A stretch of DNA of 64,000 bases. Origin: a virus. Every line of letters begins with the position of its first letter. Positions within the stretch are counted from its first letter, which is position 1. Shown piece after piece: positions 1-64,000 of the stretch. The notes beneath the pieces were generated by a model. The model had not been told where the DNA came from and did no database searches. It saw nothing but the letters and a program-made list of their open reading frames with translations. The DNA lies in IMG/VR virus record IMGVR_UViG_3300030329_003470, positions 1 to 64,000 of that record; one strand, written 5' to 3'. The position numbers and the translations under genes are program-made.

Positions 1-93
1 CAGTGTGTCAAACGGCCGCGGACATCGCTTTGGTATTTTCAGGTCCTTCGCAGTGTCTATTTTGTAGTGTTCAAACAGTCTTTCATTAATCAT
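1..93 (-). CDS. Unidentified protein, N-terminal 31 codons (cut by window edge)
   Basis: An ATG at 93 opens a frame that stays open for 31 codons to the window edge, with codon use like its neighbours. The visible peptide is charged and ends in KRCPRPFDTL, so a cysteine lies near residue 24. A late-type TTTAAATA sits six bases before the start with no Shine-Dalgarno sequence, the same arrangement as many structural genes here. I do not recognise the family; too little is visible to assign a function. Confidence 0.6.
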   Translation of the reverse strand, partial: MINERLFEHYKIDTAKDLKIPKRCPRPFDTL

Positions 94-99
94 TACTGC

Positions 100-107
100 T
101 ATTTAAA
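100..107 (-). promoter_or_regulatory. Late-type promoter element, TTTAAATA, 6 nt before start
   Basis: Reverse-strand TTTAAATA ends six bases before the ATG at 93. This matches the T4 late consensus TATAAATA at 6 of 8 positions and implies a leaderless transcript. Confidence 0.5.
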
Positions 108-164
108 GTGGTTTTGTCAACAATAAAACTTTACCAATCCATACACATATAGGTTGTAATTCCT

Positions 165-172
165 AATAAATA
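165..172 (+). promoter_or_regulatory. Late-type promoter AATAAATA
   Basis: The only late-type element upstream of the small secreted protein at 244. It gives a leader of about 65 bases that holds the hairpin at 188-209 and a strong ribosome site. Confidence 0.5.
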
Positions 173-187
173 GTGTTACAATCCGGA

Positions 188-209
188 GCGATCATCGGCC
201 GATGGTCGC
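188..209 (+). promoter_or_regulatory. Leader hairpin
   Basis: GCGATCATCGG is followed directly by CCGATGGTCGC. The arms pair apart from one G.U, with the central bases forming the loop. It lies between the late element and the AAAGGAG ribosome site at 226-232, so it would stabilise the 5' end of the mRNA or modulate its translation. Confidence 0.45.
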
Positions 210-243
210 ACATTCATGATACAGTAAAGGAGAAATACTATAT

Positions 244-612
244 ATGAAAATAACTAAGAAAAAAGTAGGCCTAGGTGTGATAGTAATAATCGCCCTTGGG
301 ATACTATGGAGTGTGTTAAAACCCGCTCCTGTCGAAGCGGCTGATGTAGATTTTACATTTGGTGCGGAAAAGGCGATTGATGCAAATACAAATAAGATGT
401 ATTTGGATTCTTCAATTGGTTTACCATTAGGTGTAATAGGTACATCTGGTGTCAATTATGATGTGGATAACAGCATGAACGCCACGTTCGAATCTTTTGA
501 ATTAGATTTTGACAAAGGTGTGACCGACAGATTATCTGTTTACTCCAGATCTGATTTCGATATCAATCTTGATCATACAGACACTACACTAGGATTTAAA
601 ATTAAATTCTAA
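244..612 (+). CDS. Small secreted, outer-membrane-barrel-like protein
   Basis: The protein has 122 residues. Residues 1-7 are basic, about 8-25 are strongly hydrophobic, and KPAPVEA/A looks like a signal peptidase I site, so export is likely. The rest alternates polar and hydrophobic residues in short beta-strand-like runs and ends in KIKF with a C-terminal Phe, the hallmark recognised by the BAM machinery in many outer-membrane barrels. It is short for a full barrel, perhaps six strands or a fragment of a porin-like family. AAAGGAG lies 11 bases before the ATG and two terminators follow. Phage-encoded, so inferred to alter the host envelope during infection; a virion role is less likely because of the signal peptide. 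Confidence 0.7.
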   Translation: MKITKKKVGLGVIVIIALGILWSVLKPAPVEAADVDFTFGAEKAIDANTNKMYLDSSIGLPLGVIGTSGVNYDVDNSMNATFESFELDFDKGVTDRLSVYSRSDFDINLDHTDTTLGFKIKF

Positions 613-621
613 TATTAGATT

Positions 622-661
622 GTAAAGGCGGTTAGTTCAAAGAAGGACAGACCGTCTTTAC
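622..661 (+). terminator. Rho-independent terminator after the 122-aa secreted protein
   Basis: GTAAAGGCGGT pairs with ACCGTCTTTAC (one G.U) around a loop of 18 bases and is followed by GCATTTTTA. It lies ten bases after the stop codon. Confidence 0.65.
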
Positions 662-667
662 GCATTT

Positions 668-688
668 TTACGCATTCGCGTAATTTTT
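668..688 (+). terminator. Second terminator hairpin
   Basis: TTACGC-ATTC-GCGTAA is a perfect six-base stem with a four-base loop, followed by TTTTT. It forms a tandem pair with the preceding hairpin and separates the gene from the convergent gp41 operon. Confidence 0.55.
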
Positions 689-715
689 AAAAAACGCATA
701 TTTGGTAATTGACGC

Positions 716-2149
716 TTATTGCTCTTCGTCTGAGTGAAGTTCGTTAAGCAGTTGTCTTAGTTTGCCACCTTCAACAGTTGCTTTAACTTTACCAATGTCA
801 TCACCTTTTGTAGGATCAGGTACTTTTGGTTGTGCATCAGTTTTATCTGTGCTTACTTTTGATTTTTGTTTTAACGAATCGTATACTAAATTTTTTGTTT
901 TACTATGTTGATTATAGTTTTCTTCTTCTGCTAAATCTCTAATTCTTAAACTGTCAACATCGAATTCTAAATCAACTTTTTGCCCAACACCACTTGAACT
1001 TCTAGTTTTCATAAACTGTATTTGATATCTACCACGTTCCTTCATTGCTCTACTTGTAAAGATACCAATTACGTTATCTGCTGTTTGTATTTTAGAAAGT
1101 CCGCCTGCTATGTGAGAGTGATCAAATTCTATTTCTTCAACACTTGCTCTGTTCAATTGTGATGCAGTTGCTAATAACATTTGTGATTCTACTGCATAGT
1201 TTCTAAGTTCTTCTGATACATATTTGTCTTTAATAAACAAGTCTGCTGGAGATATTCTTTTAGATTTTGGCATCATTAAATCTAAATAATCAATCAGTAT
1301 ACAATCAATTTTCTTTTTAGTTTTTAGTTCAAGTTCTTTAACATATGTTCTTACGTCTAATATTGTACTACCACTTGGCAAGTATTTGATAAACAATAAT
1401 CCGGATTTTTTTCCTAACATCTTAACTTTCATTTCAACATTATCTATTTCTGGAAATACTTTACGTGTTGGTATGTTAGTCATCATTGCATCCAATCTCA
1501 TAGAAGTAAGTTCTTCACTTAATTCAAATGAGATGTACACAGTATTCAAACCAGCAGTTGACCAATTCACTGCAAGATTCTGTAAGAATAAACTTTTACC
1601 TGCGCCTGATCCACCTGCAAAAATGTTTAGTTCTCCTCGGTTAAAACCACCGAACAGTTTCTTATCAATGTTTGGCCAACCTGTGCTGACTTGTCCATTA
1701 GAGTTTTTAAGTTTCTCTAATCTACCTTTTGGATCTTCGAAGTAGTCTGTACCAAGATCTTTTGTCAGTCCAACACTTACCGCTTGTTTAACCATGTCCT
1801 CTACTGGAGCATAGTCTCCTTTTTCTAGTAAGTCTGCTGACTGTAAAATTGCACGTTCAAGTGCTTTATGTCTGGAAAACGTTTCAAATTCATCTAGTAA
1901 CCAATTGAAATGACTTGGATCTAAATCTTTTGCTGATTTTAATTTAATATCGTGTTTAGCATTAACCTGTTCAACGTCAGGCATAACTTTGTATTCTTCC
2001 ATGTAGTCTTTAATAAATTTTGCAATAGGTTGCAACTTTCTATCAAAACTTGCTGGAGTAAAAATATTTTGTGCTCTAGCAAAAGATTCTGCATCTGCTA
2101 GTAACATTTCTAAATATAATTTTTGTACATCAAAGTTATAATCAGCCAT
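716..2149 (-). CDS. 41: Replicative DNA helicase (T4 gp41 family)
   Basis: The 477 residues match the length of T4 gp41 (475). It is a DnaB-type RecA-fold helicase with Walker A GGSGAGKS at 179-186, Walker B CILIDYLDLM near 285, and the conserved Q-x-N/R region TASQLNRASVEE further on. It unwinds DNA 5' to 3' at the phage fork as a hexamer and binds primase gp61. It overlaps the primase gene directly upstream by eight bases, so the two form a translationally coupled primosome operon driven by the sigma70-type promoter at 3217-3245. The C-terminal 60 residues are polar and probably disordered. No defect seen. Confidence 0.95.
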   Translation of the reverse strand: MADYNFDVQKLYLEMLLADAESFARAQNIFTPASFDRKLQPIAKFIKDYMEEYKVMPDVEQVNAKHDIKLKSAKDLDPSHFNWLLDEFETFSRHKALERAILQSADLLEKGDYAPVEDMVKQAVSVGLTKDLGTDYFEDPKGRLEKLKNSNGQVSTGWPNIDKKLFGGFNRGELNIFAGGSGAGKSLFLQNLAVNWSTAGLNTVYISFELSEELTSMRLDAMMTNIPTRKVFPEIDNVEMKVKMLGKKSGLLFIKYLPSGSTILDVRTYVKELELKTKKKIDCILIDYLDLMMPKSKRISPADLFIKDKYVSEELRNYAVESQMLLATASQLNRASVEEIEFDHSHIAGGLSKIQTADNVIGIFTSRAMKERGRYQIQFMKTRSSSGVGQKVDLEFDVDSLRIRDLAEEENYNQHSKTKNLVYDSLKQKSKVSTDKTDAQPKVPDPTKGDDIGKVKATVEGGKLRQLLNELHSDEEQ

Positions 2150-3209
2150 ACATCTTTCTCTTTAAATCTATTTTTAGTTTACTACTTTCAGTTGTTTTTA
2201 ATATTGATTGTATAGTAAACAGTCTACCGTATTTTAACACAGCATCCGCGACATCTTCAACCTTATTATCCCATTCTGGAAAAGCAACAGACCAACCAAA
2301 CTCCATTGCTTGATCTACTAATTTTTCACCTGGTTTATCTCTGTCCGGCACTACAATTACCTTTCTATTAAGTCCATCAATTAACTCTCGCTGTATATCA
2401 TTTACCTCTGAACCCAACACACTCACTCCAGAAACGGTAATTGCATCAAATGGTCCTTCAGTCACAATAACAAATTTTCTTGTCCAATCTTGTGCGTCCA
2501 TATTAAAAACGTAACCAGGTTGCACATCAGTATAGTATTTTATTCCGCTGTCATTATTAAAAGAATGTTCTTGCAATCTTCTTCCTGTATATCCAACTAT
2601 TTCGCCTTTCCAAAAGAAAGGAATAATAACTCTATTGTGCATATCAAAAAAAGGATCTGATGAATACATAAAGTCATACCAGTCAGCACCAATGCCTCTG
2701 TCTTCTAAATAAGTTAATAAATGATTTATTTTTTCTTTTTGTAAATTAGTTAATTGTCTTTTATTAACATATCTTTCTCCATCCCAAACTTTTTTATCAG
2801 GAAATCTTTCTAGCCACCATTCTAACTTACGTGAATTAATTGGCAATTTTGTTTTGTTAAAACCTATAAATTTTTTCTTTTGAAATGTAGTACCACCTGA
2901 TTCTTCAAGACGTATTGCTTCTATGGCTAACTTTTGAATTGTATCACTTGGTATGCCAATGTAACTCATAAAAGTTCTCATACGTTGAGTTAAACGTCTG
3001 CCAACTATATAACTTGCCTTGTATCCACAGTTAAAACAATGATAAGATATTGTGCCGTCAGCACTATTCATTATACCACCACGTTTCTTTTTGTCTTGAG
3101 TCTCTCCGTTATGAATGCAACAAGGTGCATTAAAAGAAATCCACCCAGATGGTGTTTTCTTTTTGTTCGCAGGTATGGACGTCAGAATTGTATTCTGGAT
3201 CAGGTTCAT
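2142..3209 (-). CDS. 61: DNA primase (T4 gp61 family)
   Basis: The 355 residues compare with 342 in T4 gp61. The N-terminal zinc site is formed by C30/C31, H33, C58 and C61. A TOPRIM domain follows, with VIVTEGPFDAITV giving the catalytic Glu and VVPDRDKPGEK giving the D-x-D metal site. It makes RNA primers for lagging-strand synthesis and acts with the helicase encoded by the next gene. The start ATG lies only seven bases after a -10 box (TAAAAT) with a TTGACA -35, so its mRNA is probably leaderless. It is the first gene of the primase-helicase unit. Confidence 0.95.
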   Translation of the reverse strand: MNLIQNTILTSIPANKKKTPSGWISFNAPCCIHNGETQDKKKRGGIMNSADGTISYHCFNCGYKASYIVGRRLTQRMRTFMSYIGIPSDTIQKLAIEAIRLEESGGTTFQKKKFIGFNKTKLPINSRKLEWWLERFPDKKVWDGERYVNKRQLTNLQKEKINHLLTYLEDRGIGADWYDFMYSSDPFFDMHNRVIIPFFWKGEIVGYTGRRLQEHSFNNDSGIKYYTDVQPGYVFNMDAQDWTRKFVIVTEGPFDAITVSGVSVLGSEVNDIQRELIDGLNRKVIVVPDRDKPGEKLVDQAMEFGWSVAFPEWDNKVEDVADAVLKYGRLFTIQSILKTTESSKLKIDLKRKMYG

Positions 3210-3216
3210 AATTTAT

Positions 3217-3245
3217 ATTTTACTGTCTATAAAGGATTTTGTCAA
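3217..3245 (-). promoter_or_regulatory. Sigma70-type promoter for primase-helicase
   Basis: Reverse strand: TTGACA at 3240-3245, 17-base spacer, TAAAAT at 3217-3222, then seven bases to the primase ATG. The predicted transcription start coincides with the start codon. Confidence 0.75.
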
Positions 3246-4026
3246 TCTTACCAGTGTTATCAGTTGCATTATCCCAACTAATTCTTATATAATGGTAAAC
3301 ACCGGTAAAGTTATAATAGTAAACTTGGCTTGTAGATATAATATACGATACAGTACTTGATGCTTCACCATCTAAGGTAATATCAAAATAATCTGCATCA
3401 GCAGGACTTGAAGCCATTGTGCCTTGCACTTTAAAATCTCCTGCAAAATCTTGAGTGTATACAGCAATCGTGTGTAATGCTTTGTTATTGTTAGTACCTG
3501 GTTTAGCATTAATTGAACCAGATGTTTTTGCTAATGGTCCACCAGTACCTGTAAATTGTGTAACTGAGGTACTTGCATTAAACTGTGGATAAGCACCATC
3601 TAGCACTTCAATAGTACCAGCACTGACATAACTTGTATCTGCATAAGTTACCACAGTACTACCATCTGTAAGAACTTCTTGTATAGAATACTCATAAAAT
3701 TTTGCATCTAAAGGTTGTAAATCGCCCTCTGTGATTTCTACACTAGCAGTTCCTTTGCTGTCTATAGTTGATCCGTCATCTAGTATTTTTAAAGTTCTTG
3801 TAACTACTGCTTTTTTGCTCTCAGTATCTACAATATTGAACGTATAAGTCTTACCAACTATGTCCTGTTTCTTTTGATCCTCGTTTTTAAAGGTAAACGT
3901 AATTGGGTTATACACACCTCTATACACCTGTAGACGTCTATCGTACACTTTTGAGTTCCTTCCATGATAACCATTTTGGTAAACGATTACCGAGTTTGTG
4001 AGTAAATACCTTTGTATTGTTTGCAT
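3220..4026 (-). CDS. Structural protein with BppU-like N-terminal region
   Basis: The protein has 268 residues. Residues 35-120 (ITFTFKNEDQKKQDIVGKTY, then IVDTESKKAV) have the rhythm of BppU-type N-terminal baseplate domains, an immunoglobulin-like fold where fields such as type, value and direction of a beta sandwich alternate. Residues 160-268 look like a discoidin/galactose-binding jelly roll (FKVQGTMASSPADADYFDI to YHYIRISWDNA). That combination suggests an adhesion or baseplate-periphery protein. GTTAAATA lies six bases before the ATG, so it is a late gene even though it stands beside replication genes. The domain calls come from reading sequence only and need a profile search. Confidence 0.6.
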   Translation of the reverse strand: MQTIQRYLLTNSVIVYQNGYHGRNSKVYDRRLQVYRGVYNPITFTFKNEDQKKQDIVGKTYTFNIVDTESKKAVVTRTLKILDDGSTIDSKGTASVEITEGDLQPLDAKFYEYSIQEVLTDGSTVVTYADTSYVSAGTIEVLDGAYPQFNASTSVTQFTGTGGPLAKTSGSINAKPGTNNNKALHTIAVYTQDFAGDFKVQGTMASSPADADYFDITLDGEASSTVSYIISTSQVYYYNFTGVYHYIRISWDNATDNTGKIDKILYRQ

Positions 4027-4032
4027 AGTACA

Positions 4033-4050
4033 TATTTAACAATATTTATG
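4033..4050 (-). promoter_or_regulatory. Tandem late-type elements before the BppU-like gene
   Basis: Reverse-strand GTTAAATA (4033-4040) ends six bases before the ATG at 4026, and CATAAATA (4043-4050) lies just upstream. The first would give a leaderless mRNA, the second a leader of about ten bases. Confidence 0.5.
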
Positions 4051-4058
4051 GACAGAGG

Positions 4059-4433
4059 ATGAACGAAATTTTTAAGACATTAAGAGATAAATTCCCATTT
4101 TTAAGCCTAATACGTAAGGGCGACTTAGAGTATGTTGGTATTGTACAAAACCAAGACAATAATGTAATAAGTTTCTATGACTACGGTAGATTAATGAGTC
4201 CGCAGGATAAAATGAGATTTTTGAAATGTGGTGAAATTTGGTGGTATGAGTCTAATAGAAAACTACCAATTAATATATTCCTTAAAGGAGATTTTCGTTA
4301 CTTCCGTACAACTCTAGTAACATTAAATTCAAAAGATATTCAAATAGTAGAAGGCCCTACTGTAAAACTTTCTGAAATTTCAAAGAAACGAATAAAAAGA
4401 AGAACTATCCAATTAGTTAGAAAACCTATCTAG
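4059..4433 (+). CDS. Conserved hypothetical protein, 124 aa
   Basis: Compact, basic, soluble-looking protein with no membrane segment or known motif. It has a WWYE aromatic patch at about residues 67-70 and a basic tail KKRIKRRTIQLVRK. The basic tail suggests nucleic-acid binding, but I assign no function. It is divergent from the BppU-like gene, with only 32 bases between the start codons. AGAGG abuts the ATG, too close for a normal ribosome site. Confidence 0.7.
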   Translation: MNEIFKTLRDKFPFLSLIRKGDLEYVGIVQNQDNNVISFYDYGRLMSPQDKMRFLKCGEIWWYESNRKLPINIFLKGDFRYFRTTLVTLNSKDIQIVEGPTVKLSEISKKRIKRRTIQLVRKPI

Positions 4434-4578
4434 TTTTCTTTTTTTCAGGAAGTATAGCACCTGTTGTAAGATAGTGTAATGTTAAAGGACTATCCGGCTG
4501 ATAACTGTTATACTTTGAGCGATGATTGGATTTCTTGTTCTTTGATTTTTTAGTGAGTTTACGTTTCCTGTGTTGCAC
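4426..4578 (-). CDS. Possible 50-aa basic protein, GTG start
   Basis: A reverse frame from GTG at 4578 runs 50 codons to TAG and fills an otherwise empty gap. It overlaps the end of the mini-DnaE gene by 20 bases and the convergent gene end by eight. The N-terminal half is Lys/Arg/Ser/Asn rich (KRKLTKKSKNKKSNHRSK) and the C-terminal half is mixed. Overlapping starts are the norm in this operon, which supports it. Against it are the lack of a Shine-Dalgarno sequence and its size. Confidence 0.4.
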   Translation of the reverse strand: MQHRKRKLTKKSKNKKSNHRSKYNSYQPDSPLTLHYLTTGAILPEKKKTR

Positions 4579-5149
4579 TAAAACTATATTTATCACGAGC
4601 AATTAAATTCATCTGAACTACGATTGCCTGTGCATAAGCAACTGCGTGTGATTTTTTAAAGAAATAACTGCCATCTGCTGGCCTAATCCAAACCTCTTTT
4701 AAAATATCATCCCACGGTGCATTTACAAGATATCTTTTTGCTGGACGTATAATTGCTAATACAGCCGCAAGTTGTTCTATAGTTTTTGGTTGTAGTTTTG
4801 AAACAATACTGAAATGACCATTTAAATGAAATAGTTCATCAACTATTGTTTGATCTTTAAGCATATCCCAATTAGGTTCTTGTATCATTAGTTCTACAAG
4901 TTCCTGTTCTGATTTTACATTTTTATAAAGATTAACATTTAAACAATCAATTTTAAAATAGCCTCTGTCTTCTGCTTTTTTATAATCAAGTGTTGCGTGT
5001 CCTGTTACTGGATGTTCTGGTACTGCATGAAAGTAAACACCAGTTTTATGTTTTTCGTTTGCTTTCTCATTGATAATTGATGCAGGAGTATGTTTAAATA
5101 ATTTTAATACACCGTCTCTATCAAAAAAATCTATATCTACATCAGGCAT
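4559..5149 (-). CDS. Miniature DnaE-like (C-family DNA polymerase) protein
   Basis: The protein has 196 residues. It begins PDVDIDF, the same string as the palm metal-binding motif of bacterial Pol III alpha (PDxDIDF). It then carries finger-like signatures: GYFKIDCLN (63-71), DELFHLNGHFSIVSKLQPKT (104-123) leading to LAAVLAIIRPA, resembling the VFQLES to LVALYRPGP region of DnaE, and KKSHAVAYA (165-173), resembling the NKSHAAAYA motif. The PHP domain, the third catalytic carboxylate, the beta-binding and OB parts are absent, and DnaE proteins are normally over 1,000 residues. It starts inside the stop of its upstream neighbour (TAATG). It is probably a non-polymerising derivative used in replication or its control; intact activity is unlikely. 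Confidence 0.65.
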   Translation of the reverse strand: MPDVDIDFFDRDGVLKLFKHTPASIINEKANEKHKTGVYFHAVPEHPVTGHATLDYKKAEDRGYFKIDCLNVNLYKNVKSEQELVELMIQEPNWDMLKDQTIVDELFHLNGHFSIVSKLQPKTIEQLAAVLAIIRPAKRYLVNAPWDDILKEVWIRPADGSYFFKKSHAVAYAQAIVVQMNLIARDKYSFSATQET

Positions 5150-5421
5150 TAGTTTAACGTCCTTTTAGTTTTTTTTTCTTGATACTTAATAAATTCTTTT
5201 CTTGTACCAGGCTTTAAAATTTCTAAACACTGTAACATTTTATGATACCCAATACTTTCTTTTACTTTTAAATTCATATCTGGCATACACACTTTACCAA
5301 TTTCTCCAGTGTGTTTAATGTGTAATATCATGTCTCCTTCTTCCAAATCAAAATCTAATTCGTCATCAATATCAATTTTAACTCTACTCAATTTTTGCCT
5401 CCTTGGCTGTTTCTTGTACAA
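5149..5421 (-). CDS. Hypothetical protein, 90 aa, replication operon
   Basis: The middle is acidic (IDIDDELDFDLEEGDMI) and both ends are basic (MYKKQPRRQK, EKKTKRT). There is no known motif or membrane segment. The start lies inside the end of the zinc-finger gene (38-base overlap) and the stop overlaps the ATG of the mini-DnaE gene, so the three are translated as a coupled set. A role as a small accessory of the mini-DnaE protein is inferred from coupling only. Confidence 0.65.
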   Translation of the reverse strand: MYKKQPRRQKLSRVKIDIDDELDFDLEEGDMILHIKHTGEIGKVCMPDMNLKVKESIGYHKMLQCLEILKPGTRKEFIKYQEKKTKRTLN

Positions 5422-6070
5422 ATAATAAATCTGCTGGATAACTTTTAAACTTTGAATTCCAAAACTCTGGACTAATATATCTAGCAGTTAATTGTAATTG
5501 TTCGTCACTAAACGATTTTAACATTTTTTTTCCTGCGTTGCAACCAAGAACTATCCACGGAGATATCTTTCCTTGTTGTATATGTTGTACTGCTCTATTA
5601 GTGTTTACTAATCTAAAGTAGTCACTCCATTGTGCATTTTGTTCTCCTGCCCAGTCCATCATTGTTGCAATACTTCTTTGCAGTGCCGCCTCAACCGGTT
5701 CTACTTTTAATGTATCAATTAGATATGCTTCGTATAAATTATCTCTTGCCCAATGATCTAATTTAATTTTTGATAATATTACATAGTCTATATATTTTTC
5801 TGGATACAGTGGATTTATATGCATCATAAATCTACCAAATTTAACAAACGCATTGTAGTATGCTGAACTACAAAAATCTTCATATGTTTTTTCTTTCATA
5901 TTGTTTTGATGTATTTGATAAAATCTTTGAAACACCATAAAAGCATTCTGCACCCACTTCTCATTTTTTTGTAGATATCTTCTTTTAGGTTCGCAAAGAT
6001 GCACTTGTAAAGTTCTTTCTCGTGCAAATTCTTTATCGCAATAGGTACATTTATTTAGATTCGATGCCAT
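5384..6070 (-). CDS. Zinc-finger protein, 228 aa, replication operon
   Basis: I place the start at ATG 6070, because GGAGG lies seven bases upstream; a TTG at 6091 in the same frame lacks this. Residues 8-26 form a C2HC finger (C8, C11, H24, C26). The remaining 200 residues are helical, with aromatic and charged residues (FQRFYQIH, YPEKYIDYVILSKIK) and no other motif known to me. It lies between the gp62-like gene, which it overlaps by 20 bases, and the mini-DnaE set. A DNA-binding accessory in replication is plausible; the exact role is unknown. Confidence 0.75.
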   Translation of the reverse strand: MASNLNKCTYCDKEFARERTLQVHLCEPKRRYLQKNEKWVQNAFMVFQRFYQIHQNNMKEKTYEDFCSSAYYNAFVKFGRFMMHINPLYPEKYIDYVILSKIKLDHWARDNLYEAYLIDTLKVEPVEAALQRSIATMMDWAGEQNAQWSDYFRLVNTNRAVQHIQQGKISPWIVLGCNAGKKMLKSFSDEQLQLTARYISPEFWNSKFKSYPADLLFVQETAKEAKIE

Positions 6071-6509
6071 GTGCCTCCAGCAACTCTTCAAGTTCTCTGT
6101 CTGTAATTACTTTGTCTAATGCTTCTAAGTCCTCAGTATTCCATGTTGGATAAATTTGTTCTAGTTGTTGTAAACTTTTATTTGAAACACGTTTCATAGG
6201 TTTTATCCATGGATGAAATTGTTGCTGTAATGCTCCACACATAGAAGTTAATACCCAGCATAATTTTTTGTGTTTGCTAGATAATGCAAACAAATTTTTA
6301 TTAACACATTCGTTTACCATTTCTACATAGTGTTCAACATAAAAAGGATCTTTAGATGAAACACTTGAAGCATATCTCATCAACATAAAAGGAGAATACA
6401 ACGACTTTTCATGATCGTCTATTCTATCGTAGTAGTCTTTGTTTCTGTAGTCTACTGCTTTAAGACCATTCCGAAGTTCGAAAAATTTCCTTTTGCTTTT
6501 CTCTGTCAT
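6051..6509 (-). CDS. Probable clamp-loader small subunit (gp62-like)
   Basis: The 152 residues are all helical. The segment LYSPFMLMRYASS (about 37-49) corresponds to the FNPFMINRFLSM-type signature of gp62 in marine T4-like phages, after a short N-terminal region; T4 gp62 is 187 residues. gp62 partners the AAA+ subunit gp44 to load the sliding clamp gp45, neither of which is in this window. The location in a replication operon fits. I have assigned it by signature and context only, so a different small replication protein remains possible. Confidence 0.5.
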   Translation of the reverse strand: MTEKSKRKFFELRNGLKAVDYRNKDYYDRIDDHEKSLYSPFMLMRYASSVSSKDPFYVEHYVEMVNECVNKNLFALSSKHKKLCWVLTSMCGALQQQFHPWIKPMKRVSNKSLQQLEQIYPTWNTEDLEALDKVITDRELEELLEAHGIESK

Positions 6510-6720
6510 ATTTTAATCCAAACATTGTACACTCTTTTGCTGTTGGAAAATAGAGTGTAAGTTTATTATTTCTCATTTTTAATTCTGTAAATTGCATTTT
6601 TTCTTTTCTCATCCACGTAAACAAATCCACCGGCCAATATCTATCCATCCAAACATATGCACCTTGTATTTTCATTACCGGTGCTTCAATGCTGACGTGC
6701 TTTCTACCAGACCGAGCCAT
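6460..6720 (-). CDS. Hypothetical protein, about 86 aa
   Basis: ATG at 6720 is chosen; an in-frame GTG at 6735 is the alternative, and neither has a clear ribosome site. It overlaps the gene before it by 17 bases and the gp62-like gene after it by 50, so it lies in a dense coupled operon. The sequence alternates short beta-like stretches (VMKIQGAYVWMD, LTLYFPTAKECTMFGL) with charged residues. No function recognised. Confidence 0.6.
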   Translation of the reverse strand: MARSGRKHVSIEAPVMKIQGAYVWMDRYWPVDLFTWMRKEKMQFTELKMRNNKLTLYFPTAKECTMFGLKYDREKQKEIFRTSEWS

Positions 6721-7207
6721 AATCAACCATTTCACATTGTCTTGAAATATCTTTTACAAAATAAGCACAAATAGGTGTTGGTCCGTTTGTTAAAGGAACA
6801 GCAAGTAGTTGTCCTGATTTAATTTTAGGAAAATACCATTTAACCTCAGTGTAAATATCTACAACATCAATAGGAAAGAAATCTGGTTTAGCACTTGATA
6901 ATGGATTAAATGTGAATGCATCAAACCCTCTATCATTTAAACTTGTGATTGGTAGCACGTGCATTTCTGGTTGTCCTTGCTCACCTATTAACATTTTCCA
7001 ATCCAAAGGCATTTTTATTTTATATTTTCCTATTTGTAACACTGCCGCCGGAGCATTAAAACTTTCTAAAAATATTAAAGGTATGTAAAAGAAATCTGGA
7101 TTCTCAGGATCTGAATTATCCATTACAGCAAATCTTAATTGTTCATCAACATATTCAGGTATTTTTTCTAATGTGTATGTTCTATTTTCCAGTGTAAGGA
7201 TTTTCAT
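6704..7207 (-). CDS. Conserved hypothetical protein, 167 aa, downstream of uvsW
   Basis: A soluble, mainly beta protein whose second half (SGQLLAVPLTNGPTPICAYF to DISRQCEMVDYGSVW) looks like a family conserved next to uvsW in marine T4-like phages. I cannot name its activity. It overlaps the end of uvsW by 26 bases. No signal peptide or membrane segment. A part in recombination or late-transcription control is only suggested by location. Confidence 0.7.
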   Translation of the reverse strand: MKILTLENRTYTLEKIPEYVDEQLRFAVMDNSDPENPDFFYIPLIFLESFNAPAAVLQIGKYKIKMPLDWKMLIGEQGQPEMHVLPITSLNDRGFDAFTFNPLSSAKPDFFPIDVVDIYTEVKWYFPKIKSGQLLAVPLTNGPTPICAYFVKDISRQCEMVDYGSVW

Positions 7208-8651
7208 AATCTATCTTTTCTATATTATACGGATAATTTGCCTCTTTGTAAAACTTTTTTCTTTGTGTTAAGTGTCTTTTTGCAAACTTGCAACTGCTGG
7301 TAATATCCCAAATCTGCACATTGTCTTTATCTTCTGCTTTACGAATACCTCGTCCTATGCTCTGTATAACTCTTACGAAAGACTTGCCAGGTTCAATAAG
7401 AACAAGATTGAATATCCTAGGAATATTAATACCAACAGATGCGACCCCATAAGTCGCAATAATGATTTTGTTTTGTGTTGTAGACACTTCATCGTAGTGT
7501 TCTTTCCTTTCTGTATTTTTAGTTGATCCTGATATAAACACAGAATCTTTTAATTTTTTTTGTAGTATTTCTCCCGCGGATATTCTGTCTACTAAAATTA
7601 GTGTGTTTCCTGATGAAGAAATATCTTTTATAGTTTGTGCAATCCAGGTCATCCTGTTGCTATCCGTAGTTAGCCATTTTAATTCTTCTTGGTAGTTTTT
7701 GAACATTGGGTGGTCTTGTGTTTGTAAAATATTTACATGGCATTGTGCAAGTACACCCTTGTCTTGTAATTCTTTAGCAGGAAGTTTGTTTATAACTTCA
7801 CCAATAGAAACTTTAATACCCATAAATTCAAATTCTGCTTTAGGTACTGTGCCTGTTAATCCCCAACGTATACCGCAGTGTGCAAATGGTCCTGTTAATA
7901 ATCTTTTAAGCACATCTGCTTTTGCCATATGTACTTCGTCTATTATTACAGTATTAATACCTTCGCAAAATTCTTTAAACTCAGTGCTGTGTTGATCTTT
8001 TGATCTTTTTTCTAATACATTTAAAGATTGCCAAGTTGCTATTGTGTTATATCTTCCTACTTCTTTTCTATCTCCAAAATAAACACCTGTATCTAAATTA
8101 CAAGCAAGAAAGTCTTCTTCTGTTTGTGTAACTAAACTTTTGTTTGGAACTATTGTTATTGTACGTCCATAAGGTTCAACCAACTGGCACAGTGCCGCAG
8201 TAATAATGGTCTTACCTGCACCAGTGGCGATCTCTTGTATACATTGTGGGTTTTCTATAAACTTGTTTATAGTTTCCACTTGATAGTCTCTTAATTCTAT
8301 ATTTTGTCCAGCACATGGATGATTCTCTGGCCATTGTATATTAGACAAATAATCTTTGTTTATTGCATTAAATTGAAAATCGTGTTTAGTTCTTTGATCC
8401 TCAAAGTCAACATATACTCCTGCTTCTTCAAGTATAGGAAGTATTTGTTCAACAAGACTCAAATATGTTGTACCACCTAAACCAAAAAATGCAATTTTAC
8501 CATCCCATCTGCCTAACTTAACAGAGGGTAAATGAAATGCATATGGAACTTGGTATTTGAATTTATTGTGTAAACGTTGTCTCCATTTAAGATCTAGATT
8601 CTCAAATTTTACGTTTACTTCATCTTTAATTACTAATTTACACGAACTCAT
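7182..8651 (-). CDS. uvsW: UvsW recombination helicase
   Basis: The 489 residues compare with about 503 in T4. It is a superfamily 2 helicase: RDYQ at 121-124, Walker A ATGAGKT at 142-148, Walker B DEVH, motif III LTGT, and motif VI QSIGRGIRK. T4 UvsW unwinds R-loops and regresses stalled forks, moving replication from origin-dependent to recombination-dependent mode. The first 110 residues form the small DNA-binding domain before the helicase core. ATG overlaps the stop of the HARP-like gene (ATGA), so the two should be made together. Confidence 0.95.
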   Translation of the reverse strand: MSSCKLVIKDEVNVKFENLDLKWRQRLHNKFKYQVPYAFHLPSVKLGRWDGKIAFFGLGGTTYLSLVEQILPILEEAGVYVDFEDQRTKHDFQFNAINKDYLSNIQWPENHPCAGQNIELRDYQVETINKFIENPQCIQEIATGAGKTIITAALCQLVEPYGRTITIVPNKSLVTQTEEDFLACNLDTGVYFGDRKEVGRYNTIATWQSLNVLEKRSKDQHSTEFKEFCEGINTVIIDEVHMAKADVLKRLLTGPFAHCGIRWGLTGTVPKAEFEFMGIKVSIGEVINKLPAKELQDKGVLAQCHVNILQTQDHPMFKNYQEELKWLTTDSNRMTWIAQTIKDISSSGNTLILVDRISAGEILQKKLKDSVFISGSTKNTERKEHYDEVSTTQNKIIIATYGVASVGINIPRIFNLVLIEPGKSFVRVIQSIGRGIRKAEDKDNVQIWDITSSCKFAKRHLTQRKKFYKEANYPYNIEKIDYENPYTGK

Positions 8652-9994
8652 AGTTTTATTATAATGTTATCATGCCATTCCCAACTTGATGGCCTATGAT
8701 CATTATAATACAACGTTTTAGGTAAAGAATCAAGAAATCTTTTTAGGTTGTCTGTTCCAGCAGTGTAATAACCGCCGCCTATAGCAATTAGTGATGCTTT
8801 TGGTTTTATTTTTGATTTTATTAATGCTCTTGGTATTCTATTTCTTACAAATATTACTTTTGTTTCTTTGTCAATATATTTGAATTGTTTACTCAATTGA
8901 TGAACTTCATATAATATTTGGAATTGTGATTCTTCCATTTTACCTACAATATTATCGTTGTATTCGCAGTGTTCTTCTGTTGGTTTTTTTGGTTCTTTAA
9001 TATCAAAACCAAAAGACATATTTTTGTTTTCTATACCATGGCGTTCAAATGTTTTTAACCATTGTGACCATTCATCTGCATCTTCTTTTGAATTAGGATC
9101 GCCACTTACAGGCATAACAATAGGAAAACAATCTAGTTCTGATAGTCCTGCAAGTACATCATCTCTGCTGTATTCGTTTCGGTCAATCCATAGTTTATGA
9201 TAACTTCCGTGAGCAATTTTGCCACCTAGTTTTGACCAGGCCTTAACTTTAATATTTCTAGGATCAATACCAAAGTTTTTTAAACTATCAACTTGTAATA
9301 ATATTTTTTTATCTTTTAAATTGTTATTCCAATACTCGTCTAATGATTCAGATGCATTATCAATTACAATCTGGTCTCCAATAAGTCTTGCTTTAGGTTG
9401 TTTGTAGCCTTCAATTTCTTTTCTTACTGTGTAGTAATCATCAAGTAATGTTTGATCAACAAATTTAAAATCGTATCTAATTGCAATTAAAGTTAGATAA
9501 TATGTTGTAACATCAGTTTGTTTAAACGTCCACACTTTAGATTCACCTTCGTATTTTGCATATCCACCCGGTAATCCTTTTTTATCTTTTAGATGTCTAA
9601 TTAACGTAACAATTTTTTTATTGTAAGGAAAACGTAGTTCTATTTTTGGTTCTTCGTCTGTGTCGTCAATATATTTTTCTATGCTTTTTACAAAACTTAT
9701 TACCCTAAAAGGCTCTTCATATTTTGGACTATCTAATAAACTTTTAATATCCATACCATGTTTTTGAAACTTTGTTAGGTATCTTTTGAGAATTACCAGT
9801 GCTAATTTGGCCTGTTTTTCAGTCCAAGCATACTGAGCCTCCGCTAGAGATTTTACAGTTTCAAAATCTTTGTGATGAGGCTTAATCAGTGTATTTGGCG
9901 TTTTTGGGCCATGGTGCCAAAAATAATCATTATATGCTAATATTTTAAGTGCTTCGTTAATAGTTTTTGGGTTTTCTGTATGCATTTCGCTCAT
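8648..9994 (-). CDS. HARP-like protein coupled to uvsW
   Basis: The protein has 448 residues. Residues 118-172 (ELRFPYNKKIV, then GYAKYEGESKVWTF) resemble the HARP domain of SMARCAL1, in which a PYN or PYD strand is followed by W.F. That domain gives fork and annealing activity to SNF2-type annealing helicases. The C-terminal half has mixed alpha/beta segments (KILLQVDSLKNFGI, SKLGGKIAH, ASLIAIGGGYYTAGTDN) reminiscent of the HMG-motif-free helper regions of helicases, but no Walker motif is visible. The gene ends inside the uvsW start, so it is probably a separate fork-recognition partner of UvsW. The sigma70-type promoter at 10014-10041 precedes it. HARP assignment is my reading and needs a profile search. 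Confidence 0.6.
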   Translation of the reverse strand: MSEMHTENPKTINEALKILAYNDYFWHHGPKTPNTLIKPHHKDFETVKSLAEAQYAWTEKQAKLALVILKRYLTKFQKHGMDIKSLLDSPKYEEPFRVISFVKSIEKYIDDTDEEPKIELRFPYNKKIVTLIRHLKDKKGLPGGYAKYEGESKVWTFKQTDVTTYYLTLIAIRYDFKFVDQTLLDDYYTVRKEIEGYKQPKARLIGDQIVIDNASESLDEYWNNNLKDKKILLQVDSLKNFGIDPRNIKVKAWSKLGGKIAHGSYHKLWIDRNEYSRDDVLAGLSELDCFPIVMPVSGDPNSKEDADEWSQWLKTFERHGIENKNMSFGFDIKEPKKPTEEHCEYNDNIVGKMEESQFQILYEVHQLSKQFKYIDKETKVIFVRNRIPRALIKSKIKPKASLIAIGGGYYTAGTDNLKRFLDSLPKTLYYNDHRPSSWEWHDNIIIKL

Positions 9995-10013
9995 GTGTTT
10001 CTAGATAATTAAT

Positions 10014-10041
10014 AGTATAACATAATGGTAATTTTTGTCAA
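10014..10041 (-). promoter_or_regulatory. Sigma70-type promoter for the HARP-uvsW operon
   Basis: Reverse strand: TTGACA at 10036-10041, 16-base spacer, TATACT at 10014-10019. It leaves a short leader of about 12 bases before ATG 9994 with no Shine-Dalgarno sequence. Confidence 0.65.
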
Positions 10042-10044
10042 CCT

Positions 10045-10512
10045 ATGAAAAAACGTGTAAAAAGTCAAAGAAAAACACTAAAAAAACAGTTTAAGAGAAC
10101 TCTAACTGTTAAAGAAGGAGTGACTGCATATAAACCCACTCCGTTAGTTGCGGCACACTGGTATAGAAGATTAAATCAGTTGCTATTCAACAATAGATTA
10201 AGTGGTTGCGAAATACAAATTAAGAAACTACATCACGACTGGGGCAGATGTGTTGCTGATTGGGACAATAGACATTGTAGAAAAGGTACGTTCAATCAAA
10301 GAATTATTCCCTTCTATAAAACAGAAGTATTCTTTAGAATTGAATTACATTGTAAATTTCCAAAATGGAAAGACTTTATTGAAACATTAGCACACGAAAT
10401 GGTACATTTATATCAAATGCAAGTCATGAAAGACCCATATTCTAACCATAACGAAAAATTTTATTCTTTTAGAGATAAGTTTACTCAGGTTGGTTTAAGA
10501 CTTTATCGTTAA
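10045..10512 (+). CDS. SprT-like zinc metalloprotease
   Basis: The protein has 155 residues with a basic N-terminal tail (MKKRVKSQRKTLKKQFKR) that suggests DNA contact. The zinc site is HEMVH at 117-121, with a further His at 135 in SNHNEKF. SprT/Spartan proteases remove proteins cross-linked to DNA, a role that fits beside repair genes; the family also contains simple metallopeptidases. It faces the glycan island and overlaps its last left-arm gene by 32 bases. Confidence 0.8.
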   Translation: MKKRVKSQRKTLKKQFKRTLTVKEGVTAYKPTPLVAAHWYRRLNQLLFNNRLSGCEIQIKKLHHDWGRCVADWDNRHCRKGTFNQRIIPFYKTEVFFRIELHCKFPKWKDFIETLAHEMVHLYQMQVMKDPYSNHNEKFYSFRDKFTQVGLRLYR

Positions 10513-11260
10513 ACTCTTTATAAGTCATTAAAAAACTATTTCCAACATCATATCCTGTTTGTACGTTGTGTAAGTATTCAGGCGGATTATCGTGGACTAT
10601 TGTAAAATTACAATAAGGTCTTTGCTTAAGATGATCCCTATACCATTTTAACCAATTATCAAATATTGTATCACCATGCCTAGGACCATAATGTTCAGTG
10701 TCTTGGTATATGTTATTAAGTTGATTTTTGCCATAGTCTCTAAAGTCAAACCCTATTAGATATAAATTTTTGTGTCCGTGTACACAGGCAGTCCAAATTG
10801 CTTGGTTGCCACTTATGGAATATGGATTGTCTGGAATTAAATGTAACACAGGCGGCCCACCTTTAGGGTGTCGATTAACTTCAAGTGACGGAGCATAGTG
10901 AAAACATTTTTCATATACTTTGTCTTTAACCATTGTATTTGTTACCTGTGCATCAATACTAAAAATATAATCTGGAATAAAATCTCGATATAAAGCATTA
11001 CAACCATAGGTTTGTCCTGTTGCTTTTAACGTAGTTAAATCAAAATCTTTACGCGAAGGACCGTTTCCTATAATATAAGCATTACCTCTAGGAACTGCTT
11101 TAACTCGGTCTTCGTAGTATCCTTTTTCTATAATTTTTTTACCTTTACGAAGAATTGTATTAACAGTAATAGTTTCACCCGTATAAGGTTGCCATTCAAT
11201 TGGCTCTTTGTGTCTTGCTTTTCTACGCCAATTAACTTGATTATAATGTTTTCTGTCCAT
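10481..11260 (-). CDS. DUF115/sialyltransferase-like protein
   Basis: The protein has 259 residues. AYIIGNGPSRKDFD (about 62-75) is a nucleotide-binding glycine loop like those in DUF115 and GT42 sialyltransferases, followed by the Asp-containing strand DYIFSIDAQV and by IWTACVHGHKNLYLIGFDF. These families move sugars or handle nucleotide-activated acids. It closes the left arm of the glycan island and overlaps the methyltransferase gene by 20 bases. Substrate unknown. Confidence 0.6.
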   Translation of the reverse strand: MDRKHYNQVNWRRKARHKEPIEWQPYTGETITVNTILRKGKKIIEKGYYEDRVKAVPRGNAYIIGNGPSRKDFDLTTLKATGQTYGCNALYRDFIPDYIFSIDAQVTNTMVKDKVYEKCFHYAPSLEVNRHPKGGPPVLHLIPDNPYSISGNQAIWTACVHGHKNLYLIGFDFRDYGKNQLNNIYQDTEHYGPRHGDTIFDNWLKWYRDHLKQRPYCNFTIVHDNPPEYLHNVQTGYDVGNSFLMTYKEFNDKVLNQPE

Positions 11261-11864
11261 ATTTTTTAAATGTATAAACGTTTTCTTGTTTTTTTGTTAA
11301 CAGCCATTCTTGGTTTTGCAAAAACCAAACCACATCATCTACATCAGCAGACGTGCTGTAATCAGTTAGTCCTAATACGTTATATTCTTTTGGGTTTGTA
11401 AAACTACCTTCTGTCTCATCATAAGTTTGATGACGAAGAATTATGTAGTTTGCATTAATTTTTTGCAAAATACGATTTAAATGTTCTTTCCATTGTGTTC
11501 CAAAAAACGGAATCAATCCAAGCATAAAAAGAACATCTGTATCAATAGTTTCATCTACTTCGTCTATTGTACTATAAAATTTTGTGTTTGGTAGTAGTTT
11601 GGCACACACTTTTATAAAATCTTTGTTTGGATCAATACCGTGTGTTGTTTGTAAATTAAATTTTTCTAAAGCATAAGCATTAGAAATTCCTAACCAAATC
11701 CCAACGTCAACACATTTTTTATCTTGAAGAATATCTTTATTAGACTCATATGTAGATTCCCAATGACGATCCATTGAACTTTTACATTGTTCGTAGAATT
11801 GATCAAGTGTTGTTACACTTTTAACTTTATTAAAAGACTGTACTAAAAACTTTTTATCTGTCAT
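11241..11864 (-). CDS. SAM-dependent methyltransferase-like protein
   Basis: The protein has 207 residues. CVDVGIWLGISNAYAL resembles motif I of class I methyltransferases (VDIGxxxG) and HGIDPNKDFI resembles the acidic motif II region that binds the SAM ribose. The DTDVLFMLGLIPFF segment fits motif IV. Overlaps both neighbours, four bases on the upstream side. Probably methylates a glycan or lipid intermediate; assignment is moderate because motif I is atypical. Confidence 0.6.
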   Translation of the reverse strand: MTDKKFLVQSFNKVKSVTTLDQFYEQCKSSMDRHWESTYESNKDILQDKKCVDVGIWLGISNAYALEKFNLQTTHGIDPNKDFIKVCAKLLPNTKFYSTIDEVDETIDTDVLFMLGLIPFFGTQWKEHLNRILQKINANYIILRHQTYDETEGSFTNPKEYNVLGLTDYSTSADVDDVVWFLQNQEWLLTKKQENVYTFKKYGQKTL

Positions 11865-12733
11865 TTTAAATATTTTTCCTCTAATTGTTTTTTAATTCTT
11901 TTCCATGGTTTACCTTTTGCTATCTCATCTGGCCACCATTCAGTATATGCTAACTGATTTGCCCATGTTTGTCTATCTGGTCTTTCTGGATTATTAATAT
12001 TAGCAAGTGATTTATTACCAACATCATAACTTAAACTAGCCTCTGAAACAAATACAGGCACACCATTAAACACAGATTGCATAGCAGGATTACTTGAATA
12101 GTTAACAACGGCCCAAGCACTTTTTAATCTCTTGTTAAAATCGGTATCGTCATATGTATTTCTATCTCTAACAGGATGAACTACTTTTACATTTTCAAAC
12201 TTTTTAGTGTCTATGTGTATATTATTTCTTGGGTGTGGTCTAATTACTATTGTTCTTTTACTGTATTTTCTTATCTCTGTAATTTGTTGTTCAAACCATT
12301 TTTGCATTGGAGGATTATTTCTCCATTGATGACTATTGTGATGTTGTCCACAAATAATTATTTCTTCACCTACGTGTGTCCATGGTTTAAGATCTATATT
12401 AAATTTTTTCCAACGTTCACCATCAACATCTTTGTTAACAAAATCTGCTTCTCTGTTAATACCATTAATTCCAATTTTCCAAGTTTCGTTCCTTTTTATT
12501 CCACCAACTTCAACTACTATAACAGGTTTATTTTTTGTTCGGTAGTTCTCCCATATTGGACGATAATGAGCCATTCTACCTTGCCATAACACCGACCATA
12601 TTACTGCTACATCACAGTTGTCGTCTTTATCTATAAGAACTGTATCGCCAGCATCTTGCATACTTTTTATTAAAGAACCAAATATAGGTTTAGAATTAAG
12701 TGGTCCGTATCTTGTAAAACAACTTATTTTCAT
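11861..12733 (-). CDS. GT-B-like glycan protein, paralogue A
   Basis: The protein has 290 residues with two Rossmann-like halves. IVIRPHPRNNI (about 158-168) is the basic loop typical of capsule/CDP-glycerol-type transferases, and AVVNYSSNPAMQSVFNGVPVFV is the nucleotide-sugar binding region of a GT-B fold. The tail NPERPDRQTWANQLAYTEWW is shared with three other proteins in this island. It probably transfers a sugar or polyol phosphate to a surface glycan. ATGA coupling to the upstream GT-A gene. Confidence 0.65.
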   Translation of the reverse strand: MKISCFTRYGPLNSKPIFGSLIKSMQDAGDTVLIDKDDNCDVAVIWSVLWQGRMAHYRPIWENYRTKNKPVIVVEVGGIKRNETWKIGINGINREADFVNKDVDGERWKKFNIDLKPWTHVGEEIIICGQHHNSHQWRNNPPMQKWFEQQITEIRKYSKRTIVIRPHPRNNIHIDTKKFENVKVVHPVRDRNTYDDTDFNKRLKSAWAVVNYSSNPAMQSVFNGVPVFVSEASLSYDVGNKSLANINNPERPDRQTWANQLAYTEWWPDEIAKGKPWKRIKKQLEEKYLK

Positions 12734-13599
12734 TTATTTTTCCAGTAATCAACTTTTGTCATTTTAGGTGTTTTTCTAATATCTTCTGCACGTGAACTTT
12801 TAAAAGTTTTTCTATCTCCCTTAAAGTGATCAATGTAAAGTCCAAGTTCACTATTAACAAAAACATGATGTCCTTTTACACCTTTAGAATAACCAATATC
12901 ATTTACTTTTGCATTATGTTTTTGTTTATATTCTTTAGTCATGTGCCAAAATAGAAATGAATCATGCCATTCAAGTAAGTCAAATATACTTGCAGAAGTA
13001 TAAAGTTTTTCCCAATCTGTAACAAAATTTTGTACTAATGGATGTTTAATATTGTAACAAACAAGTCCACATTCTGGATATTTGTTACTGCCTATTTTAT
13101 TTTCTCTGCCAAGATATGTAACTAGTGTGTTGTTTGGACACAGTTCTTCTATAAAACTTTTAGGTATGTCTCTGAATGTATATGTGTCATCATCGAGCCA
13201 TATAACATAGTCATAATTTTGATTGTTTCTTATTGCGTGTGTAATACATGATACTTTGTAACTAAATTTTACTGCATTCCACAAATAAGATTCTTTAAAA
13301 GCATCTCTACCGCCTTCAGTTGCTAAACGTGGCGAACGTCTTACGCCATTAGGAATACCCTCAAGTTGACCATTAGCAACAGGATCATTTTTATAATCTT
13401 CTCTAAAATTGTGTAAGTTTGGATTTGCTTTATCAATATCAATCCAATCTATTCTTTTGTCGTCCAATACAGGTTGCTTACCTTGATAGTAAACTGTAAT
13501 TGCAACGTTGGGCCATCTTTGCAAAACAGACTCAACCATTCGTTTTGAATACTTGTCCCAGTCTCCAGGTTTAAATGTTGTAATTACTTTGTATTTCAT
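12730..13599 (-). CDS. GT-A-type glycosyltransferase
   Basis: The protein has 289 residues. YDYVIWLDDDTYTF (about 129-142) carries the D-x-D metal site of GT-A enzymes. The flanking region FKYS to WNAVKFSYKVSCI and the closing WHDSFLFWHM fit sugar transferases that act at the end of a chain. It is ATGA-linked to AsnB upstream and to paralogue A downstream. No membrane segment, so it works on a cytoplasmic intermediate. Confidence 0.7.
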   Translation of the reverse strand: MKYKVITTFKPGDWDKYSKRMVESVLQRWPNVAITVYYQGKQPVLDDKRIDWIDIDKANPNLHNFREDYKNDPVANGQLEGIPNGVRRSPRLATEGGRDAFKESYLWNAVKFSYKVSCITHAIRNNQNYDYVIWLDDDTYTFRDIPKSFIEELCPNNTLVTYLGRENKIGSNKYPECGLVCYNIKHPLVQNFVTDWEKLYTSASIFDLLEWHDSFLFWHMTKEYKQKHNAKVNDIGYSKGVKGHHVFVNSELGLYIDHFKGDRKTFKSSRAEDIRKTPKMTKVDYWKNK

Positions 13600-15380
13600 A
13601 ATTTTATTTTATAAGTTTTAAGCCAGTCATTAATTATCCAAGCAGGTAACAATGCCTTGCCTGCTTTTTGACTTGCCTTAACAATATTTAAATGTGCAGT
13701 TGTGTTGTGTGCATTAATTACACCCAAACGAGATTCATAAAACTTTTTAATTTCTTTACTCATATTCATTGTTAACCAATACCCAATTGGAACAGTCCAT
13801 CCTGTTTTGTATTTGTTAATGATATGTGTAGGTAGATGTTTTTTATATGCAATTTTTGTTAAAAGTTTTGTTTGACTTTTTTGTGGTCCAATTTTTTCAC
13901 TGCTTGGAATATTCATACAATATTGCATAAACATTTTAGTTGCTAACGGAAAACGTCCTTCCATACCATAAGCCATTCCAAATTTATCGTTTCTATTAAA
14001 AAATTCTTCTGGTACTTGAGTTACACAGTCTAATGCCATATAAGAGTTTACTGGATCTTTTGGATTGTATAAGTCATCAGGATACAATTTTAGCATCTCT
14101 TCTTTTATTACGTTCTTGTCTATGTCTCCACCAATGTCTGCTAATAACAACGGTCTTTTTATCCTGTTCATCCATAAACTTACTATGTCACTCCATGATT
14201 CAATTTTTGGTTTGCCAATTTGCCTTACAAGAAAATCAGCACCTTTCATTTTCCAATATTTTGGATAACCTCCTAGTATTTCGTCTCCCATATCTCCTGC
14301 CATTGTAACTACAACTCCATGTTCGTGTAAAACTTTGTTAGTGTAACAATACATTGGCACACTTTGATTATACATAGGTTGCTCCATAAAATACATTGAG
14401 TCATCCCAACACTCAATCATTTTTTGTGGAGTAATTTCTATTTCAGTATGTTTGTATCCTTCTATCTCTGCAAGTGTTTTTGCCGCATTAGCATCACTGT
14501 TAAAATTTTCTTCAGTTATAACATTAGGATTCATTTTATTTGTAAACGTAAGTGCTGGTGGCATTATTTTATTAAGTTCGTGTGCAACTAAACTAGAATC
14601 TAACCCGCCACTTAAGAATACACCAATTTTTCTTTGTCCAATACTACACATTTTAACTGTGTTATGTCCCATTGTTCTAAACTCTTCTGGATTAAACTTT
14701 TCAGTGCTATTTGGTTTTATAAAAATTCTTTTAATATTTTTGATTCTTTTATTTGGTATATCGTAAACTAGTGTTTCACCTGCTAATAATTTTTTAATAT
14801 TACCAAACACTGTATTACGTGTAGCATTTATTCCTGTGTGTGCTAAACAACTCATTGCTAGTTTATCAACTGATCTTGACCCAGGAACTTTGTCTAACAT
14901 ACCTTTTATTTCAGAACCAAACACTAATCCTTGTTTTACTTCAGCATAGTACACAGGTTTTATTCCTGCATGATCTCTGCTTAATGTAATTTGTTTTTTC
15001 TTTGGTTCATAGTAAGCAAACCCGTGCATTGAATCTATCTCTTCTATAAAACTCAATCCAAATTCGTCTAGTCCCCAAGCAAGTAGTTCTGTATCACAAC
15101 CTGTAATACCAGCAAAGCCTTTGCCTTTATACTTTTCTTTTAGTTCGTAGTAGTTGAATATTTCACCATTATATACAAGTGTATTACCTTTAGGTGTTTT
15201 CCATGGTTGTATTGATAGTTGAGGATTTGCCATAATACTTAAAAGATTATGTCCAAGTGTTACATTGTGGTCTGGATCCCACCAAACTTTATTTCCGTCG
15301 GGTCCTCTATGGTCACAAGTTTTAATATAATTTTGAATAAAAGTAGGATCGTGATCAGTTATTCCGTATATACCACACAT
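13596..15380 (-). CDS. asnB: Asparagine synthetase (glutamine-hydrolysing)
   Basis: The 594 residues are about full length for AsnB. The mature N-terminal nucleophile is C2 in MCGIYG, with HRGPDG at 24-29 and YNGEIFN at 70-76. The ATP-pyrophosphatase loop is SGGLDS at 257-262. It transfers ammonia from glutamine to aspartate, or in surface-glycan clusters to the carboxyl of a uronic acid. The second role fits the neighbours, since the gene is flanked by glycosyltransferases and coupled to them. Which acceptor is used cannot be read from the sequence. Confidence 0.9.
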   Translation of the reverse strand: MCGIYGITDHDPTFIQNYIKTCDHRGPDGNKVWWDPDHNVTLGHNLLSIMANPQLSIQPWKTPKGNTLVYNGEIFNYYELKEKYKGKGFAGITGCDTELLAWGLDEFGLSFIEEIDSMHGFAYYEPKKKQITLSRDHAGIKPVYYAEVKQGLVFGSEIKGMLDKVPGSRSVDKLAMSCLAHTGINATRNTVFGNIKKLLAGETLVYDIPNKRIKNIKRIFIKPNSTEKFNPEEFRTMGHNTVKMCSIGQRKIGVFLSGGLDSSLVAHELNKIMPPALTFTNKMNPNVITEENFNSDANAAKTLAEIEGYKHTEIEITPQKMIECWDDSMYFMEQPMYNQSVPMYCYTNKVLHEHGVVVTMAGDMGDEILGGYPKYWKMKGADFLVRQIGKPKIESWSDIVSLWMNRIKRPLLLADIGGDIDKNVIKEEMLKLYPDDLYNPKDPVNSYMALDCVTQVPEEFFNRNDKFGMAYGMEGRFPLATKMFMQYCMNIPSSEKIGPQKSQTKLLTKIAYKKHLPTHIINKYKTGWTVPIGYWLTMNMSKEIKKFYESRLGVINAHNTTAHLNIVKASQKAGKALLPAWIINDWLKTYKIKL

Positions 15381-15381
15381 A

Positions 15382-16368
15382 TTATAATCCTAATTTTGTT
15401 TTAAAACGTTTGAATACTGTACCGTCTCTAACTTCTTTTTCTGTCCATTGTTTGTAACCTAAGTCGTATACCCACTGGTCTCTGTCTGGGTATTCTGGGT
15501 TTTCAATTTTAGATAAATCTTTATTGGCTACAGGCCAAGCAAGTGCAAGATCTGAGGTAACAAAGGTAGGTATTCCACGAATGCAAGAGTCGATGCAGGC
15601 AGTAGAATTGTGAGTAACAACAGCATGACAATTATTTAATGCGTCTTGGTAATTAAATCTATAGTACTTTTTTTCATCTCCTTTAAAAAACTTTTGGCCA
15701 ATTATAACTTCTACACCGTCTTTAGGAAATTCGTCTAATCGTTTTTCCATTGCCGCAACGTGATTTGGATGTGGCCGAACTATAAATTTTCTTTTTGTTA
15801 AAGGTCGAAGTTTCTTGTAAACATCTTTAAACCATTCTATAGGATCAAGTTCGTTCATAGACCAGTTATCACTAGGTTGTAAAACAAAAAGTATTGGATC
15901 ATTAGGATTTAATTTTTTCCACTGAGCATAGTTTATATTCCATATTTTTTTCATTCGTTCCCATCTATCAGGCGGACTGTTATCACTTAAAAAGTTTCCG
16001 TTGTTCATTGGAGAATATAATGCTACACGCCAATGGTGGTTAGGATCTGTTATTGTGTTTCCAAAACTAGATAATATGCCTCCGTCAAATGTAATAATGT
16101 AAATGCCTTTTTTCTTTGCACGTTCAACTAAATCTCTTCGTCTGCCTTTAGTGTGGTGCATTTGTTTTGATCCACCATAACCAAACATACAACCTATCTT
16201 TGTGTGTGGCTCCATTTCGTCTTTTTGCCATTGGCCTTCCATATTTTCGTTTACAATAACAGGTTCATCTCCACAAGCCTTTATACCTTCTGCCATGTAT
16301 TTTAGTAGGTCCCAACTAGCACCTCTACGTCTATCTTTTACTGTTCTTCTAAAAATTTCAACTTTCAT
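15382..16368 (-). CDS. GT-B-like glycan protein, paralogue B
   Basis: The protein has 328 residues and the same plan as paralogue A: FIVRPHPNHVA near 193, AVVTHNSTACIDSCIRGIPTFV near 250, and the tail NPEYPDRDQWVYDLGYKQWT. The first 100 residues include a glycine-rich loop (GCMFGYGGSKQMHHTKGR). The stop is one base before the AsnB start. Expected to act on the same glycan as paralogues A, C and D. Confidence 0.65.
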   Translation of the reverse strand: MKVEIFRRTVKDRRRGASWDLLKYMAEGIKACGDEPVIVNENMEGQWQKDEMEPHTKIGCMFGYGGSKQMHHTKGRRRDLVERAKKKGIYIITFDGGILSSFGNTITDPNHHWRVALYSPMNNGNFLSDNSPPDRWERMKKIWNINYAQWKKLNPNDPILFVLQPSDNWSMNELDPIEWFKDVYKKLRPLTKRKFIVRPHPNHVAAMEKRLDEFPKDGVEVIIGQKFFKGDEKKYYRFNYQDALNNCHAVVTHNSTACIDSCIRGIPTFVTSDLALAWPVANKDLSKIENPEYPDRDQWVYDLGYKQWTEKEVRDGTVFKRFKTKLGL

Positions 16369-17179
16369 ATGTGTATTTTAAATCTTTCCTAATGAATAAC
16401 ATTTCTAACATTAGTTTGTCTCTTCTTCTGTTTAAAAATGCATCGTAACCATGCTGTTTAAATTTTTCAACAACTGCTTTTGCTTTTGCTAACGAAGTAT
16501 GAATATCATCAAATATAAGTTCAAATTCAGTTGCTAACATTTTAATATTAATGTTATTGTCTAATATTTCGTCACTTATCTCTTTCCAAAGTCCTTCGAT
16601 ATCCGCTTTAACAATATCTACAGAATCCCATTCTAATTCTTTCATTATAGTTCTTATATTTTTAGTTTCAACATTTACTGATTTAAACTTTTCGTTTTGT
16701 TTTATTAGAGAAAAACTTTGTGTTAAATGTTGAAGTTTATTTTCTCTTAAATGTGTATTATGTTCTTCTTCTCTGTTAGGATCGTAATAAAATTTTTGTT
16801 CACCTGGGGTATGACTATATGCCCATGGAAAAAATTGTATTTTTGTAGACAGCCATTTGTTCCTATCAATATCATCTATTTCTTTTCTTCCATTAGATCT
16901 AATAATGCCTTTTATATTGTATACTGTATACGGTGTAGGATCAAACATAGCAAGTTTTATTTGGTCGTTTTCGTGTAGTAATAATTTTTCAAATTTACAA
17001 TCTCCACCTACTCCAAAACTTAACACAGCCTCAGATTGTCTTATTAATTTTTGAGGTGCATAATAGTTGTGATATTTTTTAAAGCCTATGTCTTTTGCTT
17101 CTAATAGGCCCATATCTTTTTCCCATTGTCTTATTATTTTTACTCTTTCAACCACGTGTGGTTTAACTCTATCTGCCAT
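16358..17179 (-). CDS. FkbM-type methyltransferase, left arm
   Basis: The protein has 273 residues. VLSFGVGGDCKFEKLL is the SAM-binding glycine loop, AMFDPTPYTVYNI holds the motif II region, and VDIVKADIEGLWKEIS is the FkbM signature (D-V/I-EG). FkbM enzymes O-methylate sugars or related acceptors. Overlaps paralogue B by 11 bases. A second FkbM gene lies in the right arm at 22732. Confidence 0.75.
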   Translation of the reverse strand: MADRVKPHVVERVKIIRQWEKDMGLLEAKDIGFKKYHNYYAPQKLIRQSEAVLSFGVGGDCKFEKLLLHENDQIKLAMFDPTPYTVYNIKGIIRSNGRKEIDDIDRNKWLSTKIQFFPWAYSHTPGEQKFYYDPNREEEHNTHLRENKLQHLTQSFSLIKQNEKFKSVNVETKNIRTIMKELEWDSVDIVKADIEGLWKEISDEILDNNINIKMLATEFELIFDDIHTSLAKAKAVVEKFKQHGYDAFLNRRRDKLMLEMLFIRKDLKYTYES

Positions 17180-17984
17180 CTAATACCTCCAAATAGTAAC
17201 CGTTTCTAAATTCTTCTTGTGTAAACTGATTATAAGCAAGACTGTTTAATACAGGTCTTGGATCTTCATATCTAGGTGTTTCTATTTTACTAAAGTCTTG
17301 TTCACATATTGGTAAGCATGGGTTATCAAAGTTTGCAAAAGCAGGTACACCGTTTGTTAATGCTTTAATTGTAATTGAACTATTAAATGTTACAACTGCA
17401 TGAACCTTATCCCACTCAAAAGGTTTTGCTGGTTGATTATTTTCACTTTTGCCAGGCACCATTTTTCCTTCTCCGTCTATTATTGCCGCAGGGTTATAAG
17501 GTTTTTCTCTTACTACAAGTTCTCTATCTGTATTTTCTTTTAAAATTTTTAATGTGTTGTCTAGCCAATCTTTGCCATTAAACATTTTTGCCATAGCATG
17601 ACTAGGCGGTACAACTAATACATATTTGCCATTTTTATGAAACGGTTTAAGTTCTCCTTTAAATGTTTTTTTAAACCTGTCATCTGGTTTATGATCAACA
17701 AAAGTTTTAACGTGTTCGTTTTTTACACATCTCATCCAATAAGGTGTTGCTCTACTTTCTCCCCAATAAGGTCTATCAATGTAGTAAAAATCTTTTTTGT
17801 TGTTTTGTGCGTGTTTGTAAACTAAATGTGTGCCTCGTAATACTCCCATAAAGACAACTTTATCAAAATCTGTTGTACTTAAAACTGTTTCGTAGTTTGT
17901 TAATTTACAATTTGGCATTCCTCGAGCCGCACTTTCAACATATTTTTCAGTTTTAACACGTTCAGTTCTTACTGCGTAATTCAT
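17169..17984 (-). CDS. GT-B-like glycan protein, paralogue C
   Basis: The protein has 271 residues. Shared features: LVVREKPYNPA replaces the RPHP loop, AVVTFNSSITIKALTNGVPAFA, and the tail TPRYEDPRPVLNSLAYNQFTQEEF. The early YIDRPYWGESRATPYW motif matches paralogue D (WFTDTPYFGRF), so C and D form one subgroup and A and B another. Its start overlaps the stop of the 2OG oxygenase gene by one base. Confidence 0.65.
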   Translation of the reverse strand: MNYAVRTERVKTEKYVESAARGMPNCKLTNYETVLSTTDFDKVVFMGVLRGTHLVYKHAQNNKKDFYYIDRPYWGESRATPYWMRCVKNEHVKTFVDHKPDDRFKKTFKGELKPFHKNGKYVLVVPPSHAMAKMFNGKDWLDNTLKILKENTDRELVVREKPYNPAAIIDGEGKMVPGKSENNQPAKPFEWDKVHAVVTFNSSITIKALTNGVPAFANFDNPCLPICEQDFSKIETPRYEDPRPVLNSLAYNQFTQEEFRNGYYLEVLDGR

Positions 17985-18769
17985 TATCTTATTTCTTGCA
18001 CCTCATACATTTTAGCAAAACCTCTTTTAAATTCACCAATAATATTCACACTACGTCTATAGGTAGTTGGACTAATTCTTTTAGAAACACTGTGTACTGT
18101 ATTTGTAGAGTTATTAGCAAACATAACAAACGTATTTCTTTTATAAGGAATAGTTTTAACAACAGGTCCTAAGTCTTCGTCAAATACTTGTCTTCCTTTA
18201 GTCATATCAACTTTAGAAACTTTATTTTTTACATTGTGTAATTGAAACTCTCCGCCAATACTTTCATCATTTTTGTAAGGCATATACATTAATCCTGCCC
18301 ACATTTCCATTGGGTTGTCGATGTGAGGAGTACGAGATGTTGTTTCAGTTATTGGTTTATGCATAACTGTTTGGCAATCAGTCCAGATATTTTTATTTTT
18401 ATCTGCCCAACCTCTAGCACCTAGGTCGTTAGTAGTAAATTTTTTGTGCAACACCTTTGGCATATAGTCTTTAAAAAGTTCGTTAACTTCATTGAACCAT
18501 TCAGCAGAAGTGTGATATTCAGTAAACTTACGCCATATTTCAGGTTGAAATTTTTGGTCAAGCATTATGTTTGCTTTCATTCTATAACATATTCCATCGT
18601 CGAATGGTTGTGTATCTAAAATTTGTTTTTCTGGAAAAGTATTTTCTAATTCCTCATATAAATCCCAAGGTAATGCTTCTTCAATTACCACGTGAGGATA
18701 TGGTTCACTTTGTACTTGTGGACGTTTTTGTAATAAAGAATACATAGTTTTTATTATACTTTCAATCAA
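17984..18769 (-). CDS. 2OG-Fe(II) oxygenase, left arm
   Basis: The protein has 261 residues. H149-I-D151 and H226 form the Fe(II) facial triad, and R238/R239 in YRRSV should bind 2-oxoglutarate. These enzymes hydroxylate sugars, lipids or protein side chains. GT61 precedes it with ATGA coupling. Three such oxygenases lie in the window, two of them in or beside the glycan island, so a glycan acceptor is likely. Confidence 0.8.
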   Translation of the reverse strand: MIESIIKTMYSLLQKRPQVQSEPYPHVVIEEALPWDLYEELENTFPEKQILDTQPFDDGICYRMKANIMLDQKFQPEIWRKFTEYHTSAEWFNEVNELFKDYMPKVLHKKFTTNDLGARGWADKNKNIWTDCQTVMHKPITETTSRTPHIDNPMEMWAGLMYMPYKNDESIGGEFQLHNVKNKVSKVDMTKGRQVFDEDLGPVVKTIPYKRNTFVMFANNSTNTVHSVSKRISPTTYRRSVNIIGEFKRGFAKMYEVQEIR

Positions 18770-19848
18770 TCTAAATGTCTAATTAAATCCGGAACGTTAA
18801 CTTTAAAGTTTATTAGGTCGCTAAATCGTTTTATACCAGACGGTTTTTTATTTTTTTCCATCGATATTGGTACTGTTTTTGCCAAATATAATTCGTGTTT
18901 TAATCCTAAATGATGTGATAGAATAGGATAAACTTTTTTGTGTATCATTTTAGGATCTTGTATTTCCATCACTTTTGTTCCAGGATTACACCATAGTAAG
19001 TTTACTAACCCTGCACCGTGAGCCGCAACAATGTGTGTTGCTTCAGCAAAAGTTTTCATTTGTTCTTTAATAGTCATATTTTCTAATGCAACAGTTTCCC
19101 AACCTTTTAATGCCAGTATTAATTCATCAGAATTAATAAGTTTTCTTGATTTTGCTCCTGGACGTAATACAATAATTTTTCTATGAGGCGTAATGCCTTT
19201 TAGTCCTGTTGTTCCTTTGAAATGTCGTAACCACGGTGCTAGGTGCGGAGTAATAACACCGTCCTTTGAATTACTTAAACTAGGTACAAGCAAATGTTTG
19301 AATTGCCATACTTCGTTTTTTGGCATCACAACAACTTTTACTTCTGGAATTATTTCTTTAATTACTTTGTTAAGATATTTGCTTTCGTTTGCAATAATAA
19401 AACAATATTTTGTAAAATCTGTAGACCATCTTTTTTCCATTAATCTAAATTTAGATATAACATCAATCCATATGTGCCATGGATTATTAGCACTTTCTTT
19501 ATCAATAGGCAACCATACGTAAGTGTATCTTTCACCAAACTCTTGGGTTACAGGTGGCAACTCTACGTCTACATGATCCCCCCAGTCGCTCCAAAGTTTG
19601 TGTGATTTGTTAGGTTTAAATTTCCGACTGTGTGTCAGTCCCCAAATGTAATTGGTAATAAGTTTTTGACTCATTGTTGCAAGTAGTGGACAACTATGTA
19701 TTTTGCAATTATGAAATTCTGCTACAAACGTTGGTAAACTTGTAAAATGTGGATCAATGTCTTCATGATAAGGTACCGAAAAGTCATAACTGTTGTCTAC
19801 TGTTTCCCACCTATCTAAAAAATATTTAATTGAATCAATGTTTTTCAT
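18766..19848 (-). CDS. GT61 (DUF563-type) glycosyltransferase
   Basis: The protein has 360 residues. The C-terminal block ATHIVAAHGAGLVNLLWCNPGTKVMEI (about 280-306) is diagnostic of GT61/DUF563 transferases, as is the preceding RKIIVLRPGAKSRKLIN. It would add a pentose or hexose to a glycan. It is the first gene of the left arm and has TATAGT about 18 bases upstream of the ATG as a likely -10 box. Confidence 0.8.
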   Translation of the reverse strand: MKNIDSIKYFLDRWETVDNSYDFSVPYHEDIDPHFTSLPTFVAEFHNCKIHSCPLLATMSQKLITNYIWGLTHSRKFKPNKSHKLWSDWGDHVDVELPPVTQEFGERYTYVWLPIDKESANNPWHIWIDVISKFRLMEKRWSTDFTKYCFIIANESKYLNKVIKEIIPEVKVVVMPKNEVWQFKHLLVPSLSNSKDGVITPHLAPWLRHFKGTTGLKGITPHRKIIVLRPGAKSRKLINSDELILALKGWETVALENMTIKEQMKTFAEATHIVAAHGAGLVNLLWCNPGTKVMEIQDPKMIHKKVYPILSHHLGLKHELYLAKTVPISMEKNKKPSGIKRFSDLINFKVNVPDLIRHLD

Positions 19849-19850
19849 GT

Positions 19851-19879
19851 TTGCAATTTGCGAATAACTATACTATAAT
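19851..19879 (+). promoter_or_regulatory. Sigma70-type promoter for the right arm of the glycan island
   Basis: TTGCAA at 19851-19856, 17-base spacer, TATAAT at 19874-19879, then nine bases to ATG 19889. The predicted leader is about three bases. On the opposite strand TATAGT at 19867-19872 would serve the left arm, making this a 40-base bidirectional control region. Confidence 0.65.
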
Positions 19880-19888
19880 TATTAAGTT

Positions 19889-20560
19889 ATGCTTACCAAT
19901 CTATTCATTAATGGTTGTTCATTTTTAACACCTAGACCTAAAGACGGAGTACATACTCATTCTGGCCTTGAATTAGCCACACTTATGGATTTGAAAGTTG
20001 CAACAAACCTTGCTATGGGCGGAAGAGGTAATGAACGTATTAGTTTTACAACAAAATTATGGTTTGAGCAAAATGGATATAAAGATACTTTTGCTGTAAT
20101 TGGTTGGTCTAGTATGATGAGAAATGATTATGTTACTAACGATGGTTGGAAAAAAGGAAGAATGCCTAATATGGATTTAACTTGGCGTAGTTGGAAATTA
20201 ACTGATCACGGAGATTTTATTAAAAAACAAATAGGTTGGGATTTAGAAAATACATTAATAATGAAATATTTGGATAATGTTTTAGATTTACAAAATTATT
20301 TTGAACTACATAAAATTCCTTATGTGATGTATAATTCTCTACCAAATTATGTTAATTCTAATATTAGTGATTTTAAAACATTTTCTAAAGCAATACATAT
20401 GGAAAGATTTTTTAAACCAGAGCAAAGTCATTTAGAGTTTATACAAGAAAACGAACTTGTAGTAAGTCCTAAAGATCCACATCCTAGCACTAAAGGACAC
20501 GGACTTTGGGCAAAACAATTGAAAGAATTTATAGATGCTAACAATTTACGCACCATTTAA
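19889..20560 (+). CDS. SGNH-hydrolase-like protein 1
   Basis: The protein has 223 residues. INGCSFL near 8-14 is the nucleophile block (Ser in GCS), GGRGNER near 44-50 is the Gly/Asn block, and DPHPSTKGH near 196-204 is the D-x-x-H block V. SGNH enzymes of glycan clusters transfer or remove acyl groups. A paralogue lies at 21347. It overlaps the next gene by 26 bases. Acyl-group substrate not readable. Confidence 0.7.
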   Translation: MLTNLFINGCSFLTPRPKDGVHTHSGLELATLMDLKVATNLAMGGRGNERISFTTKLWFEQNGYKDTFAVIGWSSMMRNDYVTNDGWKKGRMPNMDLTWRSWKLTDHGDFIKKQIGWDLENTLIMKYLDNVLDLQNYFELHKIPYVMYNSLPNYVNSNISDFKTFSKAIHMERFFKPEQSHLEFIQENELVVSPKDPHPSTKGHGLWAKQLKEFIDANNLRTI

Positions 20561-21347
20561 TAATCCAAATAGCAAGGCCTGGGAAGTGTTTAACGGAGTT
20601 GAAAAAACTTGGCCAGAAAAAGTTACAGTAAAAGATAATAGTATAGAAATTGATCCTGCACCAAACTCAATGTTTTGGGGATTTGTTAATAACAATGTAC
20701 AATTAGTAAAAAAATTAGAAGAAAGAAAACATCAATTTTGGTTTACAGACACACCATATTTTGGTAGATTTAATAACAATAACTTAAAACCTAATAATCA
20801 TTATTGGCGTATTTGCAAAAATGGAATACACGTAAAATATATTAAAGGGTGTAAGTCTGATAGGTTTGAAAAGTTTGGAATGAAAGTTAGAGCACCCAAT
20901 TTTAAAGGTAAAAATGTTTTAGTTTGTCCTAGCAGTGCAGGTATACACAATTATTTAGATAGGCCAAACTGGACACAAGAAATAGTAGAACAAATTAAAA
21001 GATACACAGACAGACCAATAAAGATTAGAGAAAAGCCACGTGGTCGAGGAACATCAGGTCCTAGTGAAGCAAAAGTTCCGTTGTCAGAGGACTTAAAAGA
21101 TGCTTGGTGTTTAGTTACAAGTTGTTCAATTGCGGCAGTTGAAGCACAATGTATGGGCATACCTGTTATATGTGATGAAAAAAGTTTTGCCAAAGAAGTT
21201 GGTGGCCAAGAACTTGCAGACATTGAAAATCCTTTCTTTGTTGGTTGTGAAGACTGGTTATACAGTCTAGCCTATCAACAATTTACTCCAGAAGAATTTA
21301 CTAACGGAGTAGCAATTGAAATACTAATGGATAAAGGTGTACTTTAA
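20535..21347 (+). CDS. GT-B-like glycan protein, paralogue D
   Basis: The protein has 270 residues and is the only member of the four on the right arm. WFTDTPYFGRF is near residue 75, KIREKPRGRG near 155, CLVTSCSIAAVEAQCMGIPVIC near 192, and the tail is NPFFVGCEDWLYSLAYQQFT. Closest by eye to paralogue C. The stop overlaps the ATG of SGNH 2 (TAATG). Both arms of the island thus hold the same families. Confidence 0.65.
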   Translation: MLTIYAPFNNPNSKAWEVFNGVEKTWPEKVTVKDNSIEIDPAPNSMFWGFVNNNVQLVKKLEERKHQFWFTDTPYFGRFNNNNLKPNNHYWRICKNGIHVKYIKGCKSDRFEKFGMKVRAPNFKGKNVLVCPSSAGIHNYLDRPNWTQEIVEQIKRYTDRPIKIREKPRGRGTSGPSEAKVPLSEDLKDAWCLVTSCSIAAVEAQCMGIPVICDEKSFAKEVGGQELADIENPFFVGCEDWLYSLAYQQFTPEEFTNGVAIEILMDKGVL

Positions 21348-22111
21348 TGTTAAAGAAATTAATACATTATGGTTGTTCATTTGGAGTAGGCAACGGTGTG
21401 CCACATTTTGTTCCAGGGTTGCCAGGAAATGTTGCACCACATATAGATAAAATAGGAGAAAAAAAAGTTACAGAAAAATATAATTTTATACCACAAGAAC
21501 CTATAACTTGTGGGAAATTTCTTGCAGATAAACTTAAATTAGAATATAAAAAAGTTGCACAGAACGGTGCAAGTAATGAAATGATATTTAGAAAAGTACT
21601 TCAAGCAAATTTACAAAACGCATTTGTATTAATAGGATTAACAAGTTACAATAGACGTGAAGGGTTAACCACAAGAAGAGAAAATTCACATTGGCACACA
21701 TGGAAAATGGTTGCTCCTGGAGAAGGTGCAAGATATAAAGATTTAATATTTGATCCATGGAAAGATGAATATAAACCCGCAATAGAAGAAGAATTGCAAA
21801 TTAGAACTGTAATGCAAATAATTTATATGCAAAATTATTTTAAAAATAATAATGTACCTTATTTAATTTTTAATGCATTATGGAATGGCTTTGACAAACC
21901 ATTAACAAAAGAATGTAAGGCTTTTTTAAAAGACGTAGATCAAAATCATTATTACAAGTTAAACGGAACATTCGATGAATCCCAACACGGGTGGTGTAAA
22001 AAATCAGGATTATCTGTTTCAGAAATTGATGAACATCCTAATATTGAAGGGCAAAAACAGTGGGGTTTAAAACTGTTGCCATTAGCCAAAAAAATTATAA
22101 ATGCAGGTTGA
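21347..22111 (+). CDS. SGNH-hydrolase-like protein 2
   Basis: The protein has 254 residues. HYGCSFGVG near 7-15, NGASNEMIF near 67-75 and DEHPNIEGQ near 228-236 give the Ser, Gly/Asn and D-x-x-H blocks in the same order as SGNH 1. It is longer, with an inserted segment after block I. Possibly an O-acetyl handling enzyme for the phage-built or host glycan. Overlaps the sulfotransferase gene by 11 bases. Confidence 0.7.
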   Translation: MLKKLIHYGCSFGVGNGVPHFVPGLPGNVAPHIDKIGEKKVTEKYNFIPQEPITCGKFLADKLKLEYKKVAQNGASNEMIFRKVLQANLQNAFVLIGLTSYNRREGLTTRRENSHWHTWKMVAPGEGARYKDLIFDPWKDEYKPAIEEELQIRTVMQIIYMQNYFKNNNVPYLIFNALWNGFDKPLTKECKAFLKDVDQNHYYKLNGTFDESQHGWCKKSGLSVSEIDEHPNIEGQKQWGLKLLPLAKKIINAG

Positions 22112-22730
22112 TAGTTTTTCAAAAATAATTTTTGTCCATATTCCTAGGACAGGCGGATCGTGGTTTGGTTATTCTTGGCGTTCAAATAAAGATTCTTCTG
22201 GAGAAATAAGTTACATTCAAAATAAATTTTTGTTCAATAGAAAAAATGGAAAAAAAGTTGAGTGTGGAAGACATGGAAAACTTGTAGGACTGCTTAAACA
22301 ATTTAAAAAAATTAATGCAGATGTATCTGATTATAAAAAAATAACAATCGTTAGAGAACCAGTTGATAGAATAATAAGTTCTTGGAAATGGTTCTCACTT
22401 GTAAAAAATACTGCAAAAAGACACGGTTGGAAAAGTATAGACGATATGCTAGATGAATTTGAACTAGGTAGAGTAAGAGCAAACTATATGCCACAAGTTG
22501 ATTGGCTGTGTGAGCCTGGAGCAAAGTTTGATCATATTTTTACATTTGAAAGACTTTTAAAAGGCCCTGGAAAAGTACAAAGTAAATTTCCAGATTATAA
22601 ACCACAAGGCAAACTTAGAAGAACAAACCCAGACATAACAATAACAAAACAGCAAGAAAATCGTATTCGTAAATTATACAAGGACGATATAGATTATTTG
22701 TCCAAGTTTTACCCAAACTTAAATAGTTAA
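22101..22730 (+). CDS. Sulfotransferase-like protein, right arm
   Basis: The protein has 209 residues. HIPRTGGSW at 13-21 is the 5'-phosphosulfate loop, and ITIVREPVDRIISSWKWF near 80-98 supplies the 3'-phosphate site. It would move sulfate from PAPS to a sugar hydroxyl. A second, distinct sulfotransferase lies at 58873. No transmembrane anchor, unlike Golgi-type relatives. Confidence 0.8.
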   Translation: MQVDSFSKIIFVHIPRTGGSWFGYSWRSNKDSSGEISYIQNKFLFNRKNGKKVECGRHGKLVGLLKQFKKINADVSDYKKITIVREPVDRIISSWKWFSLVKNTAKRHGWKSIDDMLDEFELGRVRANYMPQVDWLCEPGAKFDHIFTFERLLKGPGKVQSKFPDYKPQGKLRRTNPDITITKQQENRIRKLYKDDIDYLSKFYPNLNS

Positions 22731-22731
22731 T

Positions 22732-23358
22732 ATGACTATTGAAAAAGTAAATGGTTTTTGGGTACCAGCAAACGATGTGCATTTAGAAAAATGGAAAGCG
22801 GGAGATTCATTTTCACAAAGTACGTGTTTAGAAAAATTTGCAACTTTTTGTTCAAAAAGAAAGAAAAAATTTAATTGTATTTTAGATATTGGAGCATGGG
22901 TAGGCACATGGACCATGACCATGAACAACTTTTCTGAAAAAATAATTGCTTTTGAACCAGACCCTCTTCATTATAAATGTCTAAATAAAAATGTATCAGA
23001 AGATGTTGAAACCTGGCAGTTGGCAGTTGGCTCAGAAAATAAAACAGTTTCTCTTTCAGACGACGACTTTACACAGGCTAAAAGAGTAATGGGCAAAGGT
23101 GATATACCAATGATTACCGTTGATAGTTTAGGATTAAAAAGTGTTGATGTAATTAAAATAGATGTTGAAGGATATGAAATGGAAGTGTTAAAAGGTGCAG
23201 AAAAAACTTTACAAAATACCAAATATTTAATGATTGAATTAAACAATAATACAAAAAAATATGGTACTAATAATTTAGAAGTAGAAAATTATATTATAAA
23301 AAAAGGATTTAGATTATTATTAAATCATTGGCCAGATAAAGTATTCAGCAAAAAATAA
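22732..23358 (+). CDS. FkbM-type methyltransferase, right arm
   Basis: The protein has 208 residues. ILDIGAWVGTWTMTM is motif I, IIAFEPDPLHYKCLNKNV is the classic FkbM motif II, and VDVIKIDVEGYEMEVLKGA is the family signature. This one is canonical, unlike the left-arm copy. It begins one base after the sulfotransferase stop. Confidence 0.9.
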   Translation: MTIEKVNGFWVPANDVHLEKWKAGDSFSQSTCLEKFATFCSKRKKKFNCILDIGAWVGTWTMTMNNFSEKIIAFEPDPLHYKCLNKNVSEDVETWQLAVGSENKTVSLSDDDFTQAKRVMGKGDIPMITVDSLGLKSVDVIKIDVEGYEMEVLKGAEKTLQNTKYLMIELNNNTKKYGTNNLEVENYIIKKGFRLLLNHWPDKVFSKK

Positions 23359-23361
23359 ATT

Positions 23362-23369
23362 TTTAAATA
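23362..23369 (+). promoter_or_regulatory. Late-type element TTTAAATA before the epimerase gene
   Basis: Ends five bases before ATG 23375, so a leaderless late mRNA is predicted here in addition to read-through from 19851. Confidence 0.45.
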
Positions 23370-23374
23370 GATAT

Positions 23375-24379
23375 ATGAAAATTTTCATAACAGGCGTTGC
23401 AGGATTTTTAGGTTCTCATTTAGCAGATTTAATGATATCACAAGGTCATACCGTTGCTGGTAATGATAATATGATAGGTGGTTACACAGATAACGTGCCT
23501 CAGGATGTAGAGTTCCACCAAGTAGACTGTTGTGATTTAGAAAACTTAACCAAAGCAATGGAAGGGTGTGATATAGTATATCACACTGCGGCAACTGCCT
23601 ATGAAGGACTATCAGTGTTTTCTCCAGTGTTAGTTACAAGAAATATTTTTGAAGCATCTGTTACAACTATAACTGCGGCAATAAGAAACAAAGTAAAACG
23701 TATTGTGTATTGCTCTAGTATGGCGAGATATGGACATCATGACGAAGTACCATACAAAGAAACTTACGAATGTCGTCCACAAGATCCTTATGGTATTGCA
23801 AAGAAAGCCGGAGAAGAAGTATTAAAAAATTTATGTGACACACACGGAGTTGAGTACGTTATTGCTGTGCCACACAACATTGTTGGCCCTAGACAAAAAT
23901 ATGATGACCCATTTAGAAACGTAATGTCAATTATGTTAAACAGAATGCTACAAGGTAAGCAACCAATTATATACGGAGACGGAGAACAAAAAAGATGTTT
24001 TAGTTATATAGATGATTGCTTGTATTGTTTAAACGCACTTGCCTTTCAGGATAATGTTGTTGGTGAAGTTGTAAACATTGGACCAGACGAAGAACCTGTT
24101 ACTATTAACGAACTTGCTGAAGCCTGTGCAAACGAAACAGGAGTTAACTTAGATCCAATACATCATAAAGATAGACCCAAAGAAGTTAAACTAGCAACTT
24201 GTTCGTCAGATAAAGCAAGGGAGTTGTTAGGATATAACACCTCAACTAATATGCGACAAGCAGTAAAAAAGACTGCTGATTACATAAGAACAAGAGGTAC
24301 AAAAAAGTTTCAGTATCATTTGCCATTAGAAATAATAAACGAACATACACCAGAAACTTGGAAAAACAAATTGATATGA
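23375..24379 (+). CDS. NAD-dependent nucleotide-sugar epimerase/dehydratase
   Basis: The 334-residue extended SDR has GVAGFLG at 7-13 for NAD, a serine pair in YCSSM at 112-116, and the catalytic Y139-x3-K143. It resembles UDP-glucose 4-epimerases and uronic acid epimerases, which provide an activated sugar for the neighbouring transferases. Exact sugar not determinable. Overlaps the next gene by the ATGA junction. Confidence 0.9.
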   Translation: MKIFITGVAGFLGSHLADLMISQGHTVAGNDNMIGGYTDNVPQDVEFHQVDCCDLENLTKAMEGCDIVYHTAATAYEGLSVFSPVLVTRNIFEASVTTITAAIRNKVKRIVYCSSMARYGHHDEVPYKETYECRPQDPYGIAKKAGEEVLKNLCDTHGVEYVIAVPHNIVGPRQKYDDPFRNVMSIMLNRMLQGKQPIIYGDGEQKRCFSYIDDCLYCLNALAFQDNVVGEVVNIGPDEEPVTINELAEACANETGVNLDPIHHKDRPKEVKLATCSSDKARELLGYNTSTNMRQAVKKTADYIRTRGTKKFQYHLPLEIINEHTPETWKNKLI

Positions 24380-25083
24380 TTTCTTTCAGTTGTCCATCTC
24401 GTGGCCGTCCTGAACTTGCAAGACGTTTAGTTGATACTGCAGAAAGTACCGCAAAAAACGATATTCAAATTTTATTTTATCTTAATGATGACGACGAACA
24501 CTTGCCAAGGTATAAAGAATTATTACCTAAAAAATATTATGTTGTAGGACCAAACCAGTCGACTTGTTTTAGTTGGAACCTATTAGCAGACAAAGCCAAA
24601 CATGATATTGTAATGTTAATGGGCGATGATGTACAAGTGCAAACAGAACACTGGGATCAATTAATTGTAGATCAATTTAATAAGTATGATGATAAAATTT
24701 TAATGGTAGTGCCAAGCGATGGAAGATGGAAGGGCACAAAAAAATTTAAATTAGATAAACCTACATTATGGTCAGACGAAGTCCTACCAGCGGCTCACTT
24801 TGCTGTGCATAAAAATTGGATTAATACTTTAGGATATTTGGCACCACCATTTTTTTGGCATTGGCACGTTGATTCATATACTCAGAAAGTTGCTCGTAAA
24901 CTTAACAGATGTCTTTATTTGCCTACAGTGGTTTTTAAAGCAAAAAAGATGTTTGACGAAACTGGAAAACAAGTGCGTCATAACTTAAACATTAATAATA
25001 GAGATAATTTTGTTTGGGATAAAGTTCAAAGACATTTAAGAACAGATATAAAAGCACTACAAGATCTTATTAAAGATCAGTAA
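24376..25083 (+). CDS. Family 2-like glycosyltransferase
   Basis: ATG 24376 (ATGA junction) is chosen over an upstream TTG in frame. In the 235-residue product, ISFSCPSRGRPELARRLVD begins a GT-A fold, ILFYLNDDDEHLP lies near 30-42 and DIVMLMGDDVQVQ near 80-92 holds the metal-binding acidic pair. It is the last gene of the right arm and overlaps the convergent oxygenase gene by 14 bases. Confidence 0.7.
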   Translation: MISFSCPSRGRPELARRLVDTAESTAKNDIQILFYLNDDDEHLPRYKELLPKKYYVVGPNQSTCFSWNLLADKAKHDIVMLMGDDVQVQTEHWDQLIVDQFNKYDDKILMVVPSDGRWKGTKKFKLDKPTLWSDEVLPAAHFAVHKNWINTLGYLAPPFFWHWHVDSYTQKVARKLNRCLYLPTVVFKAKKMFDETGKQVRHNLNINNRDNFVWDKVQRHLRTDIKALQDLIKDQ

Positions 25084-25690
25084 ACTCAATAAAACATTTA
25101 TTTTTACGTGTCTTTTGAATAAAAAGATTTAATGTTATTCTATTCGTTTCTTGGTCACTTTCATATGAATGCCATGTGTATCCTTCTTGTCCACAAAATA
25201 TAAATGTGTTATTAGGCACCCACGGAGCCTCTTTAACAAAAGCACTTTTAAATTGTGCATTGTACATTTTAGTACCAACGTTTTTTTCTGGTGTAATATA
25301 AGTTACAGAACTCCAAATTTTTTCTAAACCTTCTTGATGTATATGAAATTTATAAGGTAAAGGAGGAGTTACAGATATATGTGCATTCACTCCTAGATAT
25401 GGATAAGTTCTATGTTTTGGATAAACTCCACAAACTTCTTTTATATTTTTTAAAAGAGTTGTGCATATATCAACTGTTTCGTCGTAAAAATCTATTCCCC
25501 ATTTTTTGAAATCGTCTGGAAATATATGATGTAATTCAGTTGTTTTAAAATTTAATTTTTCAATACACTGATCTCGTAACTTTGTAAATGTATCTGTGCT
25601 TAATGTGTTGTTAAGTACCTGGTGTGGCCACGGATCGTGTACAACTTCGGATGTTAAACAGTTTTCTAAAAATTTTTTACCTTCGTTCAT
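25070..25690 (-). CDS. 2OG-Fe(II) oxygenase with H-x-E triad
   Basis: ATG 25690 is preferred to TTG 25711 because CGGAG precedes it closely. In the 206-residue product, H118-x-E120 and H174 would bind iron and R184 would bind 2-oxoglutarate. The acidic ligand is Glu rather than the usual Asp, which is permitted but rarer. C-terminal tail basic (TRKNK). Substrate unknown; adjacent to the glycan island but on the other strand. Confidence 0.7.
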   Translation of the reverse strand: MNEGKKFLENCLTSEVVHDPWPHQVLNNTLSTDTFTKLRDQCIEKLNFKTTELHHIFPDDFKKWGIDFYDETVDICTTLLKNIKEVCGVYPKHRTYPYLGVNAHISVTPPLPYKFHIHQEGLEKIWSSVTYITPEKNVGTKMYNAQFKSAFVKEAPWVPNNTFIFCGQEGYTWHSYESDQETNRITLNLFIQKTRKNKCFIEFTDL

Positions 25691-25931
25691 ACTCCGATAA
25701 CCACTCTTCAAGTTCTATGCCTGTCAATGGTTCTGGAGTAAGCCATTCCTGTTTGCCCTGCGTCATTTGCCATTTACCACTGCCCATTTGATGAGATCTT
25801 TTAGGTTCTTCTATATGTTTTCCCACCATGTATCTACGAGTTCCTGGACCGTATGGTGCAATCTCAGTATGGATAACAATTAATCCTAATTGCTCTATTT
25901 TTTGCAACATTCTGTCTTTATGATTTGCCAT
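25677..25931 (-). CDS. Hypothetical protein, 84 aa
   Basis: A soluble protein from ATG 25931 with MANHKDRMLQKIEQLGLIVI as a helix-strand start, a Gly/Pro-rich middle and an acidic C-terminal helix (LTGIELEEWLSEYERR). No recognised family. Overlaps the oxygenase gene by 14 bases, so co-translated with it. Confidence 0.6.
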   Translation of the reverse strand: MANHKDRMLQKIEQLGLIVIHTEIAPYGPGTRRYMVGKHIEEPKRSHQMGSGKWQMTQGKQEWLTPEPLTGIELEEWLSEYERR

Positions 25932-25940
25932 ATACAATAC

Positions 25941-26372
25941 TTATCTTAACTTTTCTACCATTTTGTCAAAAGTTTTTTCATTTATATCCAATTGTAAAAA
26001 TGGTCTATGAGGCCAATGTTTATTCTTTGTAAGTATTTTTATTTTTTTAGATTTTGTAATTAAAAATGTATTACTAGTATATGTAATAAGTTTGCCATCA
26101 ATATCTATATCGGCGCCTGCATATCTATCTGCTCTTTCTCTAAAAAACCATAAACAAATTATTTCTTTGTCTTTATCAAACTCTGTTAAATCTTTATAAA
26201 ATTTATAATCTACTTTATATTTTTTATAAAAATCTTTCCAAACTTGATGTTCTAAATTATTTTGATTTTCGTAAAGTCTATCGTACTCATCGAGTTTTAC
26301 TATGCCCGATGCATATATAAATTCAACAGGTTCTTTACGTAGGTGTGCTTTTCTTAATTTGTCCCAATTCAT
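25941..26372 (-). CDS. Hypothetical protein, 143 aa
   Basis: Starts at ATG 26372 inside the TAA stop of the glycosyltransferase gene. The sequence is aromatic- and Lys-rich (YKKYKVDYKFYKD), then DIDIDGKLITYTSNTFLITKSKKIKILTKNK as beta strands. No family recognised; the coupling suggests a part in glycan work. Confidence 0.6.
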   Translation of the reverse strand: MNWDKLRKAHLRKEPVEFIYASGIVKLDEYDRLYENQNNLEHQVWKDFYKKYKVDYKFYKDLTEFDKDKEIICLWFFRERADRYAGADIDIDGKLITYTSNTFLITKSKKIKILTKNKHWPHRPFLQLDINEKTFDKMVEKLR

Positions 26373-27046
26373 TATGATGAAAAGAGATTTATAAGTTCTT
26401 TCTTCCAATCATCGCCGTATTCACAATCACGGTATCCATCAAACCACGGACCACCAGATGTGTAATGCAATACTTTAGGAGTACCGTCTTTAGGTTCTTT
26501 GTACCAACCAACCAACCAATTGTACTCTAATGGTAAAGATCCAATCTCATTATCCTCTAGCCAACTAAATCTGTGTAAAAATTTTGGAGACTCTGTGTTT
26601 AATAATTCAGGTGTTAATATTTTATTTTTTGGATGTTCACAATTCCAAAGGACCATACTGCTCCAATTTTTTCTTGGGTATACAGTTTGTACTTGCCCAT
26701 CCATTTTAGTTCCTTCTTTAGGTTTGTAATCATGTTGTACACAAACCACTGCTTTGGAATTATCACAATATTTTACAAGTTCATGTGAAGGTATTTTCCA
26801 CAAAAAATCACAGTCACAAAATACTGCCCAGCCTTTGTAATCGTTTAGGTATGGTACAAAAAACCTTGTAAATGTAAATTCAGTTGTTGCAAGTTTATCT
26901 ACTGCTCTTGTATAAATCCCTTGCTCTCTCATTTGTCTTTGTTTTAAAGCAATAACTTCTGCAGATGGATCTCTTCTTTTTATACTGTGTTCGCAAACCT
27001 GATATGCTATATCTTCTCTACTATCGTGACCTACGTATATTTTCAT
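26372..27046 (-). CDS. Glycosyltransferase, GT8-like
   Basis: The 224-residue product from ATG 27046 (ATGA junction with the HAD gene) begins MKIYVGHDSREDIAYQVCEHS, a strand-helix typical of GT8-like enzymes. AVFCDCDFLW near 86-95 holds the D-x-D metal site. A late YTSGGPW segment fits the acceptor side. The same GT-A style as the gene at 12730, but not its close relative by eye. Confidence 0.7.
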   Translation of the reverse strand: MKIYVGHDSREDIAYQVCEHSIKRRDPSAEVIALKQRQMREQGIYTRAVDKLATTEFTFTRFFVPYLNDYKGWAVFCDCDFLWKIPSHELVKYCDNSKAVVCVQHDYKPKEGTKMDGQVQTVYPRKNWSSMVLWNCEHPKNKILTPELLNTESPKFLHRFSWLEDNEIGSLPLEYNWLVGWYKEPKDGTPKVLHYTSGGPWFDGYRDCEYGDDWKKELINLFSS

Positions 27047-27678
27047 TTTACTAATATTTTGTGTATTTGTTCCCAATTATTTACTCTGGTAATTTGAGGG
27101 TGATTAAAATCTTGGTTATAAGGATGGTCGTATAATAATACTTTTAATCCATAATTTAATCCTACCTGAGCATTTTTTGGTTTATCTTCAACCCAATATA
27201 ATCCTGTACCGTGAAATTCTGCAAGTGCATTATCTTTATCTGATCCTGTATCAAGTATATGATAGTTGTAAAAAACATCACCAAACAATTCTTCTAGTCT
27301 TCTTTTACGTATTTCTTGTGCTGGAATATCAGATGTTTGTGATGTTATAGGAATAAATGTCCAACCTTCTGCGTGTAATAATTTTACCCAAGTTTGTGAG
27401 CCAGGCATAGGTGGTTGTGTTGCCATCCAAGCACTTTTATTAAATTCTCTAATTTCTTTTCTTACTTCTGTTTTAGTTAGACCAAATCTTTCTGCCATTT
27501 CGTAAGTATTTTCTTTGTCATCTAACAACGTATATGGATAAATTTTTTTACCAACATATCCTTCTCCAACTGGAGTTTCAAAGTAAGAACGTTGTAACAT
27601 CCATTCAGTAAAATGGTTCTCCCATTCTAACAGTACTCCGTCTACGTCTGTAAGTATTATTCTATTTGATATCGGCAT
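27043..27678 (-). CDS. HAD-superfamily phosphatase
   Basis: The protein has 211 residues. D11-V-D13-G-V is the HAD nucleophile motif I, a serine/threonine follows in FIPITSQTSD as motif II, and YWVEDKPKN supplies motif III/IV. Phage relatives include nucleotide 3'-phosphatases and sugar-phosphate phosphatases. It lies between a glycosyltransferase and uvsY, so either role is possible. Confidence 0.8.
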   Translation of the reverse strand: MPISNRIILTDVDGVLLEWENHFTEWMLQRSYFETPVGEGYVGKKIYPYTLLDDKENTYEMAERFGLTKTEVRKEIREFNKSAWMATQPPMPGSQTWVKLLHAEGWTFIPITSQTSDIPAQEIRKRRLEELFGDVFYNYHILDTGSDKDNALAEFHGTGLYWVEDKPKNAQVGLNYGLKVLLYDHPYNQDFNHPQITRVNNWEQIHKILVK

Positions 27679-28129
27679 CTTCCATTCCTGCTACTCTCAG
27701 TTTAACAATGTTTGTGATTTGCCATTGTTTCTGATCTAATCCTTTTGTGATGCCTAACCATTGATTTCTTAATAATGCAAATTCATTAATAATTTTATCC
27801 ATATCAACAACGTCTTGTTCGCCATCAACATACTTTTCTGCATCTCTGCTGGACAATGCTCTATTATAATTTTCTAAGAATTTTTTAAATGATTTTGATC
27901 TTGTTCTACGTAATTCAATATTAAGGTACTCAAGTATTGCTTCTATTTGTTGTAATTGATTAAATCTATGCTCAACTATACCGGGTAATGCCGCTGATGC
28001 TTTTTCTAGATTACCGTATATTCTAACTTCTTTTTTTGCGTTTTGTAATTCAGTATCAAAATAATTGATACAATCAGGAATTTTATCTAAGTTTCTTGCT
28101 ACTTCACTATACCAATTAATCATCTTCAT
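27662..28129 (-). CDS. uvsY: UvsY recombination mediator
   Basis: About 155 residues from ATG 28129 (ATG 28123 is equally possible); T4 UvsY is 137. The helical core RFNQLQQIEAILEYLNIELRR and the tail NEFALLRNQWLGITKGLDQKQWQITNIVKLR match the marine UvsY pattern. UvsY loads UvsX on gp32-coated DNA. It lies two genes from uvsX in one coupled unit, with gp32 beyond it. Confidence 0.85.
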   Translation of the reverse strand: MKMINWYSEVARNLDKIPDCINYFDTELQNAKKEVRIYGNLEKASAALPGIVEHRFNQLQQIEAILEYLNIELRRTRSKSFKKFLENYNRALSSRDAEKYVDGEQDVVDMDKIINEFALLRNQWLGITKGLDQKQWQITNIVKLRVAGMEDADIK

Positions 28130-28361
28130 ACCGATCGTTATAAGTTTCGTCTTCCTCTTCGTATTCCTCAAAAACTGTATTAACCGCTTCTTCTAATTTT
28201 GGATCGTATTCTCCTATTGCTTTTATCTCTGCTTCTTCAACTCCCATACTTTCAAGAGTTTTTACAAAGTCAACTGCGGCGTCTAATTTTTGTTTTTCAG
28301 GAATGAAGTGTACAACTGAGTCCCATATACGTTCGATATCATCGTGTGTCATTTCTACCAT
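28116..28361 (-). CDS. Acidic protein between uvsX and uvsY
   Basis: The protein has 81 residues. DDIERIWDSVVHFIPEKQKL to KTLESMG resembles a small protein always found here in marine T4-like phages. The C-terminal 25 residues are mostly Asp/Glu (EEYEEEDETYNDRYEDD), which may mimic DNA. TAATG overlap with uvsX and a 14-base overlap with uvsY place it in the recombination unit. Function unknown. Confidence 0.8.
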   Translation of the reverse strand: MVEMTHDDIERIWDSVVHFIPEKQKLDAAVDFVKTLESMGVEEAEIKAIGEYDPKLEEAVNTVFEEYEEEDETYNDRYEDD

Positions 28362-29419
28362 TATTCTGCCTCGGGTGGATCATCTTGTGATGATGCACTA
28401 GATAATTTATCAAAATCATCCATTAGCATATCCAATTTGGCTCCAACCCAGGCTTTTCTGAATTCAATGTGTTCTTTTCCTGTAGGATCGACGTATTTTA
28501 ATCTATTTCCTGTTTGTACTAGTATTCCTTTTTTCTCAAATAAATCAACTAGTCCACTATAAGGATCCATACCAGTATCGTATGGAATTTTAACTTGTAC
28601 ACCCTCAAACGGTTTAGCATATCTCGTTTTCATAACTTTACAAGCCGCTCTTATACCTCTTACGTCAGATATTTTGTTGCCTTTTTCATCTTCTTTTAGT
28701 TTTAATTTTTTCATTGCAACTACAATACTTGATGCATATATAAATCCTTGTCCTCCTGATATCTTATCATCTGGATCAAACATATCTTGTGATGCGTATG
28801 TGTGATTGGTTGCTATAAGTCCTACGTTCCAACTTCCAAACATATTAACACAGTTTCTTACAAGTGCCGTTAATGCTTTAGGTTTTCTACCTAAATCACC
28901 CTTCATCTCACCTGCTTCAAACTGATTAACATCTGTTGGTGTTAGTAACATACCCAAACTGTCTATAACAAATAGTACTTTAGGTGCACCTTCTTTGTTG
29001 TCTGCGTGTTGCTCTTTGTAACCTTTCATAAACTCTGAAACAGTTTTTGCTACGTCATCAACCATAGACATACTTAATTTCATAAGTTTATCTTCTGATG
29101 TGTCTACTTTTAATGCTTGTAGCCATTGTTCGTCTAATGCGTTCTCTGTATCAATTAGTATAACAAATATACCTTGATCCTGTGCATTTTTAATAATGTT
29201 ACCTGATGCTATGTAAGATTTACCTGCTCCTGATTCTCCTGCAAGTACAGTTACTTTGCCTAACGGTATTCCTTTTTTAAAATTACTAGTCATCAAATAG
29301 TTTAATGCGTAATTTCCTGTTGAAATCCAGTCTGTAGGATCGCTAAATCCAATACCTAATCCTGAAATTGATTTCGTAATACTCTTTCTAAATTTTGTTG
29401 CGTCAAATGGTTTTGTCAT
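28361..29419 (-). CDS. uvsX: UvsX RecA-like recombinase
   Basis: The 352 residues compare with 391 in T4. GESGAGKS at 61-68 is Walker A, VLFVIDSLGML supplies Walker B, and GLIATNHTYASQDM with SGGQGFIYASS holds the DNA-contact L1/L2 region. It drives strand invasion for repair and recombination-dependent replication. The ATG lies six bases after the stop of the 32-residue gene, both read from the promoter at 29534-29562. Confidence 0.95.
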   Translation of the reverse strand: MTKPFDATKFRKSITKSISGLGIGFSDPTDWISTGNYALNYLMTSNFKKGIPLGKVTVLAGESGAGKSYIASGNIIKNAQDQGIFVILIDTENALDEQWLQALKVDTSEDKLMKLSMSMVDDVAKTVSEFMKGYKEQHADNKEGAPKVLFVIDSLGMLLTPTDVNQFEAGEMKGDLGRKPKALTALVRNCVNMFGSWNVGLIATNHTYASQDMFDPDDKISGGQGFIYASSIVVAMKKLKLKEDEKGNKISDVRGIRAACKVMKTRYAKPFEGVQVKIPYDTGMDPYSGLVDLFEKKGILVQTGNRLKYVDPTGKEHIEFRKAWVGAKLDMLMDDFDKLSSASSQDDPPEAE

Positions 29420-29425
29420 AATGTT

Positions 29426-29524
29426 TTATATTAAAATCCAAAGGATGATTATTACAATTATTACCCAAGCAGGTATTTGTTTGTACAATATCCAATCGAT
29501 TGCTTTTTTAATTTCGTTTTTCAT
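29426..29524 (-). CDS. 32-aa single-span membrane peptide
   Basis: A short frame between gp32 and uvsX. Residues 1-9 are charged (MKNEIKKAI), 10-18 hold WILYKQIPA, and 19-32 are almost wholly hydrophobic (WVIIVIIILWILI), so one membrane helix is likely. It lies nine bases downstream of a TATAAT box and upstream of uvsX. AAGG lies eight bases before the ATG but would be outside the predicted transcript. Too small for routine gene finders. Confidence 0.55.
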   Translation of the reverse strand: MKNEIKKAIDWILYKQIPAWVIIVIIILWILI

Positions 29525-29533
29525 ATTATCCTT

Positions 29534-29562
29534 ATTATAATACACAAGGCCTCAACTGTCAA
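29534..29562 (-). promoter_or_regulatory. Consensus sigma70 promoter for the uvsX unit
   Basis: Reverse strand: TTGACA at 29557-29562, exactly 17 bases, TATAAT at 29534-29539, both hexamers perfect matches. It should be a strong early promoter. The -35 box lies inside the loop of the hairpin at 29545-29576. Confidence 0.85.
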
Positions 29563-29576
29563 CAATTAAGGCCTTG
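29545..29576 (-). terminator. Hairpin after gp32, overlapping the uvsX promoter
   Basis: CAAGGCCT pairs with AGGCCTTG around a 16-base loop, 13 bases after the gp32 stop. There is no U-run, so it may be a 3' stabiliser or weak terminator of gp32 mRNA rather than a strong intrinsic terminator. Confidence 0.45.
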
Positions 29577-29589
29577 GTAAAATGTCAGA

Positions 29590-30567
29590 TTACTTCGCTT
29601 GTCTTGATCTTATAAGTTTTAAGATATCTTCTGCTCTCTTGGCACTATCACCTGCTGGTTGTTGTGCTGGTTGAGCCGCTGGTACTGGTTGTGCTTCAGT
29701 TTTAACTTCAGCATTTACCGGATCAGCAGTCTTTTCCACTGGAGCAGGTCTATCTGCTTTTGGTACAGATACTTGACTTGCAAAACTTCCTGTAGGTCTA
29801 AAGTATTGTCCATATTTTTCAAGATCATAAGCCTCACCGTCTACAGATTTTTCAAATAATTCTTTGATTATTTTAACTTCTGCTTCAGTTGGTTCTTTTG
29901 GTCTAAAGTCACCTAAGTTATGTAAACCAAACTTATCAATTGCAGATCTTTCTGCTTCGTCTAGAGCACGTTCTCTTCTAGACCATTTTGATGTAGAATA
30001 ATCAGCATAACCGCCTTTAGTTGTCTTGTTAATTCTAAAATCAACACCTTTTACAAAGTCAGTTGGTAACTCTTCCATCTCTGGATCAAGTAACGCACTT
30101 CTGATAATGTTAAAGATTTGAGGTCCAATAATAAATCTTCTAACTGGATTCTCTGGTGTTGTGTCTTCAGATAACGGATTGTTGACAACAAAACCTTGGA
30201 AAATATAACTTTTCTTTTTCCAATATTTTCTTCCCATATCTTCCATGCTTTTGTCTTTAAACCATGGTCTAACTTCTGTTAGAACTGGACAAGTTTTTCC
30301 ATACATTTCCATACAAGGAACTTGTACTGTAACTGGTCTTGAATCAGTTTGACCTTTAACACCTGCGAAAGGTAGTTTGATCATATTTCTTTCAGTCCAG
30401 AAAAATGTATTGCCTTGATCCTTATCTGGTAAGAATCTAACAACTGCTTCTGAGCCTTCTGATATGTTCCAGTGTGGGTAGATGGCGTTGTCTCCGCCTG
30501 TTTGTGAACCTGAGCGATTAGGTTCTTGGGATTTTAACTTCGCTCTTATTTCAGCCAATGTAGCCAT
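29590..30567 (-). CDS. 32: Single-stranded DNA-binding protein gp32
   Basis: The 325 residues compare with 301 in T4. The basic N-terminal arm (MATLAEIRAKLKSQ) drives cooperativity, the OB fold region runs about 30-240, and cysteines in VPCMEMYGKTCPV belong to the expected zinc site. The C-terminal part is Pro/Ala/Gln rich and ends in SRQAK rather than the acidic tail of T4 gp32, although acidic patches precede it. AGGAGG lies nine bases before the ATG, a strong site expected for an abundant protein. Confidence 0.95.
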   Translation of the reverse strand: MATLAEIRAKLKSQEPNRSGSQTGGDNAIYPHWNISEGSEAVVRFLPDKDQGNTFFWTERNMIKLPFAGVKGQTDSRPVTVQVPCMEMYGKTCPVLTEVRPWFKDKSMEDMGRKYWKKKSYIFQGFVVNNPLSEDTTPENPVRRFIIGPQIFNIIRSALLDPEMEELPTDFVKGVDFRINKTTKGGYADYSTSKWSRRERALDEAERSAIDKFGLHNLGDFRPKEPTEAEVKIIKELFEKSVDGEAYDLEKYGQYFRPTGSFASQVSVPKADRPAPVEKTADPVNAEVKTEAQPVPAAQPAQQPAGDSAKRAEDILKLIRSRQAK

Positions 30568-30646
30568 AATGTAAGCCTCCTATTTTGCCTATGTTTGTTT
30601 TAATGTGCCTAAATGTATATCACACATTACGTATAATATACTACTA

Positions 30647-30654
30647 TATTTATG
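30647..30654 (-). promoter_or_regulatory. Late-type element CATAAATA upstream of gp32
   Basis: About 80 bases before the gp32 ATG, next to TATATTATA stretches that could serve an earlier promoter. The leader here is long and ends in AGGAGG. Confidence 0.4.
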
Positions 30655-30669
30655 AAATGTCTACTACTA

Positions 30670-32793
30670 TTATTGGTAATTTGCTAATTGTGTAATTCTA
30701 GCAATTTCTTCTTCAACGCCTGCGATGTTTTGTGCGTTGTCGCTGTCTACTTTGGCTTTGATAGCCGATACTATTTTTGCTCTTGATTCGTTTAAACCTT
30801 CTTTACCTTCGTATTTCATTATACGAGATATTTCTCTGTGGTCTTTTTCTGCTTCCCATTCTGGGTCAACTGGACCTTTATCTTTACCCCAATTTGGATT
30901 TGTTTCAGCATCTTTCTTTTGAGCCGCTATGCCTTGATCAATTCTTTCATCTTTATCCATTTTTAATTTGTTAAAGTTTTTTGAAAGATAAGCCATTGCT
31001 ACTTTTGAATCACCTGTTTTAAATGCTGATGCACCATCTTTGTCTAATACATCATAAACAGTTTTGCCAGTTTGATCATCTTTGTACATTGAAACATAAG
31101 GTTTAATGTCTTCAAAAGTTACTTCTTCGCCTGCAAATGCTGGTTCTTTATCTTTTTGTAATTCCATTCTACGTTTTAAAACTTCTTTTCTCATAGCAGG
31201 ATCTTTCATTGCTCCTGGAGTCATTTGTATATCTTGTAATGCTTTTAATTTTGCTCTTCTATCTTCTTCGTCTCTTGGCTTTGTGTCGTATTCGTTAGTA
31301 ACTTCGTCTACCCATGACTCAAATGTTTCAGTTTCTTTTGCTCTTCCTTTAATATCTTTTTTAGCCTTAAATTCTGCTGGGTCAATTTCTTGAGATGTTC
31401 TTTGATATTTTGCCACTAATGCTTTTGCAATATCTCTATTTTTTCCTGCATCTGGATCTTTAGGATCAAAAGGTTGTCCAGTTTGACTCATTTGATCTGC
31501 AACTCTAGAAGCAAAGTTTGCCACTCTGTCTTCATCTGGAGTTTGTGTTAACATTCTAGAAGCAATATCTGAAAGTGTTGTCATAATTTTTGTATCTTCT
31601 GGGCCAGCATTTTTAGGCATCATTCTTTTCTCATCTGGCATATTTTTATTAAGTAAAATTTTGCTGTCAGGATCTGCTAAAAACTTTTTAACAACCATTG
31701 CGTGATCAACTGCCGGCTCAACAGGTGCATCAATTGGTTCGTCACCTGGATCTAATTCTGTTACTACTGGTTCTGCAGTTTTTGTTTTTTCAAATTCAGC
31801 CATTATTCTATCGATAATAGGAAGTGCATCTTCTACTCTGTTGTCTAAATTTTTCAGTGTAAATTTTTCTCTTAATTTGTTTACAGTTTCATCATCTAAT
31901 ATTTGGTCTTCTGCTGTTTTAAAATCTTTAGATGCCGCTTCGTAGTGAGATTGTTTTGATAAATTTCTCATATACTCTCTTAAATTTTCTAAACTTAATT
32001 TTGTTTGTTCAATAATATCACCTGCATTATCATTTAATTGATCTTTGTTTGAAACATATCTTGAAAATGAACTTAATTTTGCAATATCTTCTGATGTTTT
32101 TACAATGTGTTCTCCAAATTCATCATGTGGTCTTCCGCCATTAGCAACGTGTCTTGTCATTGCTCTTGCACCTGCTAGGTGTGTTAATGGATATTTGAAT
32201 CTTTCACCATCTTCGTTTTCAATGTATAATGATTGTATTTGTCTTGATCTAGCACCAGGTATCATTTCATCAACTTTGCCTGAGTGTCTAATTATTAATC
32301 TTGTTTTATCTAGGTTTTCGTATGATCTTTTTGCTGTGCCTGTAAGTCCTTCTTTAACTTCAACACCTGCTAGTTTAGTAATTCTGTTTAATTCTTCCGA
32401 CATCTCATCAGTATTTACCGTTTTGTTCGTATCTGCAAGATTTTGATAATCCTGCTTCGTTAGGTTCGATTTCGTTATATCACGCACATCAAATCTTAAT
32501 TGATGTTCTACAGCAAAGTCTTTTAATTCTTTTAAAAATGCATACCATTCATCCTTGCTATCTTCGTCTATTTTGTCCACTAAATTACGGTTGTAAAACA
32601 CTTTCATTGTTTCACCATCAGCAAGGCTAATGCTTACTGCTCCGTATGTGTCAGCATCTTCTTTAAATTCAAATTCAAAAAATAAAGCACTTGCAGGATC
32701 GCCTGTAGGAACACCACTTTCGTCTCCTATTCTAATATTAGCGAATTGCGAACGTATTTTATTAAACAAGTCTGCAGATGTTTTTGGGTTCAT
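30670..32793 (-). CDS. Large head-region protein, 707 aa, with two KLAG-type motifs
   Basis: A hydrophilic, mostly helical, charge-rich protein. Residues 130-144 (EMSEELNRITKLAGV) and the C-terminus 692-707 (EEEIARITQLANYQ) match a motif also at the end of scaffold gp22. Long coiled-coil-like stretches and TPE/DP-rich linkers lie between. It is translated next to terminase, with AATAAATA six bases before the ATG and no ribosome site. Probably an internal head or prohead core protein; no enzymatic motif seen. Confidence 0.7.
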   Translation of the reverse strand: MNPKTSADLFNKIRSQFANIRIGDESGVPTGDPASALFFEFEFKEDADTYGAVSISLADGETMKVFYNRNLVDKIDEDSKDEWYAFLKELKDFAVEHQLRFDVRDITKSNLTKQDYQNLADTNKTVNTDEMSEELNRITKLAGVEVKEGLTGTAKRSYENLDKTRLIIRHSGKVDEMIPGARSRQIQSLYIENEDGERFKYPLTHLAGARAMTRHVANGGRPHDEFGEHIVKTSEDIAKLSSFSRYVSNKDQLNDNAGDIIEQTKLSLENLREYMRNLSKQSHYEAASKDFKTAEDQILDDETVNKLREKFTLKNLDNRVEDALPIIDRIMAEFEKTKTAEPVVTELDPGDEPIDAPVEPAVDHAMVVKKFLADPDSKILLNKNMPDEKRMMPKNAGPEDTKIMTTLSDIASRMLTQTPDEDRVANFASRVADQMSQTGQPFDPKDPDAGKNRDIAKALVAKYQRTSQEIDPAEFKAKKDIKGRAKETETFESWVDEVTNEYDTKPRDEEDRRAKLKALQDIQMTPGAMKDPAMRKEVLKRRMELQKDKEPAFAGEEVTFEDIKPYVSMYKDDQTGKTVYDVLDKDGASAFKTGDSKVAMAYLSKNFNKLKMDKDERIDQGIAAQKKDAETNPNWGKDKGPVDPEWEAEKDHREISRIMKYEGKEGLNESRAKIVSAIKAKVDSDNAQNIAGVEEEIARITQLANYQ

Positions 32794-32799
32794 ATAGTG

Positions 32800-32807
32800 T
32801 ATTTATT
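32800..32807 (-). promoter_or_regulatory. Late-type element AATAAATA, leaderless
   Basis: Ends six bases before ATG 32793 of the 707-aa protein; no Shine-Dalgarno sequence. Confidence 0.55.
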
Positions 32808-34401
32808 ATCCATAAAAGTTTCCAAAGATGGGCATTGGAGTTGTCATTTCAGATGATCTATCAGTCCAACGTTCAAATATTTTGGGGTCAAAATCTGCTA
32901 ATACCTTCATCATACGTGTCATTAATAAACAAGCACTTACTAGGTCGTCGTGCTGTCCTGGTTTTGCTTTAAAACTTAATCCTGTTGCTACAAAGTCTTT
33001 TAACTCTGATATTAATAGTTGCGAGTTTATTTTCATTTTACCACTTTCAACTAGTTCTTTAAATTTTGTACAAGCATCAATTTTAAATTTAGCAGTTGTA
33101 TTAAACCCTCTTCTAAATTTACGTCTGTGTCCTTTTCTTATAGGTTCTGATAAAAACATACCCATAATGTTTTCTTCACCAATATCCATTACTCTCATTA
33201 ATGCCGCTTCACCTATTGTGTTGTTCTCCATTGAATAAAATATTTGCGGTGTTGCTGAAGCATCTTTTTCAACAATTGAATCGTGTATATGTTTATTAAT
33301 ACCCTGTAATATTCTAACCTGTTGATTCATTGGAGTCATGTTGTGTTGCCATTCACCTATTTGTTCAAATGTAGGCAATTCAAAAACTTGTATTGCACTA
33401 AAGTCTCCACCTGTACCCATTGAAGGATCTAAAGAAACCATGTATGTATGTCCTGGAGTTGGACGTTTAAACCAACGTACTTGTCCTGTTGTTTCTACAG
33501 GAGCAACGCCTTCCATGTCTGCTAGTGTTAAACTTGAAATTAATGTTTCATCAAAAATTAAGAATTCACACTCGTGTTCCCTTCTAAATCTTTCTTCACC
33601 AATTCTTGCTCTTTCAGTTTCTGCCCATTCTTCATTTCTATCTGGGTGTTCTGACCAATGTGCCTTCATGGCATAAAAACCATTTGTACCTACAATTTTG
33701 TCATTGCCATATTCGTCAAATCTTTTATTTGCTTCTTTCCAAATCATAGCAAATTGGTCTTCATCACTGTTTGGAGTTGAAGTAATTAAACATTTACCTC
33801 CAGTTGATAGTGTAGGAGATAGTGATGTCCAAAATTCTTTTGCTTTATCAGGTGGCTGTACGAAAGCAAACTCATCACAATATATCATTGTTAAGGACAT
33901 ACCCCGTCCTGTGTTTTCAGTTGTGGTAGTTGCCATAATTTTTGAACCATTATCAAATTCTATTGAGTTTCTATTGTATTGTGTTACACCTGCTTTGATC
34001 CAACCAGGTAACATTTCATAAGCATAACGCACCCTTGACATAATGTCTGATGCACCTGCGTATTTGTGTGCCGCAATTAGTATGTGTGAATCTGGATGAA
34101 ACATAGCATACCATATTAGGTATCCTGATGCACAGGTTGTTTTTCCTGTTTGTCTTGGCAACATTGATATTGAAAACCTGTGTGAGTTGTATGCTTCAAT
34201 TAATCTTTTTTGATATGGAAATGGTTTAAAAGGCATCTCACCTTTAGTAGGATGTTGTATTTTCATAAATGTTTCCATAAAATACAATGGACCATTTTGA
34301 ATATCCATACATTTCTCAAGTTGTTCCACTTGATCTTTAGAATATTTGTGCTTCTTATTCGCTTTTTTAATTTGTTGCGAATCTAAACTTACATACGCCA
34401 T
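32806..34401 (-). CDS. 17: Terminase large subunit gp17
   Basis: The 531 residues compare with 610 in T4. The ATPase has RQTGKT at 83-88 and LTMIYCDEFAFV near 170-181, then coupling motif ITSTPNSDEDQ. The nuclease has VSLDPSMGTGGDFSAI and PGQHDDLVSAC with the metal carboxylates. It packages DNA through the portal and cuts concatemers. ATTAAATA seven bases upstream of ATG, no ribosome site. gp16 lies three genes upstream. Confidence 0.95.
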   Translation of the reverse strand: MAYVSLDSQQIKKANKKHKYSKDQVEQLEKCMDIQNGPLYFMETFMKIQHPTKGEMPFKPFPYQKRLIEAYNSHRFSISMLPRQTGKTTCASGYLIWYAMFHPDSHILIAAHKYAGASDIMSRVRYAYEMLPGWIKAGVTQYNRNSIEFDNGSKIMATTTTENTGRGMSLTMIYCDEFAFVQPPDKAKEFWTSLSPTLSTGGKCLITSTPNSDEDQFAMIWKEANKRFDEYGNDKIVGTNGFYAMKAHWSEHPDRNEEWAETERARIGEERFRREHECEFLIFDETLISSLTLADMEGVAPVETTGQVRWFKRPTPGHTYMVSLDPSMGTGGDFSAIQVFELPTFEQIGEWQHNMTPMNQQVRILQGINKHIHDSIVEKDASATPQIFYSMENNTIGEAALMRVMDIGEENIMGMFLSEPIRKGHRRKFRRGFNTTAKFKIDACTKFKELVESGKMKINSQLLISELKDFVATGLSFKAKPGQHDDLVSACLLMTRMMKVLADFDPKIFERWTDRSSEMTTPMPIFGNFYG

Positions 34402-34408
34402 AGTGTAG

Positions 34409-34416
34409 TATTTAAT
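34409..34416 (-). promoter_or_regulatory. Late-type element ATTAAATA, leaderless
   Basis: Ends seven bases before gp17 ATG 34401. Confidence 0.5.
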
Positions 34417-34442
34417 GCTAAAAGTGTGTTAGGAAAAGTAAC

Positions 34443-35534
34443 TTATTTTGCTTCTTTATCTTTAACGGCTTTTTTCATTGGTTCTTTTTTATCGCCGTCT
34501 TTGTCGATATCAATATAGTCTGGTTTTGCTTTTGCTTCAGCAACTTTTGCCGCTTCTTGATATGCTTTTTTAAAGCCTTCGTATTGTGCTCTTAATGAAT
34601 TTGCTAAATCTTCTTCAGTTACTTTGTCTTCAACCGCTAATGGATTATCGCCTGGGTATTCTTTTTTAACTTGTTGTTTTTGTTTGTTTAAACCACCAGA
34701 ATGTACATTTACCAATGTGTCAACATCAGCAACTTTTTCATTTGGTTCGTTGTCAAAAGTTTCTTCTGCTTTTTCTTCATCCGGTGCAGTAATCATGTTT
34801 CTGAATTTTGCCATTTCGTCACCGTCAGTTCCTGGTGTATCCATTTGTTTATTCAATTCTCCTGGATCCATTTCTTCGCCTGCTTCTGGTTGAGCGTTAA
34901 TCATTGCATCATCAACTGGTTTTACACCTGCTAATTTTAAAATTTGCATCATCATACCTGCTTCTTCTGGAGAATCAGTTGATATTTGTATTGCTTCGTT
35001 TACTGGTTTTTTGTCTTCTGTTGTCATTGTATTTGTATTTACCTCTTCAAAGTCGCTATCTCTTAATGTATGCTCTTCGTCTCCAACTTTAAACTTGTCG
35101 CCTTTTTTCAAACCTGCCGCTTTTGCTTTTTGAACTGCGTGTGCAAATTCGTTACCTTCTTCTGCTGTGTCTTCGTAAGGTTCGTCTATCTCGTGTTTTC
35201 TAGAACCGTTATCGTTAAAGTCGTCTTGTACCATTTTCATTGCTGTTTCAATTTCGTATGATCTAGGAAAAGGTGCGTTTGCTTTTTCTTTATCCATAGC
35301 ACCAAGTACTTCTGCTTTTCTCATTTTTAAATTGCCATCATCATTAAGATATTCACCTACTGCCTCTTGAGCACCAATGTGTATGTCACTCATTCCGCCC
35401 TCAGCAGTTTTTACTTCAGTGTTTTGTATTTCTGCTGGATTAGTTCTTTCAACATTTGCCACAGCGTCTTTAACTAACTCTGGTCTAGTTTGTGCGATTT
35501 CTTGTAATTTTTTTAATACGTCAAGCATTTCCAT
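34443..35534 (-). CDS. Head-region protein, 363 aa, with KLAG and Ca-binding-like motifs
   Basis: Acidic, low-complexity protein. Residues 178-204 (VNEAIQISTDSPEEAG to ILKLAGV) hold the shared motif. The C-terminal 26 residues begin PDYIDIDKDGDKKEP, a D-x-D-x-D-G-D-x-x-E loop like EF-hand/dockerin calcium sites, followed by a basic helix PMKKAVKDK. It starts two bases after its neighbour stops, with AAAGGAAAA as ribosome site; ATG 35528 is an alternative start. Probably packaged or scaffold-bound; no enzymatic motif. Confidence 0.7.
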   Translation of the reverse strand: MEMLDVLKKLQEIAQTRPELVKDAVANVERTNPAEIQNTEVKTAEGGMSDIHIGAQEAVGEYLNDDGNLKMRKAEVLGAMDKEKANAPFPRSYEIETAMKMVQDDFNDNGSRKHEIDEPYEDTAEEGNEFAHAVQKAKAAGLKKGDKFKVGDEEHTLRDSDFEEVNTNTMTTEDKKPVNEAIQISTDSPEEAGMMMQILKLAGVKPVDDAMINAQPEAGEEMDPGELNKQMDTPGTDGDEMAKFRNMITAPDEEKAEETFDNEPNEKVADVDTLVNVHSGGLNKQKQQVKKEYPGDNPLAVEDKVTEEDLANSLRAQYEGFKKAYQEAAKVAEAKAKPDYIDIDKDGDKKEPMKKAVKDKEAK

Positions 35535-35536
35535 GA

Positions 35537-36193
35537 CTATTTTCCTTTTTTAAGATCTCTTTTTGCTGTTGGTTGTCTAAATTTATAATGTGATGCTGGA
35601 TCTGGATTTCCTTTTACAGGTGCCTTACCAGTATTGATTGGAGAACTTCCATCCTTTTCATCTTCTTTAGTTGTAGCATTCTCTTTTTCTTTTGGATGGT
35701 CTTTGTTTTCTTCTCTGTCTTTTAATAATTCTTTTAACAAACTCATGTTTGCTTCAGTTGAGTGAAATTCTTTTGCATCTACTTTAGGTGCATCGGCCAT
35801 TTCAATATCTTGTAGTTTGTTTTTGTATTCTGATTTGCCTGCGTTTGCTATTGTTTCTTGATATTCTTCTGTTGGCTCGTTTGGTTTTCTTACAACTATG
35901 TGTGCTGGAGAAATTCTCATATAGTCTGCTATATACTCTTTCATTTCTCTTACTGATGCTGGATAGTTTGTAGTTACATCGTAAATTGTTACAGCCTCAT
36001 TTGACAATGCTGGAAAATCTAAAGGTAAACTCTGTATTGGAGTTTTCTTTCCTGCTGACATTTTAACAACCTCAAATTTTGCTAGTGCAGTTTCTAATCT
36101 TGTTGCATCTATGTCTTTAGGTTGCCCTGCAATCTTGATTTTGTAGTCATATGACTTTGTTGATTCTGTTAGATAGTGTGTAAACGTGCTCAT
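35537..36193 (-). CDS. Head-region protein with a capsid-targeting-like N-terminus
   Basis: The 218-residue product from ATG 36193 starts MSTFTHYLTES, which fits the pattern of the T4 capsid-targeting sequence (MKTYQEFI.E) found in internal proteins. Residues 16-110 are structured (YDYKIKIAGQPKD, VTIYDVTTNYPASVREM); the rest is charged and disordered, ending PTAKRDLKKGK. ACTAAATA lies six bases upstream. Probably enters the prohead with scaffold; role in the virion unknown. Confidence 0.65.
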   Translation of the reverse strand: MSTFTHYLTESTKSYDYKIKIAGQPKDIDATRLETALAKFEVVKMSAGKKTPIQSLPLDFPALSNEAVTIYDVTTNYPASVREMKEYIADYMRISPAHIVVRKPNEPTEEYQETIANAGKSEYKNKLQDIEMADAPKVDAKEFHSTEANMSLLKELLKDREENKDHPKEKENATTKEDEKDGSSPINTGKAPVKGNPDPASHYKFRQPTAKRDLKKGK

Positions 36194-36199
36194 ATGCAA

Positions 36200-36207
36200 T
36201 ATTTAGT
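36200..36207 (-). promoter_or_regulatory. Late-type element ACTAAATA, leaderless
   Basis: Ends six bases before ATG 36193 and overlaps the gp16 stop codon. Confidence 0.4.
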
Positions 36208-36727
36208 CTTTTTTAAGGAGTTTCTTCATTAATTCATTACGGTCAGATATTACAAACCCGTCGCTTTCTTCAACAGGCCCACCGTCTTTACCGTCTGTTT
36301 GGTCTATTTTCATTTTTTTAAGTTGTAGTTCAACCATTTTTAACTTCTTATCTATTTTAGAACCTTTAGCATCAATGGCATTACGCAACATAGTACTTGC
36401 TACCTCAAAAATACGTCCTGAATAACGTGAATCTACATTCATTCCTAAGTCCATTAAGTTCTTATAACTCTCTTCTGCTTCTACAGCCAACTTATCTAGT
36501 TCTAAATCTGACAGTTCGCCTAGTCCTTTTACTTGGGGTAATGCGGCCGCAACCTTATCAAATTCAGCATATGTTTTTTGTAAGTTTTTTTGTGTTTCAG
36601 GATCTAAATTTTTACTAGAAACGCCATTAGAATTTTTAGTTTCTTTAACTTTTTCTTTGGAATCTACTTGTTTAAATGCTTCTTTAACATTTGGTAAATT
36701 TAAAATTTCTTCTAACTTCTTTGTCAT
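36203..36727 (-). CDS. 16: Terminase small subunit gp16
   Basis: The 174 residues compare with 164 in T4. The central helices (YKNLMDLGMNVDSRYSGRIF to TMLRNAIDAK, then KKLKMVELQLKKMKID) are the gp16 oligomerisation coiled coil. The C-terminal SDRNELMKKLLKKD is likely the gp17 contact. It binds packaging-start DNA and regulates gp17. AGTAAATA lies five bases before the ATG. Confidence 0.8.
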   Translation of the reverse strand: MTKKLEEILNLPNVKEAFKQVDSKEKVKETKNSNGVSSKNLDPETQKNLQKTYAEFDKVAAALPQVKGLGELSDLELDKLAVEAEESYKNLMDLGMNVDSRYSGRIFEVASTMLRNAIDAKGSKIDKKLKMVELQLKKMKIDQTDGKDGGPVEESDGFVISDRNELMKKLLKKD

Positions 36728-36732
36728 GTTTT

Positions 36733-36740
36733 TATTTACT
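36733..36740 (-). promoter_or_regulatory. Late-type element AGTAAATA, leaderless
   Basis: Ends five bases before gp16 ATG 36727. Confidence 0.4.
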
Positions 36741-37176
36741 TACGATTGCCGTTATGAAACAACTGATCTTCTGATAAAACTCTAAATCTTATTCTATTTT
36801 GTTTAGCATAAGCATTCGCGGCCTCCCACTTTGCCATATTAATTACTGCTTGTTTTTTCTTACCTTGACTTTTACCAGCATCAAAAATATTTGTTTGAGA
36901 TTTAGGTTTTACTTCAATAAGTTCTGCGTGTTTGCTTCCATTTTTATCAGTATAAACAACAAAAAAATCTGGAACATACACAGTATACTTTCCTGTAAAA
37001 GGATGTCTGTAAGGAATTTTAATTGATTCACTTGCCCATTTTGCCACGTATGGATGTTCGTCGCACAATCTCATAAATGCTTGTTCCCAACTTGAACGAT
37101 ATGTTGGCGTTTTTAAACCAATATATTTTTCTTGATTTTTAGGTGTAAATTTTCCTTTTGCGAATCTTGGGATCAT
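36736..37176 (-). CDS. 4: Head completion protein gp4 (nuclease fold)
   Basis: The 146 residues match T4 gp4 (about 150). YVPDFFVVYTDKN and AELIEVKPKSQ form a PD-(D/E)xK nuclease core (D in PDF, E and K in EVK) like TnsA. gp4 closes the head-tail connector after packaging; in T4 mutants lacking it, tails do not join. The TAATG overlap with the upstream gene marks coupling. Whether nuclease activity remains is unknown. Confidence 0.85.
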   Translation of the reverse strand: MIPRFAKGKFTPKNQEKYIGLKTPTYRSSWEQAFMRLCDEHPYVAKWASESIKIPYRHPFTGKYTVYVPDFFVVYTDKNGSKHAELIEVKPKSQTNIFDAGKSQGKKKQAVINMAKWEAANAYAKQNRIRFRVLSEDQLFHNGNRK

Positions 37177-37556
37177 TAGTCTATTATATTTCTAGACACA
37201 GTTCCTGATGTAGTAAGGGTTTGTCTTACACCTAATCTACTGGACTTGTATCTGTTTGCATTTAAAATTATTGTTATTAGTTCAGATAGTTGTGCCGGTG
37301 TGGCATAAGTTAATTTGTCGATAATTTCAGCAGGCGAAACAGAATCAATTTTTGCCTGTGCTAATATAACATAAGCAGTAGATTCAGCCGCAGTTCTTGA
37401 AAATCCTCTTTTTACAAAAAATGCGATAGTTGAATCATATTCACCAACGTTGAATTGATACTGTTCTTCGTAATTGCTTGTAGTTAATTTTTGAATAGTT
37501 TTATCCAATTGATCTTTTTGTTTTGGTGGTAAGTTTGTGTAAAAATTTTCAGCCAT
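37176..37556 (-). CDS. Conserved structural protein, 126 aa
   Basis: An all-helical protein: FYTNLPPKQKDQLDKTIQKL, STIAFFVKRGFSRTAAESTAYVILAQAK, TPAQLSELITIILNANRYKSSR. Tail GVRQTLTTSGTVSRNIID. It lies between gp4 and the tube-initiator-like gene and couples to both by TAATG, so it is probably made with the tail. No enzymatic motif; I cannot name its T4 counterpart. Confidence 0.7.
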   Translation of the reverse strand: MAENFYTNLPPKQKDQLDKTIQKLTTSNYEEQYQFNVGEYDSTIAFFVKRGFSRTAAESTAYVILAQAKIDSVSPAEIIDKLTYATPAQLSELITIILNANRYKSSRLGVRQTLTTSGTVSRNIID

Positions 37557-38938
37557 TATAAGTTCGCCTTCTCTGTTGTAATACTAACATTTTGATTTGC
37601 TCTTTCAATTTTTATGTAGCCTTCAGTTACTAATTTACGTATATTTGTGACTGCTTTAGATTTATAAACATTTTTTACAGAGTCAATTGAACCTGCATAT
37701 TCCACATCACTTTCAGCAACTGTTAAATTTTTTCTTGAACCTATATCTTTATAATATATTCCAGCGGCAATCTCATCTTTAACACTATCATTTGTTGTTA
37801 CTAATTTATATGCCTCATCTGCTGTTAAAAAGTTTGTAGTATCTAATATTGGATTTGTTAGTACAGTTGTATCTTTTAATGATTTAGAATCTGCTTTACC
37901 TCTAGCATTAGCGATTGCAACTCCTGTTGCCACAGCCGCACCAACTGAGAATGCTCCAATTGGGTTTGTAATTGTTCCTGCTTGTTTGCCAATATCTAAA
38001 ACACCCTCTTTAGCAATTCCTTTTAATTCTTCTTTAACATCTTTTTTCTTAATTTTTTTAGCATTGTTATATGTGTTTGTTGCAGATAAAATTGCACCAA
38101 GTATATTACCTGACTGTACATTTCTTATCACAGATCCAACACCGTCTACAACACCTCCTGGACCAAATATAGAATTTGTACCACCACCTAATACAGTTAA
38201 AGGAGAAGGTTCATGATCATAATGTATAGATGCAAAACCTGGAACATTGTTTTTGTTTATTATTCCTGATTTGTATAAAACTGATTCATAAACAATTTGC
38301 ATAGTATTTTGCATTATACCAGTTCCATCTGCTTGATCCAAGTTGTCGTGGTTAAATGAACCAATCATTGGGTTAACAAGTGTCATTGATGTGAATCTTT
38401 GTTTATGTAAAACGAATATTTCTATTCGTTGCAAGTATGGTTTCTTTCTTTGTACAGGTGTGTCCATACCATATTTGTTTGTACGTCTGTTTGAATTGTA
38501 ATAATCATCTTTAGTATCTGATATAGTTGTATCGTTAGTCATTGATACTGAATCAGCAATATAATATTCGTAATATTTTTTCCAAAAAGCATTTACAGTA
38601 TCAGCATGATCGTCATGAAAAACAATGTTAATTGGATCATATTGTATACGTGTTGCCGCATACATTTTTTTATTGTATTGAATTTTTTCTTCCATGTTCA
38701 TACCGTATCTTGGTAAGTCACAAGATTTAACCAACATATTAAGTTCAATTCTTTCGTTATAATTTGCACTTCCCATGAACAGTGATTCGTCTGTAAAGAA
38801 CCTTACATAAAACAGAAACTTCTGTTTTGGCATCAATTTATAGTTGTCGTCTAGATATAATCTTGATGCGTGTCTGAAGTCCTTCATTCCTGGAAGACCG
38901 TCTTGAAACCCTTGTAAGAAATCGTTAATCTTTGGCAT
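37556..38938 (-). CDS. Baseplate-tube junction protein (gp48/gp54-like)
   Basis: The start is ATG 38938 (460 aa) rather than GTG 38956, because TATAAATA lies between them and ends five bases before the ATG. The N-terminal 220 residues carry a tail-tube-like fold (LFYVRFF, CDLPRYGMNMEEKIQYNKK, IQYDPINIVFHDD, FWKKYYEYY). The middle is Gly/Asn-rich and the C-terminal part helical and basic. The tube-like fold followed by an extension fits gp54 or gp48, which nucleate the tail tube on the baseplate. Confidence 0.65.
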   Translation of the reverse strand: MPKINDFLQGFQDGLPGMKDFRHASRLYLDDNYKLMPKQKFLFYVRFFTDESLFMGSANYNERIELNMLVKSCDLPRYGMNMEEKIQYNKKMYAATRIQYDPINIVFHDDHADTVNAFWKKYYEYYIADSVSMTNDTTISDTKDDYYNSNRRTNKYGMDTPVQRKKPYLQRIEIFVLHKQRFTSMTLVNPMIGSFNHDNLDQADGTGIMQNTMQIVYESVLYKSGIINKNNVPGFASIHYDHEPSPLTVLGGGTNSIFGPGGVVDGVGSVIRNVQSGNILGAILSATNTYNNAKKIKKKDVKEELKGIAKEGVLDIGKQAGTITNPIGAFSVGAAVATGVAIANARGKADSKSLKDTTVLTNPILDTTNFLTADEAYKLVTTNDSVKDEIAAGIYYKDIGSRKNLTVAESDVEYAGSIDSVKNVYKSKAVTNIRKLVTEGYIKIERANQNVSITTEKANL

Positions 38939-38943
38939 ACTGT

Positions 38944-38951
38944 TATTTATA
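38944..38951 (-). promoter_or_regulatory. Consensus late promoter TATAAATA, leaderless
   Basis: Perfect T4 late consensus ending five bases before ATG 38938. Confidence 0.8.
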
Positions 38952-38956
38952 GTCAC

Positions 38957-38982
38957 AAAAAAAGCGCCTATAAAGACGCTTT
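38957..38982 (-). terminator. Terminator after tail tube gp19
   Basis: Reverse strand: AAAGCGTC-TTTATA-GGCGCTTT stem (one G.U) merging into seven Us. It lies 33 bases after the gp19 stop and just before the next late promoter. Confidence 0.8.
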
Positions 38983-39014
38983 TCCTGTATTATAAATGCT
39001 AAATTTAATTCTTA

Positions 39015-39641
39015 TTACTGTCCACCGCCAGTTGATAATGTACCAATTGTTCTTGCTACTGCTGTACCAATACCTGTACCTTGTGGTGTTTGTATTGCAT
39101 TATCGTATCTTATTGATAATGTTATTGTAGCAGGATCTGACGTGTTGTATGCTAGTGTATTGTAGTTAACGTTGTCAATGTATGCACCATATAATTCAAA
39201 TGTTTCTAATACACTTGGTGCACTTGCTCCGTTACCACCGTCAAGCATTTCAATTCTACCTGTGAATTTGTAATCAATACCAGAAGCCGCTGATGATTGT
39301 TCAAAGAAATCAAATTGTTTCTGTATTTGTTCTCCAACTAGTTTAGTAACTGAGTTGTTTACATCATCTCTTAAAGTGATAGTAATTGGCTCCCAAGTAT
39401 GTTTACCTGCAACATATACTCTTGAGTTGTATACATCTAGTGTTACTTGGTCAAAAGTCAAGTTAGGTCTCGTAATATCCATTACTTGTTTTGTTAATTC
39501 TGATCTTGGTGTTGATACTCCAAAATTTTCCAGGATTGCTCTAAAACGATATTGTAGTTTAGGCATTAATAAGCCTTGTGATGCACTACTTTGATCGTTT
39601 GCTAAAGGTACTGTAAATTTTGATAAAGTTGATATTGCCAT
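39015..39641 (-). CDS. 19: Tail tube protein gp19
   Basis: The 208 residues compare with 163 in T4. QYRFRAILENFGVSTPRSE and the run of beta strands with TWEPITITLRDDVNNSV are typical gp19. The protein polymerises inside the sheath and forms the DNA channel. The gene has a GGAG ribosome site ten bases before the ATG. It is read with gp18 upstream and closed by a terminator. Confidence 0.9.
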   Translation of the reverse strand: MAISTLSKFTVPLANDQSSASQGLLMPKLQYRFRAILENFGVSTPRSELTKQVMDITRPNLTFDQVTLDVYNSRVYVAGKHTWEPITITLRDDVNNSVTKLVGEQIQKQFDFFEQSSAASGIDYKFTGRIEMLDGGNGASAPSVLETFELYGAYIDNVNYNTLAYNTSDPATITLSIRYDNAIQTPQGTGIGTAVARTIGTLSTGGGQ

Positions 39642-39651
39642 CTGTTTCTCC

Positions 39652-39659
39652 TATTTATC
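39652..39659 (-). promoter_or_regulatory. Possible late element GATAAATA before gp19
   Basis: It abuts the GGAG ribosome site ten bases before the ATG, in the gp18-gp19 gap of 23 bases; it may be fortuitous. Confidence 0.3.
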
Positions 39660-39664
39660 CAAAA

Positions 39665-42600
39665 TTAGTTCCCTAATTTTGCTATTTCTCCTGTGTTTTT
39701 AATTCTTAACGGTATGTATATAAATTCAACTGATTTAACTGGCTCAATTGCTATATCTACATACAATTCGTTTCTGTCTATTCTAGTAGGTGTGTTGTTT
39801 GTGTCATCACATACTACTAAGAAGTCGTACAGTGCTCTTTGTCCAACTAGTTCTAACAAGAACGATTCAATTGCTTGTTTAATTTCGTTTCTTGTTAATT
39901 CATCATTTGGTTCAAATATAAACGGTTTAGCAACTGCGTCTAATTGTGTTCTTAGATACACTGCTAGTCTTGAAACGTTAATTCTATCTAAACTTGAACT
40001 TGCTGATGTTGATGTTAAGTTACCAAAGTTAACAATTCCTGCTCCTGAGAAGAAAGTAATTGGATTAACTTTAACTGTGTGCATTGAATCTCTCACTGAC
40101 TCCGTTACAGATATTGTTTTAAACTCACCGTCACTTGCATTAATATAACCAACTGCTGTTGCGTTGTCAACTAAACCTCTTCTTGTGCCTGCTGGTGCAA
40201 ACCAAGGAAATGCTACGTTGTCGTTATTTGCAAGTGTTCTCATCATCATGTGTGATGGTGGAACTACAATAGTGTTACCACTGTTATCTGTTGTTTGTCC
40301 TGATGGATAAAACACACCCAAATAATCACTTGAACTTACAAGTCCTGCTTCACTGTTGTCAGTAGCACCTGCTGTATTATTTGCCCAGTTTGTAATATCT
40401 GTTGCTGTGCCTGCCAATCTCATTGGAGTATCACCAACAACAAATGCTGTGTTGTTTCTGTCTGTGTTTAGGCTAATCATATTTGCTATTGCTTCTGTGT
40501 AGCCTGGACAAGCAATTACGTTAAATCCTCTTTGATCTTCTCTAATCGCTTGGTTAGTATCAATCTCAGATTTTAATTGTGTCATAACAACTTTTCTTTG
40601 TGCTTTTCTACCTGCACACATAGAACCATCTGATGCGTTACCTGATTTAGTAACCCATCTGTCTGGATAGTAACCTGCAACTGTTTCGTTGCTGAATCTA
40701 ATGTTACCTAATCCTGCTGATCCTGAACTTGGATATTTTGTAGTTGTTATATAATCGTTTTTGTATTCTTTTACATTGTAACCAGAACGTCTAGTGTTCC
40801 ATAATAAAATACCTTGTGGGTAAGCATCTGGATCTGGTGCATCTGGGTCTAAGAAGTTATCGCTTAACAAGTCTTTAATTGAACTTGGATCACCTGCATC
40901 TGTTGGTTCAGTTCCAGGTTTTGACTCAGTGTTTGTATGCCATCTAGCGTCTCCAAATACAATACCATCTTCAGTTGTTTGGTCTGCTTTGTCAATTAAT
41001 TCCCAAGCCGCACCTGAAGTTGTTACTGCTACTTGATTTGAAGTATTAGTAGAACTTAAAGTTGCTGATGTGTTGTATTTGTATATTTTAGGATAGTTTT
41101 CTAAATCACTTGTATCAATCCATAAGTCTTTGTTTACAAGTGGAGTACCATCTGATTGTGTAGACGGTGCTGTTGCACTAAACTGTGGACCATTTGGATC
41201 AGTTGTTGAGTTAACATTTTTATAACCTTGCCAAGTTGTTCCGTTGTGTTCTAAAATATCTGCTTCATCAATTGAAGTGTCGTACCATAATTTACCATCT
41301 GCTGGTTGATTAGTTGGTGCACTTGTACTTGCTGTGTAAGATAATCTTTTCCAGTTACTTGCCATTACTTCGTTACCTACAGTTGAGTCTTCTGACTCAC
41401 CTGATGGAGTAATATATAAGTTGTCAATTAATGTTGTTGAATTTGCAGTGTAAGTTCCGTATGCGTGTGCTGTACTTGTACTAAATCCTGCATCTGCTAA
41501 TGGCGTTCCGCTGGTGTCGTTCATTCTAAAATCACCACCTAATTTGTGTGTAATTTTAATTGCACCTTTGTAATCACCTGAACTAATTTTTTCAGCAACC
41601 AAGTTTGTGAAGTTAGCCGCCGAGAATGCAGTTATAAAGTCATCTGCATCACCTAGTGTTGAACCATCTCCTGATACCATAGTAACTGTTTTTGCAGTGT
41701 CTAGTGCATCTTGATTTTTAAGTGATTCTCTAACTGTAAATGTTTCACTTGCTGTAAAACTTGGAAACGTAGTTTTAGATGAAATAACTGTTGTTCCGCC
41801 TTCATATCTCATAATTTGGAAATCACCAACATTTGGTGTTGTGTCTTGTTGACCAGCACCTATTGACTGTTCAGTTACGTTATATTGTGTGTATAATGTT
41901 CCAGACGCAATTGATGTTCCACCGTTAGTTGGATCTAAGTTATAAATTGCTTGATTGTTTGTTGTATATAATGGTGCCGCAACACTTGAGAAACTTGAAT
42001 CAGATGAACTGTAAAGTTTCGCAACAATGTTTGCTCCACTGTTTGCTGAAGTTGTTTTAAACCAAACTGAACCAGTTGGTCTATTTTCATCTGCTGTTTT
42101 CCAAGTAGGTCTGTTAGTGTGTTTGTCTTGCAAGAATTTCATAGTCTTGTAAGTATTTGCTGTAATTCCTAGTTCTGCTAATAATCCTGAACCTTCTTCA
42201 ACTCTAATTGTTCCGTCACCTGCTGTTGAATCACCAAATGCTCCACCGTTGTGGAATATTTCTAAGTTTCCTGATACTGAATCAATAGAAGCAGTCACTC
42301 CAGGTACATTAGCAGTATTAATTGCTGTGCTAACATTTGATAATGCAGTACCACCTGTTGTGATTAGTTGTCCATTAAGGTTGAAAGTTGCACTGTTTGT
42401 TACTGTTGTTCCTGATGCAACTGAAAATACAGGATGTGATTCGTGCCATGCTTGTGATCCTACGTGTACCCAAGCATTACTATCATTCTTGTAATATATT
42501 TTGTTAGTTACGTGTGTCGTGTTAATTGCATAATCACCTTGTGAACCATAAGAAGTTTTTGGTGCACCTGTTGTTGCGTCACCTACCAGGTCAGTAACGG

Positions 42601-43096
42601 ACGTAATTAATTTTGGTGTTTTTGCAGTAAATTTTTGATCTGTTTGCGACCACTCAAATAATCCATATGAACTTGATGCAAGGTCAAACCAATATGTACC
42701 ATCTGTTGGATCGGCAGTTGGTGCTGATGCACTTCCTACTAAATCTGATAAGTTTACATTTGCTCTTAAAACATATGCTCTGTTGGCTATGCCTAAGAAA
42801 CTGTAAGCCGCTTGTAGTCCCCACTCATTTAATTCATATCCGTGAAGTGAACTTCCTGAAGCGTCTGTGTAAAACTTTGGATCTCCAAATGTTTCTGTTA
42901 ATTCTCTTTGTGATGAAATCAAGTAAACAGTATCAGCATTTGCAGTTGTTGTTCCTGCCGCTGTACCGCTACCAGATCCCGGTAATTTGTCTTGTCCAGA
43001 TGCTACTATAAAAAGAGGTGTTGTACCCGCATCTGATGGTACATAAAAACTTTCGTTTATTACACTTACCTCTACTCCTGGTGATGTTAAAGCCAT
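39665..43096 (-). CDS. 18: Tail sheath gp18, enlarged
   Basis: The 1,143 residues are far more than the 659 of T4. The N-terminus MALTSPGVEVSVINESFYVPS and the C-terminal 200 residues (DRINVSRLAVYLRTQLDAVA to FIYIPLRIKNTGEIAKLGN) are the conserved sheath core that contracts around the tube. Between them lie repeated surface modules with the pattern (D/G)xxWxxT: GTYWFDLAS, GSVWFKTTS, GKLWYDTSI, KDLWIDTSD. AAGGAG lies nine bases before the ATG and GAATAAATAC further up. The insertions probably decorate the sheath exterior. Confidence 0.95.
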   Translation of the reverse strand: MALTSPGVEVSVINESFYVPSDAGTTPLFIVASGQDKLPGSGSGTAAGTTTANADTVYLISSQRELTETFGDPKFYTDASGSSLHGYELNEWGLQAAYSFLGIANRAYVLRANVNLSDLVGSASAPTADPTDGTYWFDLASSSYGLFEWSQTDQKFTAKTPKLITSVTDLVGDATTGAPKTSYGSQGDYAINTTHVTNKIYYKNDSNAWVHVGSQAWHESHPVFSVASGTTVTNSATFNLNGQLITTGGTALSNVSTAINTANVPGVTASIDSVSGNLEIFHNGGAFGDSTAGDGTIRVEEGSGLLAELGITANTYKTMKFLQDKHTNRPTWKTADENRPTGSVWFKTTSANSGANIVAKLYSSSDSSFSSVAAPLYTTNNQAIYNLDPTNGGTSIASGTLYTQYNVTEQSIGAGQQDTTPNVGDFQIMRYEGGTTVISSKTTFPSFTASETFTVRESLKNQDALDTAKTVTMVSGDGSTLGDADDFITAFSAANFTNLVAEKISSGDYKGAIKITHKLGGDFRMNDTSGTPLADAGFSTSTAHAYGTYTANSTTLIDNLYITPSGESEDSTVGNEVMASNWKRLSYTASTSAPTNQPADGKLWYDTSIDEADILEHNGTTWQGYKNVNSTTDPNGPQFSATAPSTQSDGTPLVNKDLWIDTSDLENYPKIYKYNTSATLSSTNTSNQVAVTTSGAAWELIDKADQTTEDGIVFGDARWHTNTESKPGTEPTDAGDPSSIKDLLSDNFLDPDAPDPDAYPQGILLWNTRRSGYNVKEYKNDYITTTKYPSSGSAGLGNIRFSNETVAGYYPDRWVTKSGNASDGSMCAGRKAQRKVVMTQLKSEIDTNQAIREDQRGFNVIACPGYTEAIANMISLNTDRNNTAFVVGDTPMRLAGTATDITNWANNTAGATDNSEAGLVSSSDYLGVFYPSGQTTDNSGNTIVVPPSHMMMRTLANNDNVAFPWFAPAGTRRGLVDNATAVGYINASDGEFKTISVTESVRDSMHTVKVNPITFFSGAGIVNFGNLTSTSASSSLDRINVSRLAVYLRTQLDAVAKPFIFEPNDELTRNEIKQAIESFLLELVGQRALYDFLVVCDDTNNTPTRIDRNELYVDIAIEPVKSVEFIYIPLRIKNTGEIAKLGN

Positions 43097-43133
43097 TTAC
43101 GTTTCTCCTTGCAAGTTTGTACGTATACTGAAG

Positions 43134-43141
43134 TATTTATT
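43134..43141 (-). promoter_or_regulatory. Late promoter AATAAATA for gp18-gp19
   Basis: Leader of about 35 bases with AAGGAG near the ATG. Confidence 0.6.
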
Positions 43142-43196
43142 CAATCATATGGATTTTACGATAAAACTTACCAATTTTTGGTACCTATATAGGCGA

Positions 43197-43204
43197 CGTA
43201 AATA
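43197..43204 (+). promoter_or_regulatory. Late-type element CGTAAATA, leaderless
   Basis: Ends six bases before ATG 43211; divergent to the gp18 element. Confidence 0.4.
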
Positions 43205-43210
43205 GCATAT

Positions 43211-43570
43211 ATGAATAATAACCTAAGACCTTTGTGTGTAGAGTGTAGATCTAAGCCAAGAGCATATGCTTACCAAAAAGCAGGAAAAGTGTATTGGCGT
43301 AGATTGTGTGATACTTGCAATCGTAAAAAAGCAAAAAAGAAAGTGGGAGGAGTAACTGCATTACAAAGATCAGGCTATAAAAAGAAACAAAAATGTGAGT
43401 TGTGTGGGTTTAAAGCACAAGACAAATTACAATTAGATGTGCTGTTTGTAGACGGAAATTTAAGGAATACAATTTCTAATAATTTAAAAACTGTGTGTGC
43501 TAATTGTCAACGATTAAGCAGTGTGCGTAGACTTGGCTGGCGTGTGGGCGATCTTGTTGCTGACAATTAA
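43211..43570 (+). CDS. HNH-like zinc-binding protein lacking the catalytic His
   Basis: The protein has 119 residues. CVEC and CDTC in the N-half, CELC and CANC in the C-half form two zinc pairs. QLDVLFVDGNLRNTISNNLKTVCANCQ aligns with the HNH core VDHIDGN..N..NL..LC..C, but the first His of the core (DHI) is replaced by Phe, so nuclease activity is doubtful. Very basic (KKAKKKVGG). Overlaps the convergent dNMP kinase gene by 57 bases. Could bind DNA or RNA. Confidence 0.65.
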   Translation: MNNNLRPLCVECRSKPRAYAYQKAGKVYWRRLCDTCNRKKAKKKVGGVTALQRSGYKKKQKCELCGFKAQDKLQLDVLFVDGNLRNTISNNLKTVCANCQRLSSVRRLGWRVGDLVADN

Positions 43571-44119
43571 GTCATCTACTTTTTCATATAATTCATCTAG
43601 AGTACCTGTATTTTCAATAACAACGTCATAATCAGTACCTATCCAATCCCATTCAGATTTATGAAAATTGTGTGCCCACATCCAATCTCTTGTGGGTAAA
43701 TGTCCTTTATGAATACATATAATTTTTCCACCGTGTGCTTTTATTGTTTTAATTTCGTTTTGAAATCTTGTATCTGATATTACAGTTGGTTTACCTTTGT
43801 ATCTATTAATAACAGAATCAACCCATATTGCATCATACATATTTTGACGCATAACTTCAGTACCAAAATATTGTAATACCCAACGCGGAGTTACTTCTTT
43901 GCCCATTTGTTTGCTCCAAAATTCGTCTGGTTTTTCTCGCCATTCTCTGCTTTCTTTAGTATCGCCTTCAAGCATTTTTCTGTCCCAATTAAACATGGAA
44001 CTTACTGCATCTTTTAAACTTTTAGCAAATGAATCTTTTATGAAACCATGTTTTTCAACAAGTCTTTTTGCAACTGTGTCTTTACCAGAACCTATTAGTC
44101 CTACTATTCCTATAAGCAT
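43514..44119 (-). CDS. 1: Deoxynucleoside monophosphate kinase (T4 gp1-like)
   Basis: The 201-residue P-loop kinase has GLIGSGKD at 7-14, an LID-type basic region RDWMWAHNFHKSEW and ISDTRFQNEI as Walker B-like strand. It phosphorylates dNMPs to dNDPs for phage DNA synthesis. The sigma70-type promoter at 44126-44154 ends six bases before the ATG, so it should be a leaderless early gene. Confidence 0.85.
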   Translation of the reverse strand: MLIGIVGLIGSGKDTVAKRLVEKHGFIKDSFAKSLKDAVSSMFNWDRKMLEGDTKESREWREKPDEFWSKQMGKEVTPRWVLQYFGTEVMRQNMYDAIWVDSVINRYKGKPTVISDTRFQNEIKTIKAHGGKIICIHKGHLPTRDWMWAHNFHKSEWDWIGTDYDVVIENTGTLDELYEKVDDLIVSNKIAHTPAKSTHTA

Positions 44120-44125
44120 TTATTG

Positions 44126-44154
44126 ATTATACTATTTTTTTAAACGTTTTTCAA
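44126..44154 (-). promoter_or_regulatory. Sigma70-type promoter for dNMP kinase
   Basis: Reverse strand: TTGAAA at 44149-44154, 17 bases, TATAAT at 44126-44131, then six bases to the ATG. It lies within the end of the upstream gene. Confidence 0.75.
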
Positions 44155-44314
44155 TGACTATTTTGGCTTCTTTTACCGCACCTAGTATCTTTTTACGTAT
44201 GTCTAATTTTTTGTTTTTTAACGCACTAATAGACATATTTTCCAAATCAGTTACAATTTGTTCTAACTCATCTAAATTACAATCTTCGTATTTTTTATAT
44301 CTTGACTCTTCCAT
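44132..44314 (-). CDS. Small helical protein, 60 aa
   Basis: Two predicted amphipathic helices: LDELEQIVTDLENMSI and KKLDIRKKILGAVKEAKIVIEKRLKK. Acidic first, basic second. TTTAAATA lies seven bases before the ATG. Function unknown; it is followed directly by dNMP kinase. Confidence 0.6.
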   Translation of the reverse strand: MEESRYKKYEDCNLDELEQIVTDLENMSISALKNKKLDIRKKILGAVKEAKIVIEKRLKK

Positions 44315-44321
44315 TTGCTCG

Positions 44322-44329
44322 TATTTAAA
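44322..44329 (-). promoter_or_regulatory. Late-type element TTTAAATA, leaderless
   Basis: Ends seven bases before ATG 44314. Confidence 0.45.
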
Positions 44330-44338
44330 GTGGTTTGA

Positions 44339-44884
44339 TTACGAATTATATTTGCCGTGAACGGCCAAAGTTATTCTTGTAGCATTATTTAAGGGTGCTA
44401 AACCTTGGTGGAATATTTGTGAATTATATGATATTAATTTTCCTGCTTCTGGAATACATCTTTCAGTTTCCTCTCTATTATCATTGTAAAATACTGTTTC
44501 ACCACCCCATTCTTTTTCCCAATTTTTGTTTACATATAAAATAAAAGTTTTAGATTGTTGTTTTTCTTTTGGAAAATCAGAGTGAATTCCGCTGTTTAAT
44601 CCTTGTGTTTGTTTGTTAATAATAAAACGCCATGGCACAAAATTTTCACCTGCTTGTTGTTTAATTTTTTCTAATATTTCTAAAAAAATAGGATCTGGAT
44701 TGTTTTTCCATTTACAAATAAACTTGTTATCTACAAAATCTAGTTTATCAAATATATCGTAAATCCAAAAAGGTTTTTGATCTGCATTATAAGTTCGCCA
44801 AATCCATACAGGATTACTATCAAAAGCATTCCATATTTTATCTAATGTTTGTTGTGAAACAAAATTGTTTATTTGTTCAATCAC
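44339..44884 (-). CDS. 2OG-Fe(II) oxygenase in the neck gene block
   Basis: The protein has 181 residues. H101-S-D103, H159 and R170 are the iron and 2-oxoglutarate ligands, with WGGETVFYND as the core strand. It starts GTG inside the TAG of gp13, so it is made together with a neck protein. The family often hydroxylates prolyl, lysyl or nucleobase targets; a virion protein could be the substrate, but that is inference. Confidence 0.8.
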   Translation of the reverse strand: MIEQINNFVSQQTLDKIWNAFDSNPVWIWRTYNADQKPFWIYDIFDKLDFVDNKFICKWKNNPDPIFLEILEKIKQQAGENFVPWRFIINKQTQGLNSGIHSDFPKEKQQSKTFILYVNKNWEKEWGGETVFYNDNREETERCIPEAGKLISYNSQIFHQGLAPLNNATRITLAVHGKYNS

Positions 44885-45645
44885 TATCCAATCACAAAAC
44901 TGTGTGGTGTGCCACCTTCAGCAAAGTTACCAATTTCTTGGTCTAATCTTTCAATTTCTGCAAGTCCTTGCTGTTTAAGTTCAGCACCGTTTAAAGTTGT
45001 GCCTCCTTGTGGACCAGCAATAGTATTAAATTTGCCTCTTGCTTCTCCTAGCATAGTTTTTGATACTGCAAGTGCATAATCTCTAATCCACGGTTTTGCA
45101 TAAATGTCTTTGAATAATGTTATATCAGGTCTAAAATTATCAGTATGCATTAATATAGTTTCAGAATCTGCTCTTGGTCTTTGTGTAATTGTTAACTTCT
45201 TAGTAGCAACATCAAAATGAAACTGAATAAATGAACCAAACAATTTACCTACCAATTCTTGATAACTTGCAAAGGCAAAATATGTTGCAAGTCCGCCTGT
45301 TGCACCTGCCCTTAACAAGTATGTATTTGTGTATGCTAAATTGAATGGTTCAAATAATGTACCACCTTCGCCACCTTCAGTTCTGGAACCTACGGTTCTT
45401 CTATGTAATCTTCTTACGTTTATAACTTCATCTGGTAAAATATATGTGTTTTGATTTTCTTTTAATTCAAGAAAAGCATATGATTCTTCCACCGCATTTG
45501 AACTACGTTGTCTGTATCTATTAATTGCTCTTTCTAGTGCCGTTTGATAGTGTTTAGGGTCTAATTCCACATCTATCATACCCTCACCTAGATTGTTCTT
45601 TATATAATCAAATATCTCTTGTTGACCTGTTTGAAGTTCTGACAT
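44884..45645 (-). CDS. 13: Neck protein gp13-like
   Basis: The start is ATG 45645 (253 aa), since TATAAATA ends five bases before it. Residues 7-46 (GQQEIFDYIKNNLGEGMIDV, then HYQTALERAINRY) are the helical start seen in gp13 of marine T4-like phages. Beta strands follow (YILPDEVINVRRLHRRT). gp13 and gp14 form the neck ring that closes the head and joins the tail. Divergent partner gp14 is read from the mirrored promoter. Confidence 0.75.
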   Translation of the reverse strand: MSELQTGQQEIFDYIKNNLGEGMIDVELDPKHYQTALERAINRYRQRSSNAVEESYAFLELKENQNTYILPDEVINVRRLHRRTVGSRTEGGEGGTLFEPFNLAYTNTYLLRAGATGGLATYFAFASYQELVGKLFGSFIQFHFDVATKKLTITQRPRADSETILMHTDNFRPDITLFKDIYAKPWIRDYALAVSKTMLGEARGKFNTIAGPQGGTTLNGAELKQQGLAEIERLDQEIGNFAEGGTPHSFVIG

Positions 45646-45650
45646 ACACA

Positions 45651-45658
45651 TATTTATA
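45651..45658 (-). promoter_or_regulatory. Consensus late promoter TATAAATA for gp13
   Basis: Ends five bases before ATG 45645; half of the inverted pair with 45673-45680. Confidence 0.8.
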
Positions 45659-45672
45659 GTAATCAAACTATC

Positions 45673-45680
45673 AATAAATA
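45673..45680 (+). promoter_or_regulatory. Late promoter AATAAATA for gp14-gp15
   Basis: Ends eight bases before ATG 45689. ACACATATTTAT (45646-45657) and ATAAATATGTGT (45674-45685) are exact reverse complements, so the two divergent promoters mirror each other. Confidence 0.7.
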
Positions 45681-45688
45681 TGTGTGAT

Positions 45689-46855
45689 ATGCCAAGATTA
45701 TCCATTTTTAAGCCAGAAAAAGGCAACGACTATAAGTTCTTTGATCGCAACATCAAAGAGATGTTTACTGTGGGTGGAACTGACTTACACTTCCACAAAT
45801 ATTTAGGACCTTACGATCAAGGAAATACAAACAAAGATGGCCCAGCAACAGCAACACAACCACAGTATTCAGGTGATAGTCTTAACGAAAGAACCATACA
45901 AGATTTACTATTTTTAGAAAACAGAGATAGAAAATACTCTGATGATGTCTATATTATAAGAGGCATATACAACGTACAAGATATAGATTTTAATCTATCA
46001 CAATTTGGTATGTTTTTACAGAATGATACAATATTTTTAACTGTGCATATGAACGATGTTGTTGAAAGATTAGGTAGAAAACCTATGTCAGGAGACGTTA
46101 TAGAGTTCCCACACATGAAAGAAGACTATTCTTTAGATGAAAGTATACCAATTGCACTTAAAAGATATTATGTTATAGAAGATGTAAACAGAGCGGCAGA
46201 AGGATTTTCACAAACATGGTGGCCACATTTATTAAGATTAAAATTAAAAACACTAGTTGACTCTCAAGAATTTAGAGACGTAATTGGTGACGCAACAACA
46301 GAAGGATCTGTTGCCAATTACATGAGTACATATAATAGAGAAAAAACAATTAATGATCAAATTGTTGCAAATGCAGAATCAGACGCACCTAAATCAGGAT
46401 TTAATTACAAACAATACTATGTTGCACCAATCGATGAAAGAGGCAATATTAGAACTGATAATGTAAATTCAACAGATAGAGTAAGTTCAGATAAACCAAT
46501 AAATGCAACAATAGATACACCGGCGGCAAGTCATTATGGTTTCTATTTAGATGGAGATGGAGTTGCACCAAACGGTCATCCTGCTGGTTTTGGAATTTCG
46601 TTTCCAACGTCAAACATTGATAAGGGTGATTACTTTTTAAGAACAGATTATTTGCCAAATAGATTATTCCGTTATGACGGAATCAGATGGATTAAAGTAG
46701 AAGATTCTGTAAGACTAACTACAACAAACACAGATGCTAGAGAAAATTGGAAAACTAAATTTGTTAATGCTTCTGGTACAACTACAATAAACGGTTTAAC
46801 AGTTAATCAAAGACAAGCACTAACTGATGCATTAAAACCAAAGGCTGACGATTAA
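45689..46855 (+). CDS. 14: Neck protein gp14
   Basis: The 388-residue product from ATG 45689 starts MPRLSIFKPEKGNDYKFFDR, a signature of gp14 in marine T4-like phages, followed by GGTDLHFHKYLGP, LLFLENRDRKYSDDVYII and GFSQTWWPHLLRLKLKTL. The C-terminal 130 residues hold LYLDGDGVAP- and YDGIRWIK-like repeats as in other virion proteins here. An ATG at 45680 is an alternative start. It assembles with gp13 on the filled head. Confidence 0.85.
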   Translation: MPRLSIFKPEKGNDYKFFDRNIKEMFTVGGTDLHFHKYLGPYDQGNTNKDGPATATQPQYSGDSLNERTIQDLLFLENRDRKYSDDVYIIRGIYNVQDIDFNLSQFGMFLQNDTIFLTVHMNDVVERLGRKPMSGDVIEFPHMKEDYSLDESIPIALKRYYVIEDVNRAAEGFSQTWWPHLLRLKLKTLVDSQEFRDVIGDATTEGSVANYMSTYNREKTINDQIVANAESDAPKSGFNYKQYYVAPIDERGNIRTDNVNSTDRVSSDKPINATIDTPAASHYGFYLDGDGVAPNGHPAGFGISFPTSNIDKGDYFLRTDYLPNRLFRYDGIRWIKVEDSVRLTTTNTDARENWKTKFVNASGTTTINGLTVNQRQALTDALKPKADD

Positions 46856-48318
46856 TGTTACATTTTTACGAAGGACAGGTTAGAAAATTTTTAACTCAAT
46901 TTATTAGAGTTTTGAGTAATTTTTCTGTAGAAACAGGAAGAAATAAAACTGACGAAATTGTTTTAAGGGCAGTTCCAGTTGTATACGGAGACCCAACGAG
47001 ACAAGTAGCAAATATCATTAGAAATAATAGTGAAAATGCATTAAATTATGTGCCAAAAATTGCTTGTTATGTTAGAGAATTAAATTATGATAGAGAAAGA
47101 ATGCAGAATCCTTATCATATTGAGAAACAACATTTAAGACAAAGAGACAAATTAGATGATGGTACTTACAGTAATCAACTAGGTGCAGGATATACTGTTG
47201 AAAAAGTTATGCCTTCTCCATTTAGATTAGAAGTTACAGCAGACATTTGGACATCAAATACAGATCAAAAACTACAAGTATTAGAACAAATTTTGTATTT
47301 GTTTAATCCTGATTTTGAAATTCAAAAATCAGACAACTATATTGACTGGACAAGTTTAAGTTATGTTGAATTAACAGGCATAACATTTAGTTCTAGAACG
47401 ATACCAGTTGGTGCAGACACAGAAATTGACATAGCATCATTAACTTTCTCTATGCCAATATGGTTATCACCTCCAGTTAAAGTAAAAAAATTAGGTGTTA
47501 TACAAAAAATTATAATGAGCATTTATGATGATGACGGTGGAATTACTAAAGGACTAATAGACGGTACTATGTTAACAAGAAGTTATGTAACACCAAACAA
47601 TTATGCATTATTAGTTACAGGAAATCAATTAAGACTGTTAGGTTCAACAGGTACAACTGTGTCAAGTACAGATCCTGGAATAGGTTCAGGAGGATCTGGA
47701 TATTATACAGGTGCTAGAGATCCAGGATTAGCAGATCCATTTGAAACATTTGGGCCAGCAATTAATTGGAAACTTCTTTTAGATCAGTATGGCAAGGTTA
47801 GAAATGATACATCACAAATTAGATTAAAACAACCAACTGGAAACGAAATTGTTGGAACTATTGCCACTAGTTCTTTAGAAGATACTATTTTATTATACAA
47901 CATTGACCAAGACACTATTCCAGCAAATACATTAACATCAGTTAAAAAAATAATTAATCCATTAACGTTTGCTCCAGACTCGCCAGCAAATGGAGACAGA
48001 TATCTAATTATTGACGAAATAGGCGACTCCACAGCAACAGTGCAAAGTTCTACTTGGGGAACATTGATTGCATCAGTTGGTGATATAATTGAATATAGCA
48101 CTCCACAAAGTAAATGGATAAAAGTTTTTGATGCATCAGATCCTGATTCTACACAGCATTACGTTACAAATTCTAATACAGGAATACAATATAGATTTAA
48201 TGGAACAGAATGGGTTAAATCATATGAAGGACTTTATACTGCTGGTAATTGGAGTATTGTAATTGACGGTGGTTATGTTGGAAACGTTGATTCTGGTCAA
48301 GACGAAACTACTCCTTGA
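46855..48318 (+). CDS. 15: Tail sheath completion protein gp15, extended
   Basis: The 487 residues compare with 272 in T4. MLHFYEGQVRKFLTQFIRVL, RAVPVVYGDPTRQVANII and ADIWTSNTDQKLQVLEQIL match the gp15 pattern. gp15 caps the sheath and connects tail to neck. The extra 180 C-terminal residues include YSTPQSKWIKVFDA and YRFNGTEWVKSYEG, decoration-like modules. TAATG overlap with gp14. Confidence 0.85.
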   Translation: MLHFYEGQVRKFLTQFIRVLSNFSVETGRNKTDEIVLRAVPVVYGDPTRQVANIIRNNSENALNYVPKIACYVRELNYDRERMQNPYHIEKQHLRQRDKLDDGTYSNQLGAGYTVEKVMPSPFRLEVTADIWTSNTDQKLQVLEQILYLFNPDFEIQKSDNYIDWTSLSYVELTGITFSSRTIPVGADTEIDIASLTFSMPIWLSPPVKVKKLGVIQKIIMSIYDDDGGITKGLIDGTMLTRSYVTPNNYALLVTGNQLRLLGSTGTTVSSTDPGIGSGGSGYYTGARDPGLADPFETFGPAINWKLLLDQYGKVRNDTSQIRLKQPTGNEIVGTIATSSLEDTILLYNIDQDTIPANTLTSVKKIINPLTFAPDSPANGDRYLIIDEIGDSTATVQSSTWGTLIASVGDIIEYSTPQSKWIKVFDASDPDSTQHYVTNSNTGIQYRFNGTEWVKSYEGLYTAGNWSIVIDGGYVGNVDSGQDETTP

Positions 48319-48343
48319 TAAAATAACAATAAATTGTTATAAT
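48315..48343 (+). promoter_or_regulatory. Sigma70-type promoter for the Nudix gene
   Basis: TTGATA at 48315-48320, 17 bases, TATAAT at 48338-48343, then five bases to ATG 48349. It overlaps the gp15 stop codon. Confidence 0.75.
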
Positions 48344-48348
48344 AAGTT

Positions 48349-48777
48349 ATGAAAGAAAATATAATTTGTTCAGGTGCATTATTCTATGCTACAAGTACAA
48401 AACGTTTTTTGTTTTTGCAAAGAACTGACGAAAAAACACAAGGTAGTTGGGGATTAGTTGGTGGACAAGCACGTACTACTGAATCAGCATTTGAAGGATT
48501 AAAAAGAGAAATTGAAGAAGAAATTGGTAGTACGCCAGTATTTAAAAAAGTAATTCCTTTAGAATTATTCACTTCAAATGATCAAAAATTTTTCTTTCAT
48601 ACGTATCTTATTGCAGTTGAAAATGAATTTATTCCTAAATTAAATGAAGAACATTCTGGATATTGTTGGACTGCTTTTGAATGTTGGCCTAAAAATTTAC
48701 ACGCAGGTCTAAAAAATACTTTGAATAACAAAGCAATTAAAGGTAAACTTCAAACTATTTTAGATTTAATTGTCTAA
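48349..48777 (+). CDS. Nudix hydrolase
   Basis: The 142-residue protein has an intact Nudix box at 39-61: G-x5-E-x7-R-E-x2-E-E-x-G. Preceding strands RFLFLQRTDEKTQGSWGLVGG fit nucleotide-sugar or dinucleotide hydrolases of the GDP-mannose type. It is the only early-promoter gene in the tail block and is closed by a bidirectional terminator. Confidence 0.9.
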   Translation: MKENIICSGALFYATSTKRFLFLQRTDEKTQGSWGLVGGQARTTESAFEGLKREIEEEIGSTPVFKKVIPLELFTSNDQKFFFHTYLIAVENEFIPKLNEEHSGYCWTAFECWPKNLHAGLKNTLNNKAIKGKLQTILDLIV

Positions 48778-48806
48778 AAAAAAAGGCGACCCGAAAGCCG
48801 CCTTTT
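48778..48806. terminator. Bidirectional terminator between Nudix and fibre genes
   Basis: A-run, GGCGAC-CCGAAA-GCCGCC stem, then TTTT. It serves both convergent genes. The same stem recurs after gp23. Confidence 0.8.
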
Positions 48807-48833
48807 AATTCTATTAAAAAGTATTAATATTTA

Positions 48834-49889
48834 TTAGTTGTTAGTTCTCACTACACAATTTACCAGGCCAATTTCTGAATCAGTTTTGCTTTCTAATGCT
48901 CTACCAATTACATGGAAAGGATTGATTGATTCGCCAGTTGCAACTGCTCTTGCAGTTCCTTTAACTGAACTAGAAACAAGTCTTTGTCCTTTTTCTACTG
49001 TACCTTGAACTCTTACTGGTACTCTACCTGTCATTGCAATAAATGGATGTGAATCATCGTTACCTGCACCGTTGTTCATTCTAAGTGCTGGCATTGTAGA
49101 AACTACACCAAATACAGTGTCCTGTAATTCTGATGTTGTTTCTGTGATCTCTGCTTCACCGCCTAGTGTTACAACTGCACCTTCTGCCATAGGAGCGTCT
49201 GCTTCGAAACGCTCGCCAACGTCAGAATAGTTAGCCGCTGTCGCTGTTGCGTGAATAACGTTACATCTAATATCAACAAGATTTGCTTCTGATATTGTTA
49301 TTTCACTGGCATTGTCAGCACCTGAAGATGCTCTTAATGCCGAGAAGGCTCCACCTGCGTTACCGTAAGTAGTTGTTCCGTCATCTGCAAATGATTCATC
49401 CCAAACCCAGAAAAGATCTTCTTCTGTTGCTGATGATGTTTCACCTCTGTTTACTTTCAGACCACTTAATACTGGCATACCAGATGCCGCAGAAATGTTT
49501 CTGTTTACTGCTATAATGTTATCTTCAACTTCTAGTGTTGAAGTGTTAACGATTGTGTTAGTTCCATTTACTTCTAAGTCTCCTGTGATTATCACATTCC
49601 CTGAAAACGTTGCCGCTGTGTCAGTGATTGTTAATTCAGTGTTACCGTCACAAGTTACAGTCAAAGTTCCGTTTGAACCTGAGTCTGATACAGTTGCGTT
49701 GGTGTTGTTTACTGTAATCGCAGTAGTTGAAATGGCACTAATTTGGTCGTCAACATACTTTTTGTTAGCGAACTGACCGTCAGCATTTGGTGCCGCTGTC
49801 GCTCCGCCTGTAATGGTGTTAGCATTCGCTGATATTGTAATATCACCTACTTCTAATCCATTATTAACTCTAAAGTTACGTGTTGTCAT
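48834..49889 (-). CDS. Fibre protein with peptidase-G2-like C-terminus
   Basis: The protein has 351 residues. The N-half is beta-rich repeats (ITGDLEVNGTNTIVNTSTLEVEDNIIAV). From about 210, ANYSDVGERFEADAPMAEGA, VVTLGGEAEI and GRVPVRVQGTVEKG resemble the auto-cleaving peptidase G2 domain of phage fibres, which trims itself once the trimer folds. GGGAG is 15 bases upstream. Last of seven fibre-type genes in transcription order. Confidence 0.65.
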   Translation of the reverse strand: MTTRNFRVNNGLEVGDITISANANTITGGATAAPNADGQFANKKYVDDQISAISTTAITVNNTNATVSDSGSNGTLTVTCDGNTELTITDTAATFSGNVIITGDLEVNGTNTIVNTSTLEVEDNIIAVNRNISAASGMPVLSGLKVNRGETSSATEEDLFWVWDESFADDGTTTYGNAGGAFSALRASSGADNASEITISEANLVDIRCNVIHATATAANYSDVGERFEADAPMAEGAVVTLGGEAEITETTSELQDTVFGVVSTMPALRMNNGAGNDDSHPFIAMTGRVPVRVQGTVEKGQRLVSSSVKGTARAVATGESINPFHVIGRALESKTDSEIGLVNCVVRTNN

Positions 49890-49940
49890 GGTTCCATATC
49901 TCCCGCATGATTGTTAATTTACGTATTAGTTACGTGCTTG

Positions 49941-49948
49941 TATTTATT
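49941..49948 (-). promoter_or_regulatory. Late promoter AATAAATA before the G2-fibre gene
   Basis: Leader of about 45 bases with GGGAG; overlaps the stop of the 985-aa fibre gene. Confidence 0.5.
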
Positions 49949-52901
49949 TCGCTAAACAGTTTATTCTGTATGCACTAACAGTTGTTGATCCACCTGATGT
50001 GGATGCACATAATAACTGTCCTGTGTTTTCAACATCGTCTTTGTAGTCCGATGTAAATGCTAGTTGGTTAGTACCTTTAGTACTCACAAATGGACCACTT
50101 GCTACTGTTATTTCACCTGATCCCATTGCCATAAAAACTTCATTAACTGCATAAGCGCCTTCAGAAGCATTTTTACTAACAAGATAATATACAGCACCGT
50201 TGTTTGATGCTTCAACTAATGTGTCAACTTCTGTTGCAGTAGATGAAATTGTTACAGGTGCTATTGCTTCTGTATTTGCATAAGTTCCGTCGTCTGAAGT
50301 CATTGTGTCTTTTAACATAATTGCATGAACAGTTACTCTTAAGTTTGCTTCGCCACCTGCCGCTGAAACAACAACGTTACTGCCATCAATTGCCGCTGTT
50401 AGTGTTAACAAAGGATTATCTCCAGTTTGTATTCCACCAAATTGTGATATAAATGCATCACTTCCGTCATGAACAACAAGTGCTTCAACGTTTCCTACTT
50501 CTGTTTTAGCATTGTTATTGATTGAAATGAAAAGTTTTGCACCTCTGTAAGTGCCATGAGCAAAACTTACAAGTGATTCTGATGCTGAATCAACATCTGT
50601 GTTTTGAGATATGATTACATTTCCTGATGTTCCAGTTGATGTGTTGTCTCCCAATCCAAATTTGTAAAAAGATAATGTACCGCCAACAGCATTTGAACTT
50701 GCCGCTTTTAATCTAACCATATCGTTATCTAGTGCCGCTGTAAATGCCGTCATTGTTGTTGATGCTTTTGATTGAGCACCTGCTGAACTAATGTATGCTG
50801 TGGTATCATCATGACATACTGAAACTTTTTGTATGTTTACACAGTCCTCATTGTGATCATTTGATACAACATAATATAAAACACTGTCTTGGAATGTTGA
50901 ATGCCATGAATCAATTGTTCTTGCTGTTGATGTAATTCTTTTATCCGCAATAGCAACACCGGCACCGTCGTCACTAGCAGATGCATCTCCTACAGTACTA
51001 AATGATAATGCTCCCGATCCATCTGTTACAAGTGCTGTACCATTAGTACCATCTGATGTTGGAAATGTATAAGCATCATTAAATTTAACTTGACCTGTTC
51101 CATGTGGAACAAGATTAATATCTGCGTTGGATCCTCCAGTTGTAATCTGATTGTCGCTGACAGTAATTGCATTTGATCCAGACATTATAAAACTTGTTGC
51201 TGTAATTGTACCAGCACCTGTAACGTTTGCACCACTAAATGTTAATGCTGTTGTACTAGATGAACTTGATTTAATAACAACTTCACCACCACTATTTGTT
51301 ATGCCACCAAAAGTAGTTCCGTCATCTTTGAAAGTAATATCAGCACCACCGGCGTCTAAAATTATATCTGCCGCGGCATCTATTGTTACATTGTTAGAAG
51401 TTGAAATTGTTAAATCTGTTCCGTCACCTTCAATCTTTTCACCATCATTACCAAATGTTAATCCTATGTCTGCTGGTAAGTTTACATCTGCACCTGCAGT
51501 CAAATTAATATCTCCAGTACCTGTTGGGTCTAAAGTAATATCAGCATTTGAACCATTAGATACAATGTCATTTGTTGTAACTGAAGTTGCTGTTAGTGTT
51601 CCTGTTACTGTTGGTGTTGAAATTGTTGGACTTGTTATAGTTTTATTTGTTAAAGTTTGTGAACCTGTTAATGTTGCAACTGTTGAATCAATTGCAAACG
51701 TTACTGCGTTGCCTGATCCTGATGTGTCAATACCTGTTCCACCAGTAAACGTCATTGTTTCTGAATCTAGATCAATTGAAAGAGCACCACCTGAATCACC
51801 TTGAAAGTCTAAGTCTGATGCTGTAACCTGTGCATCAACATATGCTTTGATTGATTGCTGTGTTGCTAGTAGTGTGTCACTGTTAGAAGTTAAATCATCT
51901 TCGTCTGCTATACCTGTTACTGTTGCACCACTTGCCAATGCTAATGATGTTGATGATGCTAATGCACCTGATACTGTTGCTGTACCATCAACTATTAATG
52001 CTTCATTAATATTAATTGTAGATGAATCAGATGAATCAAGTGTAGTTCCGTTTACTCTTAACGCACTGATTAGTACGTCACCTGTACCACTTGGTTGTAA
52101 ACTTAAATCTGCGTTTGAACCATTTGAAGTAATTGCGTTTGTTGTTAAAGCACCTGTTGTAACTCCACCAGTAAATGTTGCCGCTCCGGTTACTGCTAAC
52201 GTTGTTGAAATAGTTGCCGCACCAGAAATTCCAAGAGTACTTCCGTCAAATGTTAGGTTTGCTTCACCTTGAAGTGCATGAGCACCTGTCACAGTTGCTA
52301 TTGTATTATCTGTTGAACCTGTTAGTGCCGCTTTTGTATCTGCATATGCTTTGATTGATTGTTGAGTTGCTAGTGCTGTGGCACTGTCAGTACCCATAGC
52401 ATCTTCATCAAGTATTGCTGTAACAGTTGCACCGCTTGCCAGTGCTAAACTTGTTGATGATGCTAATGCACCTGAAACTGTTAATGTTCCGTCAACAATA
52501 GTATTTTCATTTATGTTAATTGTAGATGAATCTGATGAGTCTAGTGTTGTACCATTTACTCTTAATGCACTTAAAACTATATCACCTGTACCACTTGGTT
52601 GAATGCTTATATCTGCATTTGATCCATTAGATGTAATTGAGTTTGTAGTAATTGCACCTGGAGAAATTGTTCCAGTAAAAGTACCACTAAAAGTACCGCC
52701 ATTAATTGTTGGACTTGTTAAAGTTTTATTTGTTAAAGTCTGTGATGCTGTTGCACTAACAATTTGATAACCACCTGCTGTTGATCCGTCATGTATTCTT
52801 AGAGTATTAGTAGTTGTATCAAAAGAAATTTCACCTGCCGCTCCTGTAAAGGAGTTGTTTTGTGTAGTGTTTCCTCTTCTAAGTTGTAGTGTTGTTGGCA
52901 T
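49944..52901 (-). CDS. Long repeat-rich tail fibre, 985 aa
   Basis: Starts MPTTLQLRRGNTTQNNSFTG, an attachment-type beginning shared by many marine fibre proteins. Repeats: SNGSNADI(S/T)(I/L)xPxGTGDI at least three times, TLDSSDSSTININE twice, TNKTLTSPTI-type twice, and ATQQSIKAY twice. The C-terminal 370 residues are unique (RITSTARTIDSWHSTFQ onward) and probably bind the receptor. Its ribosome site AGGAAC lies nine bases before the ATG. Assembly is expected as a trimer. Confidence 0.8.
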   Translation of the reverse strand: MPTTLQLRRGNTTQNNSFTGAAGEISFDTTTNTLRIHDGSTAGGYQIVSATASQTLTNKTLTSPTINGGTFSGTFTGTISPGAITTNSITSNGSNADISIQPSGTGDIVLSALRVNGTTLDSSDSSTININENTIVDGTLTVSGALASSTSLALASGATVTAILDEDAMGTDSATALATQQSIKAYADTKAALTGSTDNTIATVTGAHALQGEANLTFDGSTLGISGAATISTTLAVTGAATFTGGVTTGALTTNAITSNGSNADLSLQPSGTGDVLISALRVNGTTLDSSDSSTININEALIVDGTATVSGALASSTSLALASGATVTGIADEDDLTSNSDTLLATQQSIKAYVDAQVTASDLDFQGDSGGALSIDLDSETMTFTGGTGIDTSGSGNAVTFAIDSTVATLTGSQTLTNKTITSPTISTPTVTGTLTATSVTTNDIVSNGSNADITLDPTGTGDINLTAGADVNLPADIGLTFGNDGEKIEGDGTDLTISTSNNVTIDAAADIILDAGGADITFKDDGTTFGGITNSGGEVVIKSSSSSTTALTFSGANVTGAGTITATSFIMSGSNAITVSDNQITTGGSNADINLVPHGTGQVKFNDAYTFPTSDGTNGTALVTDGSGALSFSTVGDASASDDGAGVAIADKRITSTARTIDSWHSTFQDSVLYYVVSNDHNEDCVNIQKVSVCHDDTTAYISSAGAQSKASTTMTAFTAALDNDMVRLKAASSNAVGGTLSFYKFGLGDNTSTGTSGNVIISQNTDVDSASESLVSFAHGTYRGAKLFISINNNAKTEVGNVEALVVHDGSDAFISQFGGIQTGDNPLLTLTAAIDGSNVVVSAAGGEANLRVTVHAIMLKDTMTSDDGTYANTEAIAPVTISSTATEVDTLVEASNNGAVYYLVSKNASEGAYAVNEVFMAMGSGEITVASGPFVSTKGTNQLAFTSDYKDDVENTGQLLCASTSGGSTTVSAYRINCLAK
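52343..52390 (-). repeat. 48-base identical repeat, copy 1 (fibre gene)
   Basis: Identical to 55045-55092; encodes SATALATQQSIKAYAD in both frames bar the last residues. A diverged copy lies at 51836-51885. Probably marks recombination between fibre genes. Confidence 0.9.
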
Positions 52902-52920
52902 TATTTGTTCCTATTTCCTA

Positions 52921-52928
52921 TATTTATT
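52921..52928 (-). promoter_or_regulatory. Late promoter AATAAATA for the 985-aa fibre
   Basis: Ends 19 bases before ATG 52901 with AGGAAC between. Confidence 0.5.
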
Positions 52929-52940
52929 GCGTTATTCATA

Positions 52941-54326
52941 TTATGATGCTACACTTCCTAGATCTACTGATGTTGTTGAGCCTCTTGGCTCCATTTGATC
53001 ATACAAATCTGCTGTTGGAACACTAAAAGCGTCAGTGATCGATGTTGTTAGATCTCCCAAATCAGCATCTCCTGATGCCGCTGGGTGTGTTGGTGTTGTT
53101 GATTCTGGAAAACTAGTATCATCTGTAGTTGCTAATGTTCCTGATTTATTTGGTAAACTGATTGTTCTATCTGCTGTTGGATCTACAACTGTAAGGGTTG
53201 TTTCGTTAGCACTATCAGTTGCACCTTCAAAAATTATTGTAGCATCTTCTCCTAGTACTACATTGCCAGTAGTTGTAACTACTCCTGCTTGTATATTTGC
53301 ATATGAATCAAGAGTTACGTTACCTGATGTTGTTCCATCTTCTCCAGATGTTACTGCAAAAACGAATTGATCTGCTGATTCATCCCATAAAAACGAAACG
53401 TTACTTAATGATCCTCTATTAAAAAATAATCCTTGGTCCATTGAGTTAGCAACACCACCTGAATTATTTTTTGCTAATTCTAGTAATGGATCTTCAACAA
53501 CTAACGTTGTTGTTTCTAGTGTTGTTTGTGTACCAGTAACAGTTAAATTTCCTGTAATAGTTGTGTTGGCGTTAAGAGCAATATCACCAGATCCACTTGG
53601 ATCTAAAGTTATATCTGCATTTGATGGTGAAATTATAGTTGAACCTGTAAATGTAAAATCACCAACTGATACTGTACCAAATGTTACTGCACCTGATCCG
53701 TCAGTTTGTAATACTTGTCCTGCACTTCCATCAGATGATGGTAGAGTATAAGCACCATTAATATTAACTTTTCCTGATCCACTTGGATCTAATACAAAAT
53801 CAGCATTACTTGGTGTTGTAATAGTTGATCCTACTATTGTTAAATCTCCTAGAGATAAGTTTGCAAATGATAACGTTCCAGAACCATCTGTTTTAAGGAA
53901 TTGTCCTGTACTTCCATCTGACGATGGATACGTTAATCCTGCTAAACTTACAGCACCTGATACGTTTAAAGTACCATCTACAATTAAACCTTCGTTTATG
54001 TTAATTGATGATGAGTCACTTGAACTAAATGTTGTACCACGTACTGTGATTTCATCTAGTACTATGTTACCTGTACCTGATGTTGTGAATGTTAAATCTG
54101 CGTTTGTGGGTGCTACTAAATTTGTAATAGAGATATCACCTTCAGCACCAAACTCTAATCCAGATGCCGCCGCATTTACTTTTAATACCTGACCTGCTGA
54201 ACCAATTGATGAAAGACCTGTACCACCACTTGCTACTGGAACTGTTTCGCCCGACTGGAATTCTGCCAATCCAGTGGCCACATTAGAATTGTTATAGACT
54301 ACCCGTACCGGTGTTTTATCCGCCAT
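52941..54326 (-). CDS. Repeat-rich fibre protein, 461 aa
   Basis: Repeats of the same type as the 985-aa fibre: SNAD(F/I)(V/T)LDPSGSGK/D and FSSSDSSSININEG. The C-terminal part has YANIQAGVVTTTGNVVLGED and ends in PTADLYDQMEPRGSTT. No ribosome site adjoins the ATG; leader about 60 bases. Probable short side fibre or adaptor. Confidence 0.75.
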   Translation of the reverse strand: MADKTPVRVVYNNSNVATGLAEFQSGETVPVASGGTGLSSIGSAGQVLKVNAAASGLEFGAEGDISITNLVAPTNADLTFTTSGTGNIVLDEITVRGTTFSSSDSSSININEGLIVDGTLNVSGAVSLAGLTYPSSDGSTGQFLKTDGSGTLSFANLSLGDLTIVGSTITTPSNADFVLDPSGSGKVNINGAYTLPSSDGSAGQVLQTDGSGAVTFGTVSVGDFTFTGSTIISPSNADITLDPSGSGDIALNANTTITGNLTVTGTQTTLETTTLVVEDPLLELAKNNSGGVANSMDQGLFFNRGSLSNVSFLWDESADQFVFAVTSGEDGTTSGNVTLDSYANIQAGVVTTTGNVVLGEDATIIFEGATDSANETTLTVVDPTADRTISLPNKSGTLATTDDTSFPESTTPTHPAASGDADLGDLTTSITDAFSVPTADLYDQMEPRGSTTSVDLGSVAS

Positions 54327-54389
54327 AAATTAGTTCTGTGCCCAACCTTATTGTACTCGTTGGATGCATTCCCCTTTGCTTTATAGTAA

Positions 54390-54397
54390 TATTTATG
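54390..54397 (-). promoter_or_regulatory. Late-type element CATAAATA before the 461-aa fibre
   Basis: About 60 bases upstream of ATG 54326. Confidence 0.45.
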
Positions 54398-54403
54398 GTT
54401 AAA

Positions 54404-55429
54404 TTAGAATTGAAACAGCGTCACTCTAGACGTATATTGTGTAGATAATGCACTGCCGTCGTTTAAGGTAAATGTTTGTCCTGCTTCTGTAAACACTGGC
54501 ACTTCTTCAACTGTGCCATTAAATTCTAGTTCTAAATCGCCATCTGTAGCCAAAAGTTGAGCATCAGTGAACGAAGTACTGCCATCACTAGTATACACAT
54601 TTACTAATTGTATAGGTCTGTTAGCAGTTGCAGAAGTTTTTCCTTGTAACTGTATCCCTTGGGTTGTATCACCTGACTTTACTTTAGATCCAGTTGGTAG
54701 TGTAGCACCTGTTGCCGCAATTTCAATAGTACCAGTTCCGTCTGATGAAATAGTTGCTCCACCAATATCTAGTGTTTCTGCAGATAGATATGCTGTTTGC
54801 CATCTTCTAGATGATGATCCTAATTGATATATTCCATCAGCACTTGGTATTAAATTTCCTGTAATTTCAATTCCTGCACTTGAATCTGTTGTACTAATAA
54901 CGTTTCCTGCAATACTTAATCCTTCAATTTGAACTGCCGCACCAGATGAAACTAATGTTAAAGGTGCATTTGAAGGTGCTGAAATAGTTGCTCCAACAAA
55001 CGAAACATCTCCTGTACTGCCACCACCGCCACTGTTATTATCAACATATGCTTTGATTGATTGTTGAGTTGCTAGTGCTGTGGCACTGTCAGAACTCATG
55101 TCATCTTCGTCTAATATTGTTGTTACGCCAGTACCAGAACCAATTTGAAATGTATCATCAACAACAACACTACCCGATCCTGATGTTGTTAATGTTAAAT
55201 TTGCATTTGAAGGTGCTGTTAATGTTGATCCAGTTGCTGATAAATCTCCTAAACTTGTAGATGATCCACCACCGCCACTAGTGTTAGCAATTTCAGTACC
55301 TCCTGCAGTTTCGCCGTCACCAATTCTTAAACTTCCAGTGTCAACGTCTACTGCTAGATATCCTTTTTCAATAATGTGTGTTGCTATGTTGTAGTCTTTG
55401 TAGGAACCTACTAGTTTTCTGAATGCCAT
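54404..55429 (-). CDS. Repeat-rich fibre protein, 341 aa
   Basis: Starts MAFRKLVGSYKDYNIATHII, then GSLRIGDGETAGGTEI, an attachment module like that of the long fibre. Middle: SNANLTLTTSGSGSVVVDD and the ATQQSIKAYVD module. AAGGAG lies seven bases before the ATG. Its 48-base segment equals one in the 985-aa gene. Confidence 0.75.
   Translation of the reverse strand: MAFRKLVGSYKDYNIATHIIEKGYLAVDVDTGSLRIGDGETAGGTEIANTSGGGGSSTSLGDLSATGSTLTAPSNANLTLTTSGSGSVVVDDTFQIGSGTGVTTILDEDDMSSDSATALATQQSIKAYVDNNSGGGGSTGDVSFVGATISAPSNAPLTLVSSGAAVQIEGLSIAGNVISTTDSSAGIEITGNLIPSADGIYQLGSSSRRWQTAYLSAETLDIGGATISSDGTGTIEIAATGATLPTGSKVKSGDTTQGIQLQGKTSATANRPIQLVNVYTSDGSTSFTDAQLLATDGDLELEFNGTVEEVPVFTEAGQTFTLNDGSALSTQYTSRVTLFQF
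55045..55092 (-). repeat. 48-base identical repeat, copy 2 (fibre gene)
   Basis: Identical to 52343-52390. Confidence 0.9.
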
Positions 55430-55438
55430 TTACGCTCC

Positions 55439-55885
55439 TTAATTTTGGCCAGATAATGTCTTTAGTCTTTGTACAAATTCACTTTCGTTTTTTGGTTCTT
55501 TGTTCTTCATACCTGCAGGGACACCTGGATTTCCTCCCGCACCATCTGTTTTTTCTGGCTCTTTTACAAGTGGTTCGTCTTTTCTAACATCTTGGTCAGG
55601 TGCAGATTCGTCTGCGTCTTGATTAATATTATTAAATTGTCCTAAGTCTTTTCCTGCTTCTTGTTTTTTAAGTTCTAATTCTTGTTGTTGTGGATAAACT
55701 GATGGCACAGTGTTTGGATCATCTGATGCAACTTTACCTGGATTATCTCCATTATCATCTGCAGGTTTTTCATCTGTGTCAGTTGAAACAGATGCTTTTT
55801 TTGAACCAATTAATTGATTTAAAATTGCTTCGTCTTCAGCATCTGGTATTGCTTTTATATTGATATCAATTTCTTTATATCTCAT
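55439..55885 (-). CDS. Disordered protein with KLAG-like C-terminus, 148 aa
   Basis: After a short helical N-terminus (YKEIDINIKAIPDAEDEAIL) it is Asp/Pro/Lys/Asn rich. The end ESEFVQRLKTLSGQN resembles the E..I.KLAG motif of gp22. It lies between fibre genes in the late block, with no ribosome site at the ATG. Possibly scaffold- or assembly-bound. Confidence 0.65.
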   Translation of the reverse strand: MRYKEIDINIKAIPDAEDEAILNQLIGSKKASVSTDTDEKPADDNGDNPGKVASDDPNTVPSVYPQQQELELKKQEAGKDLGQFNNINQDADESAPDQDVRKDEPLVKEPEKTDGAGGNPGVPAGMKNKEPKNESEFVQRLKTLSGQN

Positions 55886-55891
55886 AATTTA

Positions 55892-56527
55892 TTATCCAGC
55901 ACTAATTTTTACAGTACCGCTATCGTTCCAAAGTTGGCCTTCGTTGTTAGGATCGCTTGTTGGCAAGTCAGTTGCCATAACTTTTCCTGATTCATTAACC
56001 ATTACAGTTCCGGCTTGATCTGGAAAATCAATATCTCTTCTTCCAGTAGCCTTTCTACCAAACAATCTAATTTTTTTATAACCTGCCGCCTGTAACATTA
56101 ACGGTTTATCTACGTGAACAAGTACCCCATCGTTTTGTACAACTAACATTGATTTATGTTGTCCACCAACTCTTATTGTAAATGTTAAGTTAGAATCGTC
56201 ACCGTTTTTTGTTGCGTCTTTAATTATTGAATGAATACTTGCATATCGGATTTGATCACCGTCGGAGTTTCTGCCTTTCCATTGTATTTTTCCTATTTGA
56301 TCACCTTTTGCTGGACTGGCAGAATCTCTATCAAATGTCATATGAGGACCAGCGGCAGAAGTATCTGCTTTAGTGATCATCAATATATTATTTTCACTTG
56401 TGGATGTATTTTTTACAACAAGTTTTTCTAACACTTGTTTTTTATGTACATCAACGTCGTCGTCTAGTTGAGGTTTATATGTGCTTTCGCCGTCTTCGAC
56501 TTTTAATAATGAATATGTCTTAGGCAT
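55892..56527 (-). CDS. Beta-rich virion protein, 211 aa
   Basis: NNILMITKADTSAAGPHMTFDRDSAS, ADGDQIGKIQWKGRNSDGDQ and TFTIRVGGQHKSMLVV are the pattern of phage long-fibre/pyocin-type knobs. The end TVMVNESGKVMATDLPTSDP, GQLWNDSGTVKISAG repeats the LW.D module of gp18. AAAGGAG nine bases before the ATG. Fibre or baseplate decoration is likely. Confidence 0.7.
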   Translation of the reverse strand: MPKTYSLLKVEDGESTYKPQLDDDVDVHKKQVLEKLVVKNTSTSENNILMITKADTSAAGPHMTFDRDSASPAKGDQIGKIQWKGRNSDGDQIRYASIHSIIKDATKNGDDSNLTFTIRVGGQHKSMLVVQNDGVLVHVDKPLMLQAAGYKKIRLFGRKATGRRDIDFPDQAGTVMVNESGKVMATDLPTSDPNNEGQLWNDSGTVKISAG

Positions 56528-56529
56528 TA

Positions 56530-57813
56530 TTATTCTCCTTTAATATATACTTTACCTGTAAGTTTTTCAATGTCTCTAATCATTTCTTCCATATCGACTC
56601 TTACAACTTTACCTGTTATTACGTTTCTAGAAAAGTATTCCCAATTTCCTTTTTGATTGTGTGGTGAAAGTTTTGTAACGTTTCCTGCTTCATCTCGAAC
56701 ATACACTTCAGCACTTGAAGTATCATCTTTGGCGTAAATGTGAGCATGGTCACCATCTGCCGCGGCATCTCCTGCTTGTACTTTTAAACCTATATGTCCA
56801 TCAACTCTAAAGTCGCCTGTTCCGTGAGGTGTAACAGTTATGTCCATGTTAGAACTGTCAGAAGTAATATTTCCTAGTTCACCATCAATAGACAAATTGT
56901 TTATTACAACTTTTCCAGTTCCACTAGGACTAATTTCAATATCTGCATTTGAAGCCGACGAAATTATATTATCTTGAATAATTAAACGTTCAACAGTCAT
57001 GCCATCATCATCAAATCTTGCTATACTTCTACTATCATCATCAGCACGAATATCTACTCCTGAAGAACGTATTCTTATATCACCACTTCCTTGATCTCTA
57101 ATGTAACTATGTGCGCCAGCATCATGCCATATTTGAAGATCACCAAATGATCCTCCTTCGTTTCCAAAATGTAATTGAATGTCATCAGGAATACGAATGC
57201 CACCTGTTCCATGAGGTGTAAGAGATATGTCCATGTTAGAACTATCAGTAGTAATATTTCCTAGTTCGCCATCAATAGACAAGTTGTTTATTACAACTTT
57301 TCCTGTACCTTGTGGTGTAATGTTTATATCTGCGTTCGAGCCATTACTTGCAATTTCGTTTGTTGTTATTGCACCTGTAGTAATTCCTCCAGATAATGTA
57401 ACAGCACCAGTAAATGTTCCTGTTGTTGCTGTTAATGCCGCAACTTCTAATGCTCCAGCAGTTACAGTTATGCCACCTGATTTGTCTGCGCCAGTGGCAG
57501 TTGTTGTTCCTAATTTGAATGTGTCAGCAGATTCGTCCCATACTATTGCCGCATTATCTCCAGTAGATCCTCTTTCAATTATGATTCCTGAATCGTTTGT
57601 ACTGGCTGAAATTCCTGTTTGTAATTCTATAATATTATCTTCAATTACTGTGTTTGTTGTGCTAATTGTTGACGAAGTACCACCAACTGTTAAATTACCG
57701 TTGACAGTTACGTTTAAACTATCAAGTGTGATAGAATTTGTACCAGATCCTGAGTTATACCCATCACCTGCTTTTATAGTGTAATCACCTGATGTACGTA
57801 GAGTTTTAGCCAT
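56530..57813 (-). CDS. Repeat-rich fibre protein, 427 aa
   Basis: Contains two near-identical blocks (NADI to VVINNLSIDGELGNITTDSS, then NMDI(S/T)(L/V)TPHGTG). The C-terminal part has HIYAKDDTSSAEVYVRDEAGNVTK and ends with KLTGKVYIKGE, a coiled tail. First fibre gene in transcription order; TATAAATA ends seven bases before the ATG, no ribosome site. Possibly a neck or side fibre. Confidence 0.8.
   Translation of the reverse strand: MAKTLRTSGDYTIKAGDGYNSGSGTNSITLDSLNVTVNGNLTVGGTSSTISTTNTVIEDNIIELQTGISASTNDSGIIIERGSTGDNAAIVWDESADTFKLGTTTATGADKSGGITVTAGALEVAALTATTGTFTGAVTLSGGITTGAITTNEIASNGSNADINITPQGTGKVVINNLSIDGELGNITTDSSNMDISLTPHGTGGIRIPDDIQLHFGNEGGSFGDLQIWHDAGAHSYIRDQGSGDIRIRSSGVDIRADDDSRSIARFDDDGMTVERLIIQDNIISSASNADIEISPSGTGKVVINNLSIDGELGNITSDSSNMDITVTPHGTGDFRVDGHIGLKVQAGDAAADGDHAHIYAKDDTSSAEVYVRDEAGNVTKLSPHNQKGNWEYFSRNVITGKVVRVDMEEMIRDIEKLTGKVYIKGE
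56841..56916 (-). repeat. 76-base direct repeat within the 427-aa fibre gene, copy 1
   Basis: Pairs with 57228-57303, about four mismatches by eye. Confidence 0.85.
57228..57303 (-). repeat. 76-base direct repeat, copy 2
   Basis: Partner of 56841-56916; encodes the same VVINNLSIDGELGNIT block. Confidence 0.85.
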
Positions 57814-57820
57814 TTGCTAC

Positions 57821-57828
57821 TATTTATA
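57821..57828 (-). promoter_or_regulatory. Consensus late promoter TATAAATA, leaderless
   Basis: Ends seven bases before ATG 57813 and adjoins the terminator of the upstream gene. Confidence 0.8.
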
Positions 57829-57831
57829 AAG

Positions 57832-57861
57832 AAAAGGGGGAGTGTAAAAACTCCCCCCTTT
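57832..57861 (-). terminator. Terminator after the 139-aa structural gene
   Basis: Reverse strand: GGGGGGAGT-TTTTAC-ACTCCCCC stem then TTTTCTTT; strong intrinsic terminator placed just ahead of the next late promoter. Confidence 0.85.
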
Positions 57862-57880
57862 ATAAGCACGTGTCGTTTGA

Positions 57881-58300
57881 CTAGATTACGTCTAGTGTAC
57901 CAGTTCCTGATGCACCTACGCCTTCGTCAGTTGCTTCAGTTCCTAACGTGAACGTTACTTGTCCAGTTGTTGAACCATTGCCGTGACGTACAGTTCTGTT
58001 GTGAAATCTCTCAACATATGAATCAGTTGAGTCACTCAATACACATCTAACGCACATTTCACCTGCTGATAATGAGCCTGGTGCTACTGCCATAAGTGTG
58101 TATACTGCTGTAGACGAGTCATTCATTTGTTGGATCTTAAATCTTTTAGATCCTCTTTGCGAAACGATAAATGAATTATCATTTTGCTGTAATGAACCAC
58201 CTGAAGGGTAATAAGCCGTTACCGCAAGTCTACCTGCTGTACCGTCTCCACCGCTGTCTGTTACTGCTGACATAAGAGTCTTTTTGATAGGTCTTCCCAT
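57881..58300 (-). CDS. Structural protein, 139 aa
   Basis: The start is ATG 58300, since AAGGAG lies nine bases upstream; upstream in-frame codons belong to the structured leader. MGRPIKKTLMSAVTDSGGDG and GSKRFKIQQMNDSSTAVYTL then RFHNRTVRHGNG are beta-rich. Conserved type in marine T4-like structural blocks; virion location inferred from the late element GATAAATA and neighbours. Confidence 0.7.
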   Translation of the reverse strand: MGRPIKKTLMSAVTDSGGDGTAGRLAVTAYYPSGGSLQQNDNSFIVSQRGSKRFKIQQMNDSSTAVYTLMAVAPGSLSAGEMCVRCVLSDSTDSYVERFHNRTVRHGNGSTTGQVTFTLGTEATDEGVGASGTGTLDVI

Positions 58301-58318
58301 TTTTTTTCTCCTTACATG

Positions 58319-58389
58319 GAGCCAAATGCAAGTTCTACTTGCTACGCGGTTTAATCCGCATAAGTCCAACTACTTTGTGTTGTTGGCTC
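58319..58389 (-). promoter_or_regulatory. Structured 5' leader of the 139-aa gene
   Basis: In the transcript, GAGCCAA pairs with TTGGCTC (seven bases) around two internal hairpins: ATGCGG-ATTAAA-CCGCGT and GCAAG-TAGAA-CTTGC. An alternative hairpin CCAAC/GTTGG uses part of the outer stem, so two folds are mutually exclusive. It ends a few bases before AAGGAG. Possibly a regulatory leader or a stabiliser. Confidence 0.55.
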
Positions 58390-58402
58390 AATTGACTGCT
58401 TG

Positions 58403-58410
58403 TATTTATC
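58403..58410 (-). promoter_or_regulatory. Late promoter GATAAATA, long leader
   Basis: About 100 bases upstream of ATG 58300, so the structured leader is transcribed. Confidence 0.5.
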
Positions 58411-58437
58411 GAATTTTGGTAAAGATAAAACACTCAT

Positions 58438-58487
58438 AAAAAAAGAGTGGTGCTTACAATCCGAAGTTATGTTTCACACCACTCTTT
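58438..58487 (-). terminator. Terminator after the 77-aa membrane gene
   Basis: AAAGAGTGGTG and CACCACTCTTT form a perfect 11-base stem around 24 bases, followed on the reverse strand by seven Us. Confidence 0.8.
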
Positions 58488-58515
58488 GAGGTTAACGTAT
58501 TACTAGATTTTTATA

Positions 58516-58749
58516 TTATTTTCGATTATAGATATGATATAAAATCCAAACTGCTACCAAGCCAATCAGACCTTGATCTGAAAAACCTTGCAGTACGCCC
58601 TGGACGTTTCCAATTACAGAAACGTTTGGCCAGAACGGAATACCTTGACCGTTGAAAAGGATTTCTAAAACAATTCCTAACGCAATTAAAGATACTCCTA
58701 CGTCAGCAATTCCTTTTGCCCAATCCTTTACACTTTTAAGATAATCCAT
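58516..58749 (-). CDS. Small membrane protein with two spans, 77 aa
   Basis: Hydrophobic segments at about 15-33 (IADVGVSLIALGIVLEILF) and 58-73 (QGLIGLVAVWILYHIY), joined by a Gly/Asn loop, with a basic C-terminus YNRK. GGGAGG is ten bases before the ATG, a strong site. Late class; a hairpin at 58774-58789 lies in the leader. Size and topology would suit a holin but I see no specific evidence. Confidence 0.75.
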   Translation of the reverse strand: MDYLKSVKDWAKGIADVGVSLIALGIVLEILFNGQGIPFWPNVSVIGNVQGVLQGFSDQGLIGLVAVWILYHIYNRK

Positions 58750-58773
58750 GTTGGACCTCCCTTGCTAAATGTA

Positions 58774-58789
58774 AGTTTCTAATGAAACT
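58774..58789 (-). promoter_or_regulatory. Leader hairpin before the 77-aa gene
   Basis: AGTTTC-ATTA-GAAACT perfect stem-loop upstream of GGGAGG; CTAAATA near 58796 may be its late promoter. Confidence 0.45.
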
Positions 58790-58872
58790 CGAATTATTTA
58801 GAAGTCGGATTTTCGTAATAATAATGTCACATTTGGTCTGTGAGTCGAGTGAAGGTGAAAATATTTTTTTAT

Positions 58873-59583
58873 CTACGTACAGAATTCTTCGTAAAGAAGA
58901 TAATCATAGCGGTTATAACCTCGGTGCCAATAAAGGAAGTCTTTTGACAAATTAGAAAATTTTACAATACGATTATAACTTTCTCCTGCTCTGTTTGAAT
59001 GTAATCTTGGTTCAGGAGTTACATTTAACTCTTTTGCAATTTCGTCCCACGATTCTTCAAATTTATCTGAATCAAAAACTTTTATAAAATTTTCTTTTAG
59101 TGCAGTTCTGGCTCTTTGATATTTTGTTTCTATAGGTAATGCATGAGTTTGTCCAAGATATTTTCCATAAATCCATAATGTTATAAAATTGCCAGACATT
59201 AATGAAAGATGAGTTGCAAAATCTTTATCTAACTCGTGTCCGTAATTACTATCATAGTTGAAATGTGATATATCTCTGTGTAAAGGATGTCTTATCCAAG
59301 TGTAATGTTTGCCAGGCTGTTCACTGTTTGTATAATGTCCACAAACTATTGATGCATCACCAGTAGATTGTTTTTCATATGTTCTAAGAAATGCTTGTTT
59401 GATTGGTTCTTTGGGATTGAATGCAGGATCTTCACTTACTCTGTAGTATCTTCTATCTCCATACAAAGGATACACAACTAAAGTTGAACCTTTTGGTAAT
59501 TGTCCTATGTATTCTCTATGAGCCAGTCGTAATTGTAGACTACTTCCTGCTGTTTTAGGTATATGATGAAAACAATATTGCAC
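58873..59583 (-). CDS. Sulfotransferase-like protein in the capsid module
   Basis: The protein has 236 residues. HHIPKTAGSS at 6-15 is the sulfate-donor loop, and YTWIRHPLHRDISHFNY near 94-110 the 3'-phosphate site. GTG start with TTTAAATA five bases before. It lies far from the glycan island, among virion genes, and has different flanks from the copy at 22101. It might modify a virion protein or host glycan. Confidence 0.75.
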   Translation of the reverse strand: MQYCFHHIPKTAGSSLQLRLAHREYIGQLPKGSTLVVYPLYGDRRYYRVSEDPAFNPKEPIKQAFLRTYEKQSTGDASIVCGHYTNSEQPGKHYTWIRHPLHRDISHFNYDSNYGHELDKDFATHLSLMSGNFITLWIYGKYLGQTHALPIETKYQRARTALKENFIKVFDSDKFEESWDEIAKELNVTPEPRLHSNRAGESYNRIVKFSNLSKDFLYWHRGYNRYDYLLYEEFCT

Positions 59584-59588
59584 ACTGA

Positions 59589-59596
59589 TATTTAAA
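59589..59596 (-). promoter_or_regulatory. Late-type element TTTAAATA, leaderless GTG gene
   Basis: Ends five bases before GTG 59583. Confidence 0.5.
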
Positions 59597-59611
59597 TCAG
59601 TAATGTGTGAC

Positions 59612-60550
59612 TTATATTTTTTTGATTTTATCTAAAATGTCGTTACCAAAGAAGTCTTTGTATTTGTCATACAATGGTGACCATAAAGTTTTTAACTTGC
59701 TAATTTCTTCTTCTGGCCATGTAATAACTTCTTCAATACCTAATTTTTCTTGTTTAGATTCACTAGTCTTGATTTCTTCTGCGTCAGCAACTGATTGTGC
59801 TCTTTCTTTTCTTGCCGCTAAAAACCCAGCCTGTGTAAAATGTGTTTGATCTTCTGCACTCAACGAACTCCAGAAACTGTCATTCAATAAAATTGAAGTT
59901 ACATACATCGAATGTTTAGTATCTGCAACATATTTTTGTGATCTGTGTGCATCAGCATGATATCTAGGGTAAGTTGTTTGTGTAACATTAACTTTGTCCC
60001 AGTCTGTTTTTGAATCAGTTAAACGATCTACTTTTTTTGCACCTACCATGTCAATCATGTCAGCGTGTACAGGATTTCTCCATCTAGAATATGTTTTGCC
60101 AGCAAAATCTTCTATTGATCTTATAGGAGTGTTTGATGCTGTGCATCTGTATCCGCCTGAATATGTAAATGATAATCCACGTACCTGTGTCTTTTCATAT
60201 AGATGTGCAAAAAGTGATTTGCCAATTTCTCCTTCAAAAACTCTTGATGCATGATCGTGATCTTTGAATAGATAAGGCATTGATAAAGCATAAAAATCTG
60301 TAGCGTCATAATCGCCTAGTATATCAGAAAACAGTTGGCTACATTGTACTCTACCTTCTTTCAATTCTAAGAAAGGATCACAAATTAAACCGTCAAGATA
60401 CTTGTTTTGGTAGTCTGTAAGTGTAAGAATCTCTATCTCATACTTGTTATTTGTAAGTGTATCTAGATGTTTCTGAAAATCTTCAGCAGTTCTAATGAAA
60501 AGTTCTGCTGGTTCATGAAACAATAACCATTTAATTTTTTGTCTTGCCAT
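59612..60550 (-). CDS. TRAP solute-binding-protein (DctP-like) homologue without signal peptide
   Basis: The protein has 312 residues. YALSMPYLFKDHDHASRVFEGEIGKSLF is the DctP middle motif, GYRCTASNTPIRSIEDFAGKTY the ligand-side strand, and the C-terminal helices WSSLSAEDQTHFTQAGFLAA to RAQSVADAEEIKTSES are typical of TRAP binding proteins. It starts MARQKIKWLLFHEP and has no signal peptide. GGAG lies before the ATG under a CATAAATA late element, so strong late expression is expected. It stands between capsid and tail genes, so a virion or cytoplasmic role is likely, not transport. Confidence 0.75.
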   Translation of the reverse strand: MARQKIKWLLFHEPAELFIRTAEDFQKHLDTLTNNKYEIEILTLTDYQNKYLDGLICDPFLELKEGRVQCSQLFSDILGDYDATDFYALSMPYLFKDHDHASRVFEGEIGKSLFAHLYEKTQVRGLSFTYSGGYRCTASNTPIRSIEDFAGKTYSRWRNPVHADMIDMVGAKKVDRLTDSKTDWDKVNVTQTTYPRYHADAHRSQKYVADTKHSMYVTSILLNDSFWSSLSAEDQTHFTQAGFLAARKERAQSVADAEEIKTSESKQEKLGIEEVITWPEEEISKLKTLWSPLYDKYKDFFGNDILDKIKKI

Positions 60551-60571
60551 TGCTGTTCTCCTATAATGCTT

Positions 60572-60579
60572 TATTTATG
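60572..60579 (-). promoter_or_regulatory. Late promoter CATAAATA for the TRAP-like gene
   Basis: Leader of about 15 bases with TAGGAG before ATG 60550; overlaps the stop of the upstream gene. Confidence 0.5.
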
Positions 60580-61243
60580 CTATTTTTTCTGTATTATTAC
60601 CAATTATGGTATCTTCTAATTCTTTGTTGTTATACAGGTTAAAATACCATAGTTTATGCCCTATTTCAGTTAACATTTTATCTCTTATTTCGTCTTTTTC
60701 AGAGAACAAAAAGTTGTAACTAGCAACGTTCCAAAAATCACTTTTGGATCTAAACAAATTTGCCACTATTTTCCAATCATATGTATTGTCCTTAGGCAGT
60801 AGTTCTTGCATCGCCCTTTTATTTTTTGTAAGATGTGTCCAATGATTATCTTGTGGTTGTTCCCAAAATCCTATCTCACTGTTGTTTAATAGTTGTTGGA
60901 ATGTCCAATTTTTTAGCAAATAATCAAGGCTTTGTGATTTGTTTTTCTGTTTTTGCAGTGCTTCTATGTATTTTTTAGAAGTAGTAGACATTGTTGTAAT
61001 TTTTGGGAAGAAAGAATGCACAGTTGGATGAAAAAATTTATCACCTCTACTATCTAATATTATAATTTCATCTAATTGTTGTAAATTTAATAATGATTCA
61101 ACATATTGGAAATATTTTAATGTAGGTTTTGCTAACATTCTAACGTTAGGGCAAACAAGTACCATTTTATTTTTAATGTAATCAGCAAAGTTACCGTGTG
61201 ACAGTTGCATACCATCATAAATTTCAACATCAAAATTAAACAT
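60575..61243 (-). CDS. Redoxin-like protein next to gp23
   Basis: The protein has 222 residues. NKMVLVCPNVRMLAKPTLKY and LDEIIILDSRGDKFFHPTV recall the strand-helix and central strand of peroxiredoxins, but the catalytic Cys motif (TPxC) is missing. The C-terminal half is helical and aromatic (DYLLKNWTFQQLLNN, FWNVASYNFLF). CTTAAATA six bases before the ATG. Function uncertain; a redoxin-fold structural role is one option. Confidence 0.5.
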   Translation of the reverse strand: MFNFDVEIYDGMQLSHGNFADYIKNKMVLVCPNVRMLAKPTLKYFQYVESLLNLQQLDEIIILDSRGDKFFHPTVHSFFPKITTMSTTSKKYIEALQKQKNKSQSLDYLLKNWTFQQLLNNSEIGFWEQPQDNHWTHLTKNKRAMQELLPKDNTYDWKIVANLFRSKSDFWNVASYNFLFSEKDEIRDKMLTEIGHKLWYFNLYNNKELEDTIIGNNTEKIA

Positions 61244-61249
61244 ATGAAA

Positions 61250-61257
61250 TATTTAAG
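61250..61257 (-). promoter_or_regulatory. Late-type element CTTAAATA, leaderless
   Basis: Ends six bases before ATG 61243. Confidence 0.5.
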
Positions 61258-61275
61258 TTGCGGAAGTACCGCCAC

Positions 61276-61305
61276 AAAAAAAGGCGACATAAAGCCGCCT
61301 TTTTT
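61276..61305. terminator. Terminator after gp23
   Basis: A-run, GGCGAC-ATAAA-GCCGCC stem and T-run. The stem bases match those of 48778-48806. Confidence 0.85.
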
Positions 61306-61326
61306 CGAAAATTGGTAAGCCTTGGC

Positions 61327-62499
61327 TTACTTGAATTTTAAGTTTCCTGAAGTTACTGCTACTAATCCAACGTAGTCTGCCGCGTTACCTAGTGAAGATG
61401 CAGTGTTTGTTAATTCAACATAACCGTATCTTGTTAGGAAACCAACAACTGGTTCGAAAGTTGCAGGATCAAGAACAACGCCACTTGACATTAAAGGTAT
61501 GTAAGGACAGTAGAACGCCGGAGCGTCTGCCTCACTTGAACCTTTGTAACCAACTAGGATTGAAGTACCGTCAGCCGCGTATGCGTCTACGTATACTCTC
61601 ATTGAAGCATTTAACGTACCAACAAATTTTGTGTTAGTAGGTGCTTCAAATGTACCTTCAGTTGATCTTGCAAATGCTGAAGTTGTTGCTGATTGAAGAA
61701 TAGTTAAAGCAGTTGGAGATACTACCGCGTAGTTTCCAGCGCCTCTTCTAGTTCTTGTAGCGATTTGGTTTGCTACTCTGTTGATTAACACAGCCAAAGC
61801 CGCGTGTTCGTCACCAACGAAAGTTGCAGTACCAGATACAGCCGCTTGGTCAAAAGTTTCAGCGGCAGAGCCAGCCAAAGTTCTTAATGAACCAATGATT
61901 TCTTGGTCAATCTCAGCAGTAATCTCTTGAGCCAAAGCCGCCATGATTTCTGCTTCTACGTCTATACCTTGTTGTGCTTGAGCATCTTGAGCCGCTTCAA
62001 AAGTCCATCTTGCAGATAGTTTTCTTGATTTCGCCTCAACTGGTTGTTTCAAGATTTGAATTGATAATCTCTTACCAGGTGTACCTTCTAAAGATGCTGT
62101 AGAAGCCGCTTTAGGAGTTGTGTTGTTCTGGTTACCAGCGTATGCTTTCGCTATTTTGAACGGAGATAATGCTTCTTCACCAGCAGTTGTGTTCGAACTT
62201 ACTGTGTCTGCATATCTTATTCTTAGTGTGTGGATCTGTCCAACCGGACCAGTCATTGGTTGTACACCAACGATCTCGTTCGCTATAACAGTAGGCATAA
62301 CCCTACGTATTACTGGAAGAATCACTCTGTTTAGAGTAGCAACGTTACCTGCCGATGTAGCACCTGCAGTTGCTTGTTCTGACAAATATTTCTTAGTGTT
62401 TTCTAAGATAACATCCATCGTCTTTTTCTTGTTGCCGTCTAAACCTTCAGTTAGAGCCTGTTTAGTTTCGCTCCATTTAGATTCAAATAGTTCTGACAT
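61327..62499 (-). CDS. 23: Major capsid protein gp23
   Basis: The protein has 390 residues and an HK97 fold. LNRVILPVIRRVMPTVIANE, IVGVQPMTGPVGQIHTLRIRY and EAEIMAALAQEITAEIDQEI are hallmark gp23 segments. A protease-removable N-terminal region of about 40 to 60 residues precedes this core. T4 gp23 is 521, so this is a compact version. AAGGGG lies in the leader. Confidence 0.95.
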   Translation of the reverse strand: MSELFESKWSETKQALTEGLDGNKKKTMDVILENTKKYLSEQATAGATSAGNVATLNRVILPVIRRVMPTVIANEIVGVQPMTGPVGQIHTLRIRYADTVSSNTTAGEEALSPFKIAKAYAGNQNNTTPKAASTASLEGTPGKRLSIQILKQPVEAKSRKLSARWTFEAAQDAQAQQGIDVEAEIMAALAQEITAEIDQEIIGSLRTLAGSAAETFDQAAVSGTATFVGDEHAALAVLINRVANQIATRTRRGAGNYAVVSPTALTILQSATTSAFARSTEGTFEAPTNTKFVGTLNASMRVYVDAYAADGTSILVGYKGSSEADAPAFYCPYIPLMSSGVVLDPATFEPVVGFLTRYGYVELTNTASSLGNAADYVGLVAVTSGNLKFK

Positions 62500-62524
62500 T
62501 TGATCTTTTCCCCTTAGTTTATTG

Positions 62525-63589
62525 TTATATACCCGCCAACTTACGGATATTTGTTAATTCAGCATCTTCTCTTACGGCTCTGTCACCTTTTGCTTCACTA
62601 ATAACTTGTTTAGTTGATGCAACTGGTTTCTCAGCCATAACGTGAGGTAGATACTTGTCGAATGAAGCCTGTAACTTGTCAGTTTGCACTGACTCTAATA
62701 GTTGAGCCATAACTTCACCCTTTGTTTTGCCCAATGGTTTGAGCATCTCAGCCATCTTTTCCTTGCGTTCCATCAAATCCGATTGTCTTTTGGCTTCCGC
62801 CTCTTTGGATTCAATCACCGCTTTTTTCTCTTCGACAGCCTTCTCAGCGTCTTTTAACTTCAAAGTAGTTTCATCAACCACTTTCATTAACTTCGCAGTC
62901 TCAGATTTCTCATTTAAGTAAGAATTCTGGTACTCAGAAGCAAACGCCTCGAATATTTTCTTACCAAAGTTGACTTCTCTTGCCGCTGTAATGTCTTCCT
63001 TCAGAGATTTTAACTCTTCAGCAAGTTTTTTGTTAACAGCATTCTCTACAACTTTAGCAGATTTTGTTACGAAAGCCTCTTTCATCTTAGCCATTTGTTT
63101 TTTGGCTTCGGCTACTAGTTTAACTTTCGTCTCCACAACGCCTTTTTTGTCTTCATGGAATTCTTTAATTTCTTTTGCAAGAGCGTTTACTACAAACTCT
63201 TCCATTTTCTTAAAGTTTTCATGAACACCTTTACGGTCGCCATGTAGTTCTTTTAACTCTTCTGATAATTTCTTCATTATAAACTCTTGAAGTTTAGCAG
63301 AATGAGCGCCTACGTTTTCTTTGTAAGCAATTTTTTCTTGTGCTAGTGCTTTTCTGTCTTCAACAAACTTTGTGATTTCCTCAGATAATTTCTCAGTCAT
63401 CATTTTGTCTATTGCTTCGATCATGTTTGCTTTGTCGTGTTCGTATCTTTTAGCAAACTCTTCTCTCAGTTCCGCACCTACAGTTTCTTTATTTTCCTTG
63501 ATTTTTGAATCCCAAGCCTCTTGAATGCTTTTTTGAACATCTTCTGAGATTGCTCCAGATTCAACAAGTTTTGATATTGCGTCTATCAT
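62525..63589 (-). CDS. 22: Prohead core scaffold gp22
   Basis: The 354 residues form one long charged coiled coil with repeats of K/E heptads. The C-terminus EDAELTNIRKLAGI is the reference for the motif shared with three other proteins. gp22 assembles the core around which gp23 builds, then is digested by gp21. Starts one base after the gp21 stop. Confidence 0.85.
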   Translation of the reverse strand: MIDAISKLVESGAISEDVQKSIQEAWDSKIKENKETVGAELREEFAKRYEHDKANMIEAIDKMMTEKLSEEITKFVEDRKALAQEKIAYKENVGAHSAKLQEFIMKKLSEELKELHGDRKGVHENFKKMEEFVVNALAKEIKEFHEDKKGVVETKVKLVAEAKKQMAKMKEAFVTKSAKVVENAVNKKLAEELKSLKEDITAAREVNFGKKIFEAFASEYQNSYLNEKSETAKLMKVVDETTLKLKDAEKAVEEKKAVIESKEAEAKRQSDLMERKEKMAEMLKPLGKTKGEVMAQLLESVQTDKLQASFDKYLPHVMAEKPVASTKQVISEAKGDRAVREDAELTNIRKLAGI

Positions 63590-63590
63590 G

Positions 63591-64000
63591 TTATTTTAGG
63601 TCCTTTATTATGTTGGTTAGTGCATCTTTTAGATACCTTTGTGCTTTTGCGTCATTTCTAACTTCAGCGGCCAGACCCTTTGCCATATGTCCACCTTTTG
63701 TATTCATAAGATGTTCATATATTGGCGTAGGATAAGCACCTGGTGCCGAAGGTTGGGCCACAACATCAACTGTGATGATCTCAAAGTCTGAAACTTCGCC
63801 GCTTCCGTATTCGTTAATGTTTCCACTACCTCTACTTGAAACGCCTAGTTTCACACCTGATTCCAACATAGTTTTGACAAGTTGACCCATCGGTGTTGGT
63901 AAAATTTTCATTTTACCATATCCATTTGGTCCGTCCATCCACATTTCAGTAATCATGTGAGATACACGGTCCAAATTAATTTTTAAATCGTCTGGATGAT
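63591..64000 (-). CDS. 21: Prohead protease gp21, C-terminal part (cut by window edge)
   Basis: The frame is open from the window edge to TAA at 63591, about 136 codons visible. GVKLGVSSRGSGNINEYGSG holds the catalytic Ser of the U9/herpes-type maturation protease (vSsRG), followed by DFEIITVDVVAQPSAPGAYP. It cleaves gp22, gp23 and internal proteins in the prohead. The C-terminal tail is helical and basic. Confidence 0.85.
   Translation of the reverse strand, partial: HPDDLKINLDRVSHMITEMWMDGPNGYGKMKILPTPMGQLVKTMLESGVKLGVSSRGSGNINEYGSGEVSDFEIITVDVVAQPSAPGAYPTPIYEHLMNTKGGHMAKGLAAEVRNDAKAQRYLKDALTNIIKDLK

Follow-up and report, generated by a model that had tools for sequence, protein, structure and literature searches.

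The window (the whole 64,000-nucleotide stretch that was analysed) was taken from a virus record 196,581 bp long, in which the capsid protein is of T4 type, and its source is a large uncultivated T4-like phage. Between the major capsid gene and a sulfotransferase-like reading frame it carries a gene for a DctP-like protein and, next to it, a gene for a Prx5-type peroxiredoxin that is catalytically dead as judged from its residues. In the window's clade the two form a two-gene cassette. The features of the locus, all on the minus strand, are as follows.

58873..59583 (-): sulfotransferase-like ORF with GTG start, context (PHROG E=0.025; HHIPKTAGSS motif)
59612..60550 (-): DctP-fold protein without signal peptide, 312 aa, ATG start; Ser155 replaces the canonical ligand Arg; Arg135 and the family-specific Arg196 are retained
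60557..60562 (-): Shine-Dalgarno AGGAGA, 6 nt before the ATG of the DctP-like gene
60572..60578 (-): late-promoter-like core ATAAATA (CATAAATA), about 21 nt upstream of the DctP-like start
60575..61243 (-): pseudo-peroxiredoxin of divergent Prx5 type, 222 aa, no catalytic Cys; conserved partner of the DctP-like gene
61276..61306 (-): Rho-independent terminator that follows gp23 and precedes the pseudo-peroxiredoxin gene
61327..62499 (-): major capsid protein gp23, context (PF07068, E=1.5e-98)

Identity and setting of the DctP-like gene

The product of 59612-60550(-) matched Pfam DctP (PF03480) with E=4.3e-29 and 102 bits (cut-off 23.4). Its matches in the PDB were TRAP binding proteins, with a best E of 7.4e-16 when the single sequence was searched and of 2e-40 with the family profile, and the best Foldseek matches of its AlphaFold2 model (mean pLDDT 95.4, pTM 0.92) were likewise TRAP SBPs, e.g. 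SiaP. With sequence and fold both matching over the full length, the protein is a member of the DctP-fold family. Comparison with the nearest relatives gave dN/dS values of 0.05-0.20, showing that the gene is under strong purifying selection.

An earlier note on this DNA had described the gene as a host TRAP binding protein without signal peptide, repurposed in the capsid module of the phage and furnished with late-gene signals and a strong ribosome site. The DctP identity was borne out by the Pfam, PDB and structural matches, and the location after gp23 proved correct. The expression signals were also recovered, i.e. the AGGAGA element within a strong ribosome site (TATAGGAGAACAGCAATG) and the ATAAATA promoter-like core, which overlaps the partner gene's stop codon and is retained in four related contigs (L001, L003, L005, L012). 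Of the 15 ATAAATA cores on the minus strand of the window, 10 are followed by an ORF start within 80 bp, compared with a background rate of 6.4%.

The capsid module as functional setting was not supported. One gene (60575-61243) and the terminator lie between gp23 and the DctP-like ORF, and the hairpin after gp23 (-18.5 kcal/mol, z -3.5) is retained in relatives with compensatory stem changes, as judged by eye. Capsid gene and cassette adjoin only in the window's own lineage; other relatives are surrounded by replication, glycan, ClpP, PP-loop-like or exported TctC genes, and two (L019, L020) have a terminase-like gene as neighbour. Since the gp23 setting is limited to one lineage and a conserved terminator intervenes, the cassette gives the impression of a late unit of its own, and its nearness to gp23 is no evidence of a structural role.

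On the other side of the DctP-like gene, the sulfotransferase-like ORF 58873-59583(-) is kept in the window's lineage. A 77-aa ORF at 58516-58749(-), with two hydrophobic stretches and holin-like by eye, is also retained in the lineage.

A phage family without export signal or visible tie to a transporter

The missing signal peptide was confirmed. Upstream of the ATG the frame runs into an in-frame stop after 8 codons, leaving no room for a signal peptide, and an alternative upstream start that could add one was thus ruled out. Scanning viral contigs with a profile gave at least 317 that carry a relative of the DctP-like protein, and 80 of these relatives were fetched and examined. All 80 started 0-6 residues before the mature domain and none carried a signal peptide, and the DctP-like protein is accordingly one of a family of signal-less DctP proteins that is widespread among phages. 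TctC-type proteins encoded beside DctP-like copies of the sister lineages have clear signal peptides, and the absence in the DctP-like proteins is therefore real and specific, and no annotation artefact. No DctM or DctQ gene was found in the 196,581-bp phage record, which may be incomplete. Export signal, ligand Arg and DctQ/DctM partners, three marks of a TRAP binding protein, are in this way all missing from the DctP-like gene.

Gene clustering of the relatives separated two settings, that of the clade with the pseudo-peroxiredoxin (SH-aLRT 99 in a quick tree) and that of its sister lineages. Frequent neighbours in the latter were PP-loop-like proteins, exported TctC proteins (PF03401) and DUF2061 membrane proteins; the PP-loop-like assignment is based on an SGGxDS motif and weak QueC matches, and a comparison of PP-loop-like cluster 1 with the PDB gave no useful match. 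Neither TctC nor PP-loop-like genes were found in the window's own phage record. Exported TctC-type proteins of cluster 4 were seen beside DctP-like genes that keep the ligand Arg in eleven contigs (L036, L042, L043, L045, L048, L049, L053, L063, L066, L073 and L076). A split DctP-like copy was also observed, with two overlapping ORFs and the break between the halves (L033:3970-4927, L027:3977-4928); BFVD entries A0A6J7WI33 and A0A6J7WKL0 are probably the same arrangement. Among isolate phages no close relative was found, tblastn returning only two unannotated fecal records of 24-29% identity, and a search of the literature available found no paper describing these phage genes.

The closest cellular matches found were Bdellovibrionota (Bacteriovoracaceae genes) and MAG contigs, one of which, the gammaproteobacterial contig L092, resembles a phage contig in its gene neighbourhood. 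Identity to the TRAP-type DctP genes of other bacteria was below 30%, and an origin from a host TRAP system is not supported. Of the claim that a host TRAP protein had been repurposed in the capsid module, the signal-less DctP protein therefore stands, while the capsid setting and the proposed host TRAP or SAR11 origin lack support. Two Bacteriovoracaceae genomes have a signal-less copy between flagellin and housekeeping genes and a copy with signal peptide elsewhere. In both, the signal-less gene comes after a gene of cluster 42, near flagellin (L145:6213-7774, L148:5085-6646); phage cluster 42 is oxygenase-like by motif only. The DctM genes of Bacteriovorax LF-bin-345 are on other contigs, next to ordinary DctP genes, and in UBA6153 DctM is likewise on contigs other than that of the DctP-like relative. 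Because DctM sits apart in these bacteria, the family shows no evident link to TRAP transport even in its cellular members.

The pseudo-peroxiredoxin partner and the ligand site

A profile of the 60575-61243 product matched Prx5 peroxiredoxins (PDB 1nm3, E=5.4e-17) and also the phage's own intact Prx5. The catalytic Cys of the PxxxTxxC motif is absent, and on this ground the partner is classed as a catalytically dead peroxiredoxin. The intact Prx5-type peroxiredoxin of the same phage has the motif PGAFTPTC and is encoded at 147738-148271 of the record (L087:3738-4271(-)).

In the pseudo-peroxiredoxin clade the partner adjoins the DctP-like gene in all tree members except one MAG contig. The partner gene precedes the DctP-like gene in the window's lineage and follows it in the other lineages, and since both gene orders occur the adjacency has survived rearrangement. 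A scan starting from the pseudo-peroxiredoxin gave 9 loci, all on contigs with a DctP-like gene; close relatives only were covered, as the full partner alignment was too divergent and the close set was used. Searching isolate phages with the partner gene by tblastn gave no match.

In SiaP the Arg at position 147 is a carboxylate selectivity filter, and 96.8% of DctP proteins have Arg at this position (Fischer 2015, PMC4646407). The earlier note had suggested that the carboxylate-binding Arg be checked, and in the alignment it is lost, Ser155 of the window protein taking the Arg147 position (SiaP numbering from PMC9352664 and PMC4646407). The same column is not Arg in 28 of the 29 sequences of the pseudo-peroxiredoxin clade (Arg in one, Lys in two), whereas all 26 sequences of the sister phage lineages have Arg. 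Pairing and Arg loss coincide in one clade and are hence not independent events. The three members that retain Lys or Arg belong to one subclade within the pseudo-peroxiredoxin clade, which suggests that pairing with the pseudo-peroxiredoxin preceded the loss of the Arg.

Other conserved residues are kept. Spacing and alignment place the retained Arg135 at the position of SiaP Arg127, and Arg196 is invariant across the phage family and non-Arg in the five canonical proteins aligned. HEP, TYSGG, TT-PR, H213, T218 and ER are invariant or nearly so in the pseudo-peroxiredoxin clade, and from the sequence alignment the conserved residues are predicted to line the cleft.

Possible function and comparison with known systems

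Phage-carried binding proteins are usually read as uptake helpers. The family described here, with relatives in at least 317 viral contigs, has the opposite pattern, every copy examined lacking the export signal. One large clade has lost the ligand clamp too, and there a redox partner that appears to be dead is fixed alongside. The most likely reading, which we hold with moderate confidence, is that the DctP-like protein is a cytosolic, non-transport ligand-binding module that works with the pseudo-peroxiredoxin. The TRAP-type fold would then stay in the cytoplasm and no longer serve transport, and its cleft would still bind something other than a simple carboxylate. The pseudo-peroxiredoxin may be the physical partner or the effector of the DctP-like protein, and closure on the ligand could switch or hold it in the infected cell, late in infection. 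More tentatively, the pair could be a phage device, a binding protein and a peroxiredoxin both without their original activity, that acts as cytosolic sensor, sponge or host-takeover complex in many large phages and for which no counterpart has been described. Such a device would illustrate how phages reuse host folds for tasks within the infected cell, and the DctP-like protein with its pseudo-peroxiredoxin makes a clear, testable protein pair.

The main rival, which we regard as rather unlikely, is a virion protein in this lineage, made late and decorating or filling the head or tail, perhaps together with the pseudo-peroxiredoxin, and possibly binding a host-surface ligand. The gene has its own late-type promoter, with gp23, tail-fibre-like and holin-like genes nearby, and the relatives beside a terminase-like gene point the same way. 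However, the head neighbourhood is not kept among relatives with replication, glycan, ClpP or PP-loop-like genes, a terminator separates gp23 from the DctP-like gene, and on two bacterial chromosomes signal-less members are neighbours of flagellin genes. Somewhat less probable still is a pure scaffold, where the DctP fold no longer binds a ligand and only offers a docking surface to the pseudo-peroxiredoxin or some other protein. A ligand-Arg site that has lost this residue and varies freely (A, Y, V, S, G, T, I and others) would fit this, as would a partner that itself has lost catalysis, but the motifs expected at the cleft (HEP, TYSGG, TT-PR) stay invariant.

Some cytosolic proteins of this general binding-protein fold are enzymes, and the DctP-like protein might likewise act catalytically in a small-molecule pathway. 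In the sister lineages the Arg is conserved and the neighbours include PP-loop-like clusters 1 and 3 as well as cluster 42, but the window's phage record has no PP-loop-like gene of clusters 1 and 3, and the PP-loop and oxygenase assignments are those by motif and weak QueC match given above; we consider an enzyme improbable. That the phage supplies a binding protein of its own to enhance a host TRAP transporter has in its favour the membership in the DctP family, but the lack of a signal peptide in the family, the loss of the ligand Arg and the absence of DctQM from the phage record already contradict it at the sequence level, and we give it hardly any credence.

The fold itself has been seen in phages, since uncultured Caudovirales entries in BFVD are labelled DctP/TeaA and PBP2_Bug_TTT. 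Their annotation is automatic only, and no study of them was found; two of the DctP/TeaA entries correspond by length and description to the halves of the split copy. The orphan DctP proteins of Bacteriovoracaceae (UBA6153, Bacteriovorax LF-bin-345) are 36-37% identical to the phage protein and share TYSGG, STY-R or SAWPR, and HSLFLTS, with one signal-less paralog per genome, and these relatives are located away from DctM. They differ in keeping the ligand Arg, in having another paralog with a signal peptide, and in the lack of a pseudo-peroxiredoxin alongside. The partner aligns with Prx5 peroxiredoxins such as HI0572 (PDB 1nm3) across the domain (E=5e-17), and also with the true Prx5 of the phage, but it lacks the motif with the catalytic Cys and has additional sequence at its C-terminus. 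With the TRAP binding proteins (PF03480, e.g. SiaP) the phage protein has in common the full-length fold (TM-score about 0.8) and R135, the equivalent of SiaP R127. In contrast to them it has neither signal peptide nor membrane partners, Ser takes the Arg147 position in the window protein, with various residues there across the clade, and a family-specific Arg196 is invariant.
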